A DNA stretch of 64,000 nucleotides from Flavobacteriaceae bacterium GF1 (GTDB lineage: Bacteria > Bacteroidota > Bacteroidia > Flavobacteriales > Flavobacteriaceae), in contig WNKP01000002.1 in NCBI GenBank assembly GCA_009797885.1, positions 186,001 to 250,000 of the forward strand. The letters are read 5' to 3'. Under the pieces are notes generated by a model. The model did not search any database. It was not told the origin of the DNA and saw only the letters and a program-made list of their open reading frames with translations. Of this stretch, positions 1 to 64,000 are shown one piece after another (positions within the stretch are counted from its first letter, which is position 1; each line of letters opens with the position of its first letter). The position numbers and the translations under genes are program-made.

Positions 1-663
1 GTTCCCAGCTCAACGTATAAGCACATCGTGGTACATGATCATTACATGCTTTCCTATAGTGAACCCCATGAGCAGGCAGAGTGGGTAGCCTATACGTTAA
101 AAAAAGAGCATTTGACCTATGATGACCGGGAACGCCCTTATTTTATTGAAGATCCGAAAGTAGGGACCACCTCCGCCGATTGGAAAAATTATAGGGGTTC
201 CGGTTATGATCGCGGACATCTTTGTCCGGCAGGTGACCGCAGGTTTTCGGAACATGCCTATAATGAGACCTTTTATACCAGTAATATAAGTCCACAGGAC
301 CGTGATTTTAATGCGGGCGTCTGGAATAGGTTGGAGATGCAGATCCGCCGGTGGTGCAAAGCGCACGGTACCCTGTATGTGATTACCGGTGGTGTTTTGG
401 AGGACGGATTGATGGAAATAGGGATGGAGAATGTGGACGTTCCCAGGACGTTTTATAAAATAGTTTTTCAAAAGCAGGGGAATTCATACCGCGTTTTGGC
501 TTTTTTGATGCCGAATCGGCAAAGTGACGAGCCCTTGTCCCATTTTTTGGTTTCCATTGATGCTGTGGAAAAGGCTACAGGTTTGGATTTCTTTTATAAA
601 CTCGACGACGGGGAAGAAAAAGCGATTGAAGAAAAAGTAGGTTCGTGGAAGGGAACGTTTTAG
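1..663 (+). CDS. DNA/RNA non-specific endonuclease, 5' end cut by window
   Basis: The reading frame is open from base 1, so the true start lies outside the window; the visible part is about 220 residues. It carries the DRGH motif of the NUC1/Serratia-type beta-beta-alpha-metal nucleases, with the catalytic His codon at 217-219, followed by NISPQDRDFNAGVWNRLE, which holds the metal-binding Asn and the conserved W-x-x-LE. Such enzymes cut single- and double-stranded DNA and RNA using a magnesium ion and are normally exported; the signal peptide, if any, is off the edge. The stop codon overlaps the stop of the convergent rodA gene by a few bases, leaving no room for a terminator between them. 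Family assignment is firm, biological role (nutrition, defence or toxin) is open. Confidence 0.85.
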   Translation, partial: VPSSTYKHIVVHDHYMLSYSEPHEQAEWVAYTLKKEHLTYDDRERPYFIEDPKVGTTSADWKNYRGSGYDRGHLCPAGDRRFSEHAYNETFYTSNISPQDRDFNAGVWNRLEMQIRRWCKAHGTLYVITGGVLEDGLMEIGMENVDVPRTFYKIVFQKQGNSYRVLAFLMPNRQSDEPLSHFLVSIDAVEKATGLDFFYKLDDGEEKAIEEKVGSWKGTF

Positions 664-1946
664 ATCTCACTCAATCGAGCGGCATCAAACTTCAAAAAAA
701 TAAAGAGCATCGCCGTAAAAAAGATCAGCCCGGAACCGCCATAGCTAAAAAACGGCAGGGGAATACCTATGGTAGGTAATAATCCGATGACCATTCCAAT
801 ATTTACGAAATAATGTATCAATAAGATGGAAATGACCCCATAACCATACATTCGGTTAAAACTCCTTTTTTGCCGCTCCGCAAGATGGATTAACCTAAGA
901 AAGAAAAGTGAGAATAAAAGCACTATAAAGGTGGTACCCATAAAACCCCATTCTTCCCCAACGGAGCTAAAGATATAATCCGTGTGTTGTTCTGGAACAA
1001 AATCCCCTTTGGTACGCGTGCCCTCCAAAAAGCCTTTTCCAATAAACCCGCCCGATTCTATGGCTTTTTCTGCCTGATAGGTATTATACCCTATGGTTTT
1101 TTTGATTTGCTCCAATCGAATGGGGTCCTTCTCCAGTCCAAGCCACAAACTAAAGCGATCTCTATGTCGCTGTTCAAAAACATTATTGTACACAAAATTT
1201 ACGGAGAGGGAAACGCCCATACAACAAATCAGAAACAACACCAAAGGCAGTGTAGGCACCTTAAAGGTTGGTTTTTTGAACAAAAAGAACAAGGAAGTAA
1301 TGATACCCAGTCCAATACCTACCCAGATCACGCCAAACATTAAAGTAGAGACGAAAAGCAAGATCAAAAGAATGGCAAAGCCCAGATATTGCAACGGCAG
1401 ACCTTCTCGAAACAATACAAAGAAAAGTGAGAAATAGACCAAAGCACTTCCAGGGTCGGGTTGGGGTAGGATAAGGATAATGGGGACCACTAAAATTAAA
1501 ACGGCATACCATTGGTGTTTGATTTTTCTCAAATCCGTCTGGATATCGCTCAGGTATTTTGCCAGGGCCAATGCAGCCGTAAGCTTCCCCAATTCCGAAG
1601 GCTGAAAATTAAAGAAACCAAAGTCGTACCAAGAGGTTGCCCCGGCAATGGTTTTTCCGAAAACGAACAGCCCCGCCAACAACATCAAGGAGATAATATA
1701 GAATAAACTGGAGAATCGTTCAAAAAAGCTATTCTCCAAGGCCATGATAATCACTATGGACGCCATGGATAGTCCAATGAAAAATAATTGTTTCCCGTAT
1801 AAGGTGGAAAAGTCAAATATGGAATTGGCATTTTCAGTCAGTGTGGTACTGTAGATATTTATCCAGCCAAAAAATACCAACAGGGCAAAAAGGAAAACCG
1901 TTAACCAATCCAATCGACGTAGTATGCTACTACCAGACATACTCAT
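660..1946 (-). CDS. rodA: Rod shape-determining protein RodA (SEDS glycosyltransferase)
   Basis: A 428-residue polytopic membrane protein of the SEDS (FtsW/RodA/SpoVE) family, which polymerises lipid II into glycan strands during side-wall growth together with PBP2. Seen: an N-terminal cytoplasmic stretch then a first membrane helix (LTVFLFALLVFFGWINIYST), many further hydrophobic segments, a large periplasmic loop (FEQRHRDRF to TDYIFSSVGEEWG), and the C-terminal family signature IPLPFFSYGGSGL. The start lies inside the end of the upstream PBP2 gene (17-base overlap), so the pair is translationally linked, matching their work as a synthase complex. It is the last gene of the mreBCD-PBP2-rodA unit. 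Confidence 0.95.
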   Translation of the reverse strand: MSMSGSSILRRLDWLTVFLFALLVFFGWINIYSTTLTENANSIFDFSTLYGKQLFFIGLSMASIVIIMALENSFFERFSSLFYIISLMLLAGLFVFGKTIAGATSWYDFGFFNFQPSELGKLTAALALAKYLSDIQTDLRKIKHQWYAVLILVVPIILILPQPDPGSALVYFSLFFVLFREGLPLQYLGFAILLILLFVSTLMFGVIWVGIGLGIITSLFFLFKKPTFKVPTLPLVLFLICCMGVSLSVNFVYNNVFEQRHRDRFSLWLGLEKDPIRLEQIKKTIGYNTYQAEKAIESGGFIGKGFLEGTRTKGDFVPEQHTDYIFSSVGEEWGFMGTTFIVLLFSLFFLRLIHLAERQKRSFNRMYGYGVISILLIHYFVNIGMVIGLLPTIGIPLPFFSYGGSGLIFFTAMLFIFLKFDAARLSEI

Positions 1947-3798
1947 TTATCTTGAAGGGTTCCCCGCTAAAAGGCTTGGCGTATTCATGTTCCAATGTTT
2001 TCTCCAACATTTTCTTCTCCAGATCCTTTCTGGTTATTTCACCCTTAATATATTTTTCGATCATCAGGGAGGCAATATGGCCAGCATATCTGGCGCCGTA
2101 ATACCCATGTTCAATATATACGGCTATGGCAATTCTTGGTTTATCAACAGGGGCAAATGCCGTAAAGATGGAGTGGTCCGTTAATTGTACTTTTTCGCCA
2201 TCGATTTTAGTAAAGTTCTCTACCGTACCTGTCTTTCCCGCTATTTTAATGTCAGGAATTCTAATCCATTTGGCGGTACCATATTCATAAACATTGGTCA
2301 TGGCCTGAATAACCGGACCAAAGTGCTGTGGACTTATCGTAGTGTACTTTCTTTCCGTGTACCTGGGATCTATATTTCTGGTACTTCCAATTTGTTTGAT
2401 CAGGTGAGGGGTGTAAAAATAACCTCTATTGGCAATTGCAGCGGTCATATTGGCCAGTTGTATGGGCGTTACGTTCACTTCGCCCTGGCCTATGGAATTT
2501 GAGATTATGGTGGATGAGGCCCACGCGTTGTCACCGTACCATTTATCATAAAACTCTTTTCCGGGTATCCTTCCAGGTCTTCCGGTTGGAAAATCAACAC
2601 CCAGATAACCTCCCAATCCAAAACTCTTCATGTGCTTTTCCCAAACATCCATGCCTTCGTCCGTAGTGTTGAATTTTCCATAAATTTTTCGAAAAGTCCC
2701 AGCAAAATAGGCATTGCAAGAGCGAAAGATACCTGAGTTCAGATCACGTACCCCGCCACCACAATGGCATCCTTTCTTTTGCTTCCCTACATAAAAACCA
2801 TTGTAACAGGTAAACTTTGTGTCGGGTGATATTACCCCCTCTTCAAGGGCAACCAAGGCATTTAGCGTTTTGAATGGGGAACCTGGTGAAGGTTCTGCCA
2901 GTATGGAGCGGTCCCAGGTAGGCTGTGCAATACTGTCATAATGGAGTTTGCTATAGTTTCTGGAACGGTCCCTGCCCACCAATAAGGCGGGATCATAAGT
3001 AGGTCCGGAAATCATGGCAAGGATTTCCCCTGTTGAGGGCTCAATCGCCACGATCCCGCCCCTTTTGCCGACCATTAGTCGCTCCCCATACTCCTGCAGG
3101 ACCTTGTCTATGGTCACATGGACTTCCTTTCCCAATTGGGAGAGGGTATCCAATTTTCCCTCCTTGTAAGGCCCTATGTCCCGATTAAAGCGATCTTTTT
3201 GGATATATTTTACGCCCTTTTGTCCTCTTAATATTTCCTCGTATTGTTTTTCAATACCCGTTCTGCCCTTCAATTCCCCAGCTCGGTAGTAGGGATTGGT
3301 TCGCAGGTCAGTTTCATTTACTTCACTAATGTAACCCAATACATTGGCAGCACTATTGGTTTTGTAATCCCTAAGTGACCGCTTTTGGATATAAAAACCT
3401 CGGTATTTTCGCATTTTTTCCTGAAGACTGGCGTAGTCTTCCTTGGATAATTGGGGAACCAAAACGGAAGGCAATCGGGGAGAATACCTTCTGGCTTTTT
3501 TCATGCTTTTTACAAAATCTTCCTTTGAAATACTAAGGAGGGCACAAAATTCCAGGGTATCCAAGGTTTTGGTTTCCCGTGGTATGACCATCACATCATA
3601 TGCCGGTTGGTTGCCAACCATTAGTGCTCCGTTCCGATCATAAATATATCCCCTTTCGGGATAGTCATAGACGGTTTTAATGGCTGGGTCTTCCAGGATT
3701 TGATCTGGTGAAAAACTGAACAATTGCAAATAAGATAGCCTTCCAATGAAGGTAAATCCGATCACAATAATAAAAGATGACAACAATACTTTTCTCAT
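1930..3798 (-). CDS. mrdA: Penicillin-binding protein 2 (peptidoglycan transpeptidase)
   Basis: A 622-residue class B penicillin-binding protein that cross-links peptidoglycan in the elongation complex. Seen: N-terminal signal anchor (residues about 4-25), PBP dimerisation/pedestal region with the RGxIYDRNG motif near residue 55, and the transpeptidase motifs SxxK (Ser307-Pro-Phe-Lys310), SxN (SCN in FRSCNAYF) and KTGT (AGKTGTVEN). Length is normal for PBP2. It lies between mreD (11-base gap) and rodA (overlapping), the usual cell-elongation order. The SxxK box reads SPFK instead of the more frequent STFK, which still keeps the nucleophile and the lysine. Confidence 0.95.
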   Translation of the reverse strand: MRKVLLSSFIIVIGFTFIGRLSYLQLFSFSPDQILEDPAIKTVYDYPERGYIYDRNGALMVGNQPAYDVMVIPRETKTLDTLEFCALLSISKEDFVKSMKKARRYSPRLPSVLVPQLSKEDYASLQEKMRKYRGFYIQKRSLRDYKTNSAANVLGYISEVNETDLRTNPYYRAGELKGRTGIEKQYEEILRGQKGVKYIQKDRFNRDIGPYKEGKLDTLSQLGKEVHVTIDKVLQEYGERLMVGKRGGIVAIEPSTGEILAMISGPTYDPALLVGRDRSRNYSKLHYDSIAQPTWDRSILAEPSPGSPFKTLNALVALEEGVISPDTKFTCYNGFYVGKQKKGCHCGGGVRDLNSGIFRSCNAYFAGTFRKIYGKFNTTDEGMDVWEKHMKSFGLGGYLGVDFPTGRPGRIPGKEFYDKWYGDNAWASSTIISNSIGQGEVNVTPIQLANMTAAIANRGYFYTPHLIKQIGSTRNIDPRYTERKYTTISPQHFGPVIQAMTNVYEYGTAKWIRIPDIKIAGKTGTVENFTKIDGEKVQLTDHSIFTAFAPVDKPRIAIAVYIEHGYYGARYAGHIASLMIEKYIKGEITRKDLEKKMLEKTLEHEYAKPFSGEPFKINEYVW

Positions 3799-3809
3799 AA
3801 TCCTTGACC

Positions 3810-4319
3810 TTAATCAGTTTCCGTGGCGAATAGGGAACTTAACAATACACAGAGTACTAACGTTAAAATACCCGTAAATACTATTTTTTTCAAAATTAAT
3901 AGGATATGGGAAAAAGAAAGCATCTCAAAAGTGAAGAAAACGATGTGCTGTACCAATATCAAGAGTGCTAAAAAGGTAACCCGCTGCACTTTGGTGGTAC
4001 TTTTAAAGGTAAACCCCTGGAATTCAAAATTGGCTCCAAAACAAAAACGCATTAAAACAGGTCTGCTAAAGGCTACGGTTAAAGCGGCCATGGCATGTAA
4101 GGCCATAGTGTCCAAAAAAATATCAATACTAAAACCTAAAAGGAAGCCCAGAAAGAGAAATAAAGGCCTATTGATGCGTATGGGATACCAATAGAAGAAA
4201 AGCACATAGACCATAGGGTTAATGGAACCCAAAAAATTAAGCCTATTAAAAATCAACACCTGTGCCAGGACCAGCAAAACAAACCTGATGGTATTTAGGG
4301 CAATGGGGCTAGTTAGCAT
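3810..4319 (-). CDS. mreD: Rod shape-determining protein MreD
   Basis: A small (169 residues) integral membrane protein of the elongation complex, built almost wholly from hydrophobic helices (for example IRFVLLVLAQVLIFNRLNF and PLFLFLGFLLGFSIDIFLD). A longer open frame reaches 4379, but the ATG at 4317-4319 gives the typical MreD N-terminus (MLTSPIALNTIRF) and overlaps the end of mreC by 11 bases, so it is preferred. MreD is poorly conserved; the assignment rests on position between mreC and PBP2, size and topology. Confidence 0.88.
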   Translation of the reverse strand: MLTSPIALNTIRFVLLVLAQVLIFNRLNFLGSINPMVYVLFFYWYPIRINRPLFLFLGFLLGFSIDIFLDTMALHAMAALTVAFSRPVLMRFCFGANFEFQGFTFKSTTKVQRVTFLALLILVQHIVFFTFEMLSFSHILLILKKIVFTGILTLVLCVLLSSLFATETD

Positions 4320-5121
4320 TAGTGCTCTTTTGTAGTTCCAGAATTTCTTGACGGTCCTTGTTCCGTATAATATAAACATTCTTAATATTGGCCATATCGT
4401 TAAAAAGATCCACCTGAATGGTATAGGAACTCTGATTTTGATTCAAATCGTATTTTTTAATCACACCAATTGGAATGTTTTCCGGAAAGATACTGGACAT
4501 TGCCCCTGTTGTAATCGTATCCCCAACAGTTACGGATGCCGATCTAGGGATGTCCACCAGTTGTACAACGTCATAATCCATACCATCCCAAATCAACGAT
4601 CCAAAATAGTTGGTATTCCTGATTTTTGCATTAATGTTGGACTTGGTGTTTAGAACACTTTGAACAGTGGCGTACCCTGCCGAGGTATTCTCTACAATAC
4701 CCAACACCCCAAGTGGGGTGATAACACCCATATCCTGTTCAATACCATCGGTTTCCCCCTTATTTAAGGTAATGTAGTTTCTGGGGGAAGCATAGGTGTT
4801 TTTAATAATTCTGGCATTGATTACCTCAAAGGCACCGGTAGGGACTTCGTCTTGTGTTTTTAAGTTACCATCATTGAATAATTGTAATCGCAGTTGTTCA
4901 TTTTCCTTGACCAATCTTTGATTCTCCTCCTTCAAATGAAAATAATCCGTAATTGCTGTTTGGGCAGATAGAATGGTTCCGGTAAGCCACTTTGAAGAAT
5001 TAAAGAACCGGGATTGGTGGTACGAATGGGAACGTATGGTTACAACCAAACAAAAAAGGAGCAAAACAACATACAGAAATGCATTCTTGTTATTAAGGAT
5101 AAAATTAAAAATCCGTTGCAT
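4309..5121 (-). CDS. mreC: Rod shape-determining protein MreC
   Basis: A 270-residue bitopic protein that bridges cytoplasmic MreB to the periplasmic synthases. Seen: one N-terminal membrane helix (AFLYVVLLLFCLVVTI), a coiled-coil region around ENQRLVKENEQLRLQL, then the paired beta-domains with family motifs (YITLNKGETDGIEQDMGVI and GDTITTGAMSSIFPENIPIG). Position directly after mreB, with a 43-base gap, confirms it. No internal promoter is evident, so it is probably co-transcribed from the promoter before mreB. Confidence 0.94.
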   Translation of the reverse strand: MQRIFNFILNNKNAFLYVVLLLFCLVVTIRSHSYHQSRFFNSSKWLTGTILSAQTAITDYFHLKEENQRLVKENEQLRLQLFNDGNLKTQDEVPTGAFEVINARIIKNTYASPRNYITLNKGETDGIEQDMGVITPLGVLGIVENTSAGYATVQSVLNTKSNINAKIRNTNYFGSLIWDGMDYDVVQLVDIPRSASVTVGDTITTGAMSSIFPENIPIGVIKKYDLNQNQSSYTIQVDLFNDMANIKNVYIIRNKDRQEILELQKSTNAN

Positions 5122-5164
5122 TTCGTTGGATTGGTCATGTTACAAAAGTTCCACTAGAGGGAGA

Positions 5165-6193
5165 CTACTTGATCAAAATATTCTTGTACCGTTCCAGGTT
5201 TTTTAAAGCGATTCCGGTACCGCGAACAACTGCACGCAAGGGGTCTTCCGCTATGTACACCGGCAAATCCGTTTTTTGCGACAATCTTTTGTCCAAACCT
5301 CTAAGCATGGAACCACCACCGGCCAAATAAATACCTGTATTATAGATGTCGGCAGCCAGTTCGGGAGGCGTTTGCGATAGGGTTTCCATTACGGCGTCCT
5401 CCACACGAAGTATGCTTTTATCAAGTGCCTTCGCAATTTCCCGATAGGAGACTTGCACCTGTTTTGGTTTACCGGTCAAGAGGTCCCTCCCCTGAATTTG
5501 CTTATCGTCAGGTGGGGTCTGTAAGTCTTCTGTGGCAGAACCGATTTCAATTTTTATGGCCTCGGCAGTGGTTTCGCCTACATAAAGGTTATGCTGGGTC
5601 CGCATGTAGTAAATGATATCATTGGTAAAGACGTCACCTGCAATTTTCACGGATTTATCACATACAATTCCGCCTAGGGCGATAACCGCAATTTCCGTAG
5701 TACCGCCGCCAATATCAACAATCATGTTCCCCTTCGGTTGCATAATGTCCAAACCAATACCTATTGCGGCTGCCATGGGTTCATGAATAAGATAGACTTC
5801 CTTACCATTCACCCGTTCTGCGGATTCCCTTACGGCCCGCATCTCCACTTCCGTAATCCCGGAAGGAATGCAGATGACCATCCTCAGGGCTGGGGGAAAC
5901 CACTTTTTCTTTAATGCCGGAATGTTCTTGATGAACATGTTTATCATCTTTTCCGAAGCATCAAAATCCGCAATTACCCCATCTTTTAAGGGACGAATGG
6001 TTTTGATGTTTTCATGGGTTTTCCCCTGCATCATACTGGCCTCACGGCCAACAGCTATAATTTTTCCGGAGATGCGGTCCCGTGCCACTATGGAGGGGCT
6101 GTCCACGACCACTTTATCCAAATGTATAATCAGGGTGTTTGCAGTTCCGAGGTCAATGGCAATTTCCTCGGTCATGAAATCAAAGAATCCCAT
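5165..6193 (-). CDS. mreB: Actin-like cell shape protein MreB
   Basis: A 342-residue actin homologue that polymerises along the inner membrane and orients the cell-elongation machinery. Seen: phosphate 1 motif near the N-terminus (AIDLGTANTLIIH), interdomain motif VIHEP-like stretch (YLIHEPMAAAIGIGLDI), phosphate 2 motif (NMIVDIGGGTTEIAVIALGG) and the adenosine motif (GIYLAGGGSMLRGLDKRL). The short N-terminus MGFFDFMTEEIAIDLG is typical for Bacteroidota MreB. It begins the mreBCD-PBP2-rodA unit; a promoter-like element lies just upstream, immediately behind the purH stop codon. Confidence 0.97.
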   Translation of the reverse strand: MGFFDFMTEEIAIDLGTANTLIIHLDKVVVDSPSIVARDRISGKIIAVGREASMMQGKTHENIKTIRPLKDGVIADFDASEKMINMFIKNIPALKKKWFPPALRMVICIPSGITEVEMRAVRESAERVNGKEVYLIHEPMAAAIGIGLDIMQPKGNMIVDIGGGTTEIAVIALGGIVCDKSVKIAGDVFTNDIIYYMRTQHNLYVGETTAEAIKIEIGSATEDLQTPPDDKQIQGRDLLTGKPKQVQVSYREIAKALDKSILRVEDAVMETLSQTPPELAADIYNTGIYLAGGGSMLRGLDKRLSQKTDLPVYIAEDPLRAVVRGTGIALKNLERYKNILIK

Positions 6194-6233
6194 AAAGCGT
6201 ATTTAATATCGGATTAAAGGTAAATTTTCTCGG

Positions 6234-6241
6234 CAAAAGTA
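6234..6241 (-). promoter_or_regulatory. -7 promoter element for the mreB operon
   Basis: On the minus strand the sequence TACTTTTG matches the Bacteroidota housekeeping consensus TAnnTTTG. It lies 41 bases before the mreB start and only a few bases after the purH stop codon. No clear -33 TTG box is seen. Predicted start of transcription is about 6227-6230. Confidence 0.5.
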
Positions 6242-6247
6242 GAAAAA

Positions 6248-7780
6248 TTAATGCTTAAAATGCCTAGTGCCCGTCATTACCATGGATATTGCGTTTGTAT
6301 TGCAATAATCGATGCTTAATTGGTCTTTTATGGAACCTCCAGGTTGAATGACACTTTTTATTCCTGCCTTATCCGCAATCTCCACACAATCGGGAAAGGG
6401 AAAAAAGGCATCACTTGCCATTACCGCACCCTTCAAATCAAATTTGAAGTGGTTGGCCTTATGGATGGCTTGGTTCAGGGCATCCACCCGTGAGGTCTGT
6501 CCGGTGCCACTTGCGCAAAGTTGTTTGTTTTTGGCCAGGACAATAGTGTTGCTCTTGGTATGCTTGCACAACTTTGAGGCAAAAATAAGATCATCCAGTT
6601 CCTTCTCCGTTGGTTTGCTATTCGTGACATAATCCAAATCCGTTACCGCATCCGTTTTATTGTCCTTTTCCTGCAGTAGTGCTCCGTTTAAACAAGTGCG
6701 AACCAGCATTTGTGGAAGTTCGACAGGTTTTTGGACGAGAATGATCCGGTTTTTCTTTCCTTTGAGGATGTCCAAAGCATCCTTGGAAAAGGAAGGGGCA
6801 ATGACCACCTCACAGAACAATTTATGGATCTCCTCGGCTGTGGGCAAATCAATTTCGGTATTTGAAATCAGGATGCCCCCAAAAGCGGATACTGGATCAC
6901 CGGCAAGGGCATCAACGTAAGCTTGCCCTAGGGTTGGGCGCGTTGCCAGCCCACAGGCGTTATTGTGCTTTAAAATGGCAAAGGTGGGCTCGTCGTTTTT
7001 AAACTCTTCCATGAGGTTAACGGCAGCATCCACATCCAAAAGATTGTTGTATGAGAGTTCCTTGCCATGCAGTTTGTCGAACATGGCCTCAAAATCACCA
7101 AAAAAGAACCCCTTTTGATGTGGATTTTCCCCATAGCGCAGCACCTTGCCTTTCGTCTCACTTATTTTTAGCGCGGCCTGGTCATGATCGGCATTGAAAT
7201 AGTTGAAGATGGCGGAATCGTAGTGTGAGGAAATATTAAAAGCCCTCGTGGCAAACCATTTTCGTTGTTCCAAAGAGGTTTCCCCATTACCTTCCGTAAT
7301 CACCTCAAGGAATTTTCCATAGTCCTCCATTGAGGAAAGGCATAGCACGTCCTTAAAATTCTTTGCCGCGGCCCGGATCAATGAGATGCCACCAATGTCA
7401 ATTTTTTCGATGATATCCTGTTCCGATGCCCCACTGGCCACTGTTTTTTCAAAAGGGTAAAGGTCCACTATGACAATGTCGATTTGTGGAATACCAAACT
7501 CCTCCAATTGGGCCATATCCCCATCGTGGTCCTGTCTATTCAAAATACCCCCAAATACTTTAGGGTGGAGGGTCTTCACCCGTCCACCCAATATGGAGGG
7601 GTAGCTGGTGACCTCCTCGACCGGGACAACGGCAATGCCAAGGTCGGTGATAAACTTTTCGGTGCCTCCCGTAGAATATAAGGTGACCCCCAGTTCGTCC
7701 AACTTTTTTACAATAGGTTCCAAACCGTCTTTATGGAAGACGGAAACAAGTGCCGAAGAAGCTTTTTTGGTGGTATTCAT
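6248..7780 (-). CDS. purH: Bifunctional AICAR formyltransferase / IMP cyclohydrolase
   Basis: A 510-residue enzyme that performs the last two steps of purine synthesis: formylation of AICAR by 10-formyl-THF and ring closure to IMP. The N-terminal MGS-like domain carries ALVSVFHKDG and LYSTGGTEKFI; the C-terminal transformylase domain carries LRYGENPHQ and ILKHNNACG, which contains the catalytic Lys-His pair. Length fits the family. It stands alone upstream of mreB, with its own promoter-like element and an inverted repeat in the leader. Confidence 0.97.
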   Translation of the reverse strand: MNTTKKASSALVSVFHKDGLEPIVKKLDELGVTLYSTGGTEKFITDLGIAVVPVEEVTSYPSILGGRVKTLHPKVFGGILNRQDHDGDMAQLEEFGIPQIDIVIVDLYPFEKTVASGASEQDIIEKIDIGGISLIRAAAKNFKDVLCLSSMEDYGKFLEVITEGNGETSLEQRKWFATRAFNISSHYDSAIFNYFNADHDQAALKISETKGKVLRYGENPHQKGFFFGDFEAMFDKLHGKELSYNNLLDVDAAVNLMEEFKNDEPTFAILKHNNACGLATRPTLGQAYVDALAGDPVSAFGGILISNTEIDLPTAEEIHKLFCEVVIAPSFSKDALDILKGKKNRIILVQKPVELPQMLVRTCLNGALLQEKDNKTDAVTDLDYVTNSKPTEKELDDLIFASKLCKHTKSNTIVLAKNKQLCASGTGQTSRVDALNQAIHKANHFKFDLKGAVMASDAFFPFPDCVEIADKAGIKSVIQPGGSIKDQLSIDYCNTNAISMVMTGTRHFKH

Positions 7781-7820
7781 AGGTATTTAAGCTGCGAAAA
7801 TTAAAGCTTCAAAAATACCT
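7781..7820 (-). promoter_or_regulatory. purH promoter with overlapping inverted repeat
   Basis: On the minus strand TATTTTTG (7810-7817) matches TAnnTTTG and precedes the purH start by 29 bases. The same stretch forms an inverted repeat: AGGTATTT (7781-7788) and AAATACCT (7813-7820) on the plus strand, with AAGCT/AGCTT pairing further inside. The repeat covers the -7 box and the predicted transcription start, the place expected for a repressor operator or a 5' leader hairpin. No known purine riboswitch fold is recognised. Confidence 0.4.
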
Positions 7821-7869
7821 TTTTTAAAAGGATGATTAATAGTGGTTTATCAACAAAACGGCTAAAGTT

Positions 7870-8322
7870 TTAAAGAATTTCGGCCACTTTTTCATTCACG
7901 AATTCCAGAAAGCGTTCGTCGGACTCAGAGAAAGGGTCAGGGGTGTTCGAATCAATATCAATTTGTCCGATGTTCTCTCCATTTTTGAAAAGGGGAACTA
8001 CGATTTCCGACTTTACCGTGAGGCTACAGGCAATGTAATTGTCCTGGGCATGAACATCGGGCACTACAAAATTTTGATTGCTTTCCGCAACTTGTCCGCA
8101 GATGCCTTTTCCAAATGGAATTATAGTGTGGTCGGTGGGTTCCCCCGCATACGGACCCAATTTCAATTCACGTTTGTCCCCGTTTTTGAAATAGAAGCCT
8201 ACCCAATCGTAGTAATCAATCGTTGTTTTCAGGTCATCACAAATCCGTTGCATTTTCTCGGTGGATGTGAGATCCGATTTGGCTATGGTTTCCTCAACTT
8301 TTTCCTTTAACGAATCAAACAT
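7870..8322 (-). CDS. msrC: GAF-domain free methionine-(R)-sulfoxide reductase
   Basis: A 150-residue single GAF-domain protein of the fRMsr family, which reduces free methionine-R-sulfoxide through cysteine chemistry. Seen: the family stretch GKGICGQVAES with Cys75, and DVHAQDNYIACSLTVKSEIVVPLF with Cys99, which correspond by alignment from memory to the resolving and catalytic cysteines of characterised members. A third cysteine present in the E. coli enzyme has no counterpart here, as in several Gram-positive homologues. It is a single gene between purH and the metal cluster; no neighbour suggests a special role. Confidence 0.8.
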   Translation of the reverse strand: MFDSLKEKVEETIAKSDLTSTEKMQRICDDLKTTIDYYDWVGFYFKNGDKRELKLGPYAGEPTDHTIIPFGKGICGQVAESNQNFVVPDVHAQDNYIACSLTVKSEIVVPLFKNGENIGQIDIDSNTPDPFSESDERFLEFVNEKVAEIL

Positions 8323-8425
8323 GTGTAAAATAATTAAAGAGTAAAAGTCGTTGAAATTTCAATAAATTACAATCCATGGCTTCTTAAAAGTAGGTTAACG
8401 GGCCGGTTTGGATTTCTGTATTTTG

Positions 8426-8433
8426 TAAATTTG
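8426..8433 (+). promoter_or_regulatory. -7 promoter element just before the HYC_CC_PP gene
   Basis: TAAATTTG matches TAnnTTTG, and only four bases separate it from the GTG start at 8438. If used, transcription would begin at or next to the start codon, giving a leaderless message. A TTG at 8408-8410 is closer than the ideal -33 spacing. Confidence 0.4.
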
Positions 8434-8437
8434 CAAA

Positions 8438-8848
8438 GTGAAAAATTTGGTTCGCAAAATAGTTGCTCCTTTTCTGGCCATGTTGGTGCTGCTCTCCACT
8501 ATCTCGTGGTCCGTTGAAAAACACCTTTGCATGGGCCGTGTTATGGATGTTGCATTCTTTCATGATGCAGACAGCTGTGGAATGGAAGAAGCCATGACCT
8601 TTATGGGTGAGACCATGGGCGATATGGATTGTTGTGACGACGAATCCTTTACCATGGAAGGCCAGGATGACCTAAAACTTTCCTGGGAGGAACTTGACCT
8701 GGATTCACAAATTTTTCTTGCGGCTTTTGCCCAATCGTACCTGGAACTGATCTTGGTTCCTTCCAAAGATGTTGTCAAAAATACCGATTACCCACCCCCT
8801 TTACCGGTGCAGGATCTCTATATTCTGCATGAGGTCTTTTTAATTTGA
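8438..8848 (+). CDS. HYC_CC_PP-type small exported protein of metal cluster
   Basis: A 136-residue protein with an N-terminal signal peptide or anchor (IVAPFLAMLVLLSTISWS). It has the spaced signature that names the HYC_CC_PP family: His29-x-Cys31, a Cys65-Cys66 pair in an acidic, methionine-rich stretch (MGETMGDMDCCDDE), and a late PPP at 119-121. Function is unknown; the family is usually found beside TonB-dependent receptors and heavy-metal proteins, as here. The Met/Cys/His-rich segment suggests binding of copper or a similar ion (inference). The start is GTG; no Shine-Dalgarno sequence is visible. Confidence 0.72.
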   Translation: MKNLVRKIVAPFLAMLVLLSTISWSVEKHLCMGRVMDVAFFHDADSCGMEEAMTFMGETMGDMDCCDDESFTMEGQDDLKLSWEELDLDSQIFLAAFAQSYLELILVPSKDVVKNTDYPPPLPVQDLYILHEVFLI

Positions 8849-8862
8849 TAATGGCATTTTAG

Positions 8863-8878
8863 GGTTACTCCTGTAACC
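8863..8878. repeat. Short inverted repeat before TonB receptor gene
   Basis: GGTTAC and GTAACC (six perfect pairs, four-base loop) lie between the HYC_CC_PP gene and the receptor gene, 43 bases before the receptor start. It could be an operator or a small leader hairpin. It lacks a T-run and so is not a typical terminator. Confidence 0.3.
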
Positions 8879-8920
8879 GTAGGAATTAATCCGTAATGTC
8901 ATAATTCAAATTAAATTTTA

Positions 8921-11164
8921 ATGAAAAAACATTTTGGTTTACTAATCATCACACTAACAAGTGTTTTTTGCTCCATTGCTCAGGAAAAAGTTGAAGGCAT
9001 GGTAATGGAAGCTAATGATGCTGGTAAACATATAGGCCTTCAAGGTGCCAATGTCTATTGGCTCAACTCCCCCATTGGGACCATTACAGATGAAAAAGGG
9101 CTTTTTTCAATTCCCTTTAGTAATGCATATAACAAGCTTGTGATCAGTTATGTTGGATTTCAAGCGGATACCCTTACGATCAATGGGCCAAAAATGGTGC
9201 ACCATTGGTTGAAGCCGTCAAATCAACTGGACGAAGTAGTGATCCAACAAGAACGGGAAGCTGTTCAAAAAACTTATTTTACCTCTCAAAATGTGGTAAC
9301 CATAAACAGTGCCGAGTTGCTCAAAGCCGCTTGTTGCAATCTTTCAGAAAGTTTTGAGACCAATCCCGCCATTGACGTAAATTTTAATGATGCCCTTACC
9401 GGTACCAAGCAAATCCAGATGTTGGGCCTCACAAGTCCGTACCTATTGATCACCCAGGAGAACATTCCCATGGTCCGTGGGGCTTCTCAAACCTATGGGC
9501 TTACGTTTACCCCGGGCACTTGGATAGAGAGCATTCAAATTACCAAAGGCGCGGGAAGTGTGGTCAATGGGTTTGAGAGTATTTCCGGCCAAATCAACAC
9601 GGAGTTGGTCAAACCCCTTACGGATACCCCCATCTTTGTAAATGGCTATGCGAACCTTAATGGGAGGCTGGAGTTAAATACCCATTTTAATTACAAACTT
9701 TCCGACAGATGGAGTACGGGGCTTTACCTACATGGTAATCAACGTACGGTAGAGGTCGATATGAACGATGATGATTTTTTGGACGTTCCGTTGGCCAATC
9801 AGATCAACATCCAGAATCGATGGCAGTACCAGAATCCCGAAAAGGGTTGGGTCAGCTTTGTTAACCTTCGTTTTTTAAATGACGAAAAACAGGTGGGGCA
9901 GACCAATTTTAACCCGGATACGGGTAGGTTCACCACCAATGCATGGGGAAGTGAAATTGATACCCAACGTTTTGACTCTTCTTTAAAATTGGGATATGTA
10001 TTTCCCAATCTGCCTTTTCAGAGTTTTGGCTTTCAGGCGGCGTACAGTAACCATCAACAGGATTCCTACTATGGGTTCAATGTGTACGATATTGATCACG
10101 AAAGCATTTATTCCAATCTCATTTTTAATTCCATCATTGGAAACACGCAACATAAGTTTAAAACGGGATTGACCTTTGCCTATGATGGCTATAACGAATT
10201 GGTTAATGATGCCAATTTTGTGCGGTCCGATCGCTCTGCAGGGGCATTCTTTGAATACAGTTATGATAATTTGGAGAAGGTGAGCCTTACCGCGGGTTTG
10301 CGTTTTGATACGCATAACCGATTGGGAAATTTTTTCACTCCGCGTTTTCATATCCGGTATACTCCCTGGGAACTGGGAAGTCTAAGGGGCTCCTTTGGTA
10401 TAGGAAGAAGAGCGGCCAATATATTTGCTGAAAACCAACAACTGTTCGGATCTTCTAGGACCATTCAACTTTTGGGCAACGGGGGCGATATTTATGGTTT
10501 TGATGCAGAACGGGCCATCAATTTTGGAGTCAGTTTTTTACAGGGATTCACCTTATTTGACCGACCTGGGAATTTTTCAATCGATTTTTATCGAACGGAT
10601 TTTGAAAATCAGGTCGTAGTGGATTGGGAAAATCCAAGGGCCGTGGTCTTCTCCAATTTGGAAGGGGAGAGTTATGCCAATAGCCTTCAAATAGAATTGA
10701 ACCATGAAATAGTACCCAATTTGGATTTGAGGACAGCGTACAAATTTTATGATGTAAAGACCCAATACCAAACAGGGCTTTTACAACGGCCATTGGTGGC
10801 CCGCAACCGGTTTTTTGCCAATTTGGGCTATGAGACCAAAACCAAGGAAAATGGAAGTCAATGGCGATTGGATTATACCCTTCACGCCGTTGGGGAGCAA
10901 CGTCTTCCCAATACATCAACGAATCCCGTACCCTTGCAATTGGGGGATTTTGTTGATGGGTATACTTTAATGAACGCTCAGGTCACCAAAGTGTTTTCCA
11001 ATAAATTTGAAGTGTACGTTGGTGGGGAAAACCTAACGGCGGTAACACAACCCAATCCTATTTTGGACGCAGGCAACCCTTTTGGACCAAATTTTGACAC
11101 TACTATTGTATACGCGCCCATTTTAGGAAGAATGGTGTATCTGGGGTTTCGATTTAAATCATAA
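8921..11164 (+). CDS. TonB-dependent outer-membrane receptor, likely metal-related
   Basis: A 747-residue receptor: signal peptide (MKKHFGLLIITLTSVFCSIAQ), CarboxypepD_reg-like N-terminal domain (VEGMVMEANDAGKH to VISYVGFQADTL), plug domain, then a beta-barrel ending in an aromatic-rich strand (GRMVYLGFRFKS). It moves a ligand across the outer membrane using TonB energy. The plug has a cysteine pair (Cys138-Cys139 in AACCNLSESFE) where most receptors have none. Neighbours on both sides encode cysteine-pair and HMA proteins, so a thiophilic metal or metal chelate is the likely ligand (inference). No SusD partner gene is present, arguing against a polysaccharide role. Confidence 0.85.
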   Translation: MKKHFGLLIITLTSVFCSIAQEKVEGMVMEANDAGKHIGLQGANVYWLNSPIGTITDEKGLFSIPFSNAYNKLVISYVGFQADTLTINGPKMVHHWLKPSNQLDEVVIQQEREAVQKTYFTSQNVVTINSAELLKAACCNLSESFETNPAIDVNFNDALTGTKQIQMLGLTSPYLLITQENIPMVRGASQTYGLTFTPGTWIESIQITKGAGSVVNGFESISGQINTELVKPLTDTPIFVNGYANLNGRLELNTHFNYKLSDRWSTGLYLHGNQRTVEVDMNDDDFLDVPLANQINIQNRWQYQNPEKGWVSFVNLRFLNDEKQVGQTNFNPDTGRFTTNAWGSEIDTQRFDSSLKLGYVFPNLPFQSFGFQAAYSNHQQDSYYGFNVYDIDHESIYSNLIFNSIIGNTQHKFKTGLTFAYDGYNELVNDANFVRSDRSAGAFFEYSYDNLEKVSLTAGLRFDTHNRLGNFFTPRFHIRYTPWELGSLRGSFGIGRRAANIFAENQQLFGSSRTIQLLGNGGDIYGFDAERAINFGVSFLQGFTLFDRPGNFSIDFYRTDFENQVVVDWENPRAVVFSNLEGESYANSLQIELNHEIVPNLDLRTAYKFYDVKTQYQTGLLQRPLVARNRFFANLGYETKTKENGSQWRLDYTLHAVGEQRLPNTSTNPVPLQLGDFVDGYTLMNAQVTKVFSNKFEVYVGGENLTAVTQPNPILDAGNPFGPNFDTTIVYAPILGRMVYLGFRFKS

Positions 11165-11186
11165 ATTAATAACTAAAAATAGAACA

Positions 11187-11543
11187 ATGAAAAAAAATGT
11201 AATCGTTGCACTTTTTCTTCTGATCGGCACCATTGGTTTCGCACAAGAAAAGAACAAGAAAATGACCTTTGAGGTAGATGGCAGATGTGAAATGTGCAAA
11301 ATGCGAATTGAAAAAGCGGCTTTGGGGGTACCTGGGGTGAAATTCGCGGACTGGGATATTCCCTCCCATCAACTATCACTGATTGTTGATGAGCGGAAAA
11401 CCAATCCCATGGAAATTAAAACGGCTTTGGTCGCTGTAGGACATGATACCAAAGAATTGAAGGCAACCCAGGAGGCATATGACAATATCCATGCCTGTTG
11501 CAAGTATCGTGAGGATGATACGGACGATAACAAAAAACACTAG
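11187..11543 (+). CDS. Exported heavy-metal-associated (HMA) domain protein
   Basis: A 118-residue protein with a signal peptide (residues 1-19, cut near FAQ) and one HMA ferredoxin-like domain with metal motif CEMC (Cys34, Cys37). A second cysteine group, His102-x-Cys104-Cys105, sits in the short acidic tail and is not part of the standard HMA fold. HMA domains of this sort bind Cu(I) or related ions and pass them between partners. The gene starts 22 bases after the receptor and is followed two bases later by another HMA gene, so the three are very likely one operon. Confidence 0.85.
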   Translation: MKKNVIVALFLLIGTIGFAQEKNKKMTFEVDGRCEMCKMRIEKAALGVPGVKFADWDIPSHQLSLIVDERKTNPMEIKTALVAVGHDTKELKATQEAYDNIHACCKYREDDTDDNKKH

Positions 11544-11545
11544 TA

Positions 11546-12265
11546 ATGAAACGGACCTATTCCGTGGATGGAATGACCTGTCAGGGATGCGTCTCTTCGG
11601 TCAAGGAAAAACTGTTGCAGTTGGATGGAATAGATGCGGTGGAGGTTGACCTTGAAAAAGGGGAAGCGGAAATTACCATGCAACATCCTTTGGGATTGTC
11701 GGACCTAAGGGCGGCACTTCCCGATAAATACAGTTTGGGGGAAATGGGCGTTCCTGAAGCATATGAACAAAATTCAGTTGTTGAAAAGTCCAAATTTCAA
11801 CAACTGAAACCTTTGTTCCTGATTTTCGGCTACCTCTTTGTAGCAGCCTTTCTTTTGCATTACAAGGATTGGAATACAGGGGAGGCCATGCTCGATTTTA
11901 TGGGCTTGTTCTATATTGTTTTCAGTTTCTTTAAATTTTTGGACCTAAAGGGGTTCCCCGAAAGCTTTCGAATGTATGATCCCTTGGCCAGGGCCATTCC
12001 CATGTACGGCTGGATCTATCCTTTTTTGGAACTGCTATTGGGATTGATGTTCCTGATGCGATTTGAGGTCCAAATAGCCCTTATAGCCACCATTTTGATT
12101 TTGGGCATTACTACCTATGGTGTCATCAAAACCCTTTTGGATAAAAAAGCAATCCGTTGCGCTTGTTTGGGTACGGCACTACAATTGCCAATGACCGAGG
12201 CCACCTTTATTGAAAATGCCATTATGTTACTTATGGCCATTGGGATGCTTGCCCAAATGGTATAA
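11546..12265 (+). CDS. HMA domain fused to MauE/DoxX-like membrane domain
   Basis: A 239-residue fusion. Residues about 1-68 form an HMA domain with GMTCQGC (Cys12, Cys15). Residues about 85-239 are a four-helix MauE/DoxX-like membrane domain (LFLIFGYLFVAAFLLHY, FLELLLGLMFLMRF, IALIATILILGI, AIMLLMAIGMLAQMV). A further Cys205-Ala-Cys207-Leu-Gly motif lies before the last helix, facing one side of the membrane. MauE-like proteins are linked to thiol/disulfide or heme-metal handling. Together with the upstream genes this suggests that a metal taken up by the receptor is handed to the inner membrane (inference). Confidence 0.8.
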   Translation: MKRTYSVDGMTCQGCVSSVKEKLLQLDGIDAVEVDLEKGEAEITMQHPLGLSDLRAALPDKYSLGEMGVPEAYEQNSVVEKSKFQQLKPLFLIFGYLFVAAFLLHYKDWNTGEAMLDFMGLFYIVFSFFKFLDLKGFPESFRMYDPLARAIPMYGWIYPFLELLLGLMFLMRFEVQIALIATILILGITTYGVIKTLLDKKAIRCACLGTALQLPMTEATFIENAIMLLMAIGMLAQMV

Positions 12266-12270
12266 ATATA

Positions 12271-12312
12271 AAAACGCCCTGTCTTTTGATTTCGCTCAAG
12301 ACAGGGCGTTTT
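12271..12312. terminator. Bidirectional intrinsic terminator
   Basis: A perfect 15-bp stem (AAAACGCCCTGTCTT at 12271-12285 pairing with 12298-12312) with a 12-base loop. It carries A- and T-runs on its two flanks and sits between the convergent ends of the metal cluster and groEL, so it can serve both. Confidence 0.9.
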
Positions 12313-12355
12313 AGTATTCACAAACAAGCGTTATGGGCTTGTTTGTATTATGGAT

Positions 12356-14002
<1,647 letters not shown>

Positions 14003-14050
14003 TCACTCCCTTGGTAGTGGGAATTGTTGATTAATTTCTTCGTTTTAACT

Positions 14051-14329
14051 TTATACAATTGCGAGGATATCGCTCTGCCTCATTATCAAATAATCTACAC
14101 CGTCCAACTTAAGATCGGTACCGGAATATTTTCCGTAAAGGACAGAATCACCAACACTAACAGTCATGTCTTCATCCTTGGTGCCAGGTCCCACTGCCAC
14201 AACTTTTCCTTTTTGGGGCTTTTCTTTTGCCGTATCTGGAATGATGATGCCAGAAGCTGTTTTGGTTTCGGCTTCCATGGGTTCAATTAAGACCCTATCT
14301 GCCAATGGTTTAATATTTACTTTAGCCAT
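14051..14329 (-). CDS. groS: Co-chaperonin GroES (Hsp10)
   Basis: A 92-residue lid for the GroEL ring. The ATG at 14327-14329 gives the classic N-terminus [17 protein letters not shown]; the open frame extends upstream but that part overlaps the promoter and is not protein-like. The mobile loop ([23 protein letters not shown]) and the [12 protein letters not shown] segment are intact. It is the first gene of groESL, with a sigma-54-like promoter upstream. Confidence 0.97.
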
Positions 14330-14354
14330 TTGTATAAATTTTATGGTTTTATAA

Positions 14355-14385
14355 TTCTGCCTTCCATGGGGCAGAAATTGTGCCA
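14355..14385 (-). promoter_or_regulatory. Sigma-54-like promoter and inverted repeat before groES
   Basis: On the minus strand TGGCACAATTTCTGCC (14385 down to 14370) keeps the invariant GG and GC of sigma-54 promoters with exactly ten bases between them; relative to TGGCACg-N4-TTGC it differs only in the optional G and the first T. Predicted start of transcription is about 14359, giving a 30-base leader. No TAnnTTTG box is found here. A 7-bp inverted repeat (TTCTGCC 14355-14361, GGCAGAA 14370-14376) overlaps the GC box. The CIRCE heat-shock operator is absent. A sigma-54 activator is encoded 2 kb upstream in the same gene string. Confidence 0.55.
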
Positions 14386-14415
14386 TTATCCAAAAACTGA
14401 CAATCTGTTAAAACA

Positions 14416-14447
14416 AAAATGCCAGCTTGTCATTGAGCTGGCATTTT
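14416..14447 (-). terminator. Intrinsic terminator after secG
   Basis: A perfect 12-bp stem (AAAATGCCAGCT, 14416-14427, with 14436-14447) and eight-base loop. On the minus strand it is followed by a T-rich run. It ends the miaB-to-secG unit and insulates groESL, so groESL needs its own promoter. Confidence 0.85.
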
Positions 14448-14466
14448 ACTTAGCAAAAACTATTTT

Positions 14467-14829
14467 TTATTGGATGGTATCCAAGGAATTGTCAGTCGCT
14501 GGCACCTCTTCGGGAATTTCCTCGGGGACAGCTTCAGGAATCGTATTTTCAATATCGTCCCCTTGCAACAGTTTTGAATCGGGGGTGCTGTAATTTCCTT
14601 TCAGGGCCACATTGGACAGTAAAATCAGGACAATTAACAATCCTGCCAATGTCCAGGTGCTTTTGTCCAAAAAGTCCCCTGTTTTTTTGACCCCACCAAC
14701 CACTTGGTTTCCTCCACCTCCAAACGAGGATGAAAGGCCTCCACCTTTTGGGTTTTGAACCATAATGACCAAAACCAATAGTAGGCAAACAAGGATAATC
14801 AACACCAAAAAAATTGAAAACGTACTCAT
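14467..14829 (-). CDS. secG: Preprotein translocase subunit SecG
   Basis: A 120-residue membrane protein that assists SecYEG translocation. The ATG at 14827-14829 gives MSTFSIFLVLIILVC; the longer frame to 14889 overlaps the preceding gene and is rejected. Two membrane helices flank the conserved cytoplasmic loop MVQNPKGGGLSSSFGGGGNQ. The C-terminus is an acidic Pro/Glu-rich tail (IPEAVPEEIPEEVP), as in other Flavobacteriaceae. The upstream gene's stop codon is one base away. Confidence 0.93.
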   Translation of the reverse strand: MSTFSIFLVLIILVCLLLVLVIMVQNPKGGGLSSSFGGGGNQVVGGVKKTGDFLDKSTWTLAGLLIVLILLSNVALKGNYSTPDSKLLQGDDIENTIPEAVPEEIPEEVPATDNSLDTIQ

Positions 14830-14830
14830 C

Positions 14831-15706
14831 TTAATCCTTTTCTTTTTGCAGCTTTTTGACCGCTTTAATTTGGTCGGCAAAGAAACCACTTTTTTCTGGA
14901 TATTTCAAACTCAATATTTTATAGGCCTGAACAGCCTTTTTATACTTTTTCTGTTCCAGATAAACCTTTGCCAAAGTTTCGGTCATGAGTTCGTTCGTAT
15001 CTATTTTGGACGATTCCTTGATGTCAATTCTTACTTCGGCGTCTTCCTTGGGAACAATTTTGGGGTTGTTTTCTATAAACTTGTCCAACAGCGCAAACTT
15101 CTTCTTTTTGTCCAGGGATTCCTGTGGGTCATCGGCCGATTTTCCAATAGGTTTTTTCTGGGCAAGTTGCAGCCACTCCGTAAAGGAATGTTTTTCGCCT
15201 TTGGTAAACGCCAGGGGTTTGCCCAGTTCCAATTGTTTTTCAGGGGAATTTTCTTCGGTGAAAACCTTGGGGGGAAACTTATTGTCAAATAATTTAGGGT
15301 CCAGGATTTTTTCCGCGTGTTGAATATTTTGGGGCAGTGGGCTTTCGTCCGTTTCGCCGAGGATAACCGCGGCATCAGGGTTGGGCTCGATTTCTTCGGA
15401 AATGGTTTGTTTGTCGGTCAGGGTAGTTTCCCTGCCCATGATGGAATTTGCGATATGGTTTTGGTCGAATTCCTTGGAGGTGATGTAATCAAAAAGTATT
15501 TCCCGGTCGGTGGTATGTGCGGCAGTAACCTTAAGCGCGGTATTGTACTTGTAGGATTCCAGATTTTTCAAACCTTTAAGCTGAAGTGCCCTTGCCGCTT
15601 GGAAATAAGGATACTCTTCCAAAATGGCCTCCAATTCCCTGGTCTCACGTGGAGAAAGAATGGTATTGGGGTCTTGGAGTAGTTTTTTAAAATCTGAAAC
15701 GTTCAT
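14831..15706 (-). CDS. TPR-like hypothetical protein of the lptE-secG string
   Basis: A 291-residue cytoplasmic protein without signal peptide. The N-terminus (LSPRETRELEAILEEYPYFQAARALQLKGLK) and the C-terminal LAKVYLEQKKYKKAVQAYKILSLKYPEKSGFF both look like tetratricopeptide helices; the middle (about 95-215) is charged and low in complexity. TPR proteins mediate protein contacts; the partner is unknown. The place between lptE and secG is a familiar Bacteroidota gene order, so a link with envelope biogenesis or secretion is possible but unproven. Confidence 0.7.
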   Translation of the reverse strand: MNVSDFKKLLQDPNTILSPRETRELEAILEEYPYFQAARALQLKGLKNLESYKYNTALKVTAAHTTDREILFDYITSKEFDQNHIANSIMGRETTLTDKQTISEEIEPNPDAAVILGETDESPLPQNIQHAEKILDPKLFDNKFPPKVFTEENSPEKQLELGKPLAFTKGEKHSFTEWLQLAQKKPIGKSADDPQESLDKKKKFALLDKFIENNPKIVPKEDAEVRIDIKESSKIDTNELMTETLAKVYLEQKKYKKAVQAYKILSLKYPEKSGFFADQIKAVKKLQKEKD

Positions 15707-15708
15707 AA

Positions 15709-16227
15709 TTACCAGTCCGCTAATGAAGCATTAAAAATATCCTGGGTAATCCGCTCAAAGATGACTTCATGGGCCTCCCCTTTAACATTTTCCAAAAGTT
15801 GGGTGCCTGGAAAGTCAAAGAAAAATGAAAAACGGCGTTCAAAATCCGAATCTTCCTTGGTCGTATTATAAAAGCGGACATTGACACTCATCGTCAAGCG
15901 GTTTTGGGCCGCCGTTTGGTCGGCGGAAGCGGACATTGGTGAAACCCGATACTCCACAATCTCACCCTCGTAGACCAGATCGCCCGCATTGCTGGTAAGG
16001 GACAGGCTGGTAAGGTTGGCAATCAAATCTTGAAGGGCATTGGTAAAGTCCCTGTCCAATTGGGGCTCTATGGTGGAACCTGGACTTTGGTCCGCATAGT
16101 TCTGGAAAAAGTTCACCTGAAAAGATTCTGCCGTCCCCGTGCTGGCTCCGGAAAAATTGTAAATACCGCAACCATTGAACAGGAGGGGCAATACAAGAAG
16201 TACTACAATTGAAATGTGTTTTTTCAT
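15709..16227 (-). CDS. lptE: LptE-family LPS assembly lipoprotein
   Basis: A 172-residue lipoprotein: signal sequence MKKHISIVVLLVLPLLFNGC with lipobox Cys20, then GIYNFSGAS. In Bacteroidota such proteins are assigned to the LptE family, the plug partner of LptD in placing LPS in the outer membrane. Sequence similarity in this family is low, so the name rests on size, lipobox, the GIYNFSG start and gene order (sigma-54 activator - lptE - TPR - secG). Confidence 0.75.
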   Translation of the reverse strand: MKKHISIVVLLVLPLLFNGCGIYNFSGASTGTAESFQVNFFQNYADQSPGSTIEPQLDRDFTNALQDLIANLTSLSLTSNAGDLVYEGEIVEYRVSPMSASADQTAAQNRLTMSVNVRFYNTTKEDSDFERRFSFFFDFPGTQLLENVKGEAHEVIFERITQDIFNASLADW

Positions 16228-16247
16228 AGGGTTATGGCACTAGGTGA

Positions 16248-17519
16248 CTATAAATCATATTGTTTGATCTTTCGATACAATGTTCGCTCCGATATCCCCA
16301 GTTCTGCCGCGGCCGCTTTTCGTTTTCCACGATTGCGTTCCAGGGATTTTCGTATAAGCTCAATCTCTTTTTCCTGGAGGGAAAGGGTTTCCTCTTCCTC
16401 TATTTCCTCGGCAAAATGGTACCGGTCCTCAACGGGCTGTGTTCTGGATGGTGCCATGTTTTCAACAACGGGTTCCGGTAGGGACAACACTTCGGTAACC
16501 GTTTCTTCCGTGGGCACGGCTTCCTTTTCATCGCCATAAATCTTCCGTATCAGCGTTTCGTTTTCTTCCTGGACCTTTTTGGAATTGTCCCCTTTGAGCA
16601 GTTCCATTGTCAACTTTTTCAAATCGTTGAGGTCACTCTTCATATCGAACAAAACTTTGTAGAGGATTTCCCGTTCATTGCTAAAGTCACTTTCCTTTTC
16701 TTTGGAATTGACAATGGCGGGAAGGTTGGTAGAGGCCATATTGGGCAAATAACTATGTAATGTAGCGGCAGATATTTCCCGGTTCTCTTCCAAAACGGAA
16801 ATTTGCTCGGCGATATTCCGTAACTGTCGAATATTTCCTGGCCATCGGTGTTTTAGGAGTAGTTGGATGGCCTCTTCGGATAACCGCACCGTGGGCATTT
16901 TATATTTTTGTCCAAAGTCAGAAGCAAACTTTCGAAATAACAGGTGGATGTCTCCTTGGCGTTCCCTTAAGGGAGGGATATTGATTTCTACCGTACTCAA
17001 TCTATAGTAGAGATCTTCACGGAATTTCTCCTTTTTTATGGCTTCAAACATCTGGATGTTGGTTGCGGCCACAATACGCACATCCGTTTTTTGGACTTGG
17101 GAAGAACCTACTTTTAAGAATTCCCCATTTTCCAATACTCGTAGCAAACGCACTTGGGTCGTTAAGGGAAGCTCTCCTACTTCATCCAAAAAAATGGTAC
17201 CTCCATCGGCTACTTCAAAATAACCACTCCGGGTCTGGGTGGCACCGGTGAAGGCGCCTTTTTCGTGCCCAAAAAGTTCACTGTCTATGGTTCCTTCCGG
17301 AATGGCCCCGCAGTTTACGGCAATATACTTGGCGTGTTTTCTATGTGAGAGGGAATGGATGATCTTGGGAATGGATTCCTTGCCAACTCCACTTTCCCCA
17401 GTGACCAATACGGAAATATCCGTGGGGGCTACCTGCATTGCTTTTTCCAAAGCCCTATTGAACTTAGGGTTGTTCCCAATAAGTTCAAAACGTTGTTTTA
17501 TGGCTTGTACGGATTCCAT
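16248..17519 (-). CDS. Sigma-54-dependent transcriptional activator without receiver domain
   Basis: A 423-residue bacterial enhancer-binding protein. It has no N-terminal receiver or sensor: the AAA+ domain begins almost at once, with Walker A GESGVGKE (41-48), the sigma-54 contact loop GAFTGA (88-93), and Walker B in GGTIFLDEVGELP. A long acidic linker follows, then a C-terminal Fis-type helix-turn-helix (KRKAAAAELGISERTLYRKIKQY). Activity is presumably controlled by level or by partners, since no signal domain is present. The gene abuts miaB with no gap. A sigma-54-like promoter precedes groES in the same locus, a plausible target. Confidence 0.92.
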   Translation of the reverse strand: MESVQAIKQRFELIGNNPKFNRALEKAMQVAPTDISVLVTGESGVGKESIPKIIHSLSHRKHAKYIAVNCGAIPEGTIDSELFGHEKGAFTGATQTRSGYFEVADGGTIFLDEVGELPLTTQVRLLRVLENGEFLKVGSSQVQKTDVRIVAATNIQMFEAIKKEKFREDLYYRLSTVEINIPPLRERQGDIHLLFRKFASDFGQKYKMPTVRLSEEAIQLLLKHRWPGNIRQLRNIAEQISVLEENREISAATLHSYLPNMASTNLPAIVNSKEKESDFSNEREILYKVLFDMKSDLNDLKKLTMELLKGDNSKKVQEENETLIRKIYGDEKEAVPTEETVTEVLSLPEPVVENMAPSRTQPVEDRYHFAEEIEEEETLSLQEKEIELIRKSLERNRGKRKAAAAELGISERTLYRKIKQYDL

Positions 17520-18980
17520 CTATCGAGCATCACTTAATCCAACTGCCTCACCAAGTAGGGTAGCGGAGGTACAGTCATTAATCTTTACGTTGACAAAATC
17601 CCCAATTGCATAGTTTTCCTTGGGAAAGACCACTACGGTGTTCTGGGAGTTTCTCCCCATCCAATGTGCATTGGATTTTTTGGATGGGCCTTCAATCAAA
17701 ACCTCTTCAACTTTTCCAAGATGTTGTTGGGTCCTAAAAAGACCATGCTTTTGCTGTAGGTCAATGATTTCCCGCAACCTTCTTTTTTTGGTTTCTTCGG
17801 GAATGTCATCTTCCATTTTACGGGCTGCCAAGGTCCCGGGCCTTTCGGAATAGGCGAACATGAACCCAAAATCATATTTTACATATTCCATTAAGGATAA
17901 GGTGTCCTGATGGTCTTCCTCGGTCTCCGTAGGAAAACCGGCAATCATATCCTGGCTGATGGCACAATCCGGGATGATCCTTCGAATGTTGTCAATCAAT
18001 TCAAAGTACTCCTCTCGCGTGTGCAGACGGTTCATCGCTTTAAGGATACGGTTACTTCCACTTTGCACCGGTAAGTGAATATAATTACAGATATTGGGAT
18101 ACTTGGCCATGGTTTCTATTACGTCCAACGTCATATCCTGCGGGTTGGACGTTGAAAAACGGATTCGCATTTTTGGTTGTGCCAAAGCCACCAATTCCAA
18201 TAATTTGGCAAAGTTGACCGAAGTTGCCCTTTGCATTTCCGTGGCCTTTTCATAATCTTTTTTCAGACCCCCACCATACCACAGATAACTATCCACGTTT
18301 TGTCCTAATAAGGTAATCTCCTTGAATCCCTTTTCCCAAAGGTCATTGACTTCGTCTATAATGGAACGTGGATCTCGGCTCCGTTCACGACCACGGGTAA
18401 AGGGTACTACACAAAAAGTACACATATTATCACAGCCCCTGGTTATGGATACAAATGCCGTTACACCGTTGGAATTTAAACGAACCGGAGCTACATCGCC
18501 ATAGGTTTCGTCTTTGGAAAGGATGACATTGACGGCATTCCTGCCCTCGTCAATTTCCTGGATGAGGTTGGGAAGATCCTTATAGGCATCCGGTCCTACC
18601 ACCATGTCCACAATTTTCTCTTCCTCCAGAAACTTACTTTTTAAGCGCTCTGCCATGCAGCCCAGTACACCCACTTTCATTCCTGGGTTCACTTTTTTTA
18701 CCGCATTGAACTTTTCCAGTCGTTTGCGAACGGTCTGCTCGGCTTTTTCCCTAATGGAACAGGTGTTGACCAGTACCAAATCGGCCTCGGTCAATTCATT
18801 GGTGGTATTAAAGCCCTCTTTGGCCAAAATGGAAGCAACGATTTCACTGTCCGAAAAATTCATTTGGCAACCGTAGCTCTCTATATACAACTTTCTGGAG
18901 TTGGAAATGTTGGCATCCAAGGTCAAAGTAGCGCCTTGTCTGTCCTCTTCAATTATCTTTTCCACACTGTGGTTCTTCAT
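17520..18980 (-). CDS. miaB: tRNA-2-methylthio-N6-dimethylallyladenosine synthase MiaB
   Basis: A radical-SAM methylthiotransferase (486 residues from this start) that modifies A37 of tRNAs reading UNN codons. Seen: N-terminal MTTase domain with the first cluster cysteines ([27 protein letters not shown]), radical-SAM triad CDNMCTFC inside [19 protein letters not shown], and C-terminal TRAM domain ([14 protein letters not shown]). The frame extends to 18998 only through a TTG; the ATG at 18978-18980 is chosen because a promoter -7 box at 19004-19011 places the transcription start near 18998. Confidence 0.95.
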
Positions 18981-19003
18981 GATTCCTTTCAAATGCAAGG
19001 ATG

Positions 19004-19011
19004 CAAAGATA
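19004..19011 (-). promoter_or_regulatory. -7 promoter element for miaB unit
   Basis: Minus-strand TATCTTTG matches TAnnTTTG, 23 bases before the miaB ATG. This is the only good promoter seen upstream of the miaB - activator - lptE - TPR - secG string. Confidence 0.55.
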
Positions 19012-19055
19012 ATGCTTAATCTTTGGGGATGACAATATGGCAGTTAAATTTTAAC

Positions 19056-19075
19056 CAAAGTTCAACGCAACTTTG
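19056..19075. repeat. Inverted repeat between miaB and LVIVD gene
   Basis: CAAAGTT (19056-19062) and AACTTTG (19069-19075) form a perfect 7-bp inverted repeat with a six-base loop, right next to a 13-base palindromic stretch GTTAAATTTTAAC at 19043-19055. Both lie in the divergent gap and could be operators. No T-run follows. Confidence 0.3.
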
Positions 19076-19138
19076 TTTAACACGGATCATCTTAAAAGCG
19101 TTATTCAGTGATAAAAGATCAAACAAAAAAAATGACCA

Positions 19139-20431
19139 ATGAAAAAGCTATCGAAACTTCCCCTGATTTTACTCCTTATCATTTGCGGGATATCCTGCGA
19201 GGATGATGGGGAATTGCCTTTTGGGTATAACGAATATGTTATTGCCACTCCATTGACAACGGATTTAGTAACCTTTAAAGAGGAGGCCATTGCCATAAGT
19301 GAGCCTACGGATATTGTGGAATCTGGAAAAATCTATGCCTATAAAGATTACATTTTTGTCAACGATGTCAATAAGGGCGTACATGTTTTGGACAATACCA
19401 ATCCGGCTTCACCCCAAAAAACGGCCTTCATTAAGTTGGAGGGCAACAATGATGTCTCCATAAAAAATGATAGGCTATATGCGGACAGTTATGGGGATTT
19501 GGTCATTATGGACATTTCGGACATCAACAATATTGGTTCCATAAAACGTTTGGAAAATGCCATTTACCAGGAATTTTGGTGCACCGTTGGTTTTGATGTG
19601 GAGTGGCCAACCGCGGATGCTTTCGACTATAGTGATTTAGATCCCAGCAGGGAGGCCATAGTAGGTTGGGAAACCAAAAAAGTGGTGATGACGGAGAACC
19701 AATTCGGTGAAAAGTTCGGATACTTACATGGGGAGGCTTCCTTTGCCAATTCCGATGGGCCCACTACCAATGCGGCCGATACGGGACAAGGAGGTTCCTT
19801 GGCTCGATTTAGAATCGTTGGCGATTATCTGTATGCCGTGGAATGGAGCAGTATAAACGTTTTTGATATTTCGGATTTGGACGCTCCCGAAGTGATGGAT
19901 GAGGTATACACCAGTTGGGGGATAGAAACTATTTTTAGCCAAGGCGACCTTTTGTTTTTGGGTGGTACGCAGGGCATGTACATTTATGACATTTCCGAGC
20001 CATCCGCACCCAAATACGTTTCGGAGTTTGTGCATGGTACGGCATGTGATCCCGTGGTTGTGGATGGCAACTATGCTTATGTTACCCTGCGGGGAGGTAA
20101 CTTTTGTGGTGCAGTGGAAAGCGGCCTCTACATTGTTGATATTTCCACTATAGAAAAACCGGAACTAAAGGTGATTTATCCAATGGATGAACCTTATGGG
20201 CTCGGGATTAAGGATGACAAGCTCTTTGTTTGTGACGGGAACTCAGGTCTTAAGGTGTATGATAAATCCCAAGTCCCCGACCTTTCACAGTTAAATCATT
20301 TTAAAGATATTGTTACGTTTGATGTCATTCCCATGGAAGAACAATTGCTCATGATAGGCAATGGTGTGCTGTACCAATATGAGTACTTGAATGATGATAT
20401 TAGACTGATCAGTAGTTTGAACCTGAATTGA
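19139..20431 (+). CDS. LVIVD-repeat surface lipoprotein
   Basis: A 430-residue lipoprotein (lipobox ICGISC, Cys near residue 20) made of LVIVD beta-propeller repeats, seen as recurring units such as GVHVLDNTNPASPQ, DLVIMDISDINNIGS, INVFDISDLDAPE, MYIYDISEPSAPK and LYIVDISTIEKPE. LVIVD proteins are cell-surface or periplasmic and probably form propellers; substrates are unknown. The next lipoprotein gene begins one base after its stop codon, so the two are likely co-expressed. It is probably anchored in the outer membrane, perhaps surface-exposed (inference). Confidence 0.82.
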   Translation: MKKLSKLPLILLLIICGISCEDDGELPFGYNEYVIATPLTTDLVTFKEEAIAISEPTDIVESGKIYAYKDYIFVNDVNKGVHVLDNTNPASPQKTAFIKLEGNNDVSIKNDRLYADSYGDLVIMDISDINNIGSIKRLENAIYQEFWCTVGFDVEWPTADAFDYSDLDPSREAIVGWETKKVVMTENQFGEKFGYLHGEASFANSDGPTTNAADTGQGGSLARFRIVGDYLYAVEWSSINVFDISDLDAPEVMDEVYTSWGIETIFSQGDLLFLGGTQGMYIYDISEPSAPKYVSEFVHGTACDPVVVDGNYAYVTLRGGNFCGAVESGLYIVDISTIEKPELKVIYPMDEPYGLGIKDDKLFVCDGNSGLKVYDKSQVPDLSQLNHFKDIVTFDVIPMEEQLLMIGNGVLYQYEYLNDDIRLISSLNLN

Positions 20432-20432
20432 G

Positions 20433-20831
20433 ATGAAGCCCTTTAAAGTTAACTTTTACGTCTACATCGTAGTCTTGGGCAGCCTTTTGTCCTGTAGCTC
20501 GGATGATGTCCAGACCGATGATCTGGAAGAGCAGCTCAATACCCTTGTGGCACTTTCGGAAAGTGTGACCTGTATAGACAGCAATGACTGGCAGTTTGCG
20601 GGAATTGGGTCCAAGCCCTGTGGTGGCCCTACAGGTTATATTGCCTATTCCAATGCAATTGATACCGTTGATTTTTTAAGTCGATTGGCCGCTTATAACG
20701 AGGCGGTTCGGGCTTACAATGAAAGCAATGGGCTCCCTTCGGACTGTGCGTTGCTCAACCCCCCTACGCGTATTGAATGTGAGGACGGAAAAGCGGTCCT
20801 GGTTTATCAGGAACCTGGTCCCGGAAACTAA
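20433..20831 (+). CDS. Small cysteine-containing lipoprotein, function unknown
   Basis: A 132-residue lipoprotein (signal MKPFKVNFYVYIVVLGSLLSC, lipobox LLSC). The mature part holds four cysteines (CIDSNDWQF, KPCGGPTGY, SDCALL, IECEDGK), which could form two disulfides, and conserved-looking GIGSKPCGGPTGYIAYS. I recognise the type as recurrent in Flavobacteriaceae but know no function. It is the partner of the LVIVD lipoprotein directly upstream and ends before a terminator. Confidence 0.65.
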   Translation: MKPFKVNFYVYIVVLGSLLSCSSDDVQTDDLEEQLNTLVALSESVTCIDSNDWQFAGIGSKPCGGPTGYIAYSNAIDTVDFLSRLAAYNEAVRAYNESNGLPSDCALLNPPTRIECEDGKAVLVYQEPGPGN

Positions 20832-20853
20832 AAAGTGGATTTTTACGTTGGTG

Positions 20854-20885
20854 AAAGTGTGCCTAAACAGCACACTTTTTTTGTT
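20854..20885 (+). terminator. Intrinsic terminator after lipoprotein pair
   Basis: AAAGTGTGC (20854-20862) pairs with GCACACTTT (20870-20878) around a seven-base loop, followed by a T-run. It separates the lipoprotein pair from topA. Confidence 0.85.
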
Positions 20886-20925
20886 TGTGAAGTCCCATCC
20901 AAAAATGGGAATTAAAAAATTCACA

Positions 20926-20933
20926 TACTTTTG
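20926..20933 (+). promoter_or_regulatory. -7 promoter element for topA
   Basis: TACTTTTG matches TAnnTTTG and lies 20 bases before the topA ATG and after the terminator of the previous unit, so it very likely drives topA. Confidence 0.55.
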
Positions 20934-20953
20934 TTCCCAAAAAACCGATCTAG

Positions 20954-23431
20954 ATGCCCAAGAACTTAGTCATAGTCGAGTCCCCAGCGAAGGCTAAAAC
21001 CATTGAAAGATTTTTAGGAAAAGAATATCAGGTAGAATCCAGTTTTGGTCATATTGCCGATTTGCCCTCTAAGGAATTGGGGGTGGATGTTGAAAAGGAC
21101 TTTGAACCAAAATACATCATTGATAAGGAAAAAAAGACCTTGGTCAAAAAGCTAAAGGATTTGGCGAAGAAAGCCGAGACCATTTGGCTGGCAAGTGATG
21201 AAGATCGGGAAGGGGAGGCCATTTCCTGGCATTTGGCCGAAAAATTAAAATTGGATAAGGACAAGACCAAGCGCATTGTTTTTAACTCCATAACCAAATC
21301 CGCCATCCAAAAAGCGATTGACAATCCAAGGGGAATCAATTATGATTTGGTGAATGCGCAACAGGCGCGTAGGGTTTTGGACAGGTTGGTGGGATATGAA
21401 CTTTCCCCTGTACTGTGGAAAAAAATTAAACCGGGACTCTCCGCAGGGCGGGTGCAGTCCGTGGCGGTACGATTGATCGTAGAGCGAGAGCGGGAAATTG
21501 AGGCTTTTTCCCCGGAGGCTAGTTATAGGATCAAGGCGTCCTTCCGTACTACGCATGGAAAGAACTTTGACGCGAAATTGTCCAAATCATTTGGGAGTAA
21601 GCAAGAAGCAGAGGACTTTTTGAAAAAGAATATTGGAGCGGATTTTTCCGTTTCGAAATTGGATAAAAAGCCTGCCAAAAAATCACCTGCGGCCCCTTTT
21701 ACTACATCCACTTTACAACAGGAGGCTTCACGGAAGCTTTACTTTTCCGTGGGGCGTACCATGCAAGTGGCCCAACGATTGTACGAAGCAGGACTTATTA
21801 CCTATATGAGAACGGACAGTGTCAATCTGTCCAAGGAAGCATTGGATGCGGCCAAGAATACCATTGTGTCCAATTACGGAAGTGAATACAGTACGGTAAG
21901 GAATTATACAGGTAAGTCCAAAGGGGCGCAAGAAGCCCACGAGGCCATTCGCCCAACGGACATGAATTTACAGTCCCCAACGCTGGAGCGTGACCAGACC
22001 AAATTGTATGAGTTGATCTGGAAGCGGACCCTTGCCTCCCAAATGAGTGATGCACAATTGGAACGTACCAACGTTAAAATACAATCCAATACCCATGCAG
22101 AGGAATTCACTGCCAATGGTGAAGTGGTCACTTTTGATGGTTTTTTAAAGGTGTACCTGGAAAGTGTGGATGAAGAGGATGCCGTGGAACAGGAAGGAAT
22201 GCTTCCGGCAATGCGGGTAGATGAAAAATTGGAGAACAACTACATTAGTGCCACGGAGCGTTTCACCAGGCCACCGTATAGATATACCGAGGCCTCCTTG
22301 GTCAAGAAACTTGAGGAGTTGGGAATCGGAAGACCTTCAACCTATGCACCCACCATTTCCACCATTCAGAATAGGGGATATGTTCAAAAGGGAACCGTGG
22401 AAGGAACGGAAAGGCCCTACATGGAGCTTGTTCTGGAAAACAGCCAGCTTTCGGAAAAAAAATTGACCGAAATGGTTGGGTCGGACAAAGGCAAAATGGT
22501 CCCTACGGATATAGGGACAATCGTAAATGATTTCTTGGTCAGTCACTTTTCCAATATCCTGGATTACAATTTCACTGCGAAATTGGAAGAGGATTTTGAT
22601 GAGATAGCTTCTGGGGATGAGGATTGGCAAAAAGTCATGAAGGAATTTTACAAGAGTTTCCATCCTACGGTTTTGGATGTTGAGGAAAATGCAGAAAGGG
22701 CAAGTGGCGAGCGGGTACTGGGTACGGATCCCAAAACAGGACGGCAGGTTGCCGCCAGATTGGGGAGGTTTGGTCCCATGGTTCAAATAGGTACTGTGGA
22801 GGAAGAAGAAAAGCCATTGTTTGCCAGTTTGTTGCCCGAGCAATCCATATCCACCATAACCTTTGAAGAAGCTATGGAACTCTTTGAACTCCCAAGGAAA
22901 TTGGGTGTTTATGAAGGTGAGGAAGTGGAGACCAATGTTGGCCGGTATGGCCCTTATGTCCGTTTTGGGAAAAAGTTTATTTCATTGGACAAAGGGGAGA
23001 GCGCCTTTGATGTCGATATGGACAGGGCCATTGAATTGATCAGGGAAAAGCAAAGGGCGGATGCTCCCATTGCCAATTATGAGGGGCAAGATGTGACCAA
23101 AGGTGTAGGTAGGTTTGGTCCTTTTATAAAATGGAACGGAATGTTCATCAACGTCAACAAGAAATATGATTTTGACAATCTTTCCAAAGCTGACATTGAA
23201 GAACTTATCGAAACCAAAAAACAAAAGGAAAAAGAAAAATTGGTCCAATCCTGGCCCGAGGAAGGCATTCGTATTGAAAAGGCCCGATGGGGCAGGCACA
23301 ATATCATTAAAGGAAGGATAAAAGTGGAGTTGTCAAAGGATGTCGATGCTGCCAAATTTTCCTTGGAGGCAGCAAAAGAGTTACTTGACAAAAAAACACC
23401 CAAAAGAAAAACAAAGTCCAAAGCTAAGTAA
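20954..23431 (+). CDS. topA: DNA topoisomerase I (type IA)
   Basis: An 825-residue type IA topoisomerase that relaxes negative supercoils. Seen: N-terminal TOPRIM domain (LVIVESPAKAKTIERFLG, ASDEDREGEAISWH with the acidic triad), the active-site tyrosine Tyr284 in LITYMRTDSVNLS, and the GRPSTYAP motif. The C-terminus lacks four-cysteine zinc fingers; instead it has repeats of the form GRxGPxxxxG (ARLGRFGPMVQIG, VGRYGPYVRFG, VGRFGPFIKW) and a lysine-rich end. That is the usual form in Bacteroidota. The degenerate ureohydrolase gene follows 14 bases later. Confidence 0.97.
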   Translation: MPKNLVIVESPAKAKTIERFLGKEYQVESSFGHIADLPSKELGVDVEKDFEPKYIIDKEKKTLVKKLKDLAKKAETIWLASDEDREGEAISWHLAEKLKLDKDKTKRIVFNSITKSAIQKAIDNPRGINYDLVNAQQARRVLDRLVGYELSPVLWKKIKPGLSAGRVQSVAVRLIVEREREIEAFSPEASYRIKASFRTTHGKNFDAKLSKSFGSKQEAEDFLKKNIGADFSVSKLDKKPAKKSPAAPFTTSTLQQEASRKLYFSVGRTMQVAQRLYEAGLITYMRTDSVNLSKEALDAAKNTIVSNYGSEYSTVRNYTGKSKGAQEAHEAIRPTDMNLQSPTLERDQTKLYELIWKRTLASQMSDAQLERTNVKIQSNTHAEEFTANGEVVTFDGFLKVYLESVDEEDAVEQEGMLPAMRVDEKLENNYISATERFTRPPYRYTEASLVKKLEELGIGRPSTYAPTISTIQNRGYVQKGTVEGTERPYMELVLENSQLSEKKLTEMVGSDKGKMVPTDIGTIVNDFLVSHFSNILDYNFTAKLEEDFDEIASGDEDWQKVMKEFYKSFHPTVLDVEENAERASGERVLGTDPKTGRQVAARLGRFGPMVQIGTVEEEEKPLFASLLPEQSISTITFEEAMELFELPRKLGVYEGEEVETNVGRYGPYVRFGKKFISLDKGESAFDVDMDRAIELIREKQRADAPIANYEGQDVTKGVGRFGPFIKWNGMFINVNKKYDFDNLSKADIEELIETKKQKEKEKLVQSWPEEGIRIEKARWGRHNIIKGRIKVELSKDVDAAKFSLEAAKELLDKKTPKRKTKSKAK

Positions 23432-23445
23432 TAACACCCATAATT

Positions 23446-24603
23446 ATGGCATTTGATTTTTTAGTGCCAATAAGTGAAAAGGTTTTGGCCTTTTCAGAAT
23501 TTCTCCCTCCGCAGGCACTGGGAAAAAGTATTCACAAGCATACTGAAAAAAAGGGCCTGCCCGTATTCGCCAATGCCACGGTGGCAATTTTTGGCGTTTT
23601 GGAATCCAGGAACGCATTTGAGAAAAGACAGGAAAAATTGGACATGGATTCCCTGCGGATCGAACTGTACCGCTTAATGATGGGCAATTGGAATTCTACG
23701 ATCATTGATATTGGTGATGTGGAAGAGGGAAATACCGTTGAGGACACGTACTTTGTGGTCAATCAGATCATGTCCGGCCTTCTTGAGGAAAAAATAATTC
23801 CGATAGTCATCGGTGCCACCCAAGATGTCACTTTTCCAACCTACAGGGCATTTGATGGCATTAAGGATATGATCAATTTGGTATCCATTGATAGCAGGTT
23901 CGACTTTGGGGAGGACGATGAGTTGATTTCCTCGGAATCCTACATGAGCAAGATCATCACGGACAAACCCAACAACCTGTATAATTTTTCCAATCTGGGC
24001 TATCAAAGCTATTTCAATGCCCAGGAAGAGATCGATCTTATGGAACGCCTGTTCTTTGATGCCTATAGATTGGGTGATATTGTTTCCGATATTACGCTGG
24101 CCGAACCTATTTTAAGGAATGCCCATCTGGTAAGTTTGGATTTGCGTGCTGTAAAAGCAAGTGAAATGGGGGTAACGGCAAACTTTTCCCCCAATGGATT
24201 TGACGGTAGGGAAATATGCGGCATCTCCAGATATGCGGGAATAAGTGAAAAGGTGAGCGCCTTTGGGATCTATGAAATGGAAAACACGCTGTTGTCCTTT
24301 CGGCTTGTGGCCCAAATAATTTGGTACTTTATTGAAGGGTTGAGCTTTAGGATAAAAGAACTGCCCAGCTCCAACGACGAGGACTTTACCAAATTTACCG
24401 TTCCCACGGATTCAGAGGAATTGGTGTTCTTCAAAAGCCATATCACAGAACGTTGGTGGGTTGAAGTTCCCTCCATTTTACCGGAGCATACTAAAAATAA
24501 TTCAGTTGCGTTATTACCATGCACTCAACAGGACTATTTGGATGCTTGCAACCAAAATATTCCAGAGCGCTGGCTTAAAGCCTATAAGAAAGGCTTGAAC
24601 TGA
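23446..24603 (+). CDS. Ureohydrolase-fold protein with lost metal ligands
   Basis: A 385-residue arginase/formimidoylglutamase-superfamily protein, usually annotated formimidoylglutamase. The three metal motifs are eroded: the GGxHD motif reads GATQD (123-127, His to Gln), DAHxD reads DSRFD (149-153, His to Arg), and the DxD of the third motif reads DLR (232-234, Asp to Arg). Half of the six Mn ligands are gone, so hydrolase activity is unlikely. A fully intact homologue is encoded in the hut operon at 44299-45252. The gene sits between topA and gldK, an arrangement I recall as common in Bacteroidota, which suggests a structural or regulatory role tied to that locus (inference). Confidence 0.75.
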   Translation: MAFDFLVPISEKVLAFSEFLPPQALGKSIHKHTEKKGLPVFANATVAIFGVLESRNAFEKRQEKLDMDSLRIELYRLMMGNWNSTIIDIGDVEEGNTVEDTYFVVNQIMSGLLEEKIIPIVIGATQDVTFPTYRAFDGIKDMINLVSIDSRFDFGEDDELISSESYMSKIITDKPNNLYNFSNLGYQSYFNAQEEIDLMERLFFDAYRLGDIVSDITLAEPILRNAHLVSLDLRAVKASEMGVTANFSPNGFDGREICGISRYAGISEKVSAFGIYEMENTLLSFRLVAQIIWYFIEGLSFRIKELPSSNDEDFTKFTVPTDSEELVFFKSHITERWWVEVPSILPEHTKNNSVALLPCTQQDYLDACNQNIPERWLKAYKKGLN

Positions 24604-24608
24604 ACAAA

Positions 24609-24616
24609 TATTTTTG
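24609..24616 (+). promoter_or_regulatory. Possible -7 promoter element for gldKLMN
   Basis: TATTTTTG matches TAnnTTTG, a few bases after the preceding stop codon, and would give a leader of about 95 bases before gldK. It is the best match in the 118-base gap, but the long AT-rich leader leaves room for another start. Confidence 0.35.
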
Positions 24617-24721
24617 GTACATAAACCGTATCGGCACAATAATTTGCTCAATTTGAAGTTTTGTGAATATGAAATTGTGTTGCACAGTTTACAATCTTAA
24701 ATCGAAAATTTAACCTAAAGT

Positions 24722-26101
24722 ATGAGAAAGCTATTTTTATCATCTCTAGCACTTGTGTTTTTGCTCACTAGTTGTGGCTCAAAATCAAGGTCAAAAGGTG
24801 AATTGGTTGGTGTGAGAGGGAAAAAATGGTATCCCGAGAAGCCATATGGAATGGAATTGATTCCTCGAGGTTCCTTTGTTATGGGTAAGGCCGATGAGGA
24901 TCAGGCAAAAATTTTGAACGCTCCTACCAGGACCGTTACAGTACGTTCCTTTTATATGGACGATACGGAAATCACCAATAGTGAATATCGACAGTTTGTG
25001 GAATGGGTAAAGGATTCGGTTGCCCGGACCAAATTGGCCATTCTGTCCGATGAGTTGGGCCTTGGTCCCGAGGATGATGACACTATTGGAGAGTTTGCTT
25101 TTAAAAGTGCGGATACGACCAGATTGTCCGTTTGGGAGAAGTATAAGATTGATAATTACCTAGGTTTTGGAGATGATCCTTATGAAGGTTATGCGCTAAA
25201 CAAGGATGTCGACCTTATCTGGGATACCAATGATTATCCGGACGAATTCTACGCAGAGGTAATGGATTCGTTGTATCTGGCAGAAGAGGAGACCTACAAT
25301 GGTCAGCGAACAATTGATGTGAAACAATTGAAGTACAAATACAATTGGATGGATATAGAAGCTGCTGCCCGGGCCAAATCCGGCAAGCGCAGTGATTTTA
25401 TTAAGTCCGAACAGTTGGCGATCTACCCCGATACCACGGTATGGATTCGCGACTTTGAGTACTCTTACAATGAACCCATGCACAATGACTATTTCTGGCA
25501 TGATGCCTATAGTGATTATCCAGTGGTGGGCGTAAACTGGCAACAAGCCAAGGCCTTCTGTCATTGGAGGACCAAATTCAAAAACGATGACCAGAAAAGT
25601 CGTGGCAGACAATTTGTAAACCAATTCAGGCTCCCTACCGAAGCCGAATGGGAATACGCCGCGAGGGGTGGTATTGAAGGAGGGACCTATCCATGGGGAG
25701 GACCTTATGTGATTAGTGATACGGGTTGTTTTATGGCCAACTTTAAACCGCAACGTGGGGATTATGCTGCAGATGCTGCACTGTACACGGTAGAGGCAAA
25801 GTCGTATGAGCCCAATGAGTTCAACCTTTACAACATGGCAGGGAATGTAGCGGAATGGACCAATTCCAGCTATGATCCAGGAGCCTACGATTATGTATCC
25901 ACCATGAACCCAAATGCCGGTTCCGGTCAAAATAAGAGAAAAGTAATCCGTGGGGGATCGTGGAAAGATGTGGCCTACTTCTTGCAAGTAAGCACAAGGG
26001 ATTATGAATATCAAGATTCTGCCCGGAGCTATATTGGCTTTAGAACGGTGCAGGACTATATGGGTGAAGAAGATTCTACCCGAAGGAACAACGGATTGTA
26101 A
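24722..26101 (+). CDS. gldK: Gliding motility / T9SS lipoprotein GldK
   Basis: A 459-residue outer-membrane lipoprotein (lipobox LLTSC) with a formylglycine-generating-enzyme-like (sulfatase-modifying factor) fold: GMELIPRGSFVMGKADEDQ, LPTEAEWEYAARGG, NLYNMAGNVAEWTNSSYDPG, RKVIRGGSWKDVAYF, YIGFRTVQDY. GldK and GldN form the periplasmic/outer-membrane ring of the type IX secretion system that drives gliding and protein export. Large insertions between residues about 90 and 240 are typical of GldK and distinguish it from GldJ, as does its place directly before gldL. Confidence 0.94.
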   Translation: MRKLFLSSLALVFLLTSCGSKSRSKGELVGVRGKKWYPEKPYGMELIPRGSFVMGKADEDQAKILNAPTRTVTVRSFYMDDTEITNSEYRQFVEWVKDSVARTKLAILSDELGLGPEDDDTIGEFAFKSADTTRLSVWEKYKIDNYLGFGDDPYEGYALNKDVDLIWDTNDYPDEFYAEVMDSLYLAEEETYNGQRTIDVKQLKYKYNWMDIEAAARAKSGKRSDFIKSEQLAIYPDTTVWIRDFEYSYNEPMHNDYFWHDAYSDYPVVGVNWQQAKAFCHWRTKFKNDDQKSRGRQFVNQFRLPTEAEWEYAARGGIEGGTYPWGGPYVISDTGCFMANFKPQRGDYAADAALYTVEAKSYEPNEFNLYNMAGNVAEWTNSSYDPGAYDYVSTMNPNAGSGQNKRKVIRGGSWKDVAYFLQVSTRDYEYQDSARSYIGFRTVQDYMGEEDSTRRNNGL

Positions 26102-26179
26102 GATATTGAAGAATAACAGGAATTTAATTACGAATCAAGTAACCAATTCTTATTTATATACTTAATTAAAACTGAAATT

Positions 26180-26830
26180 ATGGCACAGTCAAAATCAACA
26201 AAAAAACTATTTAACATGGCCTACGGGCTGGGCGCATCGGTGGTGATCATTGGTGCATTGTTTAAAATCCTTCACTGGGAATTCGGACCACTTAACGGTG
26301 GACTTCTTCTTGCAATAGGGCTTATTACGGAAGCATTGATTTTTGCAATATCAGCATTTGAACCTGTGGATGACGAATACGATTGGTCTTTGGTATACCC
26401 AGAATTGTCCAATGGTCAATCCAAAGGGAACAAAAATGATGCGAAACAAGCAAAAGAAGCTGAAGGATTGCTTTCCAGAAAATTGGACGAGATGTTGAAA
26501 GAAGCAAATATCGATTCCCAATTGTTCAGCAGCTTGGGTGAAAGTATCAGAAGTTTTGAGGGAGCGGCCAAAGACATTGCCCCTACTACGGATGCAATCC
26601 AAAATACCCAAAAATACTCTGAAGAGTTGTCCCATGCCGCCGCCCAAATGGAATCATTGAACAGCTTGTACAAAGTACAATTGGAGAGTGCTAGCCGTCA
26701 GGCGTCCATTAACGAAGAAGTGGTACAGAATGCAGGTGCCCTTAAAGAGCAAATGGAATCTTTGGCAACCAACCTATCTTCCTTGAACGGAGTATATGGC
26801 GGTATGCTATCTGCGATGGCTAAAAACTAA
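26180..26830 (+). CDS. gldL: T9SS motor subunit GldL
   Basis: A 216-residue inner-membrane protein with two N-terminal helices (about 13-31 and 40-60) and a cytoplasmic coiled-coil-rich tail. The pentameric GldL stator surrounds a GldM dimer and converts proton flow into motion. Residues reported as important in F. johnsoniae GldL are seen with a shift of two: Lys29, His32 and the helix-2 Glu51 (in GLITEALIF). The signature ILHWEFGPLNGG is intact. Spacing to gldM is 55 bases. Confidence 0.95.
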   Translation: MAQSKSTKKLFNMAYGLGASVVIIGALFKILHWEFGPLNGGLLLAIGLITEALIFAISAFEPVDDEYDWSLVYPELSNGQSKGNKNDAKQAKEAEGLLSRKLDEMLKEANIDSQLFSSLGESIRSFEGAAKDIAPTTDAIQNTQKYSEELSHAAAQMESLNSLYKVQLESASRQASINEEVVQNAGALKEQMESLATNLSSLNGVYGGMLSAMAKN

Positions 26831-26885
26831 TTAGGCCCCAAACAAACCAAACGTTAATCACATTTAATTAAATCTAATTAGTAAA

Positions 26886-28466
26886 ATGGCATCAGGAAAA
26901 CAGACACCACGTCAAAAGATGATCAATCTTATGTACTTGATCTTCATCGCGATGTTGGCTTTAAATATGAGTAAGGAGGTTCTTGCCGCTTTTGGTCTTA
27001 TGAACGAAAAGTTGGAAGAGTCCAACGCCAAAACGGACGAAAACAACCTGGCATTTTTTGAAAACTTGGCCACCAAAGCTTCTGAAAATGAAGCAGAATA
27101 TGGGGCTCTGTACAAAAATGCACAGGAAGTCAAGGAACTCTCCACCAAATATTACAACTATTTGGAAGGATTGAAAAAAGGAATGACCGCGGATTTGGAA
27201 GATCCAAAGGACTATGTGGTCATGGATAAATCGGACTACCTGGATAATCTGTTCTTCAAGGGAGATAACTTGAAAACTGAAGGACAAAGGTTCCTGGATA
27301 TGATCAACAACTATCGTGAAGGGGTAGTTGCTGAACTTCCAGAAGGGAAATTTGAGGAGATCAAAGCGTCCGTTATGACACGTTTTGCCACAGGAGATGG
27401 CAAGAAAAATGATGGAAAAGTGGAGAAGCGTGATGGTACCCGTCAAGAGTGGATCAATTACCATTTTGAAGGCTTCCCCTTGGTAGCCTCCCTGACCAAG
27501 ATTACCCAATTGCAGGCCGATATCAAAGCTACGGAGCAAGAGGTATTGAAAGGGCTATTGGAAGGTAACTTGACCGCTGCGGTATCATTAAAGAATTTTG
27601 CCACCTCCTTACATGCATCCAAGTCTGCATTTTATAGTGGGGAGAAATACGATGGCAAGATCATCATTAGCAAAACCGATAAGAATTCCACACCCGTTAA
27701 GGCCGAACTGACTTTGGACGGCAGAAAGTTGACGGAAGGAAGGGATTATCGTTTGGAAGCTGGAGGCGTACAGATGCTAATCAGTGCTGGCGGTGCTGGA
27801 GACCATCAAATTGCAGGTACCTTGTATTTCATGCAAGATGGTAAGGAAATAGAAGTTGATGTGGACAATAAGTTTCCAACGATCAATAAACCAAATGCAG
27901 CCGTTATTTCCGCTGACAAAATGAATGTAGTGTATCGTGGTGTGGCCAATCCTATGACCATTTCCATTCCTGGTATTCCTGATAATAAAGTATCAGCTTC
28001 AGCACCTGGATTAAGATCTGTAAGTGGAAGTAGATACATCATGAACCCTGGGACAGGACGTGAAGTTACCATCAATGCATCCGGTGTGCTACCGGACGGG
28101 CAGCGCATAAACACTCCTGCCACCTTCCGTATCAAGGATATTCCTAGACCTGCGGGTACGATCCGTGGAGAGGCGGGTAGCGTCAAAATGCCAAGGAGAA
28201 ACTTGGAAATTGCCACTATCGGTTCCATGTTGGAAGACTTTGATTTTGATTTAAATCTCGCGGTAAGTGGATTTAAGTTCAAAGTACCGGGTCAACCTAC
28301 CGTCAATGTTAATGGCAGTAAGTTGGATGCCAGGGCCAAGTCTGCCTTGAAAAGGGCAAAACGTGGTGACGCCGTTCAAATCTTTGACATCAAGGCGTAT
28401 ATCACAAACAACAAGAGCTACAAGTTGAAGAAAGTGTCTCCTGTTGTAGTTGAATTGACAAACTAA
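26886..28466 (+). CDS. gldM: T9SS motor subunit GldM
   Basis: A 526-residue protein with a short cytoplasmic N-terminus, one membrane helix (LMYLIFIAMLALNMS) and a long periplasmic part made of four domains, reaching toward the GldKN ring. Arg9, shown in the homologous motor to face the GldL glutamate, is present in MASGKQTPRQK. It acts as the rotor or shaft of the GldLM proton-driven motor. The C-terminal domain ends KKVSPVVVELTN, and gldN starts ten bases later. Confidence 0.95.
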   Translation: MASGKQTPRQKMINLMYLIFIAMLALNMSKEVLAAFGLMNEKLEESNAKTDENNLAFFENLATKASENEAEYGALYKNAQEVKELSTKYYNYLEGLKKGMTADLEDPKDYVVMDKSDYLDNLFFKGDNLKTEGQRFLDMINNYREGVVAELPEGKFEEIKASVMTRFATGDGKKNDGKVEKRDGTRQEWINYHFEGFPLVASLTKITQLQADIKATEQEVLKGLLEGNLTAAVSLKNFATSLHASKSAFYSGEKYDGKIIISKTDKNSTPVKAELTLDGRKLTEGRDYRLEAGGVQMLISAGGAGDHQIAGTLYFMQDGKEIEVDVDNKFPTINKPNAAVISADKMNVVYRGVANPMTISIPGIPDNKVSASAPGLRSVSGSRYIMNPGTGREVTINASGVLPDGQRINTPATFRIKDIPRPAGTIRGEAGSVKMPRRNLEIATIGSMLEDFDFDLNLAVSGFKFKVPGQPTVNVNGSKLDARAKSALKRAKRGDAVQIFDIKAYITNNKSYKLKKVSPVVVELTN

Positions 28467-28476
28467 GAATAGCATT

Positions 28477-29379
28477 ATGAATTGGAAAAATGTAATTGTA
28501 ATTGTAGCACTTGGTTTTTTACCAATCTCCATAATGGCACAGGCAAATATTTTAAATGCCAAAAAGCCGGAAGATGTTGGGAAAAAGACCGAAGCGCAAA
28601 TAGCTGCCGATGATGATGAACCATTGGAGTACGGCTATGTGGATGATAGGGACATCCTATGGTCCAAGACGATCTGGGAAACCATTGATCTGGATGAGCG
28701 TGTAAACTTCCCACTATATTATCCTACGGATACCATAGGTATTGGGAAAGACCGGAGGTCATTGTACCATGTGTTGATGAAGAACATCCAGAATGGGAAA
28801 TTGACCGATGTGTACACCGATTCTTATTTCACTGAAAAACGAAAATTTGGTGACCTTACGGCCACGTTACAAAAAGTGGATACAACGGATTTAGGGTACG
28901 AACAATTGAATGCCGGTGAGCAAATCTCTGAAGAATTCATCAATAAAAGGGATATTACGGCAGCTGATATTGAGGAGTACCGTATTAAGGGTATCTGGTA
29001 TTTTGATAAACGTCAAGGGGAATTGAAATATCGTTTGCTGGGCATAGCCCCGGTAGCACCAGACGTAAACTTTATTGATGACGAATCTGTCGATCCCGGT
29101 GAAAACAAGGTAGAATTGTTCTGGGTATGGTACCCAAGTGCCAGGAAGATTCTACATGCTTCCAAGGTCTTTAACAACAGGAATTCGGCACAGCCCATTT
29201 CCTTTGATATGTTGTTGAATGCAAGACGATTCAATGGAGTCATCTATAAAGAGGATAATGTTCACGGAGACCGTGAAATCAATGATTACATTTTTGACAA
29301 TGCCTTGTTCCAACTTTTGGAGGCCAACCGAATTAAGGAAAGTGTCCGGGATAGGGAACAAGATATGTGGGCATACTAA
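28477..29379 (+). CDS. gldN: T9SS ring protein GldN
   Basis: A 300-residue periplasmic protein (signal peptide MNWKNVIVIVALGFLPISIMAQ) that builds the T9SS ring with GldK. Family landmarks: the DDRDILWSKTIWETIDLDERVNFPLYYP stretch, RSLYHVLMKNI, and the C-terminal DNALFQLLEANRIKESVRDREQDMW. It ends the gldKLMN operon and is followed by an inverted-repeat region and a strong terminator. No gldO paralogue follows. Confidence 0.94.
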   Translation: MNWKNVIVIVALGFLPISIMAQANILNAKKPEDVGKKTEAQIAADDDEPLEYGYVDDRDILWSKTIWETIDLDERVNFPLYYPTDTIGIGKDRRSLYHVLMKNIQNGKLTDVYTDSYFTEKRKFGDLTATLQKVDTTDLGYEQLNAGEQISEEFINKRDITAADIEEYRIKGIWYFDKRQGELKYRLLGIAPVAPDVNFIDDESVDPGENKVELFWVWYPSARKILHASKVFNNRNSAQPISFDMLLNARRFNGVIYKEDNVHGDREINDYIFDNALFQLLEANRIKESVRDREQDMWAY

Positions 29380-29387
29380 GGAAACCC

Positions 29388-29460
29388 AACTTTGAAAACC
29401 GTAAGACAGGAAATCAAAGTTGACGGTTGAAGTATCCCGAATTTATTTCGGAATCCCACT
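29388..29460. repeat. Interlaced inverted repeats after gldN
   Basis: Directly after gldN, AACTTTGA (29388-29395) is complementary to TCAAAGTT (29414-29421) and AACCGT (29397-29402) to ACGGTT (29423-29428). The two pairs interlace, as in a pseudoknot, though the one-base connector between the last two arms makes a classical H-type fold tight. A further small stem, CCGAA/TTCGG, lies at 29437-29451 in a context (TCCCGAATTTATTTCGG) that I recall as a dispersed element in flavobacterial genomes. It could be an mRNA 3' structure. Confidence 0.35.
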
Positions 29461-29487
29461 AGAATAATTTCCAATTCATTACAAACA

Positions 29488-29518
29488 AACGTCCTGAAGA
29501 AATTCAGGACGTTTTTGT
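29488..29518 (+). terminator. Intrinsic terminator of gldKLMN
   Basis: AACGTCCTGAA (29488-29498) pairs with TTCAGGACGTT (29503-29513) around a GAAA loop and is followed by T residues. It is a strong Rho-independent terminator. Confidence 0.9.
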
Positions 29519-29642
29519 ATTACCCCCTATGCTGTTTGTTTTTTAAGGATACCGGCATTGTTGGAGCATCCAAATTTGTCTTATGGGCAGGAAAATTGCG
29601 ATTAGACTTCCCGTGTATGTTCGAAATGATAATTTGAGTTTC

Positions 29643-29650
29643 TACTTTTG
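29643..29650 (+). promoter_or_regulatory. -7 promoter element abutting an ATG
   Basis: TACTTTTG matches TAnnTTTG; four bases then the ATG at 29655. The arrangement predicts a leaderless message and supports the shorter start of the following gene. Confidence 0.45.
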
Positions 29651-29654
29651 CCCC

Positions 29655-30713
29655 ATGCTGGATTATGTAATAGTAGGTCTGGGTTTGGCCGGAATTTCCT
29701 TTTGTCGGTTATTGGAGGAAAATGGGAAATCCTTTGTTGTTGTTTCGGATGATTCCGAGCGGGCCTCCCTAGTGGCAGGGGGACTTTATAACCCGGTGAT
29801 CCTAAAGCGCTTTACTTTGGCCTGGAATGCTGCCGAACAGATGGATCTGGCGTTACCCTTTTACGCAAACCTGGAGGAAAAGCTCGACCTCAAGCTGGAT
29901 TATAAAGTACCCGTATATCGCAGGTTTGCTTCCATAGAAGAACAAAATCTCTGGTTTGAAGCTGCGGATAAAATAAGCTTAAACCCTTTTTTGGCGACTA
30001 CAATTGTTGGGAACAACAATGCCCATATTGATGCGCCCCATGGTATGGGCGAAGTAAAAAATACCGGTAGGATCGATACTGCTAAGCTTATTAAGGCATA
30101 TTCCGATTATTTGACCCAAAAATCCCTTTTGTATCAAGAACAGTTCAATTTTGACCGGATGTCCATTGGTGTGGACAAAATTGAGTACCAGGGAATCACT
30201 GCAAAAAACATTGTTTTTGCAGAAGGCTTTGGATTGAAAAAGAACCCGTTTTTCAACTATCTTCCCTTAAATGGGACCAAAGGGGAACTATTGACCATAA
30301 AAGCGCCCCTGCTCCGCGAGAAAAGTGTTATAAAATCTTCTGTGTTTATTATTCCCCTAGGTCAGGATTTGTATCGCATAGGGGCGACCTACAAATGGAA
30401 GGATAAAACCAATACACCCACAGCGGACGCCAAAAAGGAACTTCTTGAGAAGTTAAGGACGTTCCTAAAATGTGATTTTGAGATTGTGGACCACGTTGCG
30501 GGCGTTCGCCCAACCGTTACCGATAGAAGACCATTGGTGGGTACGCATCCAAAACATAAAAACCTATTGGCATTGAACGGCTTTGGATCTCGAGGGGTTT
30601 TGATTGCCCCCTACGCCGCATTACAACTGTTCCGACATGTGGAAAATGGTGCCAAAATCAATGCAGAAATGGACATTGATCGTTTTAGGGACAAATTCCT
30701 AAACGGGCGCTAA
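29655..30713 (+). CDS. FAD-dependent oxidoreductase (DAO family)
   Basis: A 352-residue flavoprotein. The ATG at 29655 places the Rossmann fold at the N-terminus (MLDYVIVGLGLAGISF, with GxGxxG); the longer frame from 29583 would add a meaningless leader crossing a promoter. The C-terminus has the DAO-type VAGVRPTVTDRRPLVGTHP and GFGSRGVLIAPYAA, which contact FAD. DAO enzymes oxidise amines or amino acids (D-amino acids, glycine, or the modified tRNA base as in MnmC); the substrate cannot be told. It is convergent with the DUF983 gene, sharing four bases. Confidence 0.82.
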   Translation: MLDYVIVGLGLAGISFCRLLEENGKSFVVVSDDSERASLVAGGLYNPVILKRFTLAWNAAEQMDLALPFYANLEEKLDLKLDYKVPVYRRFASIEEQNLWFEAADKISLNPFLATTIVGNNNAHIDAPHGMGEVKNTGRIDTAKLIKAYSDYLTQKSLLYQEQFNFDRMSIGVDKIEYQGITAKNIVFAEGFGLKKNPFFNYLPLNGTKGELLTIKAPLLREKSVIKSSVFIIPLGQDLYRIGATYKWKDKTNTPTADAKKELLEKLRTFLKCDFEIVDHVAGVRPTVTDRRPLVGTHPKHKNLLALNGFGSRGVLIAPYAALQLFRHVENGAKINAEMDIDRFRDKFLNGR

Positions 30714-31096
30714 GCTTCCTTTGCAAGATTTTTGTCGTATTTCATAAACAGATTGATCCAGATATTTCGGGAAAGTCTAATGATTACCGGTAAAAAAAGG
30801 ACCAGGGTGGATACAATGGCAATAAAGGACGTTTTCAAATCCGTACCAATAAAGAGAAAACTAATGACAAATGCTGCCACCGCAAATGCAATGCCAACGG
30901 CATAACTTACATACATGGAACCGTAAAAAAATGAGGGCTCGATTTTATACTTGGTATGACAATGGGAACAGCGTTCATTCATTTTAAAGAGCTGGGTGAT
31001 ATTGTACGGGTTGGGATTTTCGTACATACTCTCAGAATGACATTTGGGACAACTTCCTGTTAAAATACTGTACAGTTTTGTGCCTTTTTTTAACAT
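30710..31096 (-). CDS. DUF983 zinc-ribbon membrane protein
   Basis: A 128-residue protein with two CxxC pairs, CPKC and CSHC, that form a zinc ribbon, then two membrane helices (YVSYAVGIAFAVAAFVISFLF and SFIAIVSTLVLFLPVIIRL). The ATG at 31094-31096 is chosen over a TTG two codons upstream. DUF983 proteins are widespread and uncharacterised. The end overlaps the convergent FAD oxidoreductase by four bases. Confidence 0.82.
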   Translation of the reverse strand: MLKKGTKLYSILTGSCPKCHSESMYENPNPYNITQLFKMNERCSHCHTKYKIEPSFFYGSMYVSYAVGIAFAVAAFVISFLFIGTDLKTSFIAIVSTLVLFLPVIIRLSRNIWINLFMKYDKNLAKEA

Positions 31097-31112
31097 TTGC
31101 AACAGTTTTTTA

Positions 31113-31120
31113 CAAAATTA
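31113..31120 (-). promoter_or_regulatory. -7 promoter element for DUF983 gene
   Basis: Minus-strand TAATTTTG matches TAnnTTTG, 16 bases before the ATG at 31096. Confidence 0.45.
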
Positions 31121-31161
31121 CAAAGAACTTTTAGGCCCTTTTGTAACTTCAATTACAATTT

Positions 31162-33075
31162 ATGCTCAATATCCATAATCTTAGCGTTTCCTTTGGTGGT
31201 GAGTTTCTTTTTGAAGAAATATCCTTTAAGTTAAATCCAGGCGATAAAGTGGGTTTGATCGGTAAAAACGGTGCGGGAAAATCCACCCTTTTACGATTGC
31301 TCGCCAAAGAGATGAAAGGGGATTCCGGAGTTATCGCTTCCGACAAGGAGGTGAAAATAGGGTTCCTAAAACAGGATATCGATTTTGAAAGGGGCAGAAC
31401 GGTTTTGGAAGAAGCCCATCAAGCTTTTAAAGCGTTGAAAAAGCTCGAATTCCAACTTGGGGAAATCAATGAACAACTGGCAACCCGGGATGATTATGAA
31501 AGTGAGGGCTATCACCAGTTGATGGTTGATTTAAATGAGGTTACACATCGTTATGAAATTCTGGGGGGATACAATTATCAGGGCGAAACTGAAAAAGTGC
31601 TTTTGGGATTGGGTTTTAAAAGGGCCGATTTTAAAAACAAAACGGACACTTTTTCAGGAGGCTGGCGAATGCGGATTGAATTGGCCAAGTTACTGCTCCA
31701 AAACAATGACGTTTTGCTCTTGGATGAACCTACAAACCACCTGGATATTGAATCCATAATTTGGTTGGAACAGTTCTTAAAAAATTATCCGGGAGCAGTG
31801 GTCATCGTTTCCCATGACAAGATGTTCCTGGACAATGTTACCAACAGGACCATTGAAATCTCCTTGGGGAGGATATATGATTACAACAAACCGTATTCAG
31901 CGTATTTGGTACTGCGCAAAGAGATGCGCGAACAACAGTTGAATGCCCAAAAAAACCAAGAAAGGGAAATTCAACAGGCAGAACGATTGATCGAAAAGTT
32001 CAGGGCAAAGTCGAGCAAAGCATCCATGGCCCAATCCCTGATCAAAAAACTGGATAAAATAGAACGTATTGAGGTCGATGAAGAGGACAATACAGTCATG
32101 AAGGTGCGTTTTCCAGTATCTGTACAACCCGGGAAAGTGGTGGTTGAAGGGCAAGGTTTAGGCAAGTGCTATGGCGAAAAACTGGTGATTGAGGACGTTG
32201 ATGTATTGGTGGAACGTGGGAGCAAAATTGCATTTGTTGGCCAGAATGGTCAAGGCAAAACTACCTTGGCCAAAATCATTGTTGGGGAGCTGGATCATAG
32301 TGGTGCCCTAAAATTGGGACATAATGTGCAGTTGGGTTATTTTGCACAGAACCAAGCGGACTATTTGGAGGAGAAAAAAACCGTATATGATGTAATGTTG
32401 AGCGCCGCCAATGAAACAAATAGGACAAAGGTCCGGGATATTTTAGGCTCTTTCCTGTTTCGGGGCGATGATGTGGACAAACAGGTAAAAGTACTCTCCG
32501 GAGGGGAAAGGAACCGTTTGGCCTTGGCCAAACTGCTGTTGCAGCCCTTTAATGTATTGGTCATGGACGAACCCACCAACCATTTGGATATGAAATCCAA
32601 AAATGTACTGAAACAGGCATTGAATAATTTTGAGGGGACATTGATCTTGGTGTCCCATGACCGTGACTTTCTTCAAGGTCTAACGGAAAAAGTATATGAA
32701 TTTAGGGAAGGAAACGTAAAAGAGTATCTTGGGGATATTGATGATTACCTTGAGCAGCGAAGTGCGTTGGATTTTAGGGCGATTGAAAAGAAAACCCAAC
32801 AATCACCAAAGGAAATTACGAAAAGCGAAGGCAAAACAACCAACGATTACCACGAACAAAAGCGACTGAAATCGTTAAAAAACAAATTGGGCTCCCTGGA
32901 AAAGAAGATTACCGCCCTGGAGCGGGAAATAGGGGATATGGACCATAAACTGCTGATGGAATATGACCAAACCGTTGCAAATCGCGAGTTTTTTGATAGC
33001 TACCATGACAAGAAAGGGGAATTGAATGGACTTATGGAGGAGTGGGAAAAGATGTCAAACGAGTTGGAATCATAA
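31162..33075 (+). CDS. ABC-F family ATPase
   Basis: A 637-residue protein of two fused ABC ATPase domains without membrane segments. First domain: Walker A GKNGAGKST, signature FSGGWRMR, Walker B LLLDEPTNHLD. Second: GQNGQGKTT, LSGGERNR, VMDEPTNHLD. A charged linker and a C-terminal coiled coil (LKSLKNKLGSLEKKITALEREIGDM) place it among Uup/EttA-type proteins, which act on ribosomes (translation rescue, biogenesis, sometimes antibiotic protection). It is divergent from DUF983; the exact subfamily is not clear. Confidence 0.92.
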   Translation: MLNIHNLSVSFGGEFLFEEISFKLNPGDKVGLIGKNGAGKSTLLRLLAKEMKGDSGVIASDKEVKIGFLKQDIDFERGRTVLEEAHQAFKALKKLEFQLGEINEQLATRDDYESEGYHQLMVDLNEVTHRYEILGGYNYQGETEKVLLGLGFKRADFKNKTDTFSGGWRMRIELAKLLLQNNDVLLLDEPTNHLDIESIIWLEQFLKNYPGAVVIVSHDKMFLDNVTNRTIEISLGRIYDYNKPYSAYLVLRKEMREQQLNAQKNQEREIQQAERLIEKFRAKSSKASMAQSLIKKLDKIERIEVDEEDNTVMKVRFPVSVQPGKVVVEGQGLGKCYGEKLVIEDVDVLVERGSKIAFVGQNGQGKTTLAKIIVGELDHSGALKLGHNVQLGYFAQNQADYLEEKKTVYDVMLSAANETNRTKVRDILGSFLFRGDDVDKQVKVLSGGERNRLALAKLLLQPFNVLVMDEPTNHLDMKSKNVLKQALNNFEGTLILVSHDRDFLQGLTEKVYEFREGNVKEYLGDIDDYLEQRSALDFRAIEKKTQQSPKEITKSEGKTTNDYHEQKRLKSLKNKLGSLEKKITALEREIGDMDHKLLMEYDQTVANREFFDSYHDKKGELNGLMEEWEKMSNELES

Positions 33076-33217
33076 AATGGCAACATCCGGTTTTTAGACC
33101 TACACAACACCTAACATCAAATTCACAACAAAATCAGCAATTTACGGTGCCGTAATTTGCGCATTCTCAGCACGAATACTTAATTTGTAAGGTAAATCTT
33201 ACTAAAACCATCCAAGT

Positions 33218-34111
33218 ATGAAATCTTTTTTGTCCATTTTAATGGTTATTATGATTTCGGTTCATGTAGGACTAGCCTCAACCACCACAATTACAAAAGC
33301 GGAAAGAAGGGCCTTACTGGATATTTACGAACAGACCGATGGAGATTCATGGACCCAAACCTGGGATTTGAACGGGCCTGTTTCGTCATGGAAAGGGATA
33401 ACGGTTAAGGACAACCACATCATTGCCATTAATCTTTTTAATAACAACCTTAATGGGGTCTTACCGGAGAGTTTGGGCAATCTTAAATATTTGGAACACC
33501 TTAACTTGGCGTTCAATAACCTAACCGGGGTATTGCCCAAGGATATTGTAAAATTAGAGAACCTTAAGACCCTTAAACTGGAAATGAATAGGATAAAGGG
33601 CGCTTTGCCCGAGGCTATTGGGAACTTGGGGCAATTGGAAGAGTTCTCCATGTTCAATAATTTTCTTTCGGGACCAATACCAGAGGGTTTTGGACAATTG
33701 AAGAACCTCAAAATACTGAACTTGTCCAGTAATAACTTAAAGGGGATTATTCCCACAGCAATTGGCAACCTTACCAAATTGGAAAAGCTGGGATTATTTG
33801 AAAATGGCCTGGAAGGGTCAATACCCGGGGAGTTGGGAAAACTGGGGAAGCTTAAGGAATTGGTATTGGCCAATAATCAACTGGGAGGGGAAATTCCAGT
33901 GGAGTTTTCCCAATTGGCAAGCCTAAGGATTTTACAAATACAGAACAATAGATTTGAATCCTTTACCGGATTGAAGAACATGGATACAAAACGTTTTCTG
34001 GTCTTTGACACCGATGATGCCACCTTGAATCCTTATAACGAAATTAATCTTCGAAAAACACGTACCCGAATGGCGGACACCAAGTTTGAAGATGATGACA
34101 ATAATGAGTAG
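33218..34111 (+). CDS. Secreted leucine-rich-repeat protein
   Basis: A 297-residue protein with signal peptide (MKSFLSILMVIMISVHVGLA), an N-terminal cap (RRALLDIYEQTDGDSWTQTWDL, SSWKGITV) and about eight LRRs of the plant-like type, x-x-IPxxxGxLxxLxxLxLxxNxLxG (for example LPKDIVKLENLKTLKLEMN, IPGELGKLGKLKELVLANN). Such proteins bind other proteins or glycans at the cell surface. No T9SS C-terminal sorting domain is seen, so it may stay periplasmic. It stands alone, with its own terminator. Confidence 0.85.
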   Translation: MKSFLSILMVIMISVHVGLASTTTITKAERRALLDIYEQTDGDSWTQTWDLNGPVSSWKGITVKDNHIIAINLFNNNLNGVLPESLGNLKYLEHLNLAFNNLTGVLPKDIVKLENLKTLKLEMNRIKGALPEAIGNLGQLEEFSMFNNFLSGPIPEGFGQLKNLKILNLSSNNLKGIIPTAIGNLTKLEKLGLFENGLEGSIPGELGKLGKLKELVLANNQLGGEIPVEFSQLASLRILQIQNNRFESFTGLKNMDTKRFLVFDTDDATLNPYNEINLRKTRTRMADTKFEDDDNNE

Positions 34112-34138
34112 TTAGTTATACTTTAGTTTGTTTGGTTC

Positions 34139-34170
34139 GGGGGATGCAGAGGTGTATCCCCCTTTTTTTT
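34139..34170 (+). terminator. Intrinsic terminator after LRR gene
   Basis: GGGGGAT (34139-34145) pairs with ATCCCCC (34156-34162), then eight T residues. It lies inside the longer open frame of the next gene and so rules out that longer start. Confidence 0.92.
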
Positions 34171-34239
34171 GTTTCACGCTTTCTTCATTTTGTTTAAACA
34201 TTTATGAAATTTTTAACCTGTCCCGGCCCAAGGACACAA

Positions 34240-34247
34240 TAGTTTTG
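34240..34247 (+). promoter_or_regulatory. -7 promoter element for RND efflux operon
   Basis: TAGTTTTG matches TAnnTTTG, 21 bases before the ATG at 34269 and after the terminator of the LRR gene. It fits as the single promoter for the three efflux genes. Confidence 0.5.
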
Positions 34248-34268
34248 TGTCTTACCAATGCTACAACT

Positions 34269-35405
34269 ATGCAAAGAACAATTATCTCCGTTGTACTGGG
34301 ACTCCTTATTATTGTCGGTGCCATTTTTGGGGCAAAAACTATTATCGATAGCAAAAAGGATCGGAGACCCAGACCGCAAAAGGTAGTAAAAATGGTGTTC
34401 GTGGATACGATTACCAATGGTACGGTGCCCATTATAGTTCCTGCCAATGGAAATTTAGTGGCCAAGGATAGGGTAGAACTTTTTGCTGAGGTCCAGGGGG
34501 TTTTCAAAAAAGGGAGTAAACCCTTCAAGACTGGTCAGGAATATACTGCGGGACAGACCTTGATCAGAATTGATGCTTCGGAATATTATGCTAGTGTGCA
34601 ATCTGCCAAAAGTGACTTCTATAACTTACTCACTTCCATCATGCCCGATTTACAACTGGACTATCCGGAGCATTTTCCAAAGTGGCAGAACTATCTGGCC
34701 GAATTCGATTTGGACAAAGCGACACCTGAATTACCAAAGGTTACTTCGGAGAAGGAAAAATATTTTATTACCGGACGTGGAATTTATGGGGACTACTATA
34801 ATGTCAAGAATTTGGAACAGCGTCTTTCCAAATACTCGATCGGGGCCCCTTTTTCAGGGATATTGACCGAGGCATTGGTAACGGAAGGAACTTTGGTGAG
34901 GCCCGGTCAACGGTTGGGCGAATTCATCAAAAAAGGGACCTATGAACTGGAAGTGGCCGTAAGCAAGACCTATGCGGATTACCTTGCCGTAGGAAAAAAA
35001 GTGACACTTACCAATTTAAATAAAACCCAAACCTACACTGGGGAAGTGATTCGTTTAAATGGTAAGGTAGATCAGGCAACACAAACCATTACGGCATTCA
35101 TTGAAGTGCGGGGCGATAATTTAAGGGAGGGGCAATATTTGGAAGCCAATCTAAGTGCAAAGGATGAAACGGATGCCATTCAGATCGATCGTTCCCTACT
35201 AACGGACAATGACCAAATTTTTGTGGTTCGCGACTCCATATTGGATTTAATAGATGTGAAGCCCGTTTATTTTTCCGATAAAAAGGTAGTACTCAAAAAC
35301 GTGCCGGAAGGCGAGACCATTGTATCCAAGCCTGTTGTGGGTGCTTATGCGGGAATGCTGGTCAAGGTATTTGATGAACGTGGTCCAAAAACAACGGTCG
35401 AATGA
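34269..35405 (+). CDS. RND efflux periplasmic adaptor (membrane fusion protein)
   Basis: A 378-residue adaptor with an N-terminal anchor (RTIISVVLGLLIIVGAIFGA), lipoyl/barrel-sandwich halves (VPANGNLVAKDRVELFAEVQGVF and IGAPFSGILTEALVTEGTLVRPGQRLGEF) and a beta-barrel region (LYEANLSAKDE-like end). It links the inner-membrane pump to the outer-membrane channel. The ATG at 34269 is preferred because the upstream terminator lies within the extended frame. Its ATGA stop overlaps the pump gene by four bases, so the two are translationally coupled. Confidence 0.9.
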   Translation: MQRTIISVVLGLLIIVGAIFGAKTIIDSKKDRRPRPQKVVKMVFVDTITNGTVPIIVPANGNLVAKDRVELFAEVQGVFKKGSKPFKTGQEYTAGQTLIRIDASEYYASVQSAKSDFYNLLTSIMPDLQLDYPEHFPKWQNYLAEFDLDKATPELPKVTSEKEKYFITGRGIYGDYYNVKNLEQRLSKYSIGAPFSGILTEALVTEGTLVRPGQRLGEFIKKGTYELEVAVSKTYADYLAVGKKVTLTNLNKTQTYTGEVIRLNGKVDQATQTITAFIEVRGDNLREGQYLEANLSAKDETDAIQIDRSLLTDNDQIFVVRDSILDLIDVKPVYFSDKKVVLKNVPEGETIVSKPVVGAYAGMLVKVFDERGPKTTVE

Positions 35406-38400
35406 AAAAGGTCATAGAATACTTTATTAAATACCATGTTGCGGTAAACGTAATCATTGTTGCCTTTTTTGTTTTCGGAATCGTAGGGGCACTCTCTTTA
35501 AAATCCTCCTTTTTTCCCCTTACGGAATCCAAAAATGTAGTGATCAACATTACATATCCCGGAGCTTCCCCACAAGAGATTGAGGAAGGAATTGTACTAA
35601 AAATTGAAGATAACCTTAAAGGGTTGCAAGGCGTTGATCGTGTTACATCCACTTCAAGTGAGAATTCGGGCTCCATTAATGTCGAAATTGAAAAAGGCTA
35701 CGACATTGACTTCATGTTATTGGAAGTTAAGAATGCAGTAGACCGCGTGCCTACATTCCCCACGGGAATGGAACCCCTTATTGTCTCCAAAGTGGAAGCG
35801 GTACGGCCAACGATCAGTTTTGCGGTAAGTGGACAAAACATCTCCCTGGTTACCTTAAAGCAAATTGGAAGGCAGATAGAAAACGACTTAAGGGCAATTC
35901 CGGGGATATCCCAGATTACCATTGCTGGATATCCCGAAGAGGAAATTGAAATTGCGGTCAATGAGGACAATTTATTGGCCTACGATGTTTCCTTTCAAGA
36001 AGTGGCCCTTGCCGTTTCCAATGCCAATATCCTGGTTACCGGAGGGAATATTAAGACCGATACGGAAGAGTACCTGATACGGGCCAACAACCGTTCTTAC
36101 TATGGGGGTGAACTTTCAAATATCATCGTAAGGGCAGATGCCTCGGGTAAGGCGATCCGATTAAAGGATGTTGCCGAGATACGAGATCGTTTTTCCGAAA
36201 CGCCAAATGCCTCCTATTACGATGGGAATCTGTCGGTCAATGTTACGATAACCAGTACCAATACGGAAGATTTAATCGGTTCCGCGGAAAATGTTAAAGA
36301 GTACATATCGGACTTTAACCAGAAGTACAACAACGTACAGTTGAATGTGGTACGGGATCTCTCCACCACATTGACCCAACGTACCCAACTGCTCACCGAG
36401 AATGCGATCATGGGAATGCTGTTGGTGCTCATTTTCCTCTCCCTTTTTCTAAACACCCGATTGGCCTTCTGGGTGGCCTTTGGTTTGCCCATAGCCTTTT
36501 TGGGAATGTTCATTTTTGCCCCTATGGTAAATGTGACCATCAACGTGCTTTCCCTTTTTGGAATGATTATCGTTATCGGTATTTTGGTGGACGATGGCAT
36601 CGTTATAGCAGAGAATATCTATCAACATTATGAAAAAGGGAAAAAACCTGTCCGCGCGGCCATAGATGGGACCTTGGAAGTAATTCCGCCCATCGTTTCC
36701 GCAATCATAACCACGGTATTGGCCTTTTCCATCTTCCTGTTTTTGGATGGAAGGATAGGGGACTTCTTTGGTGAGGTTTCGGTTATCGTCATCTTAACCT
36801 TGGTGGTGTCCTTGGTTGAAGCACTGATCATTCTTCCGGCCCACTTGGCCCATTCCAAAGCCCTTACCAAACAGAATAAAGCACCCAAAACAGGGATAGC
36901 CAAAGTCTTTTCCAAACTAAGGCTTATCAATAAATGGGGGGACGGTGCAATGGCATGGATGAGGGACAAAATGTATAGTCCCACCTTACAATTTGCACTT
37001 CGGTACCGTTTGCTCACGTTCTCCTTTTTTGTGTTGGCGTTATTTCTGACGTTTGGGTCCATTGGAGGAGGAATCATACGAACCGCTTTTTTCCCCAGAA
37101 TCGCCAGTGACAGGGTAGCGGTGGAGCTACAAATGCCCAATGGGACCAATGAAAAGGTTACGGATTCCATTATCAGCTTGATTCAGGAAAAGGCAAAAAT
37201 TGTGAATCAGGAACTGACGGAACAATACCTTCAGGGAACAGGGAAAGTCCTGTTTGAAAATATGATAAAGAACTTGGGTCCGGGATCGGCAGCGGCAACG
37301 TTGGAAATCAATCTTTTACCCGGAGAGGAACGTCCCGATGCGATAGTTGCAGATTTGGTAACGGGAAGATTACGGGAATTGGTGGGACCTGTGATTGGAG
37401 TGGAAAGTCTTATTTATGGTTCTGGAGGGAATTTTGGGGGCGATCCGGTTTCCGTATCACTTTTGGGTAACAATATCACCGAACTGAAAGCGGCAAAATC
37501 GGAATTGAAGACGGCTATGGAGGAAAATGCCCTGCTCAAGGATGTTGCGGACAATGACCCAGCCGGAATCAAGGAAATACAATTGGAACTTAAGGAAAGC
37601 GCCTATTTGTTGGGCTTGGATTTACGAACCGTCATGAATCAGGTAAGATCTGGTTTTTTTGGGGCCCAGGCGCAGCGCTTTCAACGTGGCCAGGACGAAA
37701 TTCGGGTTTGGGTCCGTTATGACCGGGACAATAGGGCCTCCATTAACCAACTGGACGAAATGCGTATTGTGACCCCGTCCGGTAGTCGTGTGCCACTTAA
37801 GGAAATTGCCAATTATGAAATTGCTAGGGGGGATGTTGCCATTAACCATTTGGACGGTCAACGGGAAATACGGGTCAGCTCGGATTTAAAAGACCCCAAA
37901 AACACCAGTGCTCCGGATGTACTGACCTGGATAAGGACTGAAATAATGCCGGATATACAATCCAAGTATCCAACGGTCACGGCCTCCTATGAGGGACAGA
38001 ACAGGGAACGCAACAAACTGACCGATTCTTTGAATTACGTAGGTCCCGTGGTCTTGTTTTTGATCTATATTACCATAGCCTTTACTTTTAGGAGTTTTAG
38101 CCAACCTTTGTTGTTGTTGCTTCTTATACCCTTTAGCCTAACGGCCGTAGCTTGGGGGCACTGGATACATGATTTTCCCGTCAATATTCTTTCCATGTTG
38201 GGTATTATAGCCCTTATTGGGATTATGGTCAATGACGGTTTGGTGCTGATCGGCAAGTTCAATGGTAACCTTAGGAACGGGATGCAGTTTGAAACCGCTT
38301 TGTATGAAGCAGGGAGATCACGGTTTAGGGCCATATTTTTGACCTCCGTAACCACTATTGCCGGACTCGCTCCCCTCTTATTGGAAAAGAGTAGGCAGGC

Positions 38401-38689
38401 CCAGTTCTTGAAACCTATGGCCATTTCCATAGCTTATGGAATTGCTTTTGCCACAGTCCTTACTTTGGTAATGCTCCCAATCTTTCTGTCCTTTAGCAAT
38501 GAGGTAAAAGTTGGTTTCAAATGGTTAAGGACCGGAGATAAGATCAGTAAGGAAGAGGTGGAACGGGCCATAAAGGAAAAACAGGAAGAAGCGGACATGG
38601 CCGAAGGGAAAACCAAACACCTCAATGGAACAAACCAAAACGTTGTTATTGACGATTCTCAAGAACAAGAATTAGAAGAAGTGCTATAA
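35402..38689 (+). CDS. RND efflux pump, inner-membrane transporter
   Basis: A 1095-residue RND transporter with 12 membrane helices and two large periplasmic loops. The proton relay is intact: paired Asp in IGILVDDGIVIAEN (helix 4) and Lys in MVNDGLVLIGK (helix 10). The motif spacing fits the hydrophobe/amphiphile (HAE) type rather than the heavy-metal type. Substrates may be drugs, bile-like detergents or lipids. A hydrophilic 60-residue tail (ISKEEVERAIKEKQEE to EQELEEVL) follows the last helix. No regulator gene is adjacent. Confidence 0.93.
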   Translation: MKKVIEYFIKYHVAVNVIIVAFFVFGIVGALSLKSSFFPLTESKNVVINITYPGASPQEIEEGIVLKIEDNLKGLQGVDRVTSTSSENSGSINVEIEKGYDIDFMLLEVKNAVDRVPTFPTGMEPLIVSKVEAVRPTISFAVSGQNISLVTLKQIGRQIENDLRAIPGISQITIAGYPEEEIEIAVNEDNLLAYDVSFQEVALAVSNANILVTGGNIKTDTEEYLIRANNRSYYGGELSNIIVRADASGKAIRLKDVAEIRDRFSETPNASYYDGNLSVNVTITSTNTEDLIGSAENVKEYISDFNQKYNNVQLNVVRDLSTTLTQRTQLLTENAIMGMLLVLIFLSLFLNTRLAFWVAFGLPIAFLGMFIFAPMVNVTINVLSLFGMIIVIGILVDDGIVIAENIYQHYEKGKKPVRAAIDGTLEVIPPIVSAIITTVLAFSIFLFLDGRIGDFFGEVSVIVILTLVVSLVEALIILPAHLAHSKALTKQNKAPKTGIAKVFSKLRLINKWGDGAMAWMRDKMYSPTLQFALRYRLLTFSFFVLALFLTFGSIGGGIIRTAFFPRIASDRVAVELQMPNGTNEKVTDSIISLIQEKAKIVNQELTEQYLQGTGKVLFENMIKNLGPGSAAATLEINLLPGEERPDAIVADLVTGRLRELVGPVIGVESLIYGSGGNFGGDPVSVSLLGNNITELKAAKSELKTAMEENALLKDVADNDPAGIKEIQLELKESAYLLGLDLRTVMNQVRSGFFGAQAQRFQRGQDEIRVWVRYDRDNRASINQLDEMRIVTPSGSRVPLKEIANYEIARGDVAINHLDGQREIRVSSDLKDPKNTSAPDVLTWIRTEIMPDIQSKYPTVTASYEGQNRERNKLTDSLNYVGPVVLFLIYITIAFTFRSFSQPLLLLLLIPFSLTAVAWGHWIHDFPVNILSMLGIIALIGIMVNDGLVLIGKFNGNLRNGMQFETALYEAGRSRFRAIFLTSVTTIAGLAPLLLEKSRQAQFLKPMAISIAYGIAFATVLTLVMLPIFLSFSNEVKVGFKWLRTGDKISKEEVERAIKEKQEEADMAEGKTKHLNGTNQNVVIDDSQEQELEEVL

Positions 38690-40083
38690 TGAAGAAATTC
38701 ACTACTGCTAAAATCGTGTTTCTCTTTGCGATTTCCCCCTTTTTCCTCTTTTCACAACAAAGCTTCCTTTCCAAAGAAGAGGCGGTCAAAATTACCCTGG
38801 AAAACAATTTGGGGATAGTAATTGCCAAGAACGATGTTGAAATAGCGGAAAACAATAAAAGTGTCCTAAATTCAGGTTTTCTTCCGAGCATTACGGGGAC
38901 GGCCGGAGCAAATTATCAACGGGATGATTCCACCTTTGAATTTCCAGGACAGTTTTTAAGGGACGATGAAGGCAATGTACAAATAGATTCGGAAGGAAAT
39001 CCCATACCAAGACCGGATGCAAGTCTTTTTAAGGCAGAGGCGCAGCGCTATAATGCAAGTATATCCGCGGACTATGTCCTTTTTGATGGTTTAGGGAGGT
39101 TATACGATTACAAGCGGTTAAAGGAGGAATATAATCTGTCCGAACTACAGTCCCGGGAAACGATTGAAACCACGGTCCTACAGCTGTTTACCGTATATTT
39201 TGAAATGGCAAGGGTTTCGGAGAACATCCGGGTCCTCAAAGATACCTATGCCAATACCGAAGATCGATTGAAGCGGGCAGAATACAGTTTTGAATACGGC
39301 CAGATAAATAAGCTGGATGTCTTGAACGCCCAAGTGGATCTGGTGAACGATAGCATCAACCTAATGAACGAAAGGCAGTTGTTTGAGAACACCATGCGGG
39401 ATTTGAACATTATCCTCAATAAGGACCTGGAACAGCAATTTGAGGTCGATACCACAATCACCTTCATCGATAAGATCCGGTTGGAGGGCTTTTTAAGGGA
39501 AGGGGAGCGAAACAATGTTCGGATGTTACAGGCAAAATCGAACATGACCATCAATGATTATACCTTAAAATCGTCCAAATCCGTTTTCTTGCCCACGATT
39601 GGATTGACCGGTTTCTATGGATGGAACCTTAACCAAAATGCCCCAGGACCCTTTTTCCCGGGAGTAACTGTGAACAACAGGAGAAATTTTGGTCTGGGAG
39701 CGAACCTTACATGGAATCTCTTTGACGGAGGGAGCGGTATTACCCAACTGAAGAACGCAAGAGTGCTATTGGAATCCCAGGATGCATTTCAAAAACAGAT
39801 CGTTTTGGAGGTAAGACGGGATATTGCCAACGCACAGGGAGATTATGAAAACCGATTGAAGGTTTTTGAACTTCAGGAACAAAATGTGTTTACGGCTACG
39901 GACAACTACAACCGGTCCAATGAACGCTACAAACTGGGACAGATCACGTCCGTAGAGTTACGACAGGCACAGATCAACTTGCTGAATGCACAAACCAGTA
40001 GGAACCTGGCCAAATACAATGCGAAACTGGCAGAACTTCAGTTGTTGCAACTTACAGGGCAATTATTGAACGTAGAGTTATAA
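38689..40083 (+). CDS. TolC-family outer-membrane efflux channel
   Basis: A 464-residue outer-membrane factor: signal peptide (MKKFTTAKIVFLFAISPFFLFSQ), then two OEP repeats with long alpha-helices (RVSENIRVLKDTYANTEDRLKRAE; NAQTSRNLAKYNAKLAELQLLQLTGQL) and GLGANLTWNLFDGGSG typical of TolC trimers. Its ATG shares one base with the pump's stop codon. With the adaptor and pump it completes a tripartite efflux operon. Confidence 0.92.
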   Translation: MKKFTTAKIVFLFAISPFFLFSQQSFLSKEEAVKITLENNLGIVIAKNDVEIAENNKSVLNSGFLPSITGTAGANYQRDDSTFEFPGQFLRDDEGNVQIDSEGNPIPRPDASLFKAEAQRYNASISADYVLFDGLGRLYDYKRLKEEYNLSELQSRETIETTVLQLFTVYFEMARVSENIRVLKDTYANTEDRLKRAEYSFEYGQINKLDVLNAQVDLVNDSINLMNERQLFENTMRDLNIILNKDLEQQFEVDTTITFIDKIRLEGFLREGERNNVRMLQAKSNMTINDYTLKSSKSVFLPTIGLTGFYGWNLNQNAPGPFFPGVTVNNRRNFGLGANLTWNLFDGGSGITQLKNARVLLESQDAFQKQIVLEVRRDIANAQGDYENRLKVFELQEQNVFTATDNYNRSNERYKLGQITSVELRQAQINLLNAQTSRNLAKYNAKLAELQLLQLTGQLLNVEL

Positions 40084-40137
40084 TTTGGTTGTAGGGCTGC
40101 TTGGTTGAAATGCCAAGGCCTTAAAAACAATTCAAAA

Positions 40138-40320
40138 ATGTTGGAGCACTTTTTTCAATGCCCCTATTGCTGGGAAGAAATCTCAATGCTATTGGATACA
40201 TCGGTATCCTCACAAACCTATATTGAGGATTGTGAAGTGTGTTGCAATCCCATTGAAGTCATGGCTACCTTTGCCAGCAACGAACTGGTGGAGTTCCGTT
40301 GTTCACCTTTAGGGCAGTAG
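40138..40320 (+). CDS. CPXCG-motif cysteine-rich small protein
   Basis: A 60-residue protein (start ATG 40138) with CPYC near the N-terminus, then CEVCC and a late Cys, together a likely zinc ribbon: MLEHFFQCPYCWEEIS, EDCEVCCNPIEV, RCSPLGQ. It is known as the CPXCG-motif family, of unknown function. The first motif is CPYCW rather than CPxCG, a small departure. It follows the efflux operon by 54 bases and is convergent with xylA. Confidence 0.75.
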   Translation: MLEHFFQCPYCWEEISMLLDTSVSSQTYIEDCEVCCNPIEVMATFASNELVEFRCSPLGQ

Positions 40321-40323
40321 ATT

Positions 40324-41649
40324 TTAGAGATACTGGTTCAAAATATTCTCAAAAAGCTCCTGTTTTCCACTTCTTTGCTCAGGTTCCCCTGCAAGTTTGG
40401 CATAATCATAAAGGTCGGCCAGTGAAAGGGACCCGCGTACAAAATCCAATCCTTTTCCGGAATTAAAAGAGGCATAACGGTTGTCCAATAATTCTTCGTA
40501 GCTGGAGTTGTTGATAACGGCATCCGCTACCAATAAGCCACGGGCAAATGTATCGGCACCGCCGATATGGGCAATAAAAATATCTTCCAGATCGGTTGAG
40601 TTTCGGCGGGTTTTAGCATCAAAGTTGATGCCTCCGCCCTGCAACCCACCACTTTTTAGGAAAACCAACATTGCCTCGGCAGTTTCCAGAACATTATTGG
40701 GGAACTGGTCCGTATCCCACCCATTTTGATAATCCCCACGATTGGCATCGATACTTCCCAACATCCCGGCATTTGCCGCTACTTGCAGTTCATGCTGAAA
40801 GGTATGTTGGGCCAATGTGGCATGGTTTACCTCTATGTTCAGTTTAAAGTCTTTTTCCAATCCTTGTTCACGTATAAAATTGATGGAGGTGGCCGCATCA
40901 AAATCATATTGGTGCTTGGAGGGTTCCATGGGTTTGGGCTCTATAAAAAACGTACCTGTAAACCCTTGGGAACGGGCATAATCACGGGCCATTCGCATGA
41001 ACCGTCCAATATTGTCCTGTTCCAATTTCATATGGGTGTTCAACAAGGACATATAACCTTCACGCCCACCCCAAAAAACATAGTTTTCGCCGTTCAATTC
41101 CATAGTGGCGTCCAGGGCAATTTTAAGTTGCGCCCCAGCGCGAGCCACTACATCAAAATTAGGGTTGGAGGCAGCTCCGTTCATATATCTGGGATGGGAG
41201 AACAAATTGGCCGTTCCCCAGAGTAACTTTACCCCCGAAGCGTCCATTTTCTCCTTTAGATAGTCCACCGTACGCAGGACCCTTTTTTCAGATTCTGCCA
41301 GCGAATCTCCTTCATCCACAAGGTCATAATCATGAAAACAATAGTAATCAAAACCCATTTTGGTGATAAACTCAAATGCAGCATCCGCTTTTTCCCGGGC
41401 AGCCTCAATAGGGTCGGTCTTTGTTGCCCAGGGAAAGTCTTTTGTGCCCGGACCAAACGGATCTCCACCGGTGCCACAAAGGGTATGCCAGTAGGCCATG
41501 GCGAACTTGAAATGTTCGCGCATGCTTTTTCCTGCTACAATTTGTTCGGGATTGTAAAATTTGTAGGCCAAAGGATTGTCAGACGCTTTCCCTTCATATT
41601 TAATTTCTCCAATCCCCTTAAAGTATTCGGTATTTCCTATGGTTGCCAT
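40324..41649 (-). CDS. xylA: Xylose isomerase
   Basis: A 441-residue class II xylose isomerase, converting D-xylose to D-xylulose with two divalent metals. Seen: catalytic His/Asp region [20 protein letters not shown], metal site [37 protein letters not shown] and [19 protein letters not shown]. Length is standard. xylB lies ten bases upstream on the same strand. No xylose transporter or XylR is in the window. Confidence 0.97.
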
Positions 41650-41659
41650 TTCGGTATTT

Positions 41660-43141
41660 TTAGTATTTCAAAATTAAGTTCAGTTCTTTTTTCCATTTTT
41701 CATAGGCATCGCCATAGGCGGCCTCTTCTTTTTTGGGCACGTAAGTCAACACATGGTCATCCTTTGTAAAGGAAGCAAATTGCTGGTAGTCATCATTGAT
41801 CAATACGCAGGCCCTTGCAGCTCCAATAGCGCCGGTAGTGTCGTAAATCTCTATTTGTTGACCAATCAAAGTGGTTAGGGTATTGGAGAAAATTTCGGAA
41901 CGAAAGAGGTTGTCGTTTCCCGCCCGGATCACGGTGGGTTGAATCCCATCTGATTGCATGATCTCAAACCCATACACAAACGAAAAGGCTATGCCCTCCA
42001 GTGCAGCGCGACAAAGATGGCCTTTATGGTGTCTGTTCAGATTTAGGTTTACTATTCGGGTACCGATATCGGCATGTAACAGCATTCGCTCCGCTCCATT
42101 GCCAAAGGGAATGATACAAACCCCTTCCGAACCAATTTCGACCTCAGAAGCAAGTTGGTTCATTTCCTCATAGGAAGTAACGGCCAAATTGTTCATCAAC
42201 CAGCGATATTGGATACCAGCACCATTGATGCAGAGTAGTTTTCCAATGGTTCTGGTCTTTTTTGTCCGATAGTTTACATGGGCAAAATTATTGACCCGGG
42301 AACATTCCTTGGCGGATAAATTGTCCGTAATTGCATACATGACCCCCGAAGTTCCGCCAGTGGCGGCTACCTCTCCAGGGAGAAAAACATTCAGGGACAA
42401 TGCATTATTGGGTTGATCTCCTGCCCTGTACAAGATGGGGGTTCCCACGGCAAGACCGCTCTCTTGGCCTCCCCTTTTGGAAACCGTGGCCTGTTCGGAA
42501 AAAGTATCGACCACCTCTGGCAAAAGTTGGGGTGGAATGGTGTACTGTCCAAGTACTTCCTGGGAGATTTGGTCCTTTTTAAAGTCCCATAAGACCGCTT
42601 CCGATAGTCCGGAAACAGTAGTGTTGATCCTGTCCGAGAAGCGAAAGGCCAAAAAATCCCCAGGTAACATGAATTTATGGATTTTGGAAAACGTTTCAGG
42701 CTCGTTTTCCTGTACCCACCTTAATTTGGAAGCCGTAAAATTTCCTGGTGAATTTAAAAGATGGCCATCACAAAAATTGTGGCCTAAATCCGAATAGGCC
42801 TTGTTTCCGATATCCACGGCGCGACTATCGCACCAGATGATGGAATTACGTAATGGATTCCCTTCTTCGTCCACCACCACCAATCCATGCATTTGATAGG
42901 CTATTCCAATCCCAAGGATTTGATCTTCGGTAACGTTGTTTTCCTCTTTGATCCTTTGAATGCCCCTACAGGTAAAATGCCACCAATCATTAGGGTTTTG
43001 CTCGGCCCAACCTTTTTGGGGAGCATACATGGACATTTCCTCTTGTGGTTCTTGTAGAACGGCCAAGGGCCTCCCGGATATCCGGTCAACAAGGGCAATC
43101 TTTATGGATGAGCTACCCAAATCAATTCCTAAAAAATACAT
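41660..43141 (-). CDS. xylB: Xylulokinase (FGGY family)
   Basis: A 493-residue FGGY kinase that phosphorylates D-xylulose for entry into the pentose phosphate pathway. Seen: N-terminal ATP site [16 protein letters not shown], substrate part [27 protein letters not shown] with the catalytic Asp, and the C-terminal [11 protein letters not shown] and [17 protein letters not shown]. It precedes xylA and is divergent from the ROK kinase gene across 86 bases. Confidence 0.95.
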
Positions 43142-43227
43142 ATGGATTTATTGTTAAAGGCAATCGTCCTAAAATTAGAGAAAAAACTTCTTATGGATTA
43201 TCTTTAGGCCAATCTAATTGATCGACC

Positions 43228-44184
43228 ATGGACTTAGTAGTTGGAATAGACATTGGAGGGACAAAAACCAAGATTGGTTTGGTGGATAATAAAGGAGTCT
43301 GTTTGGAACAGACTTTTTTTAGAACCAAGGAATACCTTCAGTTGGATGCATATTTGGAACAGGTTAAAAAAACCTGTGATGAACTTATAGCCAATTTGGA
43401 TTTTACCCCTAATATTCTTGGATGTGGCATTGGCGCGCCCAATGCATCCAGTAAAAGGGGAACCATTGAGAGTGCGGCCAATTTGGCCTGGAAGGGCAGT
43501 GTCCCCATTTTAGAGCGATTGAAGGAAAAATGGGACGTTCCCATGCGTATTATGAATGATGCCAGTGCAGCGGCCTTGGGGGAATTGATGTTTGGAAGGG
43601 GTAAGGAAATGACCGATTTCATTGCAATTACCTTGGGTACGGGATTTGGGGCCGGTATTGTGGCCAATGGACAGTTGATCGATGGATATGATGGATTTGC
43701 AGGTGAACTCGGTCACGTAGATATGACCGTGGGCGATGGCCGATTGACAGGACTTGGGGTGCGAGGGGGGCTGGAGGCCTATGTATCTGCAACTGGGCTA
43801 AAACGGACCATCATGTATATGCTAAGCAAGTATATGGATGAGAGTAGATTTAGAAATGTTGCCTATAACGATTTACACGGTGAGGAAATCACCCAAGCCG
43901 CCGAAGAGGGTGATACCATTGCCTTGAGGGCTTTTGATTATACCGCGCGAATGATGGCCCTGGCCTTGGCAAATTTTACCGCCTTTACCCAACCGGAAGC
44001 CTTTATTTTAATGGGCGGACTGGTGAACAGCGGAAAATGGATCCTTGAGCCACTGGATAAATATTTCAATGAGTATTTACTGCAGGTGTATAAGGGAAAG
44101 GTCAAGATATTGGAGTCGGGAATGGAAGGTAAAACGGCCGCCATTTGTGGTGCTGCAGCTTTAATTTGGGAAAAAAACCGCTGA
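43228..44184 (+). CDS. ROK-family sugar kinase lacking the zinc-binding cysteines
   Basis: A 318-residue ROK protein, probably a glucokinase or other hexokinase. Seen: ATP site VGIDIGGTKTKIGLVD, catalytic Asp111 in RIMNDASAAALGE, and GELGH with the zinc-ligand His163. The canonical zinc motif CxCGxxGCxE aligns exactly with TGLGVRGGLE (174-183): all three cysteines are replaced (Thr174, Leu176, Gly181) while the glycines and Glu183 stay. It should therefore bind no structural zinc. No DNA-binding domain is present, so it is a kinase and not a ROK repressor. It is divergent from xylBA. Confidence 0.85.
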   Translation: MDLVVGIDIGGTKTKIGLVDNKGVCLEQTFFRTKEYLQLDAYLEQVKKTCDELIANLDFTPNILGCGIGAPNASSKRGTIESAANLAWKGSVPILERLKEKWDVPMRIMNDASAAALGELMFGRGKEMTDFIAITLGTGFGAGIVANGQLIDGYDGFAGELGHVDMTVGDGRLTGLGVRGGLEAYVSATGLKRTIMYMLSKYMDESRFRNVAYNDLHGEEITQAAEEGDTIALRAFDYTARMMALALANFTAFTQPEAFILMGGLVNSGKWILEPLDKYFNEYLLQVYKGKVKILESGMEGKTAAICGAAALIWEKNR

Positions 44185-44199
44185 ATTTAATTCTTTCCA

Positions 44200-44207
44200 T
44201 ATCTTTG
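44200..44207 (+). promoter_or_regulatory. -7 promoter element in the ROK-hutG gap
   Basis: TATCTTTG matches TAnnTTTG very well, but no plus-strand gene follows; instead structured sequence and a terminator follow within 90 bases. It is the probable promoter of a small RNA. Confidence 0.5.
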
Positions 44208-44210
44208 CGA

Positions 44211-44298
44211 TGTTGTGTTGTATCCGCTTTTGGCGGATTGTGTTAGGTCGAAAGACGTTAACCAATGAAAGGCTTTCCTTCTGGGAGGCTTTTTTTAT
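44211..44298 (+). ncRNA. Candidate small RNA of unknown family
   Basis: An 88-base stretch without a reading frame of note lies between a good -7 element and an intrinsic terminator. It can fold into three successive hairpins: ATCCGC/GCGGAT at about 44222-44238, a GAAA-capped stem with GTC/GAC extended by GTTA/TTAAC pairs around 44241-44262, and the terminator stem at 44269-44292. I recognise no Rfam family. It could instead be the 3' tail of the ROK transcript. Confidence 0.4.
44269..44298 (+). terminator. Intrinsic terminator of small RNA / ROK gene
   Basis: AAGGCTTTCC (44269-44278) pairs, with a few G-U pairs, with GGGAGGCTTT (44283-44292) around TTCT, followed by a T-run. The unit ends exactly at the hutG stop codon of the opposite strand. 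Confidence 0.75.
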
Positions 44299-45252
44299 TT
44301 ATGGAAATTCGGAATGAATGATGTGGTGAACCAATGAAGCCGCCAGTTTTGCGGTTAAGCCATCCACATCATATTTCGGATTCATTTCCGCAATGTCCAT
44401 ACTGATCAACTTGCCGGATGAGGTAATGGTTTCCAAACTTTCCAAGACTACGTCGGGTGAAAAACCCATTGGAGAAGGTGCACTCACACCTGGCGCATAT
44501 GCAGATGAAAAACCATCGAGGTCAATGGTTAGGTAGATATAATCCACCTTTGCCATAAAGGCACGGATCCATGTATTGATTTCTTTTACAAACTGGATAC
44601 GAAACGTGTTTTTAAGGACATAAGTGACCCCCAGCTCTTCCGCCAGTTGAAACAACTGTTTGTCATTTGCGTCTTTTCGAATGCCCAGGCACAAATAATT
44701 AAAGGGTTCATTTTCATTCGCAATTTGAAAAAAAGGAGTTCCGGAAGTGGGTCCATTGACATCATTCCTTAAATCAAAATGAGCATCAAAGTTGATGATT
44801 CCAATGGATGGCCTTTTGTTTTTGGCAAGTAGGTATTTTTTAATGCCATTGTAATGCCCATAGGCAATATCATGTCCACCACCCAATACTATGGGAAAAG
44901 TATGCTTGTCAAGAAGTTCCGCAACGCTTTCACCCAACGTGTGTTGTGCGTTTTCCAAACCATCGGTATGGCAAACGATATCGCCCACATCCGTTACGTA
45001 TTGCGAGGCCTTCAAATGATTGGGCATTTTTCCCAGGGCCTTTCTAATCGCTTCAGGGCCATTTTTGGCGCCTGTTCGCCCGTGATTGAGCCGAACACCC
45101 TCATCGCAGCAATACCCTAAAATGGCAAATTGATCCTTAACGGATGGAAGTTCAGTAAAGGGAAGGCAACGGACCTTTTCATGCAAATAAAGATTGTTTT
45201 CCGAGCTCCTGCCGGTCCATAGCTTTTTTTTGGGGGGGAGATAATTGGCCAT
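44299..45252 (-). CDS. hutG: Formimidoylglutamase (HutG-type ureohydrolase)
   Basis: A 317-residue arginase-superfamily enzyme; in this operon it should hydrolyse N-formimidoyl-L-glutamate to glutamate and formamide, the last step of histidine breakdown. All metal ligands are present: GGGHD (His127, Asp128), DAHFD (Asp156, His158, Asp160) and DLD (Asp244, Asp246 in TIDLDGFSSAYAPG). This contrasts with the degenerate homologue beside gldK. It is the last gene of hutHIUG, four bases after hutU. Confidence 0.92.
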   Translation of the reverse strand: MANYLPPKKKLWTGRSSENNLYLHEKVRCLPFTELPSVKDQFAILGYCCDEGVRLNHGRTGAKNGPEAIRKALGKMPNHLKASQYVTDVGDIVCHTDGLENAQHTLGESVAELLDKHTFPIVLGGGHDIAYGHYNGIKKYLLAKNKRPSIGIINFDAHFDLRNDVNGPTSGTPFFQIANENEPFNYLCLGIRKDANDKQLFQLAEELGVTYVLKNTFRIQFVKEINTWIRAFMAKVDYIYLTIDLDGFSSAYAPGVSAPSPMGFSPDVVLESLETITSSGKLISMDIAEMNPKYDVDGLTAKLAASLVHHIIHSEFP

Positions 45253-45256
45253 GGAA

Positions 45257-47275
45257 CTAAATTAAATCATCCAACAGTTGATCGTCAACAAAATTTGGTA
45301 AAGTGACCTTAAGTTGTGGTGTACGCCGCATTTCGCGTTTTATGGCGAACAGGGCTTCGTCATTTCTCGCCCAACTCCGTCTTGCAATGCCATTGTTCAC
45401 ATCATAGAACAGCATGTTACGCAATCTTTCCAAAGTTTCTTGGGTCCCGTCAAGTACCAACCCAAATCCGCCATTGATGACTTCACCCCAGCCTACACCG
45501 CCGCCATTATGGATGGAAACCCAGGTGGCACCCCTAAAACTATCACCTATTACGTTGTGAATGGCCATATCTGCAGTAAACCTACTTCCATCATAAATGT
45601 TGCTGGTCTCCCTAAAGGGAGAGTCCGTTCCACTGACATCGTGGTGATCGCGACCCAATACCACAGGAGCAGAAATGGTTCCTCTGGCAATGGCGTCATT
45701 GAAGGCCTCGGCGATTTTCACCCTTCCTTCAGCATCGGCATAAAGTATTCGGGCCTGGGAGCCAACCACCAACTTATTGTTATCCGCCTCTTCGATCCAA
45801 ATGATATTGTCCTGCATTTGCCGCTGGATTTCCTTTGGAGAACGGGTTTTGATTTCCCTCATGACCTCCAGGGCAATGGTGTCGGTCTTTTTTAGGTCTT
45901 CCGCCTTGCCTGAGGTACATACCCATCGGAAGGGACCGAAGCCATAATCAAAACACATGGGCCCCAAAATGTCCTGTACATAGGATGGATATCTAAAATC
46001 GGTTCCATTTTCTGCCATAATATTGGCTTTGGCCCTGGAGGCTTCCAACAAAAAAGCATTTCCGTAATCAAAAAAGTAGGTGCCTTTGGACACGTGATTA
46101 TTGATGGCATTTACCTGCCTTCGTAAAGACTCCTGAACCTTTTCCTTGAAGCGCTTGGGGTTTTCTACCATAAGCACATTGGCTTCCTCAAACGAAAGAC
46201 CAACGGGATAATAGCCTCCGGCCCATGGATTGTGCAGCGAGGTCTGATCGGAACCCAAATGCACAAAAATGTTTGCCCGATCAAAGGCTTCCCATACTTC
46301 CACCACATTGCCCACATAAGCAATGGAAATGACCTCTTTTTGAACAATGGCTTTTTTTACCCGATGGATAAGACGGTCAATGTCATCGATAAGCTCATCC
46401 ACCCATCCCTGTTCATGTCTTTTTTGTGCCGCATTGGGATTTACTTCCGCACAAACCGTTATGCATTTCGCAATGGTACCGGCCTTGGGTTGTGCGCCAC
46501 TCATTCCTCCAAGACCTGCGGTCAGGAATACTTTTCCCTCAGTGGCTTCCCCTGCCTTTAACACTTTTCTAAAAGCATTCATTACGGTAATTGTAGTGCC
46601 GTGTACAATGCCCTGGGGGCCTATGTACATATATGAACCCGCTGTCATTTGTCCGTACTGGGTTACGCCTAGGGCGTTGAATTTTTCCCAATCATCCGAC
46701 TTGGAATAATTGGGAATCATCATTCCATTGGTAACTACTACACGAGGTGCTTCTTTTGAGGAGGGAAAAAGTCCCATGGGATGTCCCGAATACATATGGA
46801 GGGTTTGCGTATCGGTCATTTCCGCCAAATATTTCATGGTAAGGAGGTATTGTGCCCAGTTTTGGAACACTGCACCATTTCCGCCATAGGTAATCAATTC
46901 CTCCGGGTGTTGGGCAATTGCAGGATCCAGATTGTTCTGTATCATGAGCATGATGGCTGCCGCTTGCCGCGTTTTAGCTGGATATTCCCCGATAGGTCGG
47001 GCAAACATGGGATAACTGGGTTTGAACCGGAACATGTAGATCCTGCCAAATGTGGTCAGTTCTGCCGCGAACTCTTGGGCCAACTCCGGGTGCCATGCTT
47101 TGGGAAAGTAGCGGAGGGCATTCCGGATAGCTAATTTTTTTTCTTCGGGGGAAAGGATATCCTTTCGTTTGGGAGCGGGATTACCACCTTCGGGATATGG
47201 CTTTCCCGGAGGTAATTCCGTGGGAATACCTTGAAGGATTTGTTTTTTGAATTCCGTTGATAATGCTGTTTGCAT
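45257..47275 (-). CDS. hutU: Urocanate hydratase
   Basis: A 672-residue NAD-dependent enzyme turning urocanate into imidazolonepropionate. Seen: TYGGNGAVFQNWAQYLLTM, the NAD site VFLTAGLGGMSGAQPKAG, GSDQTSLHNPWAGGYYPVG, and VSIHNGGGVGWGEVINGGFG. It is about 110 residues longer than the well-known enterobacterial and Bacillus forms (about 555), with the extra length at the N-terminus and around residues 430-470; this longer form is what I recall for Bacteroidota. It lies between hutI and hutG with gaps of a few bases. Confidence 0.95.
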   Translation of the reverse strand: MQTALSTEFKKQILQGIPTELPPGKPYPEGGNPAPKRKDILSPEEKKLAIRNALRYFPKAWHPELAQEFAAELTTFGRIYMFRFKPSYPMFARPIGEYPAKTRQAAAIMLMIQNNLDPAIAQHPEELITYGGNGAVFQNWAQYLLTMKYLAEMTDTQTLHMYSGHPMGLFPSSKEAPRVVVTNGMMIPNYSKSDDWEKFNALGVTQYGQMTAGSYMYIGPQGIVHGTTITVMNAFRKVLKAGEATEGKVFLTAGLGGMSGAQPKAGTIAKCITVCAEVNPNAAQKRHEQGWVDELIDDIDRLIHRVKKAIVQKEVISIAYVGNVVEVWEAFDRANIFVHLGSDQTSLHNPWAGGYYPVGLSFEEANVLMVENPKRFKEKVQESLRRQVNAINNHVSKGTYFFDYGNAFLLEASRAKANIMAENGTDFRYPSYVQDILGPMCFDYGFGPFRWVCTSGKAEDLKKTDTIALEVMREIKTRSPKEIQRQMQDNIIWIEEADNNKLVVGSQARILYADAEGRVKIAEAFNDAIARGTISAPVVLGRDHHDVSGTDSPFRETSNIYDGSRFTADMAIHNVIGDSFRGATWVSIHNGGGVGWGEVINGGFGLVLDGTQETLERLRNMLFYDVNNGIARRSWARNDEALFAIKREMRRTPQLKVTLPNFVDDQLLDDLI

Positions 47276-47277
47276 AA

Positions 47278-48507
47278 TTAAAATACTCTAGTTCCATTTT
47301 TCCATACCCCATGGGGTTTTAATTGCCCTTGATGGTAGGTAACCTCCTGATAATTGTCCGTGGGAAAAATGATGAAATCGGCTTTTTTTCCTGCTTCCAG
47401 ACTTCCCCTGTCCTTTAAGTTTAAGGCTGCGGCCGCCCTAAACGTAATTCCTGCCAAGACTTCGGCATTGGACAGTTTTTCAAAGGTTCCCAAAATGCAG
47501 GCTTGGGCCAATAAATTGCCCATTGGGGCCGATCCCGGGTTATGATCGCTTGCTATGGCCAGAACCCCTCCCATATCCAGGATTTTCCTTGCTGGGGCAA
47601 ACGAACACCCCAAACCTATTGAGGCACCGGGAAGTGCCATGGCAATGACACTACTGTTCGCCAATAATTTGATTTCCTGCTCGGTACTGGCCTCTAAATG
47701 GTCCGCACTTATGGCCCCAAAGTCAACAGCAACTTGGCTACCACCAGTAGTAAATTGATCGGCGTGGACCACAATATCAAATCCCATCCCTTTTGCCCTA
47801 GAGAAATAGGGTTTTATTTCACTTGGTGAAAATGCACTTTCTTCAATAAAGGCATCAATTCGGTTGGACAATTTTTCCGACTGTAACACGGGAAATAACT
47901 TGTTTGCGATTTCCTCTAAATACAAAGCAGGTGGACCAACCCAATCCCTGGGTTTCATATGCGCAGCAAGGCAGGTAACAACGATATCCTGTACGACCAA
48001 TTCCGAAGCTTTTTTAATGGCCCGTAGCATTTTGAGCTCTTCATTGACCGAAAGGCCGTAACCACTTTTAACTTCAAGAGTGGTGACACCAAGGTGTAAA
48101 TGACTTGTGCAACGTTTCATCATTCCACGTATCAGTGTTTCCTGTGATGCGTCCCTGGTCTTTGTTACGGTATTCCAAATGCCTCCCCCGGCTTTGGCAA
48201 TTTCCAAATAACCCTTTCCCGAGTTGCGCATGGCATAATCATTGGCCCTGGATCCCCCAAAGCAAATATGGGTATGGGCATCGATAAATCCAGGAAGGCA
48301 TACACTTTTATGTTCTATCCGTTCAATGGTTTCGGCTTCGGCTTCCAAATTTTGAAATACACCTATTTTCTGAATTTTTCCTTCCGACACCAAAATGCCT
48401 CCATTGGAAATGGGTTGTAACTGCTCGTCCGTAAGCGAGCCTTCCAGGGATAATCCGGATAGCGGTAGTACCTGTGCAAATGGGCCAATAAGTTTATGTC
48501 CTGACAT
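47278..48507 (-). CDS. hutI: Imidazolonepropionase
   Basis: A 409-residue amidohydrolase that opens imidazolonepropionate to formimidoylglutamate. Seen: metal motif DAHTHICFGGSR, ITFRAAAALNLKDRGSLEAGKKADFIIF, and DHNPGSAPMGNLL with the metal-binding Asp. The ATG at 48505-48507 (MSGHKLIGPFAQ) is chosen; the frame continues to 48552 only inside the end of hutH. One base separates it from the hutH stop. Confidence 0.95.
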   Translation of the reverse strand: MSGHKLIGPFAQVLPLSGLSLEGSLTDEQLQPISNGGILVSEGKIQKIGVFQNLEAEAETIERIEHKSVCLPGFIDAHTHICFGGSRANDYAMRNSGKGYLEIAKAGGGIWNTVTKTRDASQETLIRGMMKRCTSHLHLGVTTLEVKSGYGLSVNEELKMLRAIKKASELVVQDIVVTCLAAHMKPRDWVGPPALYLEEIANKLFPVLQSEKLSNRIDAFIEESAFSPSEIKPYFSRAKGMGFDIVVHADQFTTGGSQVAVDFGAISADHLEASTEQEIKLLANSSVIAMALPGASIGLGCSFAPARKILDMGGVLAIASDHNPGSAPMGNLLAQACILGTFEKLSNAEVLAGITFRAAAALNLKDRGSLEAGKKADFIIFPTDNYQEVTYHQGQLKPHGVWKNGTRVF

Positions 48508-48508
48508 G

Positions 48509-50074
48509 TTAAAACGTTTCAAATACTTCACGATGCAGTGTTTCCCAAACAATAGTGTTCTTCAGCATTACATCGTCTATCAATTTCGGGATTTCCCCGG
48601 ACTGTATCAACACTATTGCGGTTTCAATATCATTGGCAAATACCCGGTCTTTTTCAGCAAAAGGAACTTTCGTCCTCAGAAATTTGTGCACTTCGTCCAA
48701 TAAGATACCTGATTTCAACGGCTTTCTAAATTCAAAGGCCTGCGCTGCCGTCAATAGTTCGATGGCCAGTATTTTTTCAACATTGGTGAGAATCTGCAGG
48801 GCCTTTCTGCCACTTATCGATCCCATACTTACATGGTCCTCTTGCCCCAATGACGTTGGAATACTATCGGCACTTGCGGGAAAACAGAGGCTTTTATTTT
48901 CACTGGCAAGGGCGGCGGCGGTATACTGCAAAATCATATACCCAGAATTGATTCCCGTATCTTTCATTAACAGTTGGGGAACACCTGGACTTCCCTCCAA
49001 AGCCAAATAGATCCTTCTATCCGAAATGCTCCCCAATTCCGAAGCGGCCAATGCGGCATAATCCAACGCCATGGCCAATGGCTGTCCATGAAAATTACCT
49101 CCACTTATGGCCTGATATTGATCCATGATAACTGGATTATCGGTCACTGAATTCAATTCAATTTCAACGAGCTCCTTTACATGCAGCCATGTATTTCTGG
49201 AAGCGCCATGCACCTGGGGAATGCAACGTAGGGAATAAGGATCCTGGACCCGGTCACAATCCACGTGGTCCTCCAGGATTTCCGAACCCTTCAACAATGT
49301 CCGTATTCTTCCGGCCACATGTTGGCTTCCTTGATAAGGGCGTAATTCGTGCAGTTTTTTATCAAAGGGACTTATGGAACCTTGCAATCCTTCCAACATC
49401 ATGGCACCAATAATATCTGCCTGTCTTAGGCAATTGTGGAATTTCTCCAGTACGCTCACGGCATGTGCCAAAATAAATTGGGTGCCGTTTATAAGTGCCA
49501 ATCCTTCCTTGGGACCAAGTTCCAAAGGGCGCAGTCCGGTTTTTTCGAAAAGTAGGGCGGTTGGGATGGTTTCATTTTTATACATCACTTTTCCTAAACC
49601 AAGCAAAGGCAGGAACAGATGCGAAAGTGGAGCTAAATCTCCTGAAGCGCCTACGGAGCCCTGGGAGGGAACTACCGGAATGGCATCATTTTCCATATGC
49701 CAGATCATGCGCTCCAAAGTGGACAATTGGATTCCTGAGTGCCCTTTGGCCAGTGCATGGATCTTAAGGATTAGCATTAATTTGGCCAATTCCTTTTTGA
49801 TGGGCGCCCCCACACCAACGCTATGACTTTGCAAAATGTTGGATTGCAAAATTTTGGTCTCCTCTTTTGAAATGGAAGTGGTACACAACGGACCAAACCC
49901 GGTATTGATTCCGTAAACCGGGGTTCCCAATTCAACCATTGCGGTCACGTTCTGTGCACTTTTTTCAACCCGTTTCCTGGTTTTTGATGACAGCTCCGCC
50001 TTTAGGGCATTACGGGAAAGGGCAAGTGCCTTGGTCGCCGTTAGGTAATGCTCACCGTATAAAAAGGAACTCAT
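48509..50074 (-). CDS. hutH: Histidine ammonia-lyase
   Basis: A 521-residue lyase that removes ammonia from histidine to give urocanate. The self-made MIO cofactor triad Ala-Ser-Gly is in GSVGASGDLAPLSH; other signatures are YGINTGFGPLCTT and FQPLSGGNFHGQP-like ISGGNFHGQPLAMALD. It heads hutHIUG, whose genes are separated by one to four bases. The upstream gap holds repeat operators shared with the divergent LysR gene. Confidence 0.96.
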   Translation of the reverse strand: MSSFLYGEHYLTATKALALSRNALKAELSSKTRKRVEKSAQNVTAMVELGTPVYGINTGFGPLCTTSISKEETKILQSNILQSHSVGVGAPIKKELAKLMLILKIHALAKGHSGIQLSTLERMIWHMENDAIPVVPSQGSVGASGDLAPLSHLFLPLLGLGKVMYKNETIPTALLFEKTGLRPLELGPKEGLALINGTQFILAHAVSVLEKFHNCLRQADIIGAMMLEGLQGSISPFDKKLHELRPYQGSQHVAGRIRTLLKGSEILEDHVDCDRVQDPYSLRCIPQVHGASRNTWLHVKELVEIELNSVTDNPVIMDQYQAISGGNFHGQPLAMALDYAALAASELGSISDRRIYLALEGSPGVPQLLMKDTGINSGYMILQYTAAALASENKSLCFPASADSIPTSLGQEDHVSMGSISGRKALQILTNVEKILAIELLTAAQAFEFRKPLKSGILLDEVHKFLRTKVPFAEKDRVFANDIETAIVLIQSGEIPKLIDDVMLKNTIVWETLHREVFETF

Positions 50075-50100
50075 ATGCTATGATTTACCCACCTAAAATT

Positions 50101-50166
50101 ATTTGATAATTTTGATAATCACCAATACATATTAATTAAGGATATGATAACTGAAAATTATCAAAT
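50101..50166. promoter_or_regulatory. Repeat operators in hutH-LysR divergent region
   Basis: TTTGATAAT occurs twice in tandem (50102-50110 and 50111-50119). The 13-base arm ATTTGATAATTTT (50101-50113) has a perfect inverted copy, AAAATTATCAAAT (50154-50166), which lies just inside the LysR coding start. The three half-sites flank both start codons, the arrangement expected for LysR autoregulation and control of the hut genes. Confidence 0.5.
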
Positions 50167-51055
50167 AGAATTGCGTCACTTGACTTATTTTTTCATGGTC
50201 GCTGAGGAACTGCATTTTAGAAAAGCTGCGGAAAAACTGTTCATTTCCCAGCCGGGATTAAGTACACAGATAAAGCAAATGGAAGAATTGTTGGGGACGG
50301 CCTTGTTTATACGGGATAAAAAGAAGGTAAGGCTTACACCCGCCGGGGAGTTTCTGAAAAAAGAAGCGGGATATCTGTTGAACCATCTTAGGAATGTCAA
50401 AAAACAGGTGAAACTTATTGGGGAAGGCCAATTAGGAGAAATTCGAATAGGGTTTTTGGGCTCTGCCATGCAAAATGTGGTCCCCGGGTTACTACTGAAA
50501 TTGCAACAGCACCATCCCGGTATCCGTACCAGTCTGGACGAACTATCAAATAGGGCCCAGGTCAATGCCATTTTAAAGGACCAATTGGATTTAGGTTTTG
50601 TGCGCTTGGCAAGGGTTCCCAAAGGAATTTGTCTGAAACCGGTATTTACGGATACCTTCTCCCTGGTTTTGCCAAAGGACCACCATTTGGACCATGGCCG
50701 TTTTAAAGGGATGCATCAAGTGGCTGAGGAGGAATTCATTCTTTTTTCCCAGGATTATAGTCCGTTGTACTATGACACCGTAATAGGCATCTGTCAAGAT
50801 GCGGGGTTTGTGCCGAAAGTATCCCATAAATCGGTTCATGCCCAGACCATTTTTACATTGGTTGAAAACAAATTGGGAATAGCCATTGTACCTACCTCAT
50901 TACAACACGGTTTTCAAATGGATGTGAAATTCATTGAATTGGACAAGATTGGACAACGGGCGGTGCTTTCCATGATTTGGAAAGCCGACAATCGCAATCC
51001 GGTGTTGCAGTACGGATTAAAATTGTTGTTGGACAAGTTGAAGTACCGTAATTGA
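50144..51055 (+). CDS. LysR-family transcriptional regulator, probable hut regulator
   Basis: A 303-residue LysR-type regulator: N-terminal winged HTH (ELRHLTYFFMVAEELHFRKAAEKLFISQPGLSTQIKQME) and a C-terminal periplasmic-binding-like effector domain (GEIRIGFLGSAMQ to KFIELDKIG). It is transcribed away from hutH across 69 bases, with tandem and inverted repeats around both starts, so it probably senses histidine or urocanate and controls hutHIUG (inference). Known hut regulators elsewhere are of other families (HutC GntR-type, HutP), so this would be a different solution. Confidence 0.88.
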   Translation: MITENYQIELRHLTYFFMVAEELHFRKAAEKLFISQPGLSTQIKQMEELLGTALFIRDKKKVRLTPAGEFLKKEAGYLLNHLRNVKKQVKLIGEGQLGEIRIGFLGSAMQNVVPGLLLKLQQHHPGIRTSLDELSNRAQVNAILKDQLDLGFVRLARVPKGICLKPVFTDTFSLVLPKDHHLDHGRFKGMHQVAEEEFILFSQDYSPLYYDTVIGICQDAGFVPKVSHKSVHAQTIFTLVENKLGIAIVPTSLQHGFQMDVKFIELDKIGQRAVLSMIWKADNRNPVLQYGLKLLLDKLKYRN

Positions 51056-51060
51056 AAGCC

Positions 51061-51068
51061 TAAATTTG
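51061..51068 (+). promoter_or_regulatory. -7 promoter element for nitroreductase gene
   Basis: TAAATTTG matches TAnnTTTG and leaves a 15-base gap to the ATG at 51084. It lies right after the LysR stop codon. Confidence 0.45.
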
Positions 51069-51083
51069 TGAAAAACAAAGGCT

Positions 51084-51638
51084 ATGATTTTTGAACTTAT
51101 CAAAAAAAGACGTTCCGTCTTTCCAGTACAATACAATGACAAACCCGTGCAAAGGGAAACCATAGAACAATTATTGGAGGCCGCCAATTGGGCACCCAAC
51201 CATAAAAGGACCGAACCATGGCGTTTTAAGGTGTTGATGGGGGAGTCCAAGGCAAAATTGGGGGATTTTTTGTCCTCAAAGTATCAAGAGGTGGATTCCA
51301 GACCAAAGCAAATTAAGATTCGGAAACTGCAGGAGAACCCGAGAAAATCAGGAGCGGTCATTGTTATTTGTATGCAACGTGATCCCAAGGAAAGTTTACC
51401 GGAATGGGAGGAATTGGCCGCTACGGCCATGGCGGTCCAGAACATGTGGTTGTGTTGTACCGAATTAAACTTGGGCTGTTATTGGAGCTCTCCGGGACTC
51501 ATTAAGTATATGGATGAATTTATGGAACTGAATCAAGGTGAAAAGTGTTTGGGTCTGTTCTATTTGGGCTATTATGACGAAGAACCGGCAGTAGGCGAAA
51601 GGGAACCCGTTTCCAATAAAATACAGTGGTTGGACTAG
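51084..51638 (+). CDS. Nitroreductase-family FMN oxidoreductase
   Basis: A 184-residue nitroreductase of the short (YdjA/TdsD-like) type: FELIKKRRSVFPVQYNDKPV, EAANWAPNHKRTEPWRFKVL with FMN-phosphate contacts, and the late AVQNMWLCCTELNLGCYWSSP. These enzymes form FMN dimers and reduce nitro or enone compounds with NAD(P)H; the natural substrate is not known. Convergent with the DUF456 gene, 12 bases apart. Confidence 0.88.
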   Translation: MIFELIKKRRSVFPVQYNDKPVQRETIEQLLEAANWAPNHKRTEPWRFKVLMGESKAKLGDFLSSKYQEVDSRPKQIKIRKLQENPRKSGAVIVICMQRDPKESLPEWEELAATAMAVQNMWLCCTELNLGCYWSSPGLIKYMDEFMELNQGEKCLGLFYLGYYDEEPAVGEREPVSNKIQWLD

Positions 51639-51650
51639 CGCTAACAGGCC

Positions 51651-52163
51651 CTAGGAAAATGTAAAGATTTCCGGGATGTATTCAATGGATTTCCATACAA
51701 ATAGGCCCGCATAGACTATTGCGATCAAAAACTTTAAAAAGGTACCGGTCAGAAAACCGATAAAAGATCCAAAGGCAGCTTTAAGGGCTTTATCCTTTTC
51801 GGACTTATTGGCCAGTTCACCGACCAAAGCGCCAACAAAAGGCCAAACAATAATGCCCAAAGGCCCCAGGATAGGAAAGAAAATAGCCACCAATAACCCG
51901 ATGATGCTACCCCACATGCCCCACTTGGTGCCCCCAAATTTTTTGGTGCCGGCCGCTGGAATGATATAATCCATAACCGTGACCACCAAAGCTATGGCCA
52001 GTGTAATGCCCAAGAACCACCAATTATCCGGAACAGCTTTGGTCAAGTGAAGGAGCAGGAGCCCGATCCAACTCACGGGAGGTCCGGGCAGGACGGGCAG
52101 GAAACTGCCCAAAATCCCTACTAACATTAAAAGAAAACCTATAAATAGTAATGCAATGTCCAT
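51651..52163 (-). CDS. DUF456 membrane protein
   Basis: A 170-residue polytopic membrane protein with the DUF456 hallmarks: LLFIGFLLMLVGILGSFLPVLPGPPVSWIGLLLL, a central WGSIIGLLVAIFFPILGPLGIIVWPFVGALVGEL and a GTFLKFLIAIVYAGLF end, rich in small residues and glycine zippers. Function unknown. It is divergent from the blaI-like gene over 131 AT-rich bases. Confidence 0.85.
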   Translation of the reverse strand: MDIALLFIGFLLMLVGILGSFLPVLPGPPVSWIGLLLLHLTKAVPDNWWFLGITLAIALVVTVMDYIIPAAGTKKFGGTKWGMWGSIIGLLVAIFFPILGPLGIIVWPFVGALVGELANKSEKDKALKAAFGSFIGFLTGTFLKFLIAIVYAGLFVWKSIEYIPEIFTFS

Positions 52164-52226
52164 ATAAATTTCTTTGAAGATTAGACTAAATTATAAAGAG
52201 ATTGTTACAATGCACATTAATTTTTT

Positions 52227-52260
52227 AACTAAAAGATTAGTTTAAACTAATCTTTTAGTT
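52227..52260. promoter_or_regulatory. 34-bp perfect palindrome, probable BlaI-type operator
   Basis: The half-site AACTAAAAGATTAGTTT is followed immediately by its exact complement, giving a palindrome without a spacer. It ends where the -7 box of the downstream gene begins, so a bound repressor would block RNA polymerase. Confidence 0.7.
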
Positions 52261-52267
52261 ATATTTG
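52260..52267 (+). promoter_or_regulatory. -7 promoter element of blaI-like operon
   Basis: TATATTTG matches TAnnTTTG, 27 bases before the ATG at 52295, set between two operator palindromes. Confidence 0.55.
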
Positions 52268-52276
52268 AACTTTGTT

Positions 52277-52292
52277 AACTAAAAACTTAGTT
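52277..52292. promoter_or_regulatory. Second operator dyad next to blaI start
   Basis: AACTAA and TTAGTT (four-base spacer) repeat the outer arms of the 34-bp palindrome. The dyad lies between the predicted transcription start and the start codon, consistent with a second repressor site. Confidence 0.6.
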
Positions 52293-52294
52293 GA

Positions 52295-52657
52295 ATGCGA
52301 CAGCTTACCAAAGCGGAAGAGGAGGTGATGCAATTACTTTGGCAACTAAAAAAAGCCAATGTTACTTCTTTGCTGGAAGAATTGCCAGAACCCAAGCCGG
52401 CTTATAATACAGTTTCCACCATTGTGCGAATTTTGGAGGACAAGGGTTTTGTGGATCATGAAAAAGTAGGGAAGGGACATGTGTATTTTCCATTGCTCAA
52501 GAAATCTGATTATAGTAACGAATCGATCAACAAGTTGGTGAACGGCTATTTTCAAGGGTCGTTCCAAAGTATGGTATCTTTTTTCATGAAGAAAAATGAC
52601 ATTAGCATATCGGAGTTGGAGGAAATATTGAATAAAATAAAGAAGGAAGAAGAATAG
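52295..52657 (+). CDS. BlaI/MecI/CopY-family repressor
   Basis: A 120-residue penicillinase-repressor family protein: winged helix (LTKAEEEVMQLLWQLKKANVTSLLEELPEPKPAYNTVSTIVRILEDKGFVDHEKVGKGHVYFPLL) and a C-terminal dimerisation helix with the site where the sensor protease usually cuts. It very probably represses itself and the following genes through the two upstream palindromes. The BlaR1-like sensor follows 30 bases later; no beta-lactamase gene is nearby. Confidence 0.92.
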   Translation: MRQLTKAEEEVMQLLWQLKKANVTSLLEELPEPKPAYNTVSTIVRILEDKGFVDHEKVGKGHVYFPLLKKSDYSNESINKLVNGYFQGSFQSMVSFFMKKNDISISELEEILNKIKKEEE

Positions 52658-52687
52658 GTTTTGACCTAACACCTAAAAGAGGAAATC

Positions 52688-53944
52688 ATGTTACAATATC
52701 TAATGGAAACCCTGGCTTTTCAATTGATTTTTTTAGCGGTCTTTGATTTGTTTTTAAAAAAGGAAACCTTTTTTCAATTGAACCGAGCCTATTTGCTGAT
52801 TGCCTTTATCCTGTCTTTGGTCTTGCCCTTGATTAAAATTGAAGCTTTGAAAACTGTGCTATCCCAGGAAGCGATTTTTTACCCGGACTTTTTATGGGAG
52901 ATCAACGGTTCTCCAATGATGAAGAGCAAAACGACTGAAAGCTCTTTTTGGGAGTTGCTCGACATCCACGAATGGGTTTTTCTTTTTGGGGCAGCTACAC
53001 TGACCATCTACTTTGGCGCTAAGTTATATCGAATACAAAGCATGCGAAACAAAGGAACCGTTCGCTATTATTCCAATTTCACCAAAGTGGTGGTCAAACA
53101 AAGCAAGACAGCTTTTTCATTTTTTAAACTGGTGTTTTTGGGAGACGGTATTGCCAAGGAAAAAGAACCACAGATTCTGGCTCATGAATTGGTCCATGTT
53201 AAGCAGTGGCATTCGCTGGATTTGCTGTTTTTTGAACTGATGCGAATTCCATTTTGGTTCAATCCCCTGGTGTATTTCTATCAATATCGAATTGCGGAAT
53301 TGCACGAGTACATCGCCGATGCCCAAGTGACCAAGAGTAATAAAAAGGCACATTATGAGCTATTGCTGTCCGAAGTTTTTCAAACGCAAAACCTCAGTTT
53401 TGTCAATCAATTTTTTAAAACATCACTCACTAAAAAACGAATTGTCATGTTAAATAAACAGAAATCCAAAATCATATTTCGGACTAAATATGCCCTACTA
53501 TTGCCCTTGGTGTTTGGAATTTTACTCTATACATCTTGCGAAATACAGAACAAATCCGAAGGGGAATTGATTACTTCACAGGTAAAAACACCCTCTAGAA
53601 TTCCCTTTGGAACCTTCGATAACGTTCCTGTTTTTCCAGGTTGTGAAAACAGTTCGGATAGGAAAACCTGTTTTTTGGAAATGATCAATGAACATATCCG
53701 TAAAAACTTCAATTACCCTAAAGAAGCTCAAGAGCAAGGTATTGAAGGACGCGTCGCGGTGATATTCACCATAGATACAAACGGCAATATCAATGACATT
53801 GAACAAAGGGGGCCAAGCCCTATTTTGGAAGCAGAGGTGAAACGGATAATTCAACGACTGCCTAAAATGAAACCGGGAACCCTTAACGGTGAGGCAGTCA
53901 ATGTCGCTTTTTCAACACCAGTGGTATTCAAATTGAATGGGTAA
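52688..53944 (+). CDS. BlaR1-like M56 metallopeptidase with TonB C-terminal domain
   Basis: A 418-residue membrane protein. Three or four membrane helices with a cytoplasmic M56 zinc protease (His166-Glu-Leu-Val-His170 in ILAHELVHVKQWHS, plus AELHEYIADAQV), another helix (YALLLPLVFGILLYTSC), then a periplasmic TonB-like C-terminal domain (YPKEAQEQGIEGRVAVIFTIDTNGNI to VNVAFSTPVVFKL) where BlaR1 would have its penicillin sensor. The protease would cleave the BlaI-like repressor; the signal is therefore something other than beta-lactam, maybe envelope or TonB state (inference). Confidence 0.88.
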   Translation: MLQYLMETLAFQLIFLAVFDLFLKKETFFQLNRAYLLIAFILSLVLPLIKIEALKTVLSQEAIFYPDFLWEINGSPMMKSKTTESSFWELLDIHEWVFLFGAATLTIYFGAKLYRIQSMRNKGTVRYYSNFTKVVVKQSKTAFSFFKLVFLGDGIAKEKEPQILAHELVHVKQWHSLDLLFFELMRIPFWFNPLVYFYQYRIAELHEYIADAQVTKSNKKAHYELLLSEVFQTQNLSFVNQFFKTSLTKKRIVMLNKQKSKIIFRTKYALLLPLVFGILLYTSCEIQNKSEGELITSQVKTPSRIPFGTFDNVPVFPGCENSSDRKTCFLEMINEHIRKNFNYPKEAQEQGIEGRVAVIFTIDTNGNINDIEQRGPSPILEAEVKRIIQRLPKMKPGTLNGEAVNVAFSTPVVFKLNG

Positions 53945-53963
53945 CGATTACGCGAAGCATACA

Positions 53964-55112
53964 ATGGTATTAAAGAAGCTATTGTTATTGGTATGGCTGT
54001 GTCCAACAACCATGGTGAAAACCCAGGCCCAATCAATGGTATCCACTGCGGATAGTCTTTATCTATCCGGGAATTATATTGCTGCTATAAATGCCTATGC
54101 CAAAATTGGTGATACGAATTCCAGTTTGCAAATAGCCAGATCTTACAATACCATTGGAAACTATGAAAAGGCCGTACTACAATACAGGGCACTACTGGAA
54201 AACAATCCCGATAAATCCATCGCTCGGTTTGAATTGGGAAAATTACTACTAAAGACAAAGAAATATAGTGAAGCCCTTAGCTGCTTCAAGTTGTTGGTGG
54301 AAAGGAAAACGACAAATCCTGAATACCATTACTTTTTTGGGAGGACACTACAACAGATGGGGAAAATAGCGCAGGGATTGCAGTCTTTCAAAAAAGCAGT
54401 TGACAAAGATAGCACCCACCTCAGAAGCTTGTTTGCCCTAGGGAAATATTATGTTGGGGAACAGCAAAAGGATTCTGCCCTCCACTATATTGATAAGGGG
54501 CTCCGTTTTTATGGTGATGACATTGCCATGATCAATTTAAAGGCCTTGGCATTTTTTAACGATGGCCAATATGGCAAAGCCATTCCTTTTTTTGAACGGC
54601 TTTTGGAACTGGGGGAAAAGAAAGGGTTTATTTATCAAAAATTGGGGTTCAGCTATTTTGGGGATTGGCAGTTCGATAAAGCGAAGGAGCAATATTACAA
54701 ACTCATGAAAATCCATGATCAAGAGATCAATGCATCTAAGGGTTTGGGTGAAGTATTCATGAAGGAGGAGAATTTGGACAGTGCGGAACATTACATTCGT
54801 AAATCCATTGAGATGCGAAAAGTGGACTTTTCCATGGATTATGCCAATTTGGGCCGTATAGCCCGGTTACGTGGCCATACACAAAAAGCGATGAACTACT
54901 ACCGAAAGGCCTCGGAAGAAAATACTGGAAATCCTTTGTTTTACTACCAGTTTTGTACACTGGCGGATGAGTATCACAAAGATCCCAAAGTTAGGTTGAA
55001 CTACTACCAAAAGTATGTACTGGATTATGGGGGTACTATGCCATTTATTCAGGAAAGGGTCGTTAAACGCATAACCGAACTCAAGGAGGAAATCCATTTT
55101 TCCAAGGATTGA
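53964..55112 (+). CDS. Exported tetratricopeptide-repeat protein
   Basis: A 382-residue protein (ATG 53964 chosen; signal peptide MVLKKLLLLVWLCPTTMVKTQAQS) with TPR units throughout, for example ADSLYLSGNYIAAINAYAKIGD, YNTIGNYEKAVLQYRALLENNP, YSEALSCFKLLVERK, LDSAEHYIRKSIEMR and GHTQKAMNYYRKASEEN. The frame extends upstream to 53937 but that overlaps the sensor gene. It is 19 bases after the M56 gene and probably the third gene of the BlaI-controlled operon, perhaps a periplasmic partner of its TonB-like domain. Confidence 0.82.
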   Translation: MVLKKLLLLVWLCPTTMVKTQAQSMVSTADSLYLSGNYIAAINAYAKIGDTNSSLQIARSYNTIGNYEKAVLQYRALLENNPDKSIARFELGKLLLKTKKYSEALSCFKLLVERKTTNPEYHYFFGRTLQQMGKIAQGLQSFKKAVDKDSTHLRSLFALGKYYVGEQQKDSALHYIDKGLRFYGDDIAMINLKALAFFNDGQYGKAIPFFERLLELGEKKGFIYQKLGFSYFGDWQFDKAKEQYYKLMKIHDQEINASKGLGEVFMKEENLDSAEHYIRKSIEMRKVDFSMDYANLGRIARLRGHTQKAMNYYRKASEENTGNPLFYYQFCTLADEYHKDPKVRLNYYQKYVLDYGGTMPFIQERVVKRITELKEEIHFSKD

Positions 55113-55155
55113 ATTCTCCAAAATATCGTAATTTCAGCCAAATTCTTGGGGCTTT

Positions 55156-55632
55156 ATGCAACGATGCTGGTTCTTGTCAATCCTACTCATTTTGACTTCC
55201 TGTGCCTATTTTTCAACCAAAGAGGAACAGACCAAAAGAGCGGTCAATGCAGAACTTATGGCCATTGATTGGAACGATGTGGACCAATTTCCGCTTTTTG
55301 GGGAATGCGATGAAATGGCACAAAAAGCAGAACAGCGCAATTGCTTTGAACGCCAGATGCTCAAACGGTTTGTGGAGGCTTTTAGCGATACCGTTTATGA
55401 AGTGGACCAGGAGATCAAGGATACCTTATTTGTGGATTTTGAGGTGGATGAGGATGGTTTTATCAATATTATAGAAATCGAGGATAATAATAGGATAGAG
55501 GAAGTTGTGCCCGGATTTAGGGATGAGATACGGACACGATTCAAGGATTTAACGGTTATTCCAGCACATAAAAGGGGGATAAACGTGAAAATTAAATTTA
55601 GGCTTCCCATTGTTTTAGATACTGAAAAATAA
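55156..55632 (+). CDS. Lipoprotein resembling TonB-like C-terminal domain
   Basis: A 158-residue lipoprotein (signal MQRCWFLSILLILTSC). The mature part has FPLFGECDE...CFERQMLKRFVEAF, echoing FPGCENSSDRKTCFLEMINEHI in the M56-TonB protein upstream, and a TonB-C-like second half (TLFVDFEVDEDGFINIIEIED to VKIKFRLPIVL). So it is likely a TonB-C-fold lipoprotein of unknown partner. ruvC starts one base after its stop codon. Confidence 0.6.
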   Translation: MQRCWFLSILLILTSCAYFSTKEEQTKRAVNAELMAIDWNDVDQFPLFGECDEMAQKAEQRNCFERQMLKRFVEAFSDTVYEVDQEIKDTLFVDFEVDEDGFINIIEIEDNNRIEEVVPGFRDEIRTRFKDLTVIPAHKRGINVKIKFRLPIVLDTEK

Positions 55633-55633
55633 G

Positions 55634-56185
55634 TTGGCAAAGGAAAAGATCATATTAGGTATTGACCCGGGAACCCAGATCATGGGTTTTGGAATCATTA
55701 AGGTCGTCAACAAAAAAATGGAGTTTGTTCAAATGAATGAACTCATGCTTAAAAAGTACGATGACCCCTATCTAAGGCTAAAACTCATTTTTGAACGGAC
55801 CTTGGAACTCATAGACTCCTATCATCCAGATGAAATAGCCATAGAAGCCCCATTTTATTCCAAAAATGTGCAATCCATGTTAAAACTGGGGAGGGCACAG
55901 GGAGTGGCCATGGCCGCGGGTCTTTCCAGGCAAATTCCCATTACGGAATACCTGCCCAAAAAAATAAAAATGGCCATAACAGGTAATGGAAATGCCAGCA
56001 AGGAACAAGTGGCCAAGATGTTGCAGGGCCTTTTGGCCCTAAAGACCCTACCAAAAAATTTGGACAGCACGGATGGTCTTGCCGCGGCCGTATGTCATTT
56101 TTACAATGAAGGTCGAATAAATGTTGGGGTCAGCTATACAGGTTGGGAAGCCTTTGTAAGGCAGAACCCAAAGAAAATTGGTTAG
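55634..56185 (+). CDS. ruvC: Holliday junction resolvase RuvC
   Basis: A 183-residue endonuclease that resolves Holliday junctions with RuvAB. The acidic active site is present: Asp in ILGIDPGTQIMGFG, Glu in IAIEAPFYSKNVQ, and two Asp in NLDSTDGLAAAVCHFY. The start is TTG at 55634, giving M(A)KEKIILGIDPG, which fits the family N-terminus; no ATG is available. hemW begins one base after its stop, so they are co-transcribed. Confidence 0.95.
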   Translation: MAKEKIILGIDPGTQIMGFGIIKVVNKKMEFVQMNELMLKKYDDPYLRLKLIFERTLELIDSYHPDEIAIEAPFYSKNVQSMLKLGRAQGVAMAAGLSRQIPITEYLPKKIKMAITGNGNASKEQVAKMLQGLLALKTLPKNLDSTDGLAAAVCHFYNEGRINVGVSYTGWEAFVRQNPKKIG

Positions 56186-56186
56186 C

Positions 56187-57320
56187 ATGGCCGGCATCTA
56201 CATTCACGTACCTTTTTGCAAACAAGCTTGCCATTACTGCGATTTTCATTTTTCCACAAGCCTGAAGAAGAAAAATGACATGCTTTTGGCCCTCCAACAA
56301 GAGATGGTATTGCGAAAAGCGGAACTGAACGATCAAAGCATTGAAACCATTTATTTTGGTGGGGGCACCCCCTCAATTTTGGAGCCCCATGAAATAGAAG
56401 GATTGCTACATACGGTTTATGCCCACTATAAAGTGGGCGATAACCCGGAGATTACCTTGGAAGCGAATCCGGATGATCTGCCAAGGAATCAAATTCTTCG
56501 GCTATCGCGAACTCCGATCAATCGTTTAAGTATTGGGATACAGTCTTTTTTTGATACCGACCTAACACTCATGAACCGGGCACACAATGCCAAAGAAGCT
56601 TCCGTTTGCTTGGAAGAAGCAAGGGTCTTTTTTGAAAATATATCCATCGACCTGATCTATGGAATTCCGGGAATGGATGAAAAACGATGGGAAAGGAATA
56701 TTACGAGGGCATTATCCTTTGGCGTTCCACATATTTCGGCCTATGCCTTAACCGTTGAGCCCAAAACAGCTTTGGAGCATTTTATTAAAGAGGGAAAAGT
56801 ACCTAATGTGGATGATGGGCAGGCACAGCGCCAGTTTCATATCCTTGTAGAGTGTTTGGAGGAAAAAGGGTACATCAATTATGAGATTTCGAATTTTGGA
56901 AAGCCCGGTTTTTTTTCAAAAAACAATACGGCCTATTGGCAGGGAAAGCATTACCTAGGGATAGGACCTTCGGCCCATTCCTTTGATGGAAAGAGGAGGG
57001 GGTGGAATGTTAGGAACAATTCGAAATATATAAAGGCCCTGGAAGGGAACCAAGTGCCCATTGAACGTGAGGTATTAAGTGTTCGCGACAGGTATAACGA
57101 ATATGTGATGACGGGGCTTAGAACCATTTGGGGGGTTTCCTTGCAAAAGGTAAGCAAGGAATTTGGACCGACCTATGGACAATATCTTGGGCAACAGGCC
57201 GAAAAATATATTGCTGAACATCTTTTGTTTTGGGATGGTGATGTACTCTTGACCACAAAAAAAGGGAGGTTCTTGGCAGATGGGATCGCGAGCGATTTGT
57301 TTATGGTTAACTTGTCCTGA
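56187..57320 (+). CDS. hemW: Radical-SAM heme chaperone HemW
   Basis: A 377-residue radical-SAM protein of the HemW (formerly coproporphyrinogen oxidase-like) family. Cluster cysteines are in VPFCKQACHYCDFHF (Cys11, Cys15, Cys18); IYFGGGTPS and ISIDLIYGIPG follow. HemW has the extra fourth motif residue lacking in true HemN; it carries heme to respiratory proteins. The ATG at 56187 is preferred to an in-frame TTG at 56178. Not a tRNA or porphyrin enzyme as older annotations claim. Confidence 0.92.
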   Translation: MAGIYIHVPFCKQACHYCDFHFSTSLKKKNDMLLALQQEMVLRKAELNDQSIETIYFGGGTPSILEPHEIEGLLHTVYAHYKVGDNPEITLEANPDDLPRNQILRLSRTPINRLSIGIQSFFDTDLTLMNRAHNAKEASVCLEEARVFFENISIDLIYGIPGMDEKRWERNITRALSFGVPHISAYALTVEPKTALEHFIKEGKVPNVDDGQAQRQFHILVECLEEKGYINYEISNFGKPGFFSKNNTAYWQGKHYLGIGPSAHSFDGKRRGWNVRNNSKYIKALEGNQVPIEREVLSVRDRYNEYVMTGLRTIWGVSLQKVSKEFGPTYGQYLGQQAEKYIAEHLLFWDGDVLLTTKKGRFLADGIASDLFMVNLS

Positions 57321-57622
57321 ACTTGCTTTAGGATATAAGCTGGACCATACATATGAACAAAGGCTATTTTTATATGGAACTCGTTCAGGCTTGTTCAAAA
57401 GGTTCTGTCATTCCGCACGGATGCTGAGCGAAGTCGAAGTATGATGGGGAATCCACAATAATTTCCGTTCGAATGGATTCCTGCCTGCGCAAGAATTACA
57501 ACGTATCGGCTTGTAATGGATTTTATTCTTTTGTTCAAAACCATAAAGTTCAAATCCATAGGGGCTTATTTGAATATCGATATAATTTGAGTAGTTTGGA
57601 TACTTAATCAAGTTCAGCATAA
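57321..57622. repeat. 302-base intergenic region with a dispersed-repeat-like segment
   Basis: No gene is visible between hemW and the cyclase gene. Bases 57404-57500 contain TGTCATTCCGCACGGATG, GAGCGAAGTCGAAGTATGA and GGATTCCTGCCTGCGC, which I recall as pieces of intergenic repeats common in Flavobacteriia genomes. Only one copy is in the window, so repetition cannot be shown here. The remainder is AT-rich and featureless. Confidence 0.4.
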
Positions 57623-58369
57623 ATGATAGCCTCCATTAAGTACAAATCCCAAACGTTAAAAGTGGACTTGTCCAAACCCTTGGACCTATCCATCCCCTTA
57701 CGTGGAGGTACATCCAATGTTAATGCATGGTATGTTGCCCCGCCTACCATAGGACCACATAGGGAAGAAGGATTTGTGGGAAGCGTAACGGAAGGGGGTA
57801 GCGTAAATTTTAATGATATCCACTTTAATCCCCACGCCCATGTTACACATACGGAATGTGTGGGGCATATTACCAAAGAGGTCCACTCGATAAATGACCA
57901 TCTAAACAACTACTTTTTCTGGACGGAACTGATTACAGTCGCCCCAGAGAAACAAGGAATGGATTTTGTGATTTCCAAGAAGCAATTACAGTATGCGTTG
58001 GGCGCCAAAAAAAGGGAGGCCGTCGTTATTAGGACATTACCCAATACCAATGAAAAATACAATAGACAGTATTCCAATACCAATCCCCCCTATTTTTTGG
58101 AAGAGGCCATTATGTATTTAAGGGATAAGGGGGTGGAACATTTGTTGGTGGATTTGCCTTCGGTGGATAGGGAGAAGGATGGAGGTTTGTTGAAGGCCCA
58201 TAAAGCATTTTGGAATCTGGACGGGGACATTCGGTTTAAGGCTACCATTACGGAATTCGTATATGTGGACAATAGTATCGAGGACGGTAGATACCTTCTT
58301 AACCTGCAAGTGGCCCCTTTTGAAAATGATGCAAGCCCCAGTAGGCCCCTGTTATTTGGCCCGGTCTAA
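57623..58369 (+). CDS. Cyclase-family (kynurenine formamidase-like) hydrolase
   Basis: A 248-residue putative cyclase/KynB-fold metal hydrolase. The core histidine motif, usually HxGTHxD, is here NPHAHVTHTECVGHI, keeping two or three histidines with Glu for Asp; DLSIPLRGGTSNVNAW at the N-terminus is typical too. Members hydrolyse formamides or lactams or have unknown substrates. No tryptophan-degradation genes are close, so the substrate is open. Confidence 0.78.
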   Translation: MIASIKYKSQTLKVDLSKPLDLSIPLRGGTSNVNAWYVAPPTIGPHREEGFVGSVTEGGSVNFNDIHFNPHAHVTHTECVGHITKEVHSINDHLNNYFFWTELITVAPEKQGMDFVISKKQLQYALGAKKREAVVIRTLPNTNEKYNRQYSNTNPPYFLEEAIMYLRDKGVEHLLVDLPSVDREKDGGLLKAHKAFWNLDGDIRFKATITEFVYVDNSIEDGRYLLNLQVAPFENDASPSRPLLFGPV

Positions 58370-58415
58370 AAGTACAATAGGAACCCAAGATGGGTACTTT
58401 GTTTATATTTAAGCA

Positions 58416-59039
58416 ATGGATGGTTTTATTGAGGCAATTTTAGGACTGTTATTGGGTGTGGTACTCACGTATTGGGTGTATGGCCTTTTCAACCAAAAAA
58501 GGAAAAAGGAGCTTGTGCAACACCAATCCACCGTAATTTTGGATAAGATCAAAAGTGTCTGTAAACTGGTTTCGGTAGAAGGGGATTTCGCTGAGATTTA
58601 TAGCTACGAGAATATCAAGGAAGGTTTTATGAAGGTCCTCAGCAGTAAGAAGAAAGCCCTTGTGGTCATCAATGCCAAAGCACAGGTGGGATACGATCTT
58701 AAAAAATTACTTTTAAAGGCCGACTTGGATAAGAAAAGGATTGTACTCTCAGAATTCCCCGAACCCGAAGTATTGTCCATTGAACCGGACATTCAGTTCT
58801 ATGATATTAAAAATGGTCTGTTCAATTCCTTTTCTTCGGAAGACCTGACCGATTTAAATGCCAAGGCCAAGGAACATATTCGGGAGAAAATTCCAGAGAG
58901 TGGCCTTTTGGATACGGCAAAGCGGGAAGCACTGGAGGCCGTATTGATTATTGAGAAGATTGTGGAGACCATTGGTTGGAAATTGGATTATTCCGCTTTG
59001 GACCTATCAAATAAGGAAAAACAGTTTTTAGAAAGTTAA
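58416..59039 (+). CDS. DUF4230 membrane-anchored protein
   Basis: A 207-residue protein with one N-terminal helix (GFIEAILGLLLGVVLTYWVYGLF) and an extracytoplasmic DUF4230 domain (VCKLVSVEGDFAEIYSYEN, KKALVVINAKAQVGYDLKKL, RIVLSEFPEPEVLSIEPDIQFYDIKNGLFN). Function unknown. The next gene starts four bases after its stop, suggesting co-transcription. Confidence 0.82.
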   Translation: MDGFIEAILGLLLGVVLTYWVYGLFNQKRKKELVQHQSTVILDKIKSVCKLVSVEGDFAEIYSYENIKEGFMKVLSSKKKALVVINAKAQVGYDLKKLLLKADLDKKRIVLSEFPEPEVLSIEPDIQFYDIKNGLFNSFSSEDLTDLNAKAKEHIREKIPESGLLDTAKREALEAVLIIEKIVETIGWKLDYSALDLSNKEKQFLES

Positions 59040-59043
59040 ATTG

Positions 59044-59442
59044 ATGAAGAAGACAATAGTAGCGTTGGCATTGCTTTTTTTGCCGTTGGTGGTGGTCGGC
59101 CAAAAATCGACCGTACTGGAATTTGATTCCGAATTTGCACATGTGGTCTATATCTGGTTAAAAGATCCGGATAATGCGTCCCATAGGGCGACCTTTGAAA
59201 AATCGCTTCGAAAGTTTTTGGATAACTCAAAATTCGCTAAGACCAACTTCATTGGAAGACCACCCAAAGCGGTCAGGGAGGTAGTGGACGATTCATTTAC
59301 CTATAACCTGATCGTTACTTTTGAATCTGCCGAGGCACAGGATGGGTATCAAAAGGAAGAAGCACATCTTACCTTTATTGAGGAATGTAAGGACCTTTGG
59401 GAAAAAGTAATCGTATATGACGCTAAGGGCATACCACAGTGA
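59044..59442 (+). CDS. Dabb (stress-responsive A/B barrel) domain protein
   Basis: A 132-residue protein with a signal peptide (KKTIVALALLFLPLVVVGQ) and a single Dabb-type ferredoxin-like domain (FAHVVYIWLKDPDNASHRATFEKSL, YNLIVTFESAEAQDGYQKEEAHLTFIEEC). Such domains dimerise to form a small barrel; exported versions are of unknown use. The ATG at 59044 is preferred to a TTG one codon before. Its stop overlaps the next start. Confidence 0.75.
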   Translation: MKKTIVALALLFLPLVVVGQKSTVLEFDSEFAHVVYIWLKDPDNASHRATFEKSLRKFLDNSKFAKTNFIGRPPKAVREVVDDSFTYNLIVTFESAEAQDGYQKEEAHLTFIEECKDLWEKVIVYDAKGIPQ

Positions 59443-59792
59443 ATATTGAACAACTAAGGGAATATTGCATTTCCAAGAGAGGGGTTACCGAAAGTTTTCC
59501 CTTTGATGAACATACCTTGGTGTTCAAGGTAATGGGAAAAATGTTTGCACTGGTGGCCTTGGAGCGCTTGCCCTCCCAGGTAAACTTAAAATGCGATCCG
59601 GAAAGGGCCCTGACATTGAGGGAGGAATATGATGGTATTATAATCCCGGGCTACCACATGAGCAAAAAACATTGGAATACCCTCTTTTTAGACCAACTGC
59701 CACCCCTATTTTTAAAGGAACTTATAGACCACTCCTATAACTTGGTGGTTTCACAACTTCCAAAGCGGATTCGGGAGCAACTGGGATACTAA
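59439..59792 (+). CDS. MmcQ/YjbR-family protein
   Basis: A 117-residue cytoplasmic protein of the MmcQ/YjbR family, with a CyaY-like fold: YCISKRGVTESFPFDEHTLVFKVMGKMFAL, LKCDPERALTLREEYDGIIPGYHMSKKHW. Probable nucleic-acid-binding fold, role unknown. GTG start at 59439 overlaps the preceding stop by four bases, so the two are translationally coupled. Confidence 0.85.
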   Translation: MNIEQLREYCISKRGVTESFPFDEHTLVFKVMGKMFALVALERLPSQVNLKCDPERALTLREEYDGIIIPGYHMSKKHWNTLFLDQLPPLFLKELIDHSYNLVVSQLPKRIREQLGY

Positions 59793-59930
59793 GCAACATT
59801 GTAAGAAAAAAATTACTAATTTCATCTATACTTTTAGACCATTCGCCGAAGATAACCAACAAATTATCCCCCAAGAGCCAGGAATTGGTTCATTTTGTAA
59901 GAAGTTTGTAACGTACAAATATGTCAACTC

Positions 59931-60329
59931 GTGAAAGTATTATTTATAGAAGATGATATGATAGAATCTATGAAATTGCAACGGGCAATTTCAAAGTTTC
60001 AATACAAACACACCATTATTGAAGCTAAAAATGGAGAAGAGGCCCTTGAAATTTTGAAAGGTGGGGACTTACCGGATATTATTTTCTTGGACCTAAATAT
60101 GCCCAGAATGAGTGGCATTGAATTTTTGACCATTTTAAAATCCGATGACCGCCTTAAATATTTGCCTACCGTGATTTTGACCACATCGGAAAATAGGGCG
60201 GATTTATTGGAATGTTTCCGCATTGGGATTGCTGGTTATATTATAAAGCCCTTAAAATATGAGGATTACGAGTCAAAAATTAAAAAAGTGTTTGACTATT
60301 GGGAAATAAGTGAATTGATAAAAGCCTAA
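59931..60329 (+). CDS. Stand-alone response regulator (CheY-like receiver)
   Basis: A 132-residue single receiver domain: acidic pocket Glu7-Asp8-Asp9, phospho-acceptor Asp54 in FLDLNMPRMSG, switch Thr in VILTTSEN, and conserved Lys in GYIIKPLKYED. No output domain. It begins with GTG at 59931. It sits 77 bases before the H-NOX gene and is the only receiver in the window, so it is the best candidate to accept phosphate from the PAS kinase at 60903-63302 (inference). Confidence 0.9.
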   Translation: MKVLFIEDDMIESMKLQRAISKFQYKHTIIEAKNGEEALEILKGGDLPDIIFLDLNMPRMSGIEFLTILKSDDRLKYLPTVILTTSENRADLLECFRIGIAGYIIKPLKYEDYESKIKKVFDYWEISELIKA

Positions 60330-60406
60330 CAAAAAACCGCATTTCACAACATTATTTTTTAACAGAGTAGTCCAATTCCTACTTTTATTTCATAATCTTC
60401 TGTATT

Positions 60407-60949
60407 GTGAAAGGAATTGTTTTTGCCGAGTTCTTGGAAATGGTGGAGTCCAACTTTGGGCTTGAAACGGTAGATACCATCATAGAGAACTCCGATTTAC
60501 CTTCTGGGGGAGCCTACACGGCTGTTGGGACGTATGAGTTTTCAGAGATGCTTCAACTGGTCGATCAGTTGAGTACCATCACTAAAATTTCCATCAACGA
60601 CCTGTTGTACACATTTGGATTGTATCTTTTTGATAGTCTCGCAAAGGCGCATCCCGATGTTGTGAGCAGTTATAAGGATCCGTTAAGCTTACTCTATTCC
60701 ATAGAAGACCATATTCACGTACAGGTGAAGAAACTGTATCCGGATGCAGAATTGCCATCATTTAGAATACTTGAACGGTTGGACCATTCATTGACAATGA
60801 TCTACAGTTCTTCCAGAGGGCTCTATGCTTTGGCACATGGTCTTATCAAAAAGACTTTTGACCATTTCCAGAAGGAAGTGAATGTAGAAATGAAATTATT
60901 AAATGAGCAAGGAACAGAAGTCAGGTTTATCGTTGTCCAACAAGGATAG
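60407..60949 (+). CDS. H-NOX heme nitric-oxide/oxygen-binding sensor
   Basis: A 180-residue stand-alone H-NOX domain, normal in length. Seen: N-terminal KGIVFAEFLEMVESNFG, proximal heme-ligand region IEDHIHVQVKKLYPDAELPSF with His104 as likely ligand and the conserved Pro117, and the heme-propionate motif YxSxR as Tyr133-Ser-Ser135-Ser-Arg137. Stand-alone H-NOX proteins bind NO (sometimes O2) and control a neighbouring histidine kinase or cyclase. Start is GTG at 60407. The kinase gene overlaps its last 47 bases, tying their translation. Confidence 0.92.
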   Translation: MKGIVFAEFLEMVESNFGLETVDTIIENSDLPSGGAYTAVGTYEFSEMLQLVDQLSTITKISINDLLYTFGLYLFDSLAKAHPDVVSSYKDPLSLLYSIEDHIHVQVKKLYPDAELPSFRILERLDHSLTMIYSSSRGLYALAHGLIKKTFDHFQKEVNVEMKLLNEQGTEVRFIVVQQG

Positions 60950-63302
60950 CTCGGAAGTAGCCCTTTTGAAAAGGGCACTTAATCGGGAAAAGCGGGCCCG
61001 AAAACAGGCGGAGCAGCTGTTGGAAAACAAATCCAAGGAACTTTACGACGCATCCCTTCATCTAAGGGAGGCCAATGGTAGATTGGAATCCTTGCTCAAT
61101 AAAAAGGATTCCAAGATAGACAGTGCTTTTGTAAACATTATTGACCCCTATGTAGTCATGGATCTAAGTACACGGGTCATTAATATGAATACCAGCGCAA
61201 AGGAATTTTTGGGCTTTGATCATACCAAAGAGGACGTTCACCTTATTAGTTTGGTCCATAAGGATTATGAACAATATACAGCAGAATCTTTTAAGACGCT
61301 ACTTCAGGTAGGTGTTTTAAAAAATTACAATGCAAAAATATACACAAAAAAGAATGTCGAGAAATCCGTAAATATCAACGCTAGCCTTATTTATGGGGAA
61401 GACGGTTCACCAATTGCGGCACAGGGTATTATTAGGGATATTACCAAGGAAGTCCAAATAAAGGAACTGCTGGAGAGTCAAAAAAAGCAGCAGGACATTA
61501 TAGTGGAGAATTCTTCCCTTGGGATTGTTTTGGTGGTAAATGGGAAAATCGTCAAGGCGAATAAAACCTTTGTGGAACTTCTGGGATATTCCGAGTTGGA
61601 ACTCAAAAAAATGTCCATAGATGATATATCGACCATTGAGGACGTAAGTCTTTATGAAGACATCCTGAAAAACAATAAAACGGTAGGAACCGACAAATTT
61701 TCCATTGTACGCAAGTTTCATAAAAAAAATGGGAAGTCCATTTGGGGGAAAACCTCTGTAAGCACCGTACGGAACCACAAAGGCGAGATCGATTATAAGG
61801 TGGCCATGGTGGAGGACATTACCAATGATAAGATTTCCGAAGAATTGATAAAGGCTTCGGAGGAACGTTTGTCCACTTTGATCACCAATCTTCAAACAGG
61901 GGTGTTGTTGGAGGATGAAAACCGGAAAATGGTTTTGGCCAACCAAAAATTCTGTGATCTTTTTCAAATACCCATCGCACCGGAAAAGCTTACCGGTGTT
62001 GATTGTAAAAAGGCACTTGACAAGTACAAACACTTGTTTGTTGATCCAGAGCATCTCATAAAAAGGACGGATTACATATTCAAAAAGAAGGAGCTCGTCC
62101 TTTCGGACGAACTGGAACTTGTTGATGGCAGGACCTTTGAACGGGATTATATCCCATTGTTCATTGATGACATCTATAAAGGCCATTTGTGGACCTACAA
62201 TGATGTTACGCTAAGAAAAAACTATCGCAAGAACCTGGAGATCCAGAAGGAAAAGTACAGCAGTATCATTGCCAATATGAATTTGGGATTGGTGGAGATT
62301 GACGGGAACCGAACGATCCTGATGGCCAACCACAGATACTCGGAAATGATCGGTGTGCCCCAAGAGGACCTCTTTGGCCAAAATGTGCTGGAGTTCATGA
62401 ACCTGGACAAAGAGAATCTGGATAAGGTAAATGAACAATTTGAAAAACGTAAAAAAGATCAATCGGACTCTTATGAAGTTGAGATTACCCTGAACACCGG
62501 GGAAAAGAAACATTGGTTGATCAGTGGCGCCCCCCGATACGATGAAGCTGGTAAAATTGTGGGTTCCATTGGGGTGCATTTGGATATTACCAAACAAAAG
62601 GAATTGGAATTGCAGAAGCAAAACCTGGTGAACGAGTTGGAGGAAAGCAATCAAGGATTACAGGAATACGCCCATATTGTGTCCCATGACCTAAAATCCC
62701 CATTGCGAAGTGTAACTGCATTGGCAACATGGCTTTATGACGATTACAGCGATGTTTTGGATGAAAATGGCAAGTACAATCTGCAGATGATGATGGAGAA
62801 GGTAGAGGGGATGGACAAGTTAATAGATGGCATACTAAAATATTCCACGGTAAACAGTGATACCTTGGATAGCACGGATGTGGACGTGAACCAAGTGGTG
62901 AGGGAGATAGGGGAAATTATTTATATACCCGATCACGTTTCCATTAAGGTGGCCAATACACTGCCCGTAATTCAGGCAGACAAGGTGAAGATCCATCAAC
63001 TCTTCCAAAACTTCTTGAGCAATGCCGTGGTCAATATTGAAAAAAAGGTGGGGATTGTGGAGATTGCAAGCAAGGAAACCACTACACATTGGGAGTTCAG
63101 CATAAAGGACAACGGGGTAGGAATCCCAAAGGAATACCACGAAAAAATATTTAAGATTTTCCAATCCATAGGAAATAATGAGCGTTCCACGGGAATTGGA
63201 CTTTCCATAGTCAAAAAGATTGTGGACAGATATCGCGGTAAAGTATGGTTGGAAAGTGAAATAGGGGTGGGTACAACATTCCATTTCACCATAAAAAAAT
63301 AA
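60903..63302 (+). CDS. Multi-PAS sensor histidine kinase paired with H-NOX
   Basis: A 799-residue soluble kinase without membrane segments. An N-terminal coiled coil (about 18-70, ALLKRALNREKRARKQAEQLLENK) is followed by four PAS-type regions (about 75-190, 195-315, 320-440, 445-570; for example NSSLGIVLVVNGKIVKANKTFVELLGYS and MNLGLVEIDGNRTILMANHRYSEMIG), then HisKA with His595 in IVSHDLKSPLRS and HATPase with N-box FQNFLSNAV, DNGVGIP and GIGLSIVKKIV. The N-box reads NAVVNIEKK instead of the usual NAxKYT. No receiver is attached. Lies between the H-NOX and FIST genes. Confidence 0.92.
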   Translation: MSKEQKSGLSLSNKDSSEVALLKRALNREKRARKQAEQLLENKSKELYDASLHLREANGRLESLLNKKDSKIDSAFVNIIDPYVVMDLSTRVINMNTSAKEFLGFDHTKEDVHLISLVHKDYEQYTAESFKTLLQVGVLKNYNAKIYTKKNVEKSVNINASLIYGEDGSPIAAQGIIRDITKEVQIKELLESQKKQQDIIVENSSLGIVLVVNGKIVKANKTFVELLGYSELELKKMSIDDISTIEDVSLYEDILKNNKTVGTDKFSIVRKFHKKNGKSIWGKTSVSTVRNHKGEIDYKVAMVEDITNDKISEELIKASEERLSTLITNLQTGVLLEDENRKMVLANQKFCDLFQIPIAPEKLTGVDCKKALDKYKHLFVDPEHLIKRTDYIFKKKELVLSDELELVDGRTFERDYIPLFIDDIYKGHLWTYNDVTLRKNYRKNLEIQKEKYSSIIANMNLGLVEIDGNRTILMANHRYSEMIGVPQEDLFGQNVLEFMNLDKENLDKVNEQFEKRKKDQSDSYEVEITLNTGEKKHWLISGAPRYDEAGKIVGSIGVHLDITKQKELELQKQNLVNELEESNQGLQEYAHIVSHDLKSPLRSVTALATWLYDDYSDVLDENGKYNLQMMMEKVEGMDKLIDGILKYSTVNSDTLDSTDVDVNQVVREIGEIIYIPDHVSIKVANTLPVIQADKVKIHQLFQNFLSNAVVNIEKKVGIVEIASKETTTHWEFSIKDNGVGIPKEYHEKIFKIFQSIGNNERSTGIGLSIVKKIVDRYRGKVWLESEIGVGTTFHFTIKK

Positions 63303-63317
63303 TGCAAAACAAAATTT

Positions 63318-64000
63318 ATGAAGATTAACCAAGCTAAAAGGAATAAAGAAGGGAAATGGGAATTTCTTCAATCCAATACACTGGTCAAACCTTTGGTGCT
63401 CATTTTTGGGGACAGGTTTATCTTGGAGTCGGATTCCCTATATGATGAAGTAAGGGAGATTTATCCGGATGGGGAACTTGTTTTTGGTTCTACCTCGGGA
63501 GAAATTATGGAAACCCATGTATTTGAGGAAACCGTCACATTAACGGCAATTGAATTTGAACGGACAACATTTCAAATTGTAAGGGAAAACGTTTCCAATT
63601 TTGTGGACATTGAGAAAATGGGCACGGCGATCGCCGCCCAGTTCAACAAGACCAATCTACGTCATGTTTTCATTGTTTCCGATGGCAGTTTCGTAAACGG
63701 AAGCGGTCTTATTGAAGGATTGGAATCCGATGAGGAGTTTAAAGCTACCATAACCGGTGGACTGTGCGGTGATGGAGCCAGGTTCGAAAAGACACTTACC
63801 TCATACAACGAATCCCCAAAACAAGGCGAGGTTGTCGCCATTGGCTTCTATGGGGACAGTTTGGAAATATCATATGCCAACTACGGCGGGTGGACGCCCT
63901 TTGGCCCTCAAAGGACCATTACAAAATCCGTTGGCAATGTGCTGTACGAGATTGACCACAAGCCCGCGCTGGACCTGTATAAAACCTATTTGGGAGATAA
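63318..64000 (+). CDS. FIST-domain sensory protein, 3' end cut by window
   Basis: The frame is open from the ATG at 63318 to the window edge (227 residues visible). The stretch LVLIFGDRFILESDSLYDEVREIYPDGELVFGSTSGEIM, then FIVSDGSFVNGSGLIEGLESD, ITGGLCGDGARFEKT and GEVVAIGFYGDSLEISYANYGGWTPFGPQRTIT, fits the N-terminal FIST domain and the beginning of FIST_C. FIST proteins are signal-input domains thought to bind small ligands, and some (NosP) bind heme and NO. It starts 15 bases after the kinase stop, so it is part of the same operon. Confidence 0.85.
   Translation, partial: MKINQAKRNKEGKWEFLQSNTLVKPLVLIFGDRFILESDSLYDEVREIYPDGELVFGSTSGEIMETHVFEETVTLTAIEFERTTFQIVRENVSNFVDIEKMGTAIAAQFNKTNLRHVFIVSDGSFVNGSGLIEGLESDEEFKATITGGLCGDGARFEKTLTSYNESPKQGEVVAIGFYGDSLEISYANYGGWTPFGPQRTITKSVGNVLYEIDHKPALDLYKTYLGD

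Follow-up and report, generated by a model that had tools for sequence, protein, structure and literature searches.

A conserved flavobacterial gene row suggests a phosphorelay with separate H-NOX and FIST sensor inputs

For most of the bacterial NO-sensor pathways in the literature covered, the endpoint is a c-di-GMP enzyme or quorum sensing. The Vibrio branches that run into LuxU, through H-NOX and HqsK in V. harveyi and V. parahaemolyticus and through NosP and VpsS in V. cholerae (PMC6769237, PMC8738867), lead from a sensor protein to a cytosolic kinase without a sensor domain of its own, then to an Hpt protein and a transcription regulator, and the locus described here has a similar plan. 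In the sections consulted, however, the Vibrio kinases are hybrids that feed the Hpt of quorum sensing, and each branch described has a single NO sensor (PMC6769237, PMC8738867), whereas here two sensor-kinase pairs, a receiver (REC), an Hpt protein and a LytTR regulator are encoded in one row and the kinases gave no match to a receiver domain. The NosP-NahK/NosK-NarR/NosR systems also place a FIST gene beside a kinase whose N-terminal stretch lacks a recognised sensor domain, together with a response regulator; according to the portions covered, the response regulators of these systems have GGDEF/EAL or HD-GYP domains (PMC12570481, PMC11237717). In contrast, the FIST protein of our row is not a NosP by profile, its kinase carries a module that we call n2, the output protein is of the LytTR type, and no GGDEF domain was found. 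The Legionella hnox2 row resembles ours in that H-NOX, a kinase and a single-domain CheY-like receiver adjoin one another; its output is unknown, and the parts of the accounts consulted do not describe FIST, a second kinase, Hpt or LytTR there (PMC11237717, PMC8738867). FIST genes near hnox have been reported for H-NOX neighbourhood group 1 (PMC8738867), which includes the flavobacterium Cellulophaga (PMC7108781), as in our locus, and an H-NOX/FIST gene neighbourhood is already published. In the sections covered, FIST appears there as a Pfam network node, and we found no second kinase, Hpt, LytTR or assignment of sensors to kinases (PMC8738867, PMC7108781). The closest solved structure to our H-NOX is that from Kordia algicida (6BDD), for which the published account, as far as covered, treats gas movement in H-NOX (PMC7356049). 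The seven-gene architecture, exchangeable cassette and FIST-partner module described below were not found in the literature searched.

The window, a stretch of 64,000 nucleotides from Flavobacteriaceae bacterium GF1, ends inside the FIST gene, which hid three further genes from the first reading. Extending the contig past position 64000 completed FIST at 64445 and revealed HK2, Hpt and LytTR genes, so that the trio of H-NOX, kinase and FIST described in the earlier note consists of real genes but is an incomplete unit, the middle of a row with the order REC - H-NOX - HK1 - FIST - HK2 - Hpt - LytTR regulator. On the + strand, the row begins with a stand-alone single-domain receiver gene (59931-60329; PF00072, 3.6e-21; phospho-acceptor Asp54), which lies upstream of the H-NOX gene (60407-60949; 180 aa) across a gap of 77 nt. 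As first read, HK1 (60903-63302; 799 aa), a four-PAS histidine kinase with Pfam PAS, HisKA and HATPase matches and the proposed H-NOX partner, has its start codon 47 nt inside the H-NOX gene; by alignment its N-terminus carries a module of about 70 aa, n1 (60948-61157), the proposed site of H-NOX input. The FIST gene (63318-64445, of which 63318-64000 lies in the window; 375 aa) does start 15 nt past the end of HK1, and its product matches PF08495 (7.7e-43) and PF10442 (4.4e-35). Past the window end the contig continues with HK2 (64446-65495), which consists of the n2 module and an HK1-like core and directly follows FIST. An Hpt gene (about 65495-65818) comes next, then the gene of a LytTR response regulator (65820-66536; REC and LytTR domains, each about 1e-18), and exopolysaccharide-type genes begin at 66890. 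The row is most likely an operon, in which all seven genes would be co-transcribed; a scan for promoters and terminators gave counts no different from shuffled sequence.

We propose, with a probability of roughly two in three, that this row, a gene set conserved among marine flavobacteria, encodes a two-input, four-step phosphorelay with two sensor-kinase pairs and one shared relay. H-NOX, on binding NO, would act on HK1 through n1, and FIST would act on HK2 through n2; both kinases would phosphorylate the stand-alone REC at Asp54, from which phosphate would pass to the Hpt histidine and on to Asp53 of the LytTR regulator, with transcription as output. The two inputs would thus converge after the kinase step, on the relay of REC, Hpt and LytTR, and not on one kinase. 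The observed basis is gene order, its conservation, the phospho-sites, the closeness of the kinase cores, the near-exclusive pairing of modules with sensors and the failure to find GGDEF; the direction of phosphate flow, the sign of the effects and the target genes are conjectural.

H-NOX proteins are heme NO/O2-binding sensors, and from the family NO is the signal expected here. The H-NOX of the row is a predicted heme NO sensor, as the earlier note had recognised: it matches PF07700 (E 1e-39), its HNOB domain scores 136.5 bits against a curated cut-off of 25.5, and it has both the proximal heme ligand, His104, and Tyr133-x-Ser135-x-Arg137, the YxSxR motif of H-NOX proteins. Of the 105 aligned family sequences, 104 retain the heme His, all 105 the Tyr and the Ser, and 100 the Arg. 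The nearest solved chains are 6bde and 6bdd (E about 1e-58).

Conservation of the row was assessed in a family set of 106 H-NOX loci (L066-L171, our locus being L097), drawn from 108 places over the cut-off by omitting G140:C28 and the fragment G112:C80; the sub-cut-off place G076:C2 was also ignored. All seven genes are present in 52 of these loci, a five-gene form without FIST and HK2 in 38, and REC lies upstream of H-NOX in 101. FIST is accompanied by two kinases at 56 loci and by fewer at only one, which lies at a contig end; two kinases occur without FIST at one locus, and 48 have neither FIST nor a second kinase, in a count that is blind to L066, the sole locus with FIST upstream of H-NOX. 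FIST and HK2 are therefore gained and lost together as one exchangeable cassette, and on a quickly built tree its gain and loss takes 19 changes, at least 8 of them forced by well-supported branches. Both families occur together in 68 genomes, and in 58 of these H-NOX and FIST are same-strand genes no more than 6 kb apart, so that their linkage is not due to chance. Among named FIST loci (the best 80 of 588 relatives, found with two peptide patterns of the FIST's own subfamily, so that other FIST types are unsampled), the seven-gene order is unbroken in 48, and Kordia algicida OT-1 (L256) has the same seven-gene row; several of the named loci apparently come from genomes already in the family set. 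The trio is thus common in Flavobacteriaceae, FIST clearly co-occurs with the H-NOX/kinase pair in relatives, and this conservation supports the earlier reading in that both sensors very likely serve one pathway. H-NOX is absent at 28 of the 80 named loci. Six of these (L240, L247, L268, L272, L275, L277) are operon-like loci, truncated loci or a displaced cassette, and in two of the six (L272 and L275, from Flavobacterium) no H-NOX was found, yet an HNOBA-type kinase, FIST and HK2 are kept; the other 22 (L279-L300) are independent rows outside the operon type.

The assignment of each sensor to a kinase rests on the n1 and n2 modules, for which HMMs were built from the operon kinases, so that matches within the family set are partly by construction. 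Kinases directly 3′ of H-NOX carry n1 in 151 of 157 cases and never n2, and those directly 3′ of FIST carry n2 in 142 of 146 and never n1. Across 299 genomes, 74 of the 77 n2 matches sit immediately behind FIST and 105 of 111 n1 matches immediately behind H-NOX, the latter among those listed at E<1e-6 (weaker ones, many on other kinases, were omitted); each sensor therefore most likely controls its own kinase, H-NOX HK1 and FIST HK2. FIST lacks n2 behind it at 43 of 117 places in these genomes, mostly because these belong to another FIST subfamily, arrayed in tandem; the remainder are fragments or lie at contig ends. The six post-H-NOX kinases without n1 are that of L066 and five from Flavobacterium, of which all three searched with Pfam have an HNOBA domain in its place and the other two look alike. 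In H-NOX neighbourhoods outside the family, n1 was found in 6 of 10 (one weakly), and two (G456 and G367) have neither a kinase nor n1 near H-NOX. The n2 module has no Pfam match, and neither the S. meliloti NosP kinase nor a Sulfurovum FIST-kinase fusion, the two tested, matches it; it is thus no universal mark of FIST partners.

These pairings bear on the reading of the earlier note, in which H-NOX and FIST both act on HK1 and provide two affinity ranges or opposite effects. The FIST start only 15 nt after HK1 and the conserved HK1-FIST order fit such an arrangement, but a second kinase accompanies FIST in 56 of 57 loci, n1 is kept on 104 of 105 HK1-position kinases in the family set although 49 of the 106 loci have no FIST downstream, and FIST pairs with n2 proteins also at loci without H-NOX. 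With FIST provided with an n2-bearing kinase of its own, we rejected the single shared kinase as unsupported and regard it as very improbable. A different objection is that n1 and n2 are coiled-coil signalling linkers that travel with kinase lineages and are no docking sites. Both modules look helical by eye, and n1 gives weak partial matches on 12 of 15 FIST kinases (model positions about 21-64, one at E<1e-6) and weak matches on other kinases too. We nevertheless consider this doubtful, as the modules track the sensor and not the output domain: at L279-L300, the rows least tied to the n2 training set, n2 is present on 17 partner kinases, three SpoIIE phosphatases, one GGDEF-EAL protein and, by eye, one more partner, each directly after FIST, and n1 likewise occurs directly after H-NOX, on kinases as well as a GGDEF-EAL protein. 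These patterns favour separate sensor-kinase pairs, in which each sensor may dock physically on its module.

For the steps beyond the kinases, all parts of a His-Asp-His-Asp multistep phosphorelay are in the row: kinase, receiver, Hpt and output receiver. Their phospho-sites are invariant in the family alignments, with REC Asp54 in 101 of 101, the Hpt His in 96 of 96 and LytTR Asp53 in 93 of 93; Hpt itself gives a weak Pfam match (0.0012; 19.5 bits, cut-off 24.6), and the HisKA match of HK1, at 26.0 bits, falls slightly below its cut-off. Pfam found no receiver domain in HK1 or HK2, so that passage of phosphate from kinase histidine to Hpt histidine needs REC. The sequences of the HK1 and HK2 cores mark them as closely related, with 46% identity at our locus, where the N-terminal modules differ, and 47.0% on average within one operon (57 pairs), as against a mean of 28.5% (range 18.6-71.0) between HK2 and FIST kinases elsewhere, a mean that includes two relocated HK2-type kinases (L183 and L184). 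In its own genome the nearest core to HK2 is HK1 (8e-67, the runner-up at 9e-17), and in two other genomes the best match to our HK2 core after their own HK2 is the operon HK1; in G164, however, a third kinase core is almost as near to HK2 (4e-59) as HK1 is (1e-62). Also on the contrary side, neither HK1 nor HK2 forms a single clade on a quick tree of cores, with 7 and 4 changes against 63.7 and 49.2 after shuffling. The core similarity suggests that the two kinases share target specificity.

Kinases of one operon need not have common targets, and with REC and LytTR the row offers two candidate receivers; HK1 could accordingly signal to REC while HK2 serves a different receiver, as two insulated pathways with transcription alone in common. 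We judge this unlikely, since the five-gene form, which lacks HK2, retains REC, Hpt and LytTR (38 of 106 loci), so that these belong to the H-NOX branch; moreover, no receiver comes with the FIST cassette, and the HK1 and HK2 cores are close. A relay shared by both kinases remains our preferred reading.

What FIST senses is a separate question. The earlier note considered that it may be a NosP heme sensor, which is so far unsupported. FIST has both NosP-type domains, FIST N (PF08495) and FIST C (PF10442), but the complete protein scores only 47.8 bits against the NosP profile NCBIfam NF041558 (cut-off 450), and because of this result we rejected its classification as NosP; the NosP-type protein of S. 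meliloti used for comparison also falls below that cut-off, at 369.5 bits. Identity to NosP-type proteins averages 19.5%. Gly191, found in 57 of 57 operon FISTs, aligns with a position (210 in S. meliloti) that is His in 7 of 7 NosP-type proteins, whereas a C-terminal histidine (His364 in our protein) is shared by 55 of the 57 operon FISTs and 7 of 7 NosP-type proteins, so that of the two one is lost and one retained; a heme-ligand residue of NosP, including any role of the invariant His, was not found in the literature searched. A PDB sequence search with FIST, at E up to 1, gave no match. For the FIST at L222 AlphaFold provides a good model (mean pLDDT 92.4), and by Foldseek the nearest solved fold is the FIST domain of FBXO22, with no heme protein, judged by titles, among 20 matches at E up to 0.001. 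That FIST is nonetheless a NosP-like heme protein, so that both branches read NO at two kinases, is in line with the shared domain pair, the retained His364, the soluble kinases among published NosP partners and the NO-sensor type of the neighbouring H-NOX; set against the profile score, the low identity, the Gly at the invariant His and the fold matches, it is a possibility to which we give considerably less than even odds. NO or heme is thus a possible ligand, and a different ligand is at least as likely.

We also put forward, more tentatively than the relay itself, that the row is a two-signal gate that arose by grafting: FIST and an n2-bearing kinase would have been joined to a copy of the resident H-NOX-kinase core, adding a second signal, probably not NO, to the NO pathway with its relay unchanged. 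The n2 module would then be a widely used FIST-docking unit, fitted to kinases, SpoIIE phosphatases and c-di-GMP enzymes alike, much as n1 or HNOBA serves H-NOX, and gain or loss of the cassette would rewire the input over evolution.

As to output, the usual c-di-GMP route is unlikely here because a search of the genome for GGDEF domains alone gave 0 matches; among relatives a match occurs in 2 of 60 genomes, one of them over the cut-off. A nitrate-reductase chaperone family also gave no match in the genome of our strain, which says little about NO sources. In this lineage the LytTR regulator may possibly act on the adjoining exopolysaccharide cluster. This is a hint only, as such genes lie downstream on the same strand at just 16 of 142 loci with room, a count that excludes our own locus and in which some genomes are perhaps counted twice.

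If the proposed wiring is correct, the row would provide a direct route from NO to transcription in bacteria among which GGDEF was matched in 2 of 60 searched genomes. It would also be a natural example of two sensors, each with its own kinase, that converge on a single relay, for which the versions of the row that lack one branch are ready controls. The n2 module, in turn, would allow the protein controlled by a FIST of this subfamily to be predicted from sequence.

H-NOX (60407-60949; PF07700, 1e-39), a kinase with PAS, HisKA and HATPase domains (HK1, 60903-63302) and a FIST gene starting at 63318 lie where the earlier note placed them, and the domain matches agree. Extending the contig of this 5.28-Mb genome past 64000, beyond the window edge, yields the whole FIST protein (375 aa). 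A second kinase (HK2, 349 aa), in which no PAS domain was matched, begins directly after the FIST gene, and next come genes for Hpt and for a LytTR regulator with a REC domain; a stand-alone receiver (REC) lies 77 nt upstream of H-NOX. A search of the genome finds one H-NOX and one FIST gene. The nearest named FIST genes, among the best 80 of 588 relatives, belong to Croceivirga, Flagellimonas and Allomuricauda; H-NOX accompanies 52 of these 80 loci, and the seven genes are unbroken in 48.

The gene row is a real, conserved and well-defined system. Among 299 family genomes, 105 have H-NOX, 87 FIST and 68 both, a strong association (Fisher p 3e-23, shared descent being ignored); in a sample across the phylum, H-NOX occurs in 16 of 247. 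The co-occurrence of FIST with the H-NOX/kinase pair is borne out in relatives: 58 of the 68 genomes with both carry them within 6 kb on one strand, FIST downstream in 57. The intervening distance is stepped by ~380 nt (~1350, 1730, 2120, 2500) and HK1 lengths peak at ~400, 530, 660 and 790 aa, which fits one to four predicted PAS domains of ~127 aa each. All seven genes are found at 52 of the 106 H-NOX loci fetched (out of 108 places), and 38 have a five-gene row without FIST and HK2; the remaining 16 comprise partial rows, contig ends and other arrangements. FIST and HK2 occur together at 56 of the 106, FIST without the second kinase at one (L095, at a contig end) and two kinases without FIST at one (L171). 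In a 91-locus tree built from the shared genes, this FIST-HK2 cassette needs 19 changes, with at least eight placed on branches of good support; the figure for shuffled data is 29.7, and the cassette has therefore been lost or gained many times. A genome from another family (G448) has the complete row too, and the row stands in unbroken order in Kordia algicida OT-1, source of the nearest solved H-NOX. The PDB chains of that protein, 6bdd and 6bde, are labelled 'dihydroxyhept-2-ene-1,7-dioic acid aldolase', evidently a misnaming; 6BDD is confirmed as H-NOX, and 6bde by near-identical sequence.

Several loci depart from these forms. The H-NOX of L171 (G057:C429) has Tyr at the heme-His position, and its operon keeps HK2 without FIST, which that genome carries elsewhere, on contig C179. 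At L066 (G253:C16) H-NOX has FIST upstream of it, and the kinase that follows, of 1156 aa, starts with neither N-terminal module described below, another way to combine the two sensors. Two Flavobacterium loci (LC2016-13, L272, and F. hydatis, L275; ~6131-12171) keep REC, a PAS kinase (HNOBA-type by Pfam in L272), FIST, an HK2-type kinase and Hpt; H-NOX was not found at either, likely a natural loss of one sensor. In Lutibacter oricola (L240) an operon-type row has a kinase with the HK1 N-terminal module (n1, below), in front of which H-NOX was not detected. Tenacibaculum skagerrakense (L269) has two kinases with the HK2 module (n2): HK2 follows FIST upstream, and the second, with no FIST to itself, belongs to the H-NOX row.

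The kinases differ in their N-terminal modules, and these follow the sensors. A model of the first 75 aa of HK1 (n1) matches 104 of 105 HK1 and none of 57 HK2; a model of the HK2 stretch preceding the catalytic core (n2), for which Pfam gave no match, finds 56 of 57 HK2 and just 7 of 105 HK1, the two best falling on its linker part. It also recognizes 14 of 15 kinases adjoining FIST genes away from H-NOX (L183 and L184 among these being displaced HK2-type) and an Azospirillum FIST kinase (1e-11); n1 gives weak partial matches on 12 of the 15 (~1e-5, model positions ~21-64). In a census of 331 kinase genes from 200 loci, n2 was present in 142 of 146 kinases after FIST and n1 in none, n1 in 151 of 157 after H-NOX and n2 in none, and n2 in two and n1 in three of 28 after neither, a pairing that is partly by construction; named H-NOX loci also overlap the genomes used to build the models. 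The cleanest rows for n2 are 22 named loci (L279-L300), where the FIST partners bearing it are 17 kinases, three SpoIIE phosphatases and one GGDEF-EAL protein; at the one remaining locus (L289) it was recognized by eye. Across the 299 genomes, 74 of 77 n2 places lie directly behind FIST, and among the matches listed (E<1e-6) 105 of 111 n1 places lie directly behind H-NOX, H-NOX being followed by n1 in 105 of 108 cases and by n2 in none; one FIST precedes a weak partial n1 match overlapping n2 in the same kinase. Ten H-NOX neighbourhoods from beyond the family were inspected: the partner carries n1 in six (Persicobacter, Pseudooceanicola, a Comamonadaceae GGDEF-EAL protein, G479, G448 and, weakly, G468) and starts in an HNOBA-like way, as judged by eye, in two (G418, G440), and no kinase or n1 was seen in the other two (G456, G367). 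Some Flavobacterium H-NOX partners carry HNOBA in place of n1 (4/4 kinases run on Pfam, one from a locus without H-NOX). A Sulfurovum mangrovi plasmid (L065, 5926-7920) encodes a 664-aa fusion of FIST and histidine kinase without an n2 match.

The earlier note also suggested that the FIST might be a NosP, an NO-sensing heme protein. By the curated profile it is not: the complete protein scores 47.8 bits against a cut-off of 450, one that an S. meliloti protein, the one run on NCBIfam among the seven plasmid-derived NosP-type proteins compared, also falls under (369.5). Operon FISTs share 19.5% mean identity with these seven and have Gly in 57 of 57 at the position of their invariant His; a C-terminal His (Cys-x-Leu-His-Asn-Gln-Thr-Met) is kept in 55 of 57. 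The nearest fold to the predicted structure is the FBXO22 FIST domain (TM 0.55 by query length). Dual NO sensing by H-NOX and FIST is thus far unproven. Several family genomes also carry a separate FIST subfamily (mostly ~90-110 bits), often in tandem and not linked to H-NOX, and at L185 (G225:C68:168000-184000) four tandem FIST genes adjoin a kinase-like gene.

With respect to output, c-di-GMP is unlikely, since no GGDEF domain was found in this genome and the relatives set of 60, in which it is counted, has 2 genomes with a match. The genes beyond LytTR form an exopolysaccharide-type cluster: GT2, REC, a sugar transferase and genes that we take to be Wzc- and Wzx-like. Of the 142 loci whose contigs extend 4 kb or more past this point, 16 have such genes next on the same strand, ten of them in close relatives of this genome (L126, L139, L146, L161, L163, L222-L226); the link is thus a hint from one lineage and no rule.

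A Shewanella study reportedly has NosP feeding the H-NOX network. In published accounts, the group 1 H-NOX neighbourhood network includes FIST genes (PMC8738867), Cellulophaga is a group 1 member (PMC7108781), NosP binds and inhibits its own kinase (PMC12570481), and in vibrios the H-NOX/HqsK and NosP/VpsS branches both feed LuxU (PMC6769237). No description of the seven-gene operon, the cassette or n2 was found in the literature searched, which mostly excluded subscription papers.

Within one operon, HK1 and HK2 catalytic cores share 47.0% mean identity (57 pairs); against FIST kinases elsewhere the means are 28.5% for HK2 (range 18.6-71.0, displaced L183 and L184 included) and 29.0% for HK1. 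In this genome HK1 is the nearest core to HK2 (8e-67), the next being weaker by 50 orders of magnitude. Searched with this query, two other genomes also give HK1 directly after HK2, but in G164 a third kinase is nearly as close. Neither kinase forms one clade in a quick core tree. Because the cores are close, HK2 resembles the operon's own kinase core fitted with a FIST-type N-terminus. The idea of two sensory inputs stands, and that of a single shared kinase is unlikely, as the modules pair FIST with the n2 kinase and H-NOX with the n1 kinase. Since no receiver domain was found in HK1 or HK2, the link to Hpt falls most naturally to the stand-alone REC, and phosphate would pass from kinase to REC to Hpt. 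Every aligned copy keeps its phospho-site (REC Asp54, 101/101; Hpt His, 96/96; LytTR Asp53, 93/93). REC, Hpt and LytTR are all in place in the five-gene form; what the cassette brings is thus a further input without an output, and the two inputs likely meet at this shared relay, not at one kinase.
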